From a virus, in the IMG/VR virus record IMGVR_UViG_3300024346_000533, positions 1 through 23,267 of that record: a DNA stretch of 23,267 nucleotides; one strand, given 5' to 3'. The position numbers were made by a program, and so were the translations under genes. Of this stretch, positions 1 through 23,267 are shown piece after piece (positions within the stretch are counted from its first letter, which is position 1; each line of letters starts with the position of its first letter). Under the pieces are notes generated by a model. The model worked only from the letters and a program-made list of their open reading frames with translations. It was not told the origin of the DNA and did not search any database.

Positions 1-55
1 CGTTCATGTCGATTCCATCGACTTCTATATTAGTTAGATTATTTAAATTTGTCAT
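1..55 (-). CDS. Conserved phage hypothetical protein, N-terminus only
   Basis: Only the first 18 codons are in the window; the gene runs off the left edge. The start ATG is preceded by a purine-rich AAGAAAGTGAG stretch and lies about 25 nt downstream of the predicted start point of the consensus early promoter at 86-113. The visible N-terminus contains the motif EVDGIDM. I recall similar starts in small uncharacterised proteins of marine T4-like phages, but no function can be assigned from 18 residues. It is probably an early gene. Confidence 0.6.
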   Translation of the reverse strand, partial: MTNLNNLTNIEVDGIDMN

Positions 56-85
56 ATTGACTCACTTTCTTTAGTTTATACAAGT

Positions 86-113
86 ATTATAGCAGGTTGG
101 ACCACAATGTCAA
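86..113 (-). promoter_or_regulatory. Early sigma70-type promoter P1
   Basis: Minus strand reads TTGACA (113-108), 16 nt, TATAAT (91-86): both hexamers are perfect consensus. It fires toward the gene starting at 55. The -35 box overlaps the stop codon of the upstream gene (ends at 110). It shares a 31-nt cassette with P2, including a GGTTG/CAACC dyad across the -35 and spacer. Confidence 0.85.
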
Positions 114-123
114 CCATTATTTT
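93..123. repeat. Early-promoter cassette, copy 1
   Basis: 31 nt identical to 1209-1239 except for one base (c105 versus g1221). It holds the last codons and stop of the upstream gene, the -35 box and the spacer of P1. An inverted repeat GGTTG (95-99) / CAACC (111-115) lies inside; its position over the -35 suggests an operator or a weak hairpin. Confidence 0.8.
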
Positions 124-517
124 GCATTTTTATGATGTTTTTCCAATCTTTACGAGTTCTTTCATCATCAGGCTCCATCAGTTCAAGTTTAACGTTTCCT
201 GCTGAATCTTCGCCCGCTTTCTGCATTTGTGCCCATATACCCGCAGTATTCATTCTTAGACCTTCCTGAGTCTTGCCACATATGTACCGACTACCACTAC
301 CACCAATAAAGATGAAAGAATCGGTAGTCTCTTCAACATCAACGATACCGCTGTTCACTCTCCACGAATCACCATCTAGATACCCACCTGACCAACCACC
401 GAGTACTTTGTAAAACACTTTTTCTGTTTTACCACCGTTTACTTGTTGGGTAAACTTAATAACAACCCAGTTGTCTGGTGTGTAGAAACCCACCTCCTCT
501 GGCGTGTAGTCACTCAT
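110..517 (-). CDS. Hypothetical phage protein (135 aa)
   Basis: Not recognised as a characterised family. The protein is soluble-looking, mixed alpha/beta, with no signal peptide or membrane segment. Its middle is rich in Gly and aromatic residues (GGWSGGY, FIFIGGSGSRYICG) and the C-terminus is charged and helical. An upstream in-frame ATG at 532 exists, but the start at 517 is better: GAGG sits 9 nt upstream and the ATG overlaps the stop of the preceding small gene (ATGAGTGA), suggesting translational coupling. It is the third gene of the early unit driven by P2. Its last codons (AAT AAT GGT TGA) run into the -35 of P1. Confidence 0.8.
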   Translation of the reverse strand: MSDYTPEEVGFYTPDNWVVIKFTQQVNGGKTEKVFYKVLGGWSGGYLDGDSWRVNSGIVDVEETTDSFIFIGGSGSRYICGKTQEGLRMNTAGIWAQMQKAGEDSAGNVKLELMEPDDERTRKDWKNIIKMQNNG

Positions 518-659
518 TGATATAGACCTCATATGCCTCTAGAACTTTAATGGGCATTGCAAGGGGATTACGTTCAATGAACTGCATAAGCTGGTCCCAT
601 GACAATCCTAAGAATTCACATTCTTTATTCAATACGGTAGTAGCGCCTTTAATCTTCAT
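510..659 (-). CDS. Small hypothetical protein (49 aa)
   Basis: A 49-residue ORF that fills the gap between the ppGpp-hydrolase-like gene and the 135-aa gene. The start ATG is preceded by AAAGGAT at good spacing, and the stop overlaps the next start by 8 nt. The sequence looks like a small helical domain (FLGLSWDQLMQFIERNPLA), possibly helix-turn-helix-like, with a following short helix. No family is recognised. The overlap and ribosome binding site make it a credible gene of the early P2 operon. Confidence 0.75.
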   Translation of the reverse strand: MKIKGATTVLNKECEFLGLSWDQLMQFIERNPLAMPIKVLEAYEVYINE

Positions 660-669
660 AATATATCCT

Positions 670-1176
670 TTACTTAGCGTTTAACACTTCAAGTTCACCC
701 ATCACTTCTAGGGTATCCATAGCAATCAAGAGGCTAACAGTCTCTTCTTTAAAAGTCTTCCAGAACTTAGGATCATGCTCTTCGATGCTCAAGCTGTTGT
801 GAAACATGTCGCAAGTCTTGAGGATTCGAATGATCTCAGGAGCCTCACGCAAACGCATCTCACACAACTCTTTACGAAACTTACGATTCCCAACATAGTC
901 AGGAGTCTTAGTCATGAACCATACACCCTTCGCAATCTCAGGTCCAAAGAACCCTTCGATGCTCTCCATAGTAGCAACAGTGTCTTCAACAGTGTCATGA
1001 AGAATGGCAACTTGTATAGCCATTTGAATCTCTTCTTCAGTGAAAGTACCTTTGCTATCCATGTACTCTTCAACAAGATCAGCGACAGCAACAGGGTGAG
1101 TGATATACTCTTCACCAGTGTACTTACGCACTTGACCTTCGTGCATCTTTGTAGCATATTCTAGGGCTTTAATCAT
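670..1176 (-). CDS. Small alarmone (ppGpp) hydrolase-like HD protein
   Basis: 168 aa matching the hydrolase half of RelA/SpoT enzymes (MESH1/SpoT-type HD domain), which remove the 3'-pyrophosphate of (p)ppGpp. Visible residues: YITHP with His27, ILHDTVEDT with His60-Asp61 and Glu64-Asp65, and LKTCDMFHN with Asp123. Together these are the expected metal and substrate ligands, so activity is plausible. There is no synthetase, TGS or ACT domain; the length fits stand-alone small alarmone hydrolases. The start is ATG at 1176 (GAGAG just upstream); an in-frame TTG five codons earlier is rejected. It is the first gene after early promoter P2, so it should be made at the start of infection, where lowering ppGpp could blunt a stringent response (inference). 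Confidence 0.85.
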   Translation of the reverse strand: MIKALEYATKMHEGQVRKYTGEEYITHPVAVADLVEEYMDSKGTFTEEEIQMAIQVAILHDTVEDTVATMESIEGFFGPEIAKGVWFMTKTPDYVGNRKFRKELCEMRLREAPEIIRILKTCDMFHNSLSIEEHDPKFWKTFKEETVSLLIAMDTLEVMGELEVLNAK

Positions 1177-1201
1177 TAGTCTCTCTCTCAATTACTTCTA
1201 T

Positions 1202-1229
1202 ATAATAACAGGTTGGACCAGAATGTCAA
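1202..1229 (-). promoter_or_regulatory. Early sigma70-type promoter P2
   Basis: Minus strand TTGACA (1229-1224), 16 nt, TATTAT (1207-1202). The predicted start is about 20 nt before the ppGpp-hydrolase ATG. The -35 overlaps the stop codon (1226-1228) of the upstream 53-aa gene, the same layout as P1. Confidence 0.8.
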
Positions 1230-1239
1230 CCATTATTTT
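1209..1239. repeat. Early-promoter cassette, copy 2
   Basis: Second copy of the 31-nt cassette found at 93-123 with one mismatch. The dyad GGTTG (1211-1215) / CAACC (1227-1231) is conserved. Both copies also encode the same last residues of the gene upstream (NNG, stop). Confidence 0.8.
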
Positions 1240-1387
1240 CATCTTTTTCGATTTTATTTCCATAATAATCGTGGGTGCCATCTCTATATCTTTGCTTTCT
1301 TTCGTCAAGAATCTGGGTGCTTACCCACAAAGCTTTGACACCATAGTATGTGATAATAGCGGCAATTAACAGTTCTAAAAATTCCAT
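1226..1387 (-). CDS. Small membrane-anchored protein (53 aa)
   Basis: 53 aa with one hydrophobic N-terminal segment (about residues 4-22, LLIAAIITYYGVKALWV) followed by a charged cytoplasm-like tail rich in Lys, Arg, Asp and Glu. It looks like a single-pass inner-membrane protein. The start overlaps the end of the 71-aa gene by 13 nt (ATGGAATTTTTAG holds both the ATG and the upstream TAG), pointing to coupled translation from early promoter P3. The function is unknown; small early membrane proteins in phages sometimes modify the envelope or exclude superinfection, but nothing here shows that. Confidence 0.7.
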   Translation of the reverse strand: MEFLELLIAAIITYYGVKALWVSTQILDERKQRYRDGTHDYYGNKIEKDENNG

Positions 1388-1590
1388 CTGTCTTTTCCTC
1401 TACTAACGTACAGTGATTTAAGGTACCACTTATTCTTATGAAAGAACTGGGCTGAAGTGTAGTCCACTTTCTTACCTGTCCAGTTGAATACTTCATCCTT
1501 ATGCTCTTCCCACAGAGTTGAACACCACATTCTAAAGTCAGTCAACGGCTCACCAGCTAAAGGGTCTTTGATTTCATTCTCATTCATCAT
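1375..1590 (-). CDS. Hypothetical protein (71 aa), first gene of the P3 early unit
   Basis: 71 aa, Trp- and charge-rich, no membrane segment, not recognised. The start is the ATGATG at 1590-1585, chosen because GGAG lies 5 nt upstream; the longer in-frame reading begins with TTG inside the -10 region of P3 and cannot be translated from that promoter. Its 3' end overlaps the following small membrane-protein gene. Early expression follows from the P3 promoter about 30 nt upstream. Confidence 0.75.
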   Translation of the reverse strand: MMNENEIKDPLAGEPLTDFRMWCSTLWEEHKDEVFNWTGKKVDYTSAQFFHKNKWYLKSLYVSRGKDRWNF

Positions 1591-1620
1591 ATTAGCTCCA
1601 GGTTTAGTCTCTATTTTACA

Positions 1621-1649
1621 AGTATATACCAAAACAACGTGAATGTCAA
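1621..1649 (-). promoter_or_regulatory. Early sigma70-type promoter P3
   Basis: Minus strand TTGACA (1649-1644), 17 nt, TATACT (1626-1621). The bases after the -35 (TTGACATTC) match P2, but the dyad of P1/P2 is absent. It drives the 71-aa and 53-aa genes leftward and lies back to back with the plus-strand late promoter at 1656-1663. Confidence 0.75.
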
Positions 1650-1655
1650 GTTATA

Positions 1656-1663
1656 TATAAATA
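1656..1663 (+). promoter_or_regulatory. T4-type late promoter for the lipase
   Basis: TATAAATA on the plus strand, an exact match to the T4 late promoter element (normally -13 to -6). The predicted start near 1669 is 22 nt before the lipase ATG. This is the only such element facing right in the window. Confidence 0.75.
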
Positions 1664-1690
1664 ATTATAACAATCACAACAGGGGTTAAC

Positions 1691-2455
1691 ATGTCATCAA
1701 TCACAGCCAAATCAGTTATGGAAAGATCACTTCTTTTCGCAAAATTATCAGCTATCGCATATCTCGCACCAGATGAAGCAAAACGAGGAGCAAGAGCCTT
1801 AGGCTTTACTACTACAGAGTTTTATGATAAATCAGGAGCGCAGGCTTACAGATTTCAAAACAAACACGATCTCGTAATCGCATGTAGAGGAACTCAGCCA
1901 ACTGAGTTTGGTGATATTAAGGCAGACCTCAAAGCCATGCCAGTTCTAGCTGAAACTATCTCACGTGTACATCGTGGATTTAAAACAGAAGTGGATGACA
2001 TTTGGCCTATGATATGTGAAGACATTGACCGAAAAGCTAACTTAGATCGTAAGCTGTGGTTCTGTGGACATTCGTTAGGTGCGGCTATGGCTACTATTAT
2101 GGCAAGCAGATGTAAGTTTGAAGAACGATTGAATGACCCAGTGATGCTGTTTACTTACGGCTCACCGAGAGTTGGTTGGAAAGGATATTGTAATAGCTTA
2201 GGCGTTGTACATCATAGATGGAAGAACAATAACGATATCGTAACAACAGTGCCTTTAAAGATAATGGGATACACTCATCATGGTATGGAACACTATATCA
2301 ATGCTTACGGTCAAGTCAGAAATCCAACTGGATGGCAAAGAGTAAAAGATAAGTTACGTGGCATATGGATGGGAATCAAGCAAGGTAAAGTTGATTCTTT
2401 CTCAGATCACAGCATCGATGAATACATCAAGCACATCACTGATCATCAAGAGTAG
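1691..2455 (+). CDS. Class 3 lipase-like alpha/beta hydrolase
   Basis: 254 aa of the lipase (class 3) family, serine esterases acting on acylglycerols or phospholipids. The nucleophile elbow is GHSLG (126-130, Ser128); Asp182 in NNND and His240 in SDHS complete a plausible triad. ACRGTQP (64-70), HRGF (94-97) and YGSPRVG (156-162) are the usual family blocks. No signal peptide or clear membrane segment is seen, so it acts in the cytosol, in the virion, or after lysis. AGGGG precedes the ATG. It is the only plus-strand gene and has its own late promoter, so it is probably expressed with virion and lysis genes; roles in membrane damage or lysis are inference. Its 3' end overlaps the convergent SET gene by 20 nt. 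Confidence 0.85.
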   Translation: MSSITAKSVMERSLLFAKLSAIAYLAPDEAKRGARALGFTTTEFYDKSGAQAYRFQNKHDLVIACRGTQPTEFGDIKADLKAMPVLAETISRVHRGFKTEVDDIWPMICEDIDRKANLDRKLWFCGHSLGAAMATIMASRCKFEERLNDPVMLFTYGSPRVGWKGYCNSLGVVHHRWKNNNDIVTTVPLKIMGYTHHGMEHYINAYGQVRNPTGWQRVKDKLRGIWMGIKQGKVDSFSDHSIDEYIKHITDHQE

Positions 2456-2735
2456 GATCGTAGAAAGTATAATTGCATAGAAGTTCTTCTCCTGGTAAGA
2501 TGTCTCGTTTTGCCACCATGAAGAACCTACTATCTTTAGACTCTTTTTCGATATTATCGTTGATCGTACAGTGATTATAGAAAGCACCTAAAGGTGTACG
2601 CATCAGTCTATCACCCCAATAGAAGTGAGATAAGCCGATCTCTTGACCGGCTTCTATCTTTTCAACACACCATAGACCGAGTCCATGAATGTCTGATTTC
2701 TTAATTGTCACACAAGAAGGCAATGGTGCGTACAT
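2436..2735 (-). CDS. Mini SET-domain protein (lysine methyltransferase-like)
   Basis: 99 aa consisting of little more than a SET core. Seen: HGLGLW (17-22, N-terminal SET strand and SAM-site glycines), FYNHCTIND (52-60, the NHS/NHC motif that contacts SAM) and PGEELLCNY (81-89, the GEEL...Y motif with the catalytic Tyr). SET enzymes methylate protein lysines using SAM; the shortest well-studied viral one, PBCV-1 vSET, is about 119 aa. The post-SET cysteines are absent and the insert between strands is very short. AAAGGA precedes the ATG. It is last in the minus-strand accessory string and convergent with the lipase. The substrate is unknown; a host or virion protein is possible. Confidence 0.8.
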   Translation of the reverse strand: MYAPLPSCVTIKKSDIHGLGLWCVEKIEAGQEIGLSHFYWGDRLMRTPLGAFYNHCTINDNIEKESKDSRFFMVAKRDILPGEELLCNYTFYDPTLDDQ

Positions 2736-2748
2736 AGTATATTCCTTT

Positions 2749-3198
2749 CTATCGTTTGATACCTTTAACGGTTCGAACTATTTTGCTCATAAGCATTTTA
2801 ATTATTGTGAAGTGTAGCAGTCCATGACCGTATAACCAGTGAAACGTGTGGTTCTTTTCAATTGCGGATTTATCGCCAAACTTTCTAGTCCAGTTATCTA
2901 CGTACTCGCCCTTATATCTCAGCACAGCGTGAGTGATCTTAGTCTTTGACGAACCAACACAGCAAATACCTGCTTGTCTTGTGAGTAGCATCCACCAAAG
3001 TCTAATATCAGATTGCCCGCATAATCGCCATAGCACTGATAACGCATAGTCTTCGCAGTCTCCCTCAAACTTACCAGAGTCACTTTCTTTGCGAATGATT
3101 ACCCATGCGTCAGAGGATCCGTACTGTTCTTTATCGTATCGATACTTCCACTTTTTGTTGAAGTCTGATACTATCTTATTCCTTTCTTTGTTAGTCAT
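2749..3198 (-). CDS. Transglutaminase-like cysteine peptidase candidate
   Basis: 149 aa with FEGDCEDYAL (44-53), the nucleophile block typical of bacterial transglutaminase-like cysteine proteinases (Cys48), followed by ITHAVL (His90) and EYVDNW (Asp101 or Asn102), the expected order Cys-His-Asp. The family comprises predicted proteases or amidases; its substrates are mostly unknown. No signal peptide is visible; the C-terminus is hydrophobic then basic and could associate with membranes. The start overlaps the end of the GIY-YIG-like gene by 8 nt. Catalytic assignment rests on motif order only. Confidence 0.65.
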   Translation of the reverse strand: MTNKERNKIVSDFNKKWKYRYDKEQYGSSDAWVIIRKESDSGKFEGDCEDYALSVLWRLCGQSDIRLWWMLLTRQAGICCVGSSKTKITHAVLRYKGEYVDNWTRKFGDKSAIEKNHTFHWLYGHGLLHFTIIKMLMSKIVRTVKGIKR

Positions 3199-3607
3199 TT
3201 CTTAATCCTTTTACGTGTGTCCTATGTATTTTGCAATTTATAATTCCATTATAATATTCGTCTGACAGCAACACTTCTCTGTCAAACTGCTCTTTGGCTT
3301 CAAGGTACGACATTTCTCCTTTCGAATCACATAGATGTATAATCTCTCTATGAAACGAATCTCTACCGTTCTCTTCAAGTATTAGTTTTACTTCTTCGCT
3401 AGATCCAAAGTAATCTTTCCAATCTGATTCTTTGACTACTTTTCTCTTGCGGGTCTTGCCCTTAAGTGGGGCTAGTCTTCTTGTAGACTTGAATAGTTTC
3501 TTACCTACATATTTCTTTTTATTACTGAGGTCAGTAATGACATAAACAAATCCAACATACTCTTTGATCATCTCACTGGTGAACTCAACGTCACCGTAAT
3601 TCCACAT
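3191..3607 (-). CDS. GIY-YIG-like (Seg-like) nuclease
   Basis: 138 aa. GFVYVI (19-24) and KYVGKK (32-37) form the two strands of a GIY-YIG core, a basic linker follows (residues 49-60), then DYFGSSEE (65-72) and a conserved Glu (YLEAKEQ, Glu103) suited to bind the metal. Proteins with this layout are often annotated in T4-like phages as Seg-like homing endonucleases. The start was set at ATG 3607 because it overlaps the stop of the zinc-ribbon gene (TAATG) and has GGGA upstream; the longer frame reads back into that gene. The compact placement inside an operon argues against a recently inserted mobile gene. Confidence 0.7.
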   Translation of the reverse strand: MWNYGDVEFTSEMIKEYVGFVYVITDLSNKKKYVGKKLFKSTRRLAPLKGKTRKRKVVKESDWKDYFGSSEEVKLILEENGRDSFHREIIHLCDSKGEMSYLEAKEQFDREVLLSDEYYNGIINCKIHRTHVKGLRND

Positions 3608-3771
3608 TAGTCCCAAGCCTCTTCGTCTTCGTCCCAATCTTCTAACATATCTTCAATATGCTCGATTTCGCTACCGCAAATAGGGCAAAACAATATGGGG
3701 TCTTCCATATTTAAAGTTTCTACTGTACACTCGCTTTCGCAATGGTCGCAGAAAAGTTCCTGTCTTTTCAT
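3607..3771 (-). CDS. Small zinc-ribbon protein (54 aa)
   Basis: 54 aa with two Cys pairs, C8-x2-C11 and C29-x2-C32 (FCPICG), the pattern of a zinc ribbon, followed by an acidic tail rich in Asp, Glu and Trp. Such tiny phage proteins usually bind nucleic acid or protein partners; the acidic tail favours a protein partner (inference). It overlaps the dCMP deaminase stop by ATGA and the next gene by TAATG, so it is firmly within the operon. Confidence 0.75.
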   Translation of the reverse strand: MKRQELFCDHCESECTVETLNMEDPILFCPICGSEIEHIEDMLEDWDEDEEAWD

Positions 3772-4238
3772 AATTGGTCTACCTTTATGTTACATTTTTG
3801 TAGAAAATGAACGCCACTTTCATCCCTATACTTATGCTTGTAATAAACCGTAGTTATTCCACTAGCATATATCATCTTAGCGCATTCGGTGCAAGGAGCG
3901 TGGGTAATGTACATTGTACCGTTTTCGCCACTCTCGTTTGATTTTGCTAACTTTGCGATAGCATTGGCTTCAGCATGGATTACCTCTGGCTTAGTTCTAA
4001 GTTTATATTCCTTAGGAGACTTTTCGCCTGGTGCTATGTAGACATGTTTACTAGTAGGCAATTCGTCTTCTACTTCATACTCACACTCGTTAGTCCAACC
4101 AGAAGGCATACCGTTATAACCAATAGAGATGATTCGATTATCTTTTACAACAATCGAACCAACTTTTAGTCTGACGGCAGTTGACAGAGAAGCGAACCTC
4201 TCTGCCGTATCCATGTAAGCACTCTGCCACTTATCCAT
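3768..4238 (-). CDS. cd: dCMP deaminase
   Basis: 156 aa zinc-dependent deoxycytidylate deaminase converting dCMP to dUMP, the substrate of thymidylate synthase. Signature: HAEANAI (His88, Glu90) and PCTECA (Cys116, Cys119), the zinc ligands and proton shuttle; IGYNGMPSG (39-47) is the substrate loop. A Cys/Glu-rich insert around residues 50-80 is typical of phage and eukaryotic forms. Its ATG overlaps the nrdB stop (TAATG). With NrdAB, ThyA and DHFR it forms a complete route from ribonucleotides and dCMP to dTMP. Confidence 0.95.
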   Translation of the reverse strand: MDKWQSAYMDTAERFASLSTAVRLKVGSIVVKDNRIISIGYNGMPSGWTNECEYEVEDELPTSKHVYIAPGEKSPKEYKLRTKPEVIHAEANAIAKLAKSNESGENGTMYITHAPCTECAKMIYASGITTVYYKHKYRDESGVHFLQKCNIKVDQL

Positions 4239-5242
4239 TAAGCCGGACAGCCTTGTCCATCAAGACCGCAAACTTCACCCTCAGATGTGTTTTCGTCCCA
4301 ACCCCAATCGCCTTCCATGCCGTTAACTGAATACTCAGTAACTCTCTTCTCAAAGAAGTTATCATGTGAAGCACCGTTGAGTACCCAATCTAGCCAGGGC
4401 ATAGGATTCTCTTTTACACCAAACTTAGGCTTCATGCCTAACTGTAGCAATCTACGGTCAGCAATGTGTCGAATATACTGCTTTACTTCTTTCTCAGTAA
4501 TACCTTCTTGATCTTTACCATCAAACGCTAGTTTGATAAACTTATCTTCTAGTTTCACTGAGTTGGCAGCCATCTCATAGATTTTAGATTTCAACTCATC
4601 GTTTACGATACGTGGATGCTCTTCACAGAACTCACGGAACAACTTAGCATTGCCTTGTACGTGCATAGTTTCATCACGAATAGACCACTCGACAATTGTG
4701 CCCATGCCCTTCATCTTACCAAAGCGTTGAAAGTTTAGTAGCATTACGAACGAGGCAAACAATGACATGCCCTCATTGAATACTGACTGTGCCACAACTA
4801 AGGCAAGACCTGTGTGAGTATTGATGTTACCCTCTTTCATAAAGTCTAGCTTATCTGCCATCTCAGAGTATTCAAGGAAAGTGTGAAACTCTTCGTCTGG
4901 CAAACCTAGCGTGTCATTCAGTAAAGCATATGCACGTTGATGCACACCTTCACGATTAGCAAATGACGCAAGCATGTTGCGGATCTCATTATTCTTAAAC
5001 TTTGGAATCATCAGTTCGTGATAGTTCTCACCAACCTGTACATCTGACTGTGTGAACAATCGCAAAATTTGTGTTACGAAATCCTTCTCATCTTCACTCA
5101 GTTTTGTTTTCCAGTCTTGAACGTCTTCGCTCAATTCTGCTTCGTCTTCTACCCAATGAATCTCTTCATGCTTTTTTGTTAGTTCTACTGCCCACGGGTA
5201 CGCAAACGGGCGATAGCTTTTTGATAAATCTAATAGTGCCAT
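4238..5242 (-). CDS. nrdB: Ribonucleotide reductase class Ia, beta subunit
   Basis: 334 aa R2 subunit carrying the diiron-tyrosyl radical that starts ribonucleotide reduction in NrdA. All ligands are visible: Asp67, Glu98 and His101 (EGVH), Glu157, Glu191 and His194 (ETMH). Tyr105, four residues after His101, matches the radical tyrosine of E. coli NrdB (Tyr122). A good AAAGGA site precedes the ATG. It lies 33 nt downstream of nrdA. The C-terminal tail ends in Gly, Cys, Pro and Ala, unlike the usual R2 tail, and may define binding to the phage NrdA. Confidence 0.95.
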   Translation of the reverse strand: MALLDLSKSYRPFAYPWAVELTKKHEEIHWVEDEAELSEDVQDWKTKLSEDEKDFVTQILRLFTQSDVQVGENYHELMIPKFKNNEIRNMLASFANREGVHQRAYALLNDTLGLPDEEFHTFLEYSEMADKLDFMKEGNINTHTGLALVVAQSVFNEGMSLFASFVMLLNFQRFGKMKGMGTIVEWSIRDETMHVQGNAKLFREFCEEHPRIVNDELKSKIYEMAANSVKLEDKFIKLAFDGKDQEGITEKEVKQYIRHIADRRLLQLGMKPKFGVKENPMPWLDWVLNGASHDNFFEKRVTEYSVNGMEGDWGWDENTSEGEVCGLDGQGCPA

Positions 5243-5275
5243 ATTTCTTCTTTCCTTTATATTTGTTATTTGTGT

Positions 5276-7264
5276 TTAGCCTTCACACGCTCGGCATTCA
5301 TCGCCTTCTTCTACATCTAATGGCTTATTTAAAAATTCCATCAATTCATTGTATCCACCAACATACTCACCTGAAATATAGATTTGCGGAACACTCTTGA
5401 CATCTTTACGTCCAGTTACTTCTGCGGCTGTCTTGCCGATCTCTTTGAGGTCTATCTTATCATAAGGAATACCTCGTAACTTTAACTCTTCCATTGCCAT
5501 AGAACAGAACGGACAATCTTTCTTAGAATACACGATAGTACGCATATCTCCTGCTAGTGCTACTCGCTCGACTTTCTCACTAACATTCTCTGCACGTTGT
5601 TTTGCTTCTGTACGCAGATAATACAGACCTTTTAGACCTTCTTTCCATGCACGTAAATGTACTTGATTGACATACGATTTAGGTGCGCCTGATGGGAAGA
5701 ATAGATTCACAGATTGACCTTGACAGATATATTTTTGTCTGTCTGCGGCATGCTGTACAACCCAGTTTTGATCTAGTTCATCGGCAGTCTTAAAGATTGC
5801 CTTTTCGCCTTCTGTCAGGAAGGGCAGGTGTTGAACTGAACCTTTTCTAGTAATAATAGAAGTCCAATTAGTGTCATTGTTTTCTCCTTTGAGTTCAAGC
5901 ACTTCTTCTAGATACTTGTTCTTCACTAAGAAAGAACCAGCACGTGTACGATGTGTGTATGCATTAGCTTTCAATGGCTCAATAGACGGAGACGTTGAAA
6001 GAATAACACCAGAACTAGCATTAGGTGCGATAGCAAGAAGATGTGAGTTTCTACGTCCACTGCCTACACCATCAAGATAGTCACCACGTTCTTCAGCAAG
6101 TTTCTCTGTCTCTTCTACTGCTTGACTCTTAATGTGATTGAATACTACATCGTTAATCTCTTTCGCTAGTTCAGACTCCCAAGCCACTTTGTGCTTCTGT
6201 AGAAGTGAGTGAAAGCCCATTGCACCAAGACCAATACTACGTTCTCTGGCAGCCGAGTATTTCGCACGTGTAATAGTGTCGGGTGCATTCTCAATAAAGT
6301 ATTCTAATACATTATCAAGCATACGAACCAAATCTTTTACAATAGACGTATCTTTCCAATCATCATAATACTCTAAGTTCAACGAAGATAGACAACACAC
6401 CGCAGTACGTTCAGCAGACGTTGGAAGATGAATCTCATTACACAAGTTAGATCCATTGATCTTCAGACCTAGATCCTTAAGAGGCTGAGGTAGATCATTG
6501 TTAGCAGTATCAATGAAGTTTAGATATGGCTCACCTGTACGAAAACGAATCTCCATGATACGTTCCCATAGCTTACGGGCATCAACACTTTCTTTAACTT
6601 TGCCATCTTTCGGGTCTTTCAGATCCCAAGTGCCGCCATTACTTACAGCTTCCATGAATGCATCTGATACATTGATTGCGTTATGTAAGTTAAGTGCCTT
6701 ACGTTGAACGTCACCTGTCGGAATTCTCATGTTCAAGAACTCGATAATATCTGGGTGAGATACGTCCATATATGCCGCATAAGAACCCTTACGAGTCTTA
6801 CCTTGACGATACGCAATCATATCAGCATCTACTGTATGTAAGAATGGCATAGGACCAGGTGCAATATCGCTTACTGTACGAACATCAGACCAATGACCAC
6901 CAACACCACCACCGTAGACTGACAACCATCGCAATTCAGCAGTATGATCAATTAGACCTTCTAGAGTGTCTGGTACATAAGTTAGAAAACAAGAGATCGG
7001 CATGCCTTTGCCTTGCTTAGATCCATTAGGAGCATTTGATAATACGGGTGACGCAAACATGAACCATTTGTTCGATACATAGTTGTACAATCGTTGTGCT
7101 AAATCTTCATCCATATCATCTTTGTATTTTGACCACGCAGTAGCGGCACGTTTGTATGCCTCTTGAGGTGATGATTCATACTCTGTTAAATAAAAATCCT
7201 TAAGCATACCTACAGCGTAGTCTGCTAAAAGATCATCTTTACTCTTGTCTATTCTTATAGTCAT
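5276..7264 (-). CDS. nrdA: Ribonucleotide reductase alpha subunit with inserted glutaredoxin domain
   Basis: 662 aa. The catalytic core shows the redox Cys92 in ISCFLTY, active-site Asn273, Cys275 and Glu277 in NLCNE, the second redox Cys290/291, and the radical-relay pair YY in KGLYYLRTEA. The N-terminal ATP-cone is missing, so dATP overall inhibition is probably lost. From residue ~574 a complete glutaredoxin domain follows: CPFC (584-587), SVPQ cis-Pro, GGY. The normal NrdA CxxC swinging tail (CRAC, 657-660) comes after it, so the reductant is built into the protein just before the tail. The start is ATG 7264, 13 nt after the thyA stop; an in-frame GTG at 7306 lies inside thyA and has no advantage. 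Confidence 0.93.
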   Translation of the reverse strand: MTIRIDKSKDDLLADYAVGMLKDFYLTEYESSPQEAYKRAATAWSKYKDDMDEDLAQRLYNYVSNKWFMFASPVLSNAPNGSKQGKGMPISCFLTYVPDTLEGLIDHTAELRWLSVYGGGVGGHWSDVRTVSDIAPGPMPFLHTVDADMIAYRQGKTRKGSYAAYMDVSHPDIIEFLNMRIPTGDVQRKALNLHNAINVSDAFMEAVSNGGTWDLKDPKDGKVKESVDARKLWERIMEIRFRTGEPYLNFIDTANNDLPQPLKDLGLKINGSNLCNEIHLPTSAERTAVCCLSSLNLEYYDDWKDTSIVKDLVRMLDNVLEYFIENAPDTITRAKYSAARERSIGLGAMGFHSLLQKHKVAWESELAKEINDVVFNHIKSQAVEETEKLAEERGDYLDGVGSGRRNSHLLAIAPNASSGVILSTSPSIEPLKANAYTHRTRAGSFLVKNKYLEEVLELKGENNDTNWTSIITRKGSVQHLPFLTEGEKAIFKTADELDQNWVVQHAADRQKYICQGQSVNLFFPSGAPKSYVNQVHLRAWKEGLKGLYYLRTEAKQRAENVSEKVERVALAGDMRTIVYSKKDCPFCSMAMEELKLRGIPYDKIDLKEIGKTAAEVTGRKDVKSVPQIYISGEYVGGYNELMEFLNKPLDVEEGDECRACEG

Positions 7265-7277
7265 CTTTGGTTCCGTT

Positions 7278-8156
7278 CTAAATGGCCATCTCTGCTTTGA
7301 TGGCACTTAATGGGTTATAATTATCTAGCTGGAAGTCAGAGACGTCCAAGCCCAGTACTTCTTCAAGAGAAGAAAAGTCTTTAATGATATTCAGTGTGGG
7401 TAACTCTTGCGGGGTTCGCTGTAGTTGTGTGTTCACTGCTTCATAGTGTGTAGTATATATATGTGCATCCCCAACCGTAAGTACGAAATCCTGTACTTCT
7501 AAGTTGGTTATTTTTGCTATAATATGAGTCAATAAAGAGTAGCTTGCAATGTTAAAGGGTACACCTAAAAACAAGTCTGCGCTTCTCTGATACATCTGAC
7601 AACTCAATTTTCCATTACTAACATAGAACTGTGCCAATGTGTGACACGGTGGCAAAGCCATCTTGTCGATCTGATTAGGATTCCATGCACTTAGAATCAA
7701 TCTACGACTGTCTGGGTTTGTCTTTATCTCATTGATAAGCCACTCAATCTGATCAGTACCTTTAAGATGTGGCGCACTATTGTAAATCTCACCGCCAAAG
7801 TTTCTCCACTGAAAACCATAGACTGGACCTAACATTCCGTCAGAGTAGCCAAGTTCTTTGCCTTGATTCTCTGCATTGTCAGTCCAGATAGTTCTCTTCT
7901 CAGTTAGTTCTGATCTATCTTTTCCATAAGTTATTTCTGCTAATCTACGCTCGTTCATAGAGCCTTCGAGAAACCATAGTAACTCACCGACAACTGACTT
8001 CCAAGCTAACTTCTTAGTTGTAACAGCCGGAAAGCCTTTTGTCAAGTCAAATCGCATCTGATAGCCAAAGATACTTTTAGTACCTGTACCAGTGCGATCA
8101 GTTTTTTCCTCGCCTGAGGACAATACGTCTGCTAACGCTTTCAAATAAATGTTCAT
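7278..8156 (-). CDS. thyA: Thymidylate synthase (ThyA type)
   Basis: 292 aa folate-dependent thymidylate synthase making dTMP from dUMP with methylene-THF. Arg21 (RTGTGTKS) binds phosphate, LPPCHT holds the nucleophile Cys171, YQRSADLFLGVPFNIASY is the conserved substrate block, and HIYTTHYE is near the C-terminus. The length is normal and there is no sign of an intron, unlike T4 td. It overlaps the DHFR gene by ATGA, a coupling that makes sense because the reaction produces DHF. Confidence 0.96.
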   Translation of the reverse strand: MNIYLKALADVLSSGEEKTDRTGTGTKSIFGYQMRFDLTKGFPAVTTKKLAWKSVVGELLWFLEGSMNERRLAEITYGKDRSELTEKRTIWTDNAENQGKELGYSDGMLGPVYGFQWRNFGGEIYNSAPHLKGTDQIEWLINEIKTNPDSRRLILSAWNPNQIDKMALPPCHTLAQFYVSNGKLSCQMYQRSADLFLGVPFNIASYSLLTHIIAKITNLEVQDFVLTVGDAHIYTTHYEAVNTQLQRTPQELPTLNIIKDFSSLEEVLGLDVSDFQLDNYNPLSAIKAEMAI

Positions 8157-8626
8157 AGTGATCTTCTATACTTTTCAATTCGTAAGTTCTTATCTACATC
8201 GTAGGATTTAAAGTATAGTTCGAAGTCTACTAAATCACTTATACGAGTATCACAATCGTACACTCCATTGATACGACTAATCCACACTTCTTCACACATG
8301 TACATTAGTTCATCAAACGTATGTTTACCGCCAATGATCCAAATGTCTTGATTAAACTCTTTAATGTGCTGTTCTACTGATTTAACTGAATGTAATACTA
8401 CATTAGGACCAGCTGGTATATTTTGAGATGATATAACAATGTTGTAACGATTAGGAAGAGGCTTAGGCATCTTATGATCGTTCCACGTTCTTCTGCCCAT
8501 AATTACAACATCACCGTCTGTACACTTTTTAAACCACCTTAAGTCTTCTGAGTTATGCGCCCATGGCAGAGTACCCGTCTTGCCAATTCCATTTTCTCTA
8601 TCACATGCAAAGATTGCTCTGATCAA
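8153..8626 (-). CDS. folA: Dihydrofolate reductase (TTG start)
   Basis: 157 aa DHFR regenerating THF for ThyA. Seen: NGIGKTGTLPW (12-22), the Asp28 that fits the catalytic acid position (LPWAHNSEDLRWF), VIMGRRTW (41-48) and WIIGG near residue 97. No ATG gives this N-terminus; the reading frame begins at TTG with GGAG 7 nt upstream. A 6-codon minicistron, ATG (8643) to TGA (8623), overlaps both the primase stop (TAATG) and the DHFR TTG (TTGA), so re-initiation could set DHFR level (inference). Confidence 0.92.
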   Translation of the reverse strand: MIRAIFACDRENGIGKTGTLPWAHNSEDLRWFKKCTDGDVVIMGRRTWNDHKMPKPLPNRYNIVISSQNIPAGPNVVLHSVKSVEQHIKEFNQDIWIIGGKHTFDELMYMCEEVWISRINGVYDCDTRISDLVDFELYFKSYDVDKNLRIEKYRRSL

Positions 8627-8642
8627 TTCACTTCTCCATCCA

Positions 8643-9689
8643 TTAGCATTTTCTCCAATATGTAAGTTGTAACTTGCCCTCTAAGCCAGAGAACGTATTA
8701 TTATCTATAATTAACTCAAGTGAAGCTTGCGTTACTCCAGTCATTATAACATCATTTATATCTTTCTGCAATACATTTTTAGGCCAGATACAAACTTTAT
8801 ATCCTCTATCTAGGCACTTTTCCATACGTGCAACGATCTCTTTGTTTCGAGGCTCATTGTCGAATATGAAGACTGCATTCTCTGTACTCTCTAGTCCACT
8901 TGCATTGCCATCGGCGCCAGCCATAGCAACTGCATTACTCAGAAACAGACTGTCGATAGGACCTTCTGCTACGTAATACTTCTTAGAAAAGTCTACATCA
9001 TCTAAGCCAAAAACTTTAGGCATATTCTCATCAATCATGATAGTGATGTATCTTAACTCATCATTACCAAACGCCCTAGCATTAAAGCCAAATAGATTAC
9101 CTGCTTTGTCTATGAATGGCATTATCAATCTAGGCTTATCGTTCTCTACAGTAGGAAGCTTGCCAGGTATGATCGAATTTACCCACTCATTAAATTTTGG
9201 TGCGTAGTATAATTTATATTGTTTCGATGCTGGGATCTGTCGATTTTGCACATAAATCTTACTTTTATGCGAATAATTTAGCTGAGATATCTTTTTTATT
9301 TTGAGTAGAGGCGAGCCCTTCTTACGAAAGTTGGGCGCTTTCATTTGAAGCTTATCAAGAGGCTTGATTGGTTCTTCTTTCTTCTTCTGAAAGAGTTCCC
9401 TCTTCTGTCCCATCTCTAGTGCAGTATCGATCACATACTCATTGAATAAGTTATGGTCAACTGCTCTTAAGAAGTTACGCATCCCGTGAGACGCATTACA
9501 GTTATGGCAGTAGAATATTGCGCTATTGTCTTTCTCTAGAATCCACCCACGTGCCTTCATCTTCGACTTCTGTGAATCGCCACAGATAGGGCAACGAAAG
9601 TTTGCTCTATAAGGAGAATGTGATTTTATTGAGAAGCGTTCTAGGCGAGTAGACAAGATGCCAGAATACTTTAGGTCTGTAATATTCAA
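8643..9689 (-). CDS. 61: T4 gp61-like DNA primase (TTG start)
   Basis: 348 aa primase that lays RNA primers for lagging-strand synthesis with the replicative helicase. N-terminal zinc finger: CPIC (33-36) and CHNC (61-64). TOPRIM catalytic elements: VAEGPIDSLF (Glu242), FDNEPRNKE (Asp277) and KDINDV (Asp310, Asp313). A Lys-rich linker (about 95-145) separates the zinc and catalytic parts. No ATG is available; TTG at 9689 has GGAG 6 nt upstream and stop codons lie in frame a few codons earlier. It is the first gene after consensus promoter P4 and heads the nucleotide-metabolism operon. Confidence 0.92.
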   Translation of the reverse strand: MNITDLKYSGILSTRLERFSIKSHSPYRANFRCPICGDSQKSKMKARGWILEKDNSAIFYCHNCNASHGMRNFLRAVDHNLFNEYVIDTALEMGQKRELFQKKKEEPIKPLDKLQMKAPNFRKKGSPLLKIKKISQLNYSHKSKIYVQNRQIPASKQYKLYYAPKFNEWVNSIIPGKLPTVENDKPRLIMPFIDKAGNLFGFNARAFGNDELRYITIMIDENMPKVFGLDDVDFSKKYYVAEGPIDSLFLSNAVAMAGADGNASGLESTENAVFIFDNEPRNKEIVARMEKCLDRGYKVCIWPKNVLQKDINDVIMTGVTQASLELIIDNNTFSGLEGKLQLTYWRKC

Positions 9690-9724
9690 ATGAAACTCCG
9701 CTGTTGTATTAGACTATAAGTGTC

Positions 9725-9752
9725 ATTATACACTATTGGAGCGTGGTGTCAA
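9725..9752 (-). promoter_or_regulatory. Early sigma70-type promoter P4 (primase operon)
   Basis: Minus strand TTGACA (9752-9747), 16 nt, TATAAT (9730-9725), both perfect hexamers. The predicted start is around 9718, about 28 nt before the primase TTG. It marks the border between the late block on the right and the early/middle replication block on the left. Confidence 0.85.
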
Positions 9753-9758
9753 GACATA

Positions 9759-10211
9759 TTATCTGAGAATATGTAAAAAACCTTCTAGTTCAGCTAATAG
9801 GAATCCCACAACGGTAGCGCCACCTAACATGACCCATTTCCACTTCTCTAGTGTAGTAATACGATCATTCATCTTGGTGATGTATTGCTCACTTCGCTCA
9901 TCATGTTCTTTAAGAAATGTCATGAGAGTGTTGTGGTGAAATTCTGCTGTTTCCTTGTTTTCAGCATCTTTTTGAGAGATTCGTTTGTGAAGTAAATCTA
10001 CCTCTTTTTCTGCTAGCCGCTTACGCTCTACTAGATCCAATTCGGTGTCTTTGATCTCGCTTGCATGAACTGCAAGTATCTGGGAAATACCATTAGTCGC
10101 ATCAGCAATCTTATCGATTGCGATATCAAGTCTACCTAGTAGACCTTGTATATTAGATACGTCTTTCTTAAGGATCTCAACGTCTGTCCTGACAGTATTT
10201 AAATCGCTCAT
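9759..10211 (-). CDS. Coiled-coil protein with C-terminal membrane anchor
   Basis: 150 aa. Residues 1-120 are a long, charged heptad-like helix; residues ~124-141 (WKWVMLGGATVVGFLLAE) form one membrane segment preceded by Trp-Lys-Trp. The layout resembles XhlA-type hemolysin-like phage proteins and C-tail anchored lysis accessories, but the sequence alone does not prove a lysis role. It ends the late transcription unit, 3 nt after the preceding gene. A 7-bp AT-rich hairpin (9754-9774) straddles its stop. Confidence 0.7.
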   Translation of the reverse strand: MSDLNTVRTDVEILKKDVSNIQGLLGRLDIAIDKIADATNGISQILAVHASEIKDTELDLVERKRLAEKEVDLLHKRISQKDAENKETAEFHHNTLMTFLKEHDERSEQYITKMNDRITTLEKWKWVMLGGATVVGFLLAELEGFLHILR

Positions 10212-10214
10212 TTA

Positions 10215-10781
10215 TTAACCCTTGGTATTTGCGCCGAGTAAAGTCACTCGGTCTTTGAATCTTTTCACAACTGGAGAAGACTTCTTACGCTTCTTCTGTT
10301 GTGCTACACTAACACCGGGTTCTCCGTCAGCTCCAACTCCAATTCCTGCGATATTTCCACCACCTGCTGAATTAGCTGGAGCATCTTCTTCAAATGCCCG
10401 TTCAAATAATTGATCCACATCAAACTGCGTGGATTCGACAAGTGACATATATTCCATTAACTTTTCTTCAAGGTGCTCTTCCGTGAGAGTTTCTCCTTGA
10501 TCTAAAATGGTACTGTGTTCTTTTATGAGATAGAGAGCCGCGGCGTAAGACCCAAGTCTTGTTTTACCGCCAGGTACCTTCTCAATCAATCTCTTTAATT
10601 TAGTAATCATGATGTCGAATATTCCATACGCATCCTTCTCTTCACGTGTCGTAAAGTCTCTGCGCTTCTTTAGCTGTACACCTTTATCGTCAATAATGCC
10701 CAACTCATGCGCCTTCCATTCAGTAAACGGCGTAGCGAGTCTGCGGATAAATTGATATACTAAAAAAAGATCGACTATCAT
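10215..10781 (-). CDS. Conserved phage structural-region protein (188 aa)
   Basis: 188 aa, conserved in marine T4-like phages as far as I recall, with no established function. The N-terminus has a hydrophobic helix (VDLFLVYQFI) and RRLATPFTEWKA; a second block, KVPGGKTRLGSYAAALYLIK, is helical and basic. The C-terminal third is low-complexity, Gly/Ala-rich, then a basic KKRKKSS stretch. Its ATG overlaps the stop of the 124-aa gene (ATGA), and both follow the late promoter at 11204-11211, so it is likely a virion or assembly protein. Confidence 0.7.
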   Translation of the reverse strand: MIVDLFLVYQFIRRLATPFTEWKAHELGIIDDKGVQLKKRRDFTTREEKDAYGIFDIMITKLKRLIEKVPGGKTRLGSYAAALYLIKEHSTILDQGETLTEEHLEEKLMEYMSLVESTQFDVDQLFERAFEEDAPANSAGGGNIAGIGVGADGEPGVSVAQQKKRKKSSPVVKRFKDRVTLLGANTKG

Positions 10782-11152
10782 AATTCTCTTAACTCTTTTA
10801 TAATTCTAAGGTCTAAAGGTATCTCGGATGATATAATTTTCTTATCACTATATTCTACTACGTCAGGCATGAAAGCTAGAAAGACTACAAAAGGTTTTAA
10901 AAACTGATGATAGTCTTCTAGTTTGTAAAATAACATAGTGGTCGCTGAATAACCAAAACAGTTATACAATACGGTTAGATGATTCAATATCAGTCTTACC
11001 TTTAAATCGTCATCGTCATCATATCGCTTAAACAATCTTTTCAGATGTTGAAATCGTTTAAGATCGTCATAAAATTCTTCTGAAGATGCGGCCATTCTAA
11101 TATCGTAATATTTGGCAGCATACAACAAAAAGCTGTCTTCGTCAAGTTTCAT
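10778..11152 (-). CDS. DUF7207-like conserved phage protein (124 aa)
   Basis: 124 aa all-helical protein with FQHLKRLFKRY followed by an Asp run, then VRLILNHLTVLYNCFG and a Phe/Leu-rich C-terminus. I recognise this as the small protein called DUF7207 in marine T4-like myoviruses; the function is unknown. It is the first gene after a perfect late promoter (11204-11211), about 46 nt from the predicted start point, so it is late-expressed and probably structural or assembly-related. Confidence 0.7.
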   Translation of the reverse strand: MKLDEDSFLLYAAKYYDIRMAASSEEFYDDLKRFQHLKRLFKRYDDDDDLKVRLILNHLTVLYNCFGYSATTMLFYKLEDYHQFLKPFVVFLAFMPDVVEYSDKKIISSEIPLDLRIIKELREL

Positions 11153-11176
11153 AGTTTATTCACCTTTAGTTATAAT

Positions 11177-11202
11177 ACTGAAGAGCTTTATTGCTCTCCA
11201 GT
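11177..11202 (-). terminator. Hairpin, candidate terminator overlapping a late promoter start
   Basis: ACTGGAGAGC / GCTCTTCAGT form a 10-bp stem (one G-U pair in the minus-strand RNA) around loop AATAAA. The bases after it are AU-rich but not a U-run. Read-through RNA from the right would form the whole stem; RNA starting at the late promoter (start near 11198) would lack most of the first arm. Confidence 0.55.
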
Positions 11203-11203
11203 A

Positions 11204-11211
11204 TATTTATA
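11204..11211 (-). promoter_or_regulatory. T4-type late promoter
   Basis: Perfect TATAAATA on the minus strand between two late genes, 52 nt before the ATG of the 124-aa gene. Confidence 0.8.
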
Positions 11212-11223
11212 ACTATCAGCGGA

Positions 11224-11517
11224 TTAACTATCAGCTACAACTGCGTCTTCGTCAGCAGTAACACCAGTAGTACCAGCATCGCCTGCAGTGGCTGCAGTAA
11301 CACCCATAGCTACAAGAGTTTCGGCTTTGTGTCGAGTTGCGCCAGTTCCATCAGTGTAAGTTGAATAAAGATTCCACCCACCAGTATTTAGACCCTTTGC
11401 TTTGTTAGCCGCTATACCTGCTTCAGTGATATCGACAAAGTAACATTTTGCGTTGTCAGCCGTACTCAAATGAGACGGAATATCTGCATCAACGTCTGTG
11501 TTTCCCCATAGTGCCAT
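11224..11517 (-). CDS. Putative virion structural protein (97 aa, MALWG family)
   Basis: 97 aa with N-terminus MALWGNTDVDAD, a central block AKCYFVDITEAGIAANKAKG followed by GGWNLYSTYTDGTGATRHKAE, and an Ala/Thr/Asp-rich tail. Proteins with this start recur in cyanophage-type myoviruses near head and neck genes and are usually called structural; the exact role is unknown to me. It has an excellent AAGGAG site, and an AATAAATA late-promoter variant lies 29 nt upstream. Confidence 0.7.
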   Translation of the reverse strand: MALWGNTDVDADIPSHLSTADNAKCYFVDITEAGIAANKAKGLNTGGWNLYSTYTDGTGATRHKAETLVAMGVTAATAGDAGTTGVTADEDAVVADS

Positions 11518-11545
11518 TTTATTTCTCCTTTTAAATGGTTCTTAG

Positions 11546-11553
11546 TATTTATT
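11546..11553 (-). promoter_or_regulatory. Variant late promoter (AATAAATA)
   Basis: Minus strand AATAAATA, one base from the T4 late element, 29 nt before the MALWG gene. The same variant is at 14002-14009 at a similar distance (30 nt) from its gene. Confidence 0.5.
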
Positions 11554-13189
11554 GAACGTAACAGTTCAGTTCGTATTTTGCGCCCATGTTATACACTTGA
11601 ATTTGTAAAAACTTGCGAGTGGGCTTGCCATTCTTAGTTAATTTGATAGAGTATCTGTTAGTTTTGTCTTTACTTGGCTTTTTAGGACCAGTAGCGACTT
11701 TATCAGACCAATCATCTTCATCAACGTCATAACCTTGTTTCTTAGCGACTGCAATTGCTTCTTGTACTGCACCGCTAAAAGTATTGTGATGTAGCTTGTA
11801 GCTAGGTGCTTCTTGAAGGTTCTGTTCAGCCATTAGTTCATTAGTAACTTCTTCACCTAACATCTTAGACGCTTGCTTAATACCTACAGTTTGAAACTTT
11901 CCAGATTCATCTGTGATACGAAACGAGAATTTACCGTTATCGAAGTTAATATCTACATCAAACTTTTTGTTGCCTTTGCCACGTATACCAGTTGCAGAGA
12001 TAGAGCCTTTAGCTTTACCTTTCTGAATTTGTGGTGGTCTAGCTTCTTGAACAACCTCTTCATTATAACCAGGCTTAATAGCTAAGAGACCCATCTTAGA
12101 TTTAGGCACTTTTAGCATCTTGGCAGCCTTCATCTTGGCTCCGTATAGATCATTTGCTTCACTCTTTTTGATCTCTACTTTTTTACCGTTATAAATTGCT
12201 ACCCATCCAGCCATCTTAGATTCATCAAGATTTTCTGGGCTATGTGGCTTACCACACGATTCACAGATTTTCTTTCCGCACTCACATCCGCAATCACAAT
12301 AATCTTCTTCAGCTTCATTGAGTTGCTTTTTTAGTTTCTCAATTTTTTTCTGAATAGCAAACTTTTTCATTTTGACAGAAGAAGTATTGCCAAAGAAACT
12401 CTTAAGATACTTCTCTGCTTGATCAATTTGCTTTTGAATCTTAGCCTTGTCTACTCCCTCAGTTAGAGGCGTAGTATCAATTTCCACTGATTCGCTAAAT
12501 CGCTTATTGGATCTAAGTGCTTTATCTAGCTTATCCATAGACGCTCTTGGACCTGAAACAATAAAGTCAGTGCCCTTTGGAGTTCCTTTGATAATCATCT
12601 TAAATTGGCCGACAGATTTAATAAGCTTTTCAAAGTCATCTACGTCTTTATGTGGAACAGCTTTGAATGTTACTTGATCATGACCAGGAGTACGCCTTGC
12701 TTCATCCAGTTCAACTTCTTCACGCATAGTTTTCAGAGCATGTACCATATCTTTGTATGATTTACTCATTGCAGTTTGAAGTTTCTCTTTAGTATCTGGC
12801 TTACGAAAAGAAGCAAACTTCTTAAGTGCAAGTTCAATTACTTTTGGAGGTAACTTAGCTTTCTTACCGTCAGCAAATTGAATAGGAAGATTACCTCTCA
12901 CGTCAGCCGCTTTACGCAACTGCATGATAATGTTCATCTTAGCGCCAGCTTTATCTTTGTCAGTTGCGACCATATCAAAGTCAGCAGGATCAAACTTCTC
13001 ATTCACATCTTCGTTTTGACGCTTAAGTACCGCCCTAACTTGTGGATGATCAGACAATCCTTTTTTCATCTTCTCAATAGCTTTGACTGCACCAGTCATG
13101 TTGCCACCAGCATAGCGTTTATCAGACGCAATACCAATCGCTTGCTTGACATGCATAGGACTAAATCTTTCGTTTAGTTCGTTAGTCAT
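11549..13189 (-). CDS. Multi-module capsid-associated polyprotein (546 aa), predicted prohead-protease substrate
   Basis: 546 aa made of distinct modules separated by [L/V]-x-E junctions: LDE163|A, LTE244|G, LNE292|A, LDE323|S, VQE382|A and LQE460|A. The T4 prohead protease gp21 cuts after [LI]-x-E, so the protein may be cut into about seven pieces. Modules: 1-163 helical and basic with GGNMTGAVKAIEKMKKGL; 164-244 alpha/beta; 245-292 coiled coil; 293-323 Cys cluster CDCGCECG...CESCGKPH; 324-382 starting MAGWVAIYNGKKVEI; 383-460 beta-rich; 461-546 starting SYKLHHNTFSGA. Several modules recur in other marine myoviruses (recollection). GGAGG precedes the ATG, and the upstream gene ends 1 nt before it. 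Confidence 0.8.
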   Translation of the reverse strand: MTNELNERFSPMHVKQAIGIASDKRYAGGNMTGAVKAIEKMKKGLSDHPQVRAVLKRQNEDVNEKFDPADFDMVATDKDKAGAKMNIIMQLRKAADVRGNLPIQFADGKKAKLPPKVIELALKKFASFRKPDTKEKLQTAMSKSYKDMVHALKTMREEVELDEARRTPGHDQVTFKAVPHKDVDDFEKLIKSVGQFKMIIKGTPKGTDFIVSGPRASMDKLDKALRSNKRFSESVEIDTTPLTEGVDKAKIQKQIDQAEKYLKSFFGNTSSVKMKKFAIQKKIEKLKKQLNEAEEDYCDCGCECGKKICESCGKPHSPENLDESKMAGWVAIYNGKKVEIKKSEANDLYGAKMKAAKMLKVPKSKMGLLAIKPGYNEEVVQEARPPQIQKGKAKGSISATGIRGKGNKKFDVDINFDNGKFSFRITDESGKFQTVGIKQASKMLGEEVTNELMAEQNLQEAPSYKLHHNTFSGAVQEAIAVAKKQGYDVDEDDWSDKVATGPKKPSKDKTNRYSIKLTKNGKPTRKFLQIQVYNMGAKYELNCYVQ

Positions 13190-13972
13190 TTAGTCCTCCA
13201 AAGCTTTAGAAATTGCTTTTCTGCGTCTGTGTAAATACTCATCTGACTCATCTTCATCACCGTCATTGTCGATGTCTTTGTCTTTACGATCATCAAACTT
13301 CTTTTTAACAGCTTTAGGATTTACTGGATCAATCTCTTCTTTCTTAGCTTTAGGCTTGTATGAAGATGATACTGTGCTACAGCTACTTTCGTATACTTCA
13401 CTCAGACTCTTTTCAACGTCTGCGATAGTCTTACATGACGCATCACAGCCAAGACTCTTCTTAGCATAAGCAATGAGTTTAGCATCTGGACCAGTCATTT
13501 CAACATCGTTACCACCCATAGAGGATGAAGCGATTTTCTTTACTTTGATACCAGCTGGTGCCTTACCAGTGAATGCTTTTACCTTAATCGTAGCTTCATA
13601 CATTACATCTTCAACTTGTACTTTACCACCGTCTTGAACGAGTTCAATTTCTTCGTGTTGAGATTTTGAAGCGGCTTTTACAGCAGTTTCTACAGACTTG
13701 GCTGCCTTATCTTTCGATGAGATCATGCCAATTTCTGGAGTCACATCAGCAACTTTAGGCATCTTAGTGTCGCCGTCACCTGGTTTAGTTTTATCTACGC
13801 CACGTGATGCTACTGCTTCTGATACTTCTTCAGGCTGTGCTTCTACTTCTACTTCGGCTTCTGCAACAGGCTCTGCCTCAGGCATCTTGTATCCCTGAGA
13901 AGCGACTTTAGCAGTGAAAGCATCTACCATACCTGCTGGCAATGGCCGAATATTTTCTGGTTTCTTAAACAT
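13190..13972 (-). CDS. Acidic/basic mosaic capsid-associated protein with Ca-binding-like motif
   Basis: 260 aa, mostly low-complexity. Residues 29-55 are Glu/Ala/Val-rich, the middle (about 105-195) holds one ordered alpha/beta module with two cysteines, and the C-terminus has DIDNDGDEDESD (233-244), an EF-hand/dockerin-like loop (Asp at 1, 3, 5, Gly 6, Asp 12), followed by basic YLHRRRKAISKA. Junction-like VSE52|A and LSE192|V resemble prohead-protease sites. It abuts the 546-aa gene; a good GGAG and an AATAAATA element lie upstream. It could be a scaffold or internal head protein (inference). Confidence 0.7.
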   Translation of the reverse strand: MFKKPENIRPLPAGMVDAFTAKVASQGYKMPEAEPVAEAEVEVEAQPEEVSEAVASRGVDKTKPGDGDTKMPKVADVTPEIGMISSKDKAAKSVETAVKAASKSQHEEIELVQDGGKVQVEDVMYEATIKVKAFTGKAPAGIKVKKIASSSMGGNDVEMTGPDAKLIAYAKKSLGCDASCKTIADVEKSLSEVYESSCSTVSSSYKPKAKKEEIDPVNPKAVKKKFDDRKDKDIDNDGDEDESDEYLHRRRKAISKALED

Positions 13973-14001
13973 GAGTTTCTCCTTTAATTATTTTATGTTA
14001 C

Positions 14002-14009
14002 TATTTATT
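14002..14009 (-). promoter_or_regulatory. Variant late promoter (AATAAATA)
   Basis: Minus strand AATAAATA overlapping the stop of the preceding gene, 30 nt before the ATG of the 260-aa gene. It is the same variant and spacing as at 11546-11553. Confidence 0.5.
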
Positions 14010-14367
14010 AGTTATCTACTTTGGCACTGGCTCGCCATTGATAGCAAGACCAGTACTTAGCTTTCCACTTTGGACCTGGATTGTCACAACCGTGTCTAGC
14101 CCTAAAACTTTTTCTTCTTGCAGGATCATCTCGTTTGATTTCCATGTTCGGATCACCAAATTGAACTTTCACCACGTTACCTTTATCATTTTTAGCGTAT
14201 ACGCCAAACTTTCTCTTAGAACCACTGGGTAGTCGAAACGGGTCGTTTAGCGTAACCTTTCTTCCTTGATACTCAGATTCTTCTAAAACTAAATCTGCAT
14301 AGATGTCGCACTCTTCACATACGGCATCAACAGCTTCTTCGTTATATCTTTTAAAGCTTTTCATCAT
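14008..14367 (-). CDS. Conserved capsid-cargo candidate (119 aa)
   Basis: 119 aa. The start was moved to the ATGATG at 14367 because it overlaps the stop of the previous gene (ATGATGA); the extra four codons of the longer frame lack support. The N-terminus, MMKSFKRYNEEA, resembles a capsid targeting sequence, and LVLEESE around residue 31 is a second protease-like site. The rest is one compact conserved module: GRKVTLNDPFRLPSG, KFGVY, FGDPNMEIKRDDPARR and FRARHGCD with two later Cys-bearing segments. I recall this module in many marine phages, also attached to other proteins, without known function. The basic, Cys- and Trp-rich end suggests nucleic-acid or metal contact. Confidence 0.75.
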   Translation of the reverse strand: MMKSFKRYNEEAVDAVCEECDIYADLVLEESEYQGRKVTLNDPFRLPSGSKRKFGVYAKNDKGNVVKVQFGDPNMEIKRDDPARRKSFRARHGCDNPGPKWKAKYWSCYQWRASAKVDN

Positions 14368-14582
14368 TGTGCGTCCCAATATGTCTTGTCAAGTTCACCA
14401 GTTGCAGGTGGGTTACTAGTTTTTCTACACTTGATATATGTCTGTCTAGCGTTACCACCAGGTAAAGTAAATGTTCGAATACCATTAGCGATAGTGCCAG
14501 GAGTATCTGAATAAGTGTCAGATGCAGTTGCGGCATTATCGTATTCCCACTCAGTGTTATTAGTAACTGTAACCCAAGCCAT
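14364..14582 (-). CDS. Small conserved structural-region protein (72 aa)
   Basis: 72 aa, N-terminus MAWVTVTNNTEWEYDN, then Thr/Gly/Asn-rich beta-type sequence (GIRTFTLPGG, QTYIKCRK), ending shortly after KTYWDAQ. No membrane segment and no targeting-like N-terminus. I recall short MAW-type proteins like this in T4-like marine phages next to head genes; the function is unknown, though a beta-strand surface or decoration role would fit. Start and stop overlap both neighbours (TAATG and ATGA). Confidence 0.7.
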   Translation of the reverse strand: MAWVTVTNNTEWEYDNAATASDTYSDTPGTIANGIRTFTLPGGNARQTYIKCRKTSNPPATGELDKTYWDAQ

Positions 14583-14818
14583 TACTCTTCTCCGTCTTTG
14601 TTCATCATATATCGATGAGCAGAGTTTAGATAGTCAGCGGCTTTGGTGATCTTGTTCTGAACCCACTCTGGCAGATTGTCTTCATCGTCAAACATGCCTA
14701 TCATGTGTTCTGCATCTGCAAGTACACCTCTAAGTTGAGTCTTAGCCATGCCACCCTCATTATCGTACTCGCCTGAGTCTTTTGCTTCTGTTCTAAAATC
14801 GCTAAACTTTTTAATCAT
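14582..14818 (-). CDS. Capsid-cargo candidate with targeting-like N-terminus (78 aa)
   Basis: 78 aa. The N-terminus, MIKKFSDFRTE|A, closely resembles the T4 capsid targeting sequence (MKTYQEFIAE|A); predicted cleavage after Glu11 would leave 67 residues. The remainder is helical and acidic, with MAKTQLRGVLADAEHMIGM and NLPEWVQNKITKAADYL, a segment I recall as common in marine myovirus proteins. The stop overlaps the next start (TAATG). The function is unknown; internal head protein is the favoured guess. Confidence 0.75.
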   Translation of the reverse strand: MIKKFSDFRTEAKDSGEYDNEGGMAKTQLRGVLADAEHMIGMFDDEDNLPEWVQNKITKAADYLNSAHRYMMNKDGEE

Positions 14819-14822
14819 CGTA

Positions 14823-15677
14823 CTATCCTAGTAGTTTCTTTAACGTTGCAGGACCAGCTACTCCATCAGCAGTCAACCCATTTGAGGCTTGCCAAGCTTT
14901 TAACGTGCGCTTAGTGCCAGGTCCAAAAATACCATCAGAGCCAATTCCTAGTGCTTTCTGTACAGCCGCAACAGTGTCTCCTCTGTCACCAACGCCTACA
15001 GTTGTATGCTTCACGCTAGACTTTTTAGTAGCAGGAATCTTTCCACCCATAATTTCAATAGCGGCTTTGTAACGCTTAGTTCTATCAGCAAGTCCAATAT
15101 CACCACCGTTGATCTTCTTAGTCATTTTAACGATATCGCCTTTGTCTGCGATAGCATTTAACTTAGATGTCTTCCAGAACCAACATGCGCTTTCGATAGC
15201 ACCCTTTTCAGTTGCTACGTATTCAGCGGCTTGTTCAGCAGACATGTTAACAGTCTTACCAAACTTAGTATAGTTCTCACGACCAGTAAGTTGCTTTAAT
15301 CCACGACCTCTAAACAACCACCCGTCACCGTCTTTAACGTTGCCCATCTTGTACTTACGAAACTCATCCATATATACGTAGTTGGCAATCATCTCTGGGT
15401 TACGTGCATACTCTTTTGCGTTACGCTTTGGTGACTTACCAAAGTAACGTCCGAATACTCTATTCAATGCACTCTCGCTATAGTTCAAGTTTTCTTCTAG
15501 TGACTTGAAGTTGTTGCTTTCGTGGGCACATTGTGCTATAAATCCAGCCATTCTTTCTGGCGTGTTGATGTCGTACTTAGGAAAGATTTCTACAATCGCA
15601 TCGTACCACATATCTACTTTTGAGTTGCCAGGAATCATTGCTGCCAGCATCTCTTTTGTTAGTTCAAATTTACTCAT
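14823..15677 (-). CDS. GH19 endolysin with C-terminal peptidoglycan-binding domain
   Basis: 284 aa. Residues ~5-212 form a glycoside hydrolase family 19 (chitinase/muramidase-type) domain: FIAQCAHESNNF with catalytic-type Glu53, LEENLNYS with the second Glu, and GWLFRGRGLKQLTGRENY (119-136). Residues ~227-283 are a PG_binding_1 domain with GDRGDTVAAVQKAL and SDGIFGPGTKRTLKAWQ. It cuts the glycan of the host wall for release. There is no signal peptide, so a holin is needed. The start at ATG 15677 was chosen because GGAGA is 9 nt upstream and the preceding gene ends there; the longer frame lies inside that gene. Confidence 0.92.
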   Translation of the reverse strand: MSKFELTKEMLAAMIPGNSKVDMWYDAIVEIFPKYDINTPERMAGFIAQCAHESNNFKSLEENLNYSESALNRVFGRYFGKSPKRNAKEYARNPEMIANYVYMDEFRKYKMGNVKDGDGWLFRGRGLKQLTGRENYTKFGKTVNMSAEQAAEYVATEKGAIESACWFWKTSKLNAIADKGDIVKMTKKINGGDIGLADRTKRYKAAIEIMGGKIPATKKSSVKHTTVGVGDRGDTVAAVQKALGIGSDGIFGPGTKRTLKAWQASNGLTADGVAGPATLKKLLG

Positions 15678-15678
15678 T

Positions 15679-16137
15679 TTATTTTTTCTCCAAAACATTT
15701 TCATTTCCTTCGTGTATCTTTTTTGTGAAAGTCTTTGGGTAGCTGTACACGTGTTTTAATAATTCATGAACTTTCACATCTGCTTGCATGATATCTATAT
15801 TTCCACCTACATTTCGAGCGGCTAACCATCGATGATGTCCGTCAATGATATAGTTATCTTTACTCACAATCAGAGGTTTTGCTTGACCAAGAGTCTTGAT
15901 CTTAGCGATTGCCCCTACAATCTTATCTTTGTTAAATTCTTTCTGAATAGGCTTTAAACTCTTAGCAGGAACTTTAGTCTTTTTTACAGCAACGTTATTC
16001 TTCTTCAGATGCTTGATAAGTCCATCATAATCCTTCGATCTTACTTGAGGCATCTTGTCTCTTGTAAAACCGAGAGTATCTGTGGACTTAGGTTCATAGA
16101 CCTTAAGTTCTGTCACAAAGTTCCTAAACTTCTTCAT
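15679..16137 (-). CDS. ParB-like domain protein with targeting-like N-terminus
   Basis: 152 aa. PLIVSKDNYIIDGHHRWLAA (88-107) is the core of a ParB/sulfiredoxin-type fold; DGHHR is the nucleotide/phosphate-binding box. The family includes ParB CTPases and ParB-like nucleases; the HTH and dimer domains of true ParB are missing. The N-terminus, MKKFRNFVTE|L, resembles the T4 capsid targeting sequence. An additional block, FTRDKMPQVRSKDYDGLIKH, precedes the core. The ATG overlaps the stop of the 929-aa gene (ATGA). A DNA-linked function inside the capsid or after injection is inference. Confidence 0.8.
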   Translation of the reverse strand: MKKFRNFVTELKVYEPKSTDTLGFTRDKMPQVRSKDYDGLIKHLKKNNVAVKKTKVPAKSLKPIQKEFNKDKIVGAIAKIKTLGQAKPLIVSKDNYIIDGHHRWLAARNVGGNIDIMQADVKVHELLKHVYSYPKTFTKKIHEGNENVLEKK

Positions 16138-18923
16138 ACCTTGATCACTTTACTAGATGTACCAAAGTTCTTCTTACGCATGATAGTCTTGTTGACTACT
16201 TCGTATTCGTCTTTTTCGCTATCATAGTTGATTACGATAGGTAAGTTCAAATCTGCTTGAATGTCCTTAAGTACTGCTTCGATGTCAGGATTTTGACGAA
16301 TGTTCTTTGCTTTGTTCTTTGCAATCTTTTTGAATACTCGCTGAAGTTCTGCAATAGTGATAGCAGGCTTATTGCGTTCATCATTCATACGATCAGCAAA
16401 GTGGCGAGTGAATTCTACGTCAATACCAAACTTGTCAAGTAATCTATCTGCAAACCTTTCTAAGTCATTCAACTGCTTCTGAGTAACTTCTTCTTCGAAG
16501 TGTGCTTCAAATAGATCATCTACTGACTCAGTGACAGTCTCGCCAGGAGTATCTTTCTTGTAACGCTTAGTGACTTTTTCAGTACCTCTATCACCAGCAC
16601 CGCCTTGTTCGAATACATAATCACTAGGCACCATATCTGCTAATGTTCTGCCGTCAACGCCTGCGTAACTTTTTGCGATTTGTGCGGCATAGTATCCTAC
16701 GCCATGTCTAATCTTACCCTTCGATTCTTTCTTTTTTCTATCGAGTAGAGTTATCAAAGTTTTCGTTGCTTGTTGATAGTTCTTTCTGTTAGTAATAGAA
16801 CCTAGCTTAGACTTGATAAGGTCTTGTGTGCTTCTTTTCTCAGAGATAAACTCTTCGAATGCTTCGTTTACATCTTCCTTTAATGCGGCCCTTACTTGCT
16901 GTACCTTTGTTTCCATATCTCGTATTTCGCCTTCGATATCTTTACGTTGACGGAAACGGCTCTTTTTAATTAAGTCGGCTAATTGAGTTTCGAAGGAAGC
17001 AAGCTTACGCTTTAGATCACGTTCGGGTTTTCCTTTATACGGATTTTTAAGTGCTTCGGTAACGTTTTCAGTCTCTTCTTTACGCACTTTAGCGGCTAAG
17101 TCTGCGTCTGCTTTGCCCCAAGTACCAGATGATTTAGTGATGAAAGAGTTTACACGTGCAAAGCCCCATTGCTGTGGAGTCGTACCAGGTCTGTGACCAG
17201 TTTTCCAAGCGGCGATGCCTCTGTTATAAACTTGACGTAGAATACCTAATGGCATGCCAGACTTTTCAGCTTTCTTCTTAAGACCTTCATTACCTTTTGC
17301 TTCATCTAGTTCTACTTGATCAAATACATCATTAGTAGTCTCTTCGATGAATGCAATCAGGTCTTTTTCTGATTGAAATTCTTCTTTGTTTACTTGCGTG
17401 ATCTTCTTACGCAACTCTCTAGTAAGCAGTCCGTCCATTTCACGCTCATGCTCTTTAGATAAGTTTGATCTTTCATCTTTATGCTGTTTCTTTAGTCTCT
17501 TCTCAGCATCGGTATTAATGCTTATCTCATCTAGTTCAACTTCTTCTTTTCTTGAACGAAATGCACGAAAGCGGCGATCTAATTTGATTTGACCTTCTTT
17601 GTTAAACATCTGATGATATCTCTTAGTGTGCTTAGATGTCTTAGTCTCTGAGTCTGCATCACCAGGTGCAGGTTTATATGCAGAGTTGTCATCATCATCT
17701 TTTTTACCGTGCTTCTTGAAATGTGCGTCACGCTTATCTTTAGTTGACTTGGCTAAACCCTTGTAATATACTGCAGGCTGTGTACCCTTCTTATCTTTGA
17801 TATCTGGGTCTTGTCCTGTAGTGGGCTCTTCAAAAAGTTGTGCGAACTCTTCATTGAATAGAAATGATTCAAACTCTTCGTTAGCACTTTTCTTGCCTGA
17901 TAGTTTAGCTAGGTCAGCTTTACGTACTTGCGGAAGCAATTTCTTAGCGATTCTATCAATAGCAGATTTCTTCTTAGCGACACGTTTATCGATAAGCATC
18001 TTCTCTGATGGAGACAAAGTTGCGTACTTCTCGCCTTTCTTGCCTGCTACTTTTTTACGAATGATTTTGATTGCGGCTTTTCTTGCACGTGACTTTAGTT
18101 TGTCCATAGTAGCGGCTTTCTTAGCCATACGTCTACGACCTTGAGCAATCTTCGATTTAAACTTACGCATGGTAATTGCTCTCATGCGTCTTTGCTGAAT
18201 AGTCAATGCTTCATCTAGTTCTAGCATTTCTGCAATCTTCATTCCGCCACGTACCATGTCATATACATCTTGTGCATCTGATTGGAGTCTGCGAGGTAGA
18301 CCTGTTTTGAATTTTTTGAAATCGCCTTGTGAGGCTGCAACTCTCATTTTGGACGCTGACATGCCGTCAACTCCTTCAGAATCTGGGTCACGATCACCAG
18401 CAGATACGATAGAGATATTGTCGAATGTATAGTCTTTGCCGTTGTATTTGTTTAGAAGATCATCAAACTGTTTAATGCGATCTTGTCCAACTACCAAAAT
18501 AACTCTGGAGAACTTCTTCTGTAGTTCTTGCATGATTTGAATGATAGTGCGGGCATTTGACTTAACAATGAGTTTATTACCAAATGCTTTCTTTGCAAGC
18601 ATGATCTTGTCATCGTAATCTAACGGATTCTTCTTAGCGTCTTGGCTATGAGATATGTAAATGAGAGGTGTTGCACTTTCTTGTCTAGCAACAGATTTGA
18701 TTTTGTTGACCAGCTTTTCGTGACCAACAGTGATTGGATTCATTCTACCCCAACCTAAAACGACTGCTTTATTAGGAGCCTCTTCAAGTTTAGGATTGAT
18801 CTCAATCGCATTCTTTACTAGAAGTTCATCTTTGACCTTCTTAGTAGTTTTTTTCGTAGCCTTCTTTGGAGTTGGCTCTTCACCAGAATTTGCTTCTGGC
18901 TCTTCCATAGATTTGTCTTCCAT
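16134..18923 (-). CDS. Giant modular polyprotein: nucleotidyltransferase + DUF5824 + other capsid modules
   Basis: 929 aa. Residues 53-210 are a cytidylyltransferase-like (NMNAT/PPAT-type) domain: LGWGRMNPITVGHEKL with TVGH (65-68), VGQDRIKQF, and SASKMR (189-194). Candidate prohead-protease junctions: LEE48|A, LDE238|A, LFE365|E, LDE466|I, LDE541|A, VTE623|A, VNE687|A, ISE695|K and LFE806|A. Pieces: 1-48 Lys/Glu leader; 49-238 NTase; 239-365 very basic helix-rich; 366-466 with Lys-rich and acidic tracts; 467-541 coiled coil; 542-623 DUF5824-type (MPLGILRQVYNRGIAAW); 624-687 coiled coil; 688-806; 807-929 with FTRHFADRMNDER. GAGGA precedes the ATG; late promoter at 18980-18987. Confidence 0.85.
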   Translation of the reverse strand: MEDKSMEEPEANSGEEPTPKKATKKTTKKVKDELLVKNAIEINPKLEEAPNKAVVLGWGRMNPITVGHEKLVNKIKSVARQESATPLIYISHSQDAKKNPLDYDDKIMLAKKAFGNKLIVKSNARTIIQIMQELQKKFSRVILVVGQDRIKQFDDLLNKYNGKDYTFDNISIVSAGDRDPDSEGVDGMSASKMRVAASQGDFKKFKTGLPRRLQSDAQDVYDMVRGGMKIAEMLELDEALTIQQRRMRAITMRKFKSKIAQGRRRMAKKAATMDKLKSRARKAAIKIIRKKVAGKKGEKYATLSPSEKMLIDKRVAKKKSAIDRIAKKLLPQVRKADLAKLSGKKSANEEFESFLFNEEFAQLFEEPTTGQDPDIKDKKGTQPAVYYKGLAKSTKDKRDAHFKKHGKKDDDDNSAYKPAPGDADSETKTSKHTKRYHQMFNKEGQIKLDRRFRAFRSRKEEVELDEISINTDAEKRLKKQHKDERSNLSKEHEREMDGLLTRELRKKITQVNKEEFQSEKDLIAFIEETTNDVFDQVELDEAKGNEGLKKKAEKSGMPLGILRQVYNRGIAAWKTGHRPGTTPQQWGFARVNSFITKSSGTWGKADADLAAKVRKEETENVTEALKNPYKGKPERDLKRKLASFETQLADLIKKSRFRQRKDIEGEIRDMETKVQQVRAALKEDVNEAFEEFISEKRSTQDLIKSKLGSITNRKNYQQATKTLITLLDRKKKESKGKIRHGVGYYAAQIAKSYAGVDGRTLADMVPSDYVFEQGGAGDRGTEKVTKRYKKDTPGETVTESVDDLFEAHFEEEVTQKQLNDLERFADRLLDKFGIDVEFTRHFADRMNDERNKPAITIAELQRVFKKIAKNKAKNIRQNPDIEAVLKDIQADLNLPIVINYDSEKDEYEVVNKTIMRKKNFGTSSKVIKV

Positions 18924-18979
18924 TTTTCTTCCTCTATCGTAGGTTTACCGTAGTCTTACTACAACGATTTGTTATGTAC

Positions 18980-18987
18980 TATTTATA
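18980..18987 (-). promoter_or_regulatory. T4-type late promoter for the cargo operon
   Basis: Perfect TATAAATA on the minus strand, 57 nt before the 929-aa gene, immediately after the stop of the SAP-like gene. A 6-bp hairpin (ACAGTA/TACTGT, 18992-19009) across that stop may end the upstream transcript. Confidence 0.8.
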
Positions 18988-18989
18988 AA

Positions 18990-19460
18990 TTACAGTAGTT
19001 CCTTACTGTCTTCCCATGCCTTTTGCACACTAGATAAATTTTTTCTAGCAACCTCTACTTCGGTGTGTGCTTTTAGTTCTAATACTTCAGCATTGATACG
19101 CTTATCTCTTAGTATTTGATATTTTTCTTCTGCTTGACGTACCATTTCCGATTGGTTATGAACTCCACGTCTTGCGTCTTTTTCTGCTTGAATTGCCTGT
19201 ATTGGGTCTACAAAAATCTCTTCTGCAATTGGCGCAACAAAGGCATCTACTGGCATTAAAGGATGCTCAATGTCTGCTTGTCCCCATTCTTCTTCAAGTT
19301 CTGCGTCTACATAGATAGGATCTAAGTTTTCTTCTGAACTGGATAAGTGGTCACTAAGCCGTTCAATTAAGACGGATTTGGTAAGTCTTCTATCCAGTTC
19401 AATGCCAACTGTACGTCCATAATCTTCTAACTCACGCTTTGTCATATCAACGAAATTCAT
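18990..19460 (-). CDS. SAP/HeH-like DNA-binding motif plus coiled coil (156 aa)
   Basis: 156 aa. Residues 6-39 (MTKRELEDYGRTVGIELDRR and following LTKSVLIERLSDHL) have the helix-extension-helix pattern of SAP/HeH-type domains, small nucleic-acid binders common in phage structural and terminase-associated proteins. Residues 45-95 are acidic and Pro-containing; 95-150 form a charged coiled coil. The stop abuts the late promoter for the 929-aa gene; the start is 2 nt after the stop of the small membrane protein, with GAGG upstream. It could tether DNA or a partner to the head (inference). Confidence 0.7.
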   Translation of the reverse strand: MNFVDMTKRELEDYGRTVGIELDRRLTKSVLIERLSDHLSSSEENLDPIYVDAELEEEWGQADIEHPLMPVDAFVAPIAEEIFVDPIQAIQAEKDARRGVHNQSEMVRQAEEKYQILRDKRINAEVLELKAHTEVEVARKNLSSVQKAWEDSKELL

Positions 19461-19462
19461 AA

Positions 19463-19624
19463 TTAGTCCTCTGATTTAACTAACGTAAAGATACCATAAG
19501 CGATTGCGCCATATGCTGCCCAACCGACTAGACCTTGAAACATAAGTGCAACTACACCAACTGCGATAAGAACTCCACCATCCCAAGATGTGCGTTCCAT
19601 TAATCTGTTTTTTAACCAATTCAT
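19463..19624 (-). CDS. Small two-segment membrane protein (53 aa)
   Basis: 53 aa. The amphipathic basic N-terminus (MNWLKNRLMERTSWDG) is followed by two hydrophobic stretches, about 16-30 and 32-49, split by Gly-Trp. A strong AAAGGAG site lies 6 nt upstream. Similar tiny membrane proteins occur in marine T4-like phages (recollection). Holin-like size and topology make it a candidate partner of the GH19 endolysin, but nothing in the sequence proves it. Confidence 0.75.
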   Translation of the reverse strand: MNWLKNRLMERTSWDGGVLIAVGVVALMFQGLVGWAAYGAIAYGIFTLVKSED

Positions 19625-19644
19625 ATTATTCTCCTTTAAATTCG

Positions 19645-19667
19645 AAAGCAGGCATGAAGCCCGCTTT
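19645..19667 (-). terminator. Strong hairpin upstream of the small membrane-protein gene
   Basis: Minus-strand RNA folds AAAGCGGGC / GCCTGCTTT, nine pairs with one G-U, loop TTCAT. It is followed by CGAATTTAAAGGAG, so it lacks a clean U-tract. It sits about 21 nt before the next ATG; it could be a partial terminator, a processing site or a 5' mRNA stabiliser. Confidence 0.5.
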
Positions 19668-19686
19668 ACGTTAAGACTTCGTATTA

Positions 19687-19770
19687 CTATTTAGCGTAAC
19701 ACGAACCGATGATAATGCCATTTTCTTTAAAGGTCTCGATCCAGAATCGAATGCGACTATCGTGACACAT
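19687..19770 (-). CDS. Possible 27-aa ORF
   Basis: A 27-codon frame beginning ATG TGT CAC and ending in TAG, with a protein-like aromatic and charged composition (RIRFWIETFKENG, then GSCYAK). No good Shine-Dalgarno sequence precedes it. It fills most of the gap between two small genes, which is the main argument for it. It could equally be non-coding leader. Confidence 0.3.
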   Translation of the reverse strand: MCHDSRIRFWIETFKENGIIIGSCYAK

Positions 19771-19794
19771 AAAGCCACGATAAAATATTTTAGC

Positions 19795-19929
19795 TTAATA
19801 AGTTTTATACATTGTATGTTTATATTCCGAAATCTCTCGGGCTTTTTCATAGTATCCTAATTCTCGTAATTTTTTGATAGACATGCAATAGCTTCTATAT
19901 TCCATTGCTTTCATAAATCTTTTTATCAT
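19795..19929 (-). CDS. Small basic protein, paralogue-like of its neighbour (44 aa)
   Basis: 44 aa, Lys/Tyr-rich. Residues 18-34 (IKKLRELGYYEKAREIS) follow the same L-x2-[ML]-G-x2-E-x-A-[KR] pattern as the end of the adjacent 52-aa protein (ELSRMGMHEEAKRLM). The start is 1 nt after the stop of that gene. The pattern is like a single helical hairpin. I recall such short proteins near DUF1127 genes in alphaproteobacteria, but no function is assigned. Confidence 0.65.
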   Translation of the reverse strand: MIKRFMKAMEYRSYCMSIKKLRELGYYEKAREISEYKHTMYKTY

Positions 19930-19930
19930 T

Positions 19931-20089
19931 CTATTTCTCTAACATTAATCGTTTTGCTTCTTCGTGCATGCCCATTCGTGATAGTTCAGATGCGGCTCTT
20001 GCTCTACCGGCTGATTCGCCAATCGACCACATTGTGCCCCAAAAACCAGAAAGAGGTGCGAATGTAAATTTCAAAATTGCTTCAGTCAT
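19931..20089 (-). CDS. Small protein with L..G..EEAK helix motif (52 aa)
   Basis: 52 aa. The N-terminal half is hydrophobic and aromatic (FTFAPLSGFWGTMWSIG), the C-terminal half is a charged helix, RARAASELSRMGMHEEAKRL. The first half could lie on or in a membrane. The ATG overlaps the DUF1127 stop (TAATG), so the two are probably co-translated. It is related in pattern to the following 44-aa protein. It is host-like in style, and no function is known. Confidence 0.7.
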   Translation of the reverse strand: MTEAILKFTFAPLSGFWGTMWSIGESAGRARAASELSRMGMHEEAKRLMLEK

Positions 20090-20331
20090 TATACCCAACC
20101 TCGCAAGTTTGGATTATCTGATCTATCTGGAGAATATTTGCCAATTGATACTGAGTGGATTAGTCCTCTATGCAGACCAATGTCTGATAGTTCTTTGTCT
20201 GTAAGTTTTGATAGTTGATTATATGTTTCTCTATAAGTCTTGCGGTCTTCGAAGTATCTCACTACTTTGTAGATGTAAGCAGATAAGAATGAGAAATCTA
20301 AAAATCGTACTGCGGCTAATACGTGCGCCAT
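20089..20331 (-). CDS. DUF1127-type small protein (80 aa)
   Basis: 80 aa. Residues 33-62 (TYRETYNQLSKLTDKELSDI and GLHRGLIHSVS) match the DUF1127 (YjiS-like) pattern of Arg/Leu helix, LxxLxDxEL-x-DIG-h-x-R. DUF1127 proteins are short, abundant in alphaproteobacteria, and at least one (CcaF1 of Rhodobacter) binds RNA and affects sRNA turnover. The N-terminus (residues 1-22) is hydrophobic. AAAGG precedes the ATG; the late promoter at 20385-20392 is 54 nt upstream. It heads a run of tiny genes. A role in host RNA control late in infection is inference. Confidence 0.75.
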   Translation of the reverse strand: MAHVLAAVRFLDFSFLSAYIYKVVRYFEDRKTYRETYNQLSKLTDKELSDIGLHRGLIHSVSIGKYSPDRSDNPNLRGWV

Positions 20332-20384
20332 TATGTAACCTTTCGTATGTGATAAATGTGTTATGTCAATCTTGTTGACGCAAA

Positions 20385-20392
20385 TATTTATA
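20385..20392 (-). promoter_or_regulatory. T4-type late promoter for the DUF1127 cluster
   Basis: Perfect TATAAATA on the minus strand; predicted start near 20379, 48 nt before the DUF1127 ATG. It lies in the 144-nt gap 20332-20475, which otherwise holds only a 6-bp hairpin. Confidence 0.8.
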
Positions 20393-20444
20393 CAAGAAAA
20401 GTTGATTTTTACTCTAAATTACAATGACATTTCCGAATACCCGT

Positions 20445-20461
20445 GATGCATCGTCTGCATC
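20445..20461 (-). terminator. Hairpin after the ligase-like gene
   Basis: GATGCA / TGCATC, six perfect pairs with a 5-nt loop, 15 nt after the stop of the ligase-like gene and upstream of the late promoter. There is no U-run, so it is at best a weak terminator. Confidence 0.35.
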
Positions 20462-20475
20462 TGTGACAACCTGAC

Positions 20476-21705
20476 TTACTTCTGCCAGCCCTTAATGTAG
20501 TCTGGAGAAAAGTTAGCATTACTAAACTGTAGTCTGTCTACTAGTTTGACTGCATTTTTACCCATGCGATCAATAGCAACAAAGCCTTCTTGCTCAGTCA
20601 CTTTGTATCCGTCTTTAGTTTTGAGGAATGTTCCAACTGTTTTTGCTTTGTCGAGTTTTCTGATAATCATCAACTTAGCATCTACAATTAGATTGTATAG
20701 TTCAAACAGTCCTACGATCTGAGATTTATCTGTATTAGAGAAGTAAGACATGATCTCTTTACGCTTCTCTTCTTGACTAGCTTTGCCCTTCTCAGATTTC
20801 CTCTTATCGATTTCTTTCTGGTAGTACTCGTAGATGTATTCCATTAGACCAGAGACGAACTTAGAAGGACTATCAATCTTCTGACCTGCACGAACTTGAA
20901 CGTTAACGTATGTCTTCACTCTTACAAGTAAATCTTCGTTCTCTGTAATGCCATCAAAAGTTGCTTTGTTAATTTTGTTGAACTGCTTGCCTGCCGCTGA
21001 TAGAAGAAGCGTTACTGCATCTGTCTCTGTCTTGGTCATCGTAGCTTGACCAGTAACATCTTTGTATACTGCGTCTACTGACCAGACCGATCTTGAGCCT
21101 TTAAGATTGCTTGCAATCTTCTCTCCAAAAGACGCTGACATTGATTCAAAAGATTTTCCTCTGTAGTTAGTGTGCCAAACCACACCGATCTCGGATCTGA
21201 GGATTTCAGAAGCAAGCCTGCTTTTTTCTGGTATAGCGTAAACAATCGTATTAGGATGGAAAGTAATATACGGTTCACCGTTAATCTGTACTTTCTTAAT
21301 ATCTTTCTTCGCATAGAGGAAATCACCTTGTATCACTCCTTTTATATTCATAGCTGGCAAGTATCTCAGTGCCAAATTTAATTTAGTATTCAAATCACCT
21401 TTTGTATCAGCATCAACATCCGCTTTAGTCTTATAGACCTTAGGGTTCTTGTTGAAGATACCTTTCTTCGCAACAAAGAACTTACCATCAGAAGGATCAA
21501 TACCCGCAAACACTGCTGGTGCTCCATCCCATTTGACAGTCACGTTGACTTGGGATTTTGAATTACCAGCTAACATATCACGCAAAGAGCGTAGATAGTT
21601 GATCGAGTCTCTAGCACCGTCAACGCCTGCATTTAGCAAGTTGTCTTCGAGGTGCTCCATATGTGTGTTCTTGTCTTCAGTCAAAAATGACGATAGGCGT
21701 TTCAT
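20476..21705 (-). CDS. DUF6267-type, ligase-like nucleotidyltransferase candidate with capsid-targeting-like N-terminus
   Basis: 409 aa. The start at ATG 21705 has GGAG 6 nt upstream; the longer frame begins with TTG inside that site. The N-terminus, MKRLSSFLTE|D, resembles the T4 capsid targeting sequence. Then VTVKWDGAPAVFAG (Lys58-x-Asp-Gly61) looks like motif I of RNA/DNA ligases and capping enzymes, FFVAKKGIFNK (76-86) like the following K-x-G block, GVIQGDFLY (123-131) like motif III, and GVVWHTNY (174-181) like motif IV. I recognise the family as one widespread in marine myoviruses (DUF6267). Motif V is not clear. Ligase, other nucleotidyl transfer, or an inactive binding fold are all possible. 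Confidence 0.75.
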   Translation of the reverse strand: MKRLSSFLTEDKNTHMEHLEDNLLNAGVDGARDSINYLRSLRDMLAGNSKSQVNVTVKWDGAPAVFAGIDPSDGKFFVAKKGIFNKNPKVYKTKADVDADTKGDLNTKLNLALRYLPAMNIKGVIQGDFLYAKKDIKKVQINGEPYITFHPNTIVYAIPEKSRLASEILRSEIGVVWHTNYRGKSFESMSASFGEKIASNLKGSRSVWSVDAVYKDVTGQATMTKTETDAVTLLLSAAGKQFNKINKATFDGITENEDLLVRVKTYVNVQVRAGQKIDSPSKFVSGLMEYIYEYYQKEIDKRKSEKGKASQEEKRKEIMSYFSNTDKSQIVGLFELYNLIVDAKLMIIRKLDKAKTVGTFLKTKDGYKVTEQEGFVAIDRMGKNAVKLVDRLQFSNANFSPDYIKGWQK

Positions 21706-21706
21706 G

Positions 21707-22510
21707 TTATACTCCAAACAATTTCTTTACGTCTTCGGGATTATCGAGGCTATACGTAGACTTGATATTAGTCTTCAGTCTGCCTTGACAGCGATATCCA
21801 GCACCGACGACACGATAGTCTTCGCCTTCAAATTTTCTTGCTTTACTTCCAGATGGTCCTAATCTAAATTCGATATTAACAGATCCTTTGTATTCTGGAA
21901 CATCTAGTTTTAAGGGATTGCTTCCTAGATAGAAAAGACCTGCTTTACCAATCTGAATGTAATATACGTTCTTTCGGTTATATGCTTTAGCGATTGTTTT
22001 CGCTGAGTCAAAAGATTGTACCGCATTCATCTTAGTTAAGTAGCCAGCTTTCTGTGCCGCTGACCATGCGTCTTTAGTGACTGAACCGAAAGGTATCGTA
22101 TATGGTGTTTTTTTGTGGAATGCTACAGGCTCTTGCTTACGAATAAAGTTAACCCAATCTTTTAGTGCTTTGTCTTGTTTCTTTGCCGCTTCTATGAAAA
22201 ATGGAATAGCGTCATCGTCTACCGCATCGGGTTTGACTAAGGTGTGGGTCTTATTCTGCGTGTCTATTCTAATAGACGTACCGCCCATCTGTGCATTCTT
22301 GTCTAGTTTAATTTCGATATTGAATTCTTTACCGTTGTATAATGCTTCAATATCACCTGCGCCTTGATTACTGTATCCTGCGCCTGGTTTGCTACCCACA
22401 TCTAAGCCAATCACTCCAGCAGACTTCATTGCATCGAAAACTTTCTTTTCGTATGCTAGTCCCTTTGCACCGACTGATTCGGTAATAAAACTTTTAAATC
22501 TGACTGTCAT
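21707..22510 (-). CDS. PD-(D/E)XK nuclease-like protein with capsid-targeting-like N-terminus
   Basis: 267 aa. Residues 1-11 (MTVRFKSFITE|S) fit a capsid targeting sequence. After it, GLAYEKKVFDAM (Glu21 in helix 1), GAGDIEALYNG (Asp53) and FNIEIKLD (Glu66-x-Lys68) give the order E...D...E-x-K of the PD-(D/E)XK nuclease core. The C-terminal half is a separate alpha/beta region with FYLGSNPLKLDVPEYKG. It is coupled to the preceding gene by ATGA and ends 1 nt before the ligase-like start. A packaged nuclease could act on host DNA after injection or on DNA in the head; substrate and activity are unknown. Confidence 0.7.
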   Translation of the reverse strand: MTVRFKSFITESVGAKGLAYEKKVFDAMKSAGVIGLDVGSKPGAGYSNQGAGDIEALYNGKEFNIEIKLDKNAQMGGTSIRIDTQNKTHTLVKPDAVDDDAIPFFIEAAKKQDKALKDWVNFIRKQEPVAFHKKTPYTIPFGSVTKDAWSAAQKAGYLTKMNAVQSFDSAKTIAKAYNRKNVYYIQIGKAGLFYLGSNPLKLDVPEYKGSVNIEFRLGPSGSKARKFEGEDYRVVGAGYRCQGRLKTNIKSTYSLDNPEDVKKLFGV

Positions 22511-23267
22511 TTCTTAACCTTGAATTTAGTATCGTTTGGGTATTCACCAGCTTTAGAATTTCTCAACTCAATTACATAGTTCTCAACTGTGTTACTACAT
22601 AATATCGTAATCTGTTTAGATTTTGTGGATGGATATCTTATATCATCAATTTTTATATTTTGAGATAACTTATCCAACTTAGTTTTACCTAACCAGAAGA
22701 CTTTCCACCCAGTTCTCATTCGCCTTACGTAGAAGTAGTTCATACCCCACGCTCTGTTGAAAATCTTTTCGATCTCTCTTGCGCTGGCTTTTGATACTGC
22801 GAGTTTCGGTCTAACTTTATTTATACTACCACGTTCATCAAACCCTTCTTGCACTCTGTTTAAATCTACGCCAAATGTGTTTAGAAACTTAGCACCAGCA
22901 GAGTTTGGTTGCAGATCGCCTGCAGAGTTGAATAGAGATGCGGCACCAGAATACGAACTAAAAGTATTACCGTTAATATCTTTCAGTGATATGTACCATT
23001 CATTATTCTGATTGTCTGTAAGAATGATATCTCCTATGATAGCGCCTAGCTTATCAATAGGTATACCTTCTTTCTTTGTTGCTCCTGTTCTCTGTTTTGC
23101 TCCTACGATCTCAGCACTTGCAAAGGGAGCATAGGACTCGCTCATTAGAGTTACAACTTCAGATGTCTCATTATCTGTACGAGTTTTGAAAAAGTTATCT
23201 AGTGTTTTGACTGTTCGTACTTCGAACTTTTCACCTGCATTGGCACCTCTTGCAATGATGATGTCGT
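22507..23267 (-). CDS. Possible nuclease-like phage protein, 5' end beyond window
   Basis: The frame stays open to the right edge (no stop through 23267), so the internal ATG at 23145 is not necessarily the start. About 253 residues are visible. GDIILTDNQNNEWYISLKD followed by a Gly/Ser-rich segment resembles the Asp...S-x-K strand pair of some restriction-enzyme-like folds, with Ser in place of the usual Glu. The C-terminal half is basic and aromatic (YVRRMRTGWKVFWLG). The ATGA overlap with the PD-(D/E)XK gene places it in the same operon. The nuclease call is tentative; it could be a DNA-binding partner. Confidence 0.55.
   Translation of the reverse strand, partial: DIIIARGANAGEKFEVRTVKTLDNFFKTRTDNETSEVVTLMSESYAPFASAEIVGAKQRTGATKKEGIPIDKLGAIIGDIILTDNQNNEWYISLKDINGNTFSSYSGAASLFNSAGDLQPNSAGAKFLNTFGVDLNRVQEGFDERGSINKVRPKLAVSKASAREIEKIFNRAWGMNYFYVRRMRTGWKVFWLGKTKLDKLSQNIKIDDIRYPSTKSKQITILCSNTVENYVIELRNSKAGEYPNDTKFKVKK
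22818..22825 (-). promoter_or_regulatory. Possible internal late promoter
   Basis: Perfect TATAAATA on the minus strand but inside a coding region, about 308 nt before the PD-(D/E)XK gene. It may be functional for the nuclease and ligase-like pair, or chance in AT-rich DNA. Confidence 0.3.

Follow-up and report, generated by a model that had tools for sequence, protein, structure and literature searches.

The locus described here raises the question whether a single large phage protein can act as a polyprotein that is matured inside the capsid into many cargo pieces. It lies in a window of 23,267 nt (the whole stretch of viral DNA analysed, positions 1 to 23,267 of IMG/VR virus record IMGVR_UViG_3300024346_000533), in which an earlier reading from sequence alone (the sequence-only reading) had noticed a giant 929-aa ORF with about nine prohead-protease-like junctions: LEE48, LDE238, LFE365, LDE466, LDE541, VTE623, VNE687, ISE695 and LFE806. 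The ORF and all nine motifs were confirmed at these residues, on the minus strand (stop codon 16134-16136, ATG 18921-18923; product of 106 kDa, pI 10.1). Since full-length copies with 99-100% identity are present in four independent IMG/VR contigs (L001-L004), the ORF is not an assembly artefact. A comparison set of 79 related loci was used, and the phage carrying the ORF is likely to be a marine T4-type virus of bacteria. PADLOC gave no match for the protein. In our view the 929-aa protein is likely (probability about 0.8) to be a head-cargo polyprotein that the prohead protease cleaves in trans, with its cleavage, packaging and injection and the functions of its pieces being inferred.

The protein is made up of a leader followed by a series of modules and segments (Table 1). 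Module 49-238 is recognised by Pfam (CTP_transf_like, 2e-6), phrog_3041 (4e-91) and a Foldseek structure match (2e-4), whereas a search of PDB by sequence gave no match; a role of this piece in NAD metabolism, inferred from the NadD/CoaD-type fold, is possible. The all-helical module 239-365 also occurs as a stand-alone protein with a targeting-like N-terminus in C48C1 and Melnitz, and segment 624-695 is replaced by other modules in relatives. For the C-terminal module no fold match was found; it stands alone in L055 (MLRFRGYISE/EVTQKQ), L043 and L051. The predicted pieces would measure 4-21 kDa, with a net positive charge in 7 of 10, one of them at +26.

Table 1. Features of the window; a slash marks a predicted cut position
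Feature	Position	Strand	Support or remark
Putative cargo polyprotein ORF, 929 aa	16134..18923	-	79 related loci
Leader, residues 1-48, disordered, end INPKLEE48/A	18780..18923	-	pLDDT<50 over 1-50; LxE in 27/28 rows
Module 49-238, adenylyl/cytidylyltransferase (NadD/CoaD-type fold), end ELDE238/A	18210..18779	-	Pfam, phrog, Foldseek
Module 239-365, all-helical, pI 11.5, net +26, end QLFE365/E	17829..18209	-	AlphaFold2 model, charge calculation
Module 366-466 (YKGLxKSTKxKRDAHFKK / RYHQMF), end EEVELDE466/I	17526..17828	-	homologue alignment, module searches
Module 467-541, acidic coiled-coil segment, end VELDE541/A	17301..17525	-	alignment, AlphaFold2 model
Module 542-623, DUF5824, end VTE623/A	17055..17300	-	Pfam PF19141, 1.2e-16
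Exchangeable segment 624-695, end FEEFISE695/K (internal targeting-like core), VNE687 within	16839..17054	-	relatives
Module 696-772 (STQDLI...), end VFE772/Q	16608..16838	-	module searches, AlphaFold2 model
Segment 773-811 (GGAGDRGTEKVTKRYKKDTPG), end LFE806/A or HFEE811/E	16491..16607	-	module-start test
C-terminal module 812-929	16137..16490	-	stand-alone copies in relatives
T4-type late promoter TATAAATA	18980..18987	-	57 bp upstream of 929-aa ORF
Second polyprotein-like ORF, 546 aa; LDE163, LTE244, LDE323, VQE382, LQE460	11549..13189	-	unit losses in relatives
ORF with MMKSFKRYNEE/A and internal LVLEE/SEYQG	14008..14379	-	module fused in L051, L059, L079
ORF, targeting-like N-terminus MIKKFSDFRTE/A	14582..14818	-	
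ParB-like ORF, targeting-like N-terminus MKKFRNFVTE/L	15679..16137	-	
DUF6267 ORF with MKRLSSFLTE/D	20476..21717	-	Pfam 7e-112
ORF, targeting-like N-terminus MTVRFKSFITE/S	21707..22510	-	

The bare [LI]xE motif is no more frequent in the 929-aa protein than chance predicts (11 observed against 9.8 expected by composition shuffle, P=0.38), and the bare LxE count was dropped as evidence, being at chance level here and raised generally in phage proteins. The longer string ELDE[AI], in contrast, is found three times, as had been claimed, where 0.004 are expected by the same shuffle, and internal capsid-targeting-like cores, ending at 366, 695 and 811, number 3 against 0.1 expected. The motifs were also said to fall between modules, and this held. 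In an AlphaFold2 model (47 sequences, mean pLDDT 70.5) the stretches 1-50, 231-240, 365-372, 447-472, 535-539, 618-632, 689-700, 773-780 and 792-810, together with three short ones, are of low confidence; all nine sites lie in, or at most 2 residues from, segments with pLDDT<50, a zone that comprises 23% of the protein including the margin. When the nine-site set was shifted circularly, only the true register out of 929 placed every site at a linker. For a gappy alignment, low pLDDT indicates linkers only indirectly and does not prove them.

Conservation of the sites was assessed in 36 aligned homologues. At junction 541, all 35 rows have Glu at P1 and Leu or Ile at P3; P4 is variable, as is P2, where Asp, Thr, Glu, Ser and Val are seen (entropy 0.00 at P1, 0.66 at P3 and 2.08 at P2). 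Glu and Leu at P1 and P3 of junction 48 are retained in all but one of 28 rows, the residues upstream being conserved as well, and in several relatives that have no leader the initiating Met falls precisely on this border. Glu is kept in 31/36 homologues at junction 238 and in 28/35 at junction 365. Junctions 466, 623, 687 and 695 are retained mainly in close relatives, partly because other modules are inserted there; LDE466 and VNE687 are weakly conserved sites. The sequence-only reading missed VFE772, for which a site lies in the start window in 16/18 distinct module contexts, nearly all directly at the module, and FEE811, which matches the boundary of the C-terminal module more closely than LFE806. 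These two have better support as sites, and both the number and the selection of the nine junctions need revision. The requirement of gp21-type cut sites for a hydrophobic residue, any residue and Glu is met at the junctions.

Among the 79 relatives the architecture varies, with modules permuted, lost, inserted or standing alone, as illustrated by NT-BAS-STQ-GGA-YKG-D5824-PAQ-CTM in L060 and D5824-YKG-EYQG in L059; stand-alone modules are found in L043, L050, L051, L052, L055, L059 and L079, and also in C48C1 and Melnitz. Among cultured relatives, Pelagibacter phage HTVC008M, Methylophilales phage Melnitz and Sinorhizobium phage phiM12 have fused forms. Thirteen module families were searched against 596 non-redundant proteins from these loci, taking a 19-residue window at each module start. 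A hydrophobic-x-E site was present at 122 of 149 distinct module starts, where shuffling of the windows predicts 73 and never gave more than 88 in 500 rounds, with the reservation that homologues share ancestry and the counts are not independent events. This includes all 17 distinct starts of the DUF5824 module and 16/18 of segment 773-811, which also has the stand-alone forms MDKYIKE/VGGA and MIKFKKMVE/KSGA. A zeta-toxin-like P-loop kinase module (L055, L035, L036, L049, L052) is either inserted in the polyprotein or separate, and xxE/G always precedes it, fused or alone (6/6, including MKSFKEFNE/G). An earlier test on HSP boundaries showed a peak, but the control with the motif reversed rose too; the module-start and indel tests took its place. 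Whether junction motifs are kept while modules are shuffled, a check proposed together with the original claim, was thereby examined and passed for most junctions.

Clean indels in the 929-aa protein and in a second polyprotein-like ORF of 546 aa run from site to site: 10 of 26 are in phase, against 0.5 expected, although several have common breakpoints and about six separate borders are involved. The 546-aa ORF, with junction contexts EEVELDE/A, PLTE/G, NLDE/S, VVQE/A and NLQE/A, is the cleanest case, in that relatives 90-99% identical to it are without whole site-to-site units: L031 (99% identity) is without exactly VQE382 to LQE460, and L021 (96%) without LDE163 to LTE244 and LDE323 to VQE382. 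This second polyprotein, the late promoter and the capsid-targeting sequences had all escaped the sequence-only reading. A capsid-targeting-like N-terminus is present in 5 of 30 window ORFs (Table 1), where 0.6 are expected.

Other genes of the window were recorded alongside. The ORF at 13190-13972 (-) has a C-terminal EF-hand-like module, KKKFxDRKDKDIDNDGDxDxSDEYLHRRRKAISKA, which these phages have in many of their proteins, with a related stretch in the S-SCSM1 virion protein gp280. Further ORFs encode an HD_4 domain protein of the RelA/SpoT-type hydrolase family (670-1191 (-), 2.5e-11), a class 3 lipase (1691-2455 (+), Pfam Lipase_3 8e-18), which is the main plus-strand gene in an otherwise minus-strand window, a small 99-aa SET-domain phage protein (2436-2735 (-), Pfam SET 1.7e-8) and a ribonucleotide reductase large subunit with a C-terminally fused glutaredoxin (5276-7306 (-), Pfam 2e-12). 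The ORF directly upstream of the polyprotein gene (18990-19460 (-)) weakly matches phrog_8608, a prohead protease inhibitor family, over its N-terminal 36 residues only (E 4e-4).

A gp21 gene is not on the 23-kb window, which is a fragment. Of 15 longer contigs bearing a homologue of the 929-aa protein, 9 carry a Peptidase_S77 gene (gp21-type prohead protease; E 1e-35 to 1e-38). In those contigs the gp23 pre-sequence ends in SLLSE/A, SLLNE/A, SLME/A or SLLGE/A, and the gp22 scaffold starts in most with LDLDE/AK or LELDE/AK, one context being NLDLDE/AK; these cut positions are inferred by similarity to the established processing of T4 gp23 and gp22, not measured. The junctions of the 929-aa protein show the same LxE/A pattern as gp23 and gp22 of the same phages. 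T4 internal proteins are expressed late, and this property is matched by an exact TATAAATA no further than 100 bp upstream of the gene in 40 out of 46 homologues, compared to a background of 1.6% of 100-mers; the number of TATAAATA copies in the window alone was not significant, in contrast to its conservation among homologues.

How the protein would reach the prohead is less clear. In T4 IPIII, residues 4 and 7 govern targeting and residues 8 and 10 processing, Asp at 10 blocking the latter (PMC9026906). Stand-alone modules fit this numbering, as in MLRFRGYISE/E (L055), MKSFLQFLKE/A (S-SCSM1 NMNAT), MKKFSAFLSE/A (Syn9), and MLSFKQFVSE/V and MITFKKYLEE/K (C48C1), and internal targeting cores are found 39 times in module-bearing proteins against 5.0 expected, compared to 37 against 23 in other proteins. 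Several internal junctions of the 929-aa protein likewise still resemble capsid-targeting sequences. Its own N-terminus, MEDKSMEEPEANS, does not conform to a canonical capsid-targeting sequence, and in some fused relatives nothing precedes the nucleotidyltransferase, so targeting remains unexplained; the missing N-terminal sequence is the main gap in the cargo reading.

Virion data are available only for relatives of the nucleotidyltransferase module, all single- or few-module proteins. Mass spectrometry of purified virions detected the S-SCSM1 NMNAT (PMC9602691), and both adjoining genes are, like it, annotated as virion proteins; its neighbour gp280 contains VKNTIKINPKISE/E, close to LVKNAIEINPKLEE/A of the 929-aa protein. 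A cytidylyltransferase cluster is present in S-SM1 virions (PMC3037559) and a cytidylyltransferase in S-CREM2 virions (PMC10665884). The authors of these studies considered co-purification a possible source of the detection.

According to the cargo reading, the polyprotein would be expressed late, driven by a TATAAATA promoter of its own, and enter the prohead core, where the gp21-type protease, acting in trans, would cut it after Glu at the hydrophobic-x-E junctions. This would yield about 8-10 small, mostly basic pieces, among them a nucleotidyltransferase, the +26 DNA-binding-like helical piece and a DUF5824 piece; the proposed freeing of a nucleotidyltransferase, a basic DNA-condenser-like and a DUF5824 piece is thereby supported, with cleavage and packaging inferred. 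Similar in size to T4 internal proteins, the pieces may remain with the DNA and would be small enough for injection alongside it. The junctions would double as cassette borders, modules that elsewhere are separate genes with capsid-targeting sequences being strung together here.

Three other explanations were weighed. The protein might be a multidomain polyvalent protein that remains uncut and is packaged and injected intact, with sites that are little or never used. Packaged multidomain phage proteins are known, and the N4 virion RNA polymerase enters the virion without being processed (PMC5512222), but P1 and P3 are conserved with P2 free in otherwise variable linkers, the junctions match the gp23 and gp22 sites of the same phages and Pfam finds no embedded peptidase, which makes this reading unlikely. 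Even less probable is a scaffold or core protein that, like gp22, gp67 and gp68, is broken down at LxE sites and removed from the head. In its favour, LxE sites are numerous in gp22 of these phages and include an identical LDE/AK, and T4 core proteins are cut to short fragments (PMC5694885). Against it, the protein holds an adenylyltransferase fold, relatives hold zeta-toxin-like kinase modules, single modules exist as separate proteins, and mature cyanophage virions contain the nucleotidyltransferase.

The motifs could also be borders of recombination at the DNA level rather than protease sites, since an identical 15 bp, GAACTAGATGAAGCA (18207-18221 and 17298-17312), encodes ELDEA both at residues 235-239 and at residues 538-542. 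No such common DNA is found at the other junctions, P3 and P1 are fixed with P2 varying across homologues, and single-module N-termini as well as gp23 and gp22 bear the same residue pattern, so that we regard this as very unlikely too. Microhomology through the shared GAACTAGATGAAGCA may possibly aid module shuffling but leaves the residue pattern unexplained.

The cargo reading combines features of several known systems. With T4 internal proteins and Alt (PMC9026906, PMC5694885) it shares the hydrophobic-x-E site, a gp21-type protease and cargo around the DNA, and the stand-alone relatives resemble IPIII in having hydrophobic or aromatic residues 4 and 7, a hydrophobic residue 8 and Glu 10; Alt is even cut at both ends (ITE-6 and LTE-619). 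T4 cargo, however, is encoded as one protein per gene with terminal propeptides, whereas here many modules are fused with sites between them. Polyvalent proteins, likened to RNA-virus polyproteins by Iyer et al. 2017 (PMC5512222), also have several disparate domains in one polypeptide, as does the 929-aa protein; the prediction for them is that they are processed and pass into the host together with the DNA. Mostly they contain embedded zincin-like (MPTase) or assemblin-like peptidases, which are common though not universal; none is detected by Pfam here, and a trans-acting prohead protease is the candidate instead. The sections of Iyer et al. that bear on this hold no T4-type examples of the module set. 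Ejection proteins of phiKZ and SPN3US (PMC10052503) are likewise large head-cargo proteins, which their prohead proteases cleave at x-x-E sites, several per protein, but these multiple sites lie in discarded propeptides, whereas the sites of the 929-aa protein separate modules that are apparently kept. Virion NMNAT/cytidylyltransferases of cyanophages S-SCSM1, S-SM1 and S-CREM2 belong to the same nucleotidyltransferase family, and Syn9 gp184 and the S-SCSM1 NMNAT have targeting-like start sequences, but they are proteins of single or few modules; a link to targeting or processing is not drawn in the bearing sections of the source papers.

Modularity, the placement and conservation of the junctions, the late promoter, the relatives' protease and the matching capsid and scaffold sites are shown. 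Against the cargo reading stand the absence of direct cleavage or virion data for the 929-aa protein itself, the bare motif at chance level, the poor conservation of LDE466 and VNE687 and the position of gp21 outside the 23-kb fragment. Although gp21, capsid-targeting sequences and polyvalent proteins are known already, the open-licence literature searched yielded no description of fused cargo in which conserved prohead-protease sites between the modules act as cassette borders. Within that scope, this bears out the claim that such a polyprotein is undescribed.

A bolder reading, towards which we lean by a small margin, is that in marine T4-type phages the prohead protease processes polyproteins in general, each hydrophobic-x-E junction being a targeting remnant, a cut site and a recombination border at once, and a changing set of injected effectors being built from strung cassettes in few late genes. 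If true, T4 head maturation would extend from the trimming of single proteins to the freeing of a modular arsenal from a polyprotein, and a sequence rule, a capsid-targeting core plus a hydrophobic-x-E junction, would predict injected head cargo among the unknown genes of marine phages. It also suggests a route by which such phages may quickly exchange effectors.
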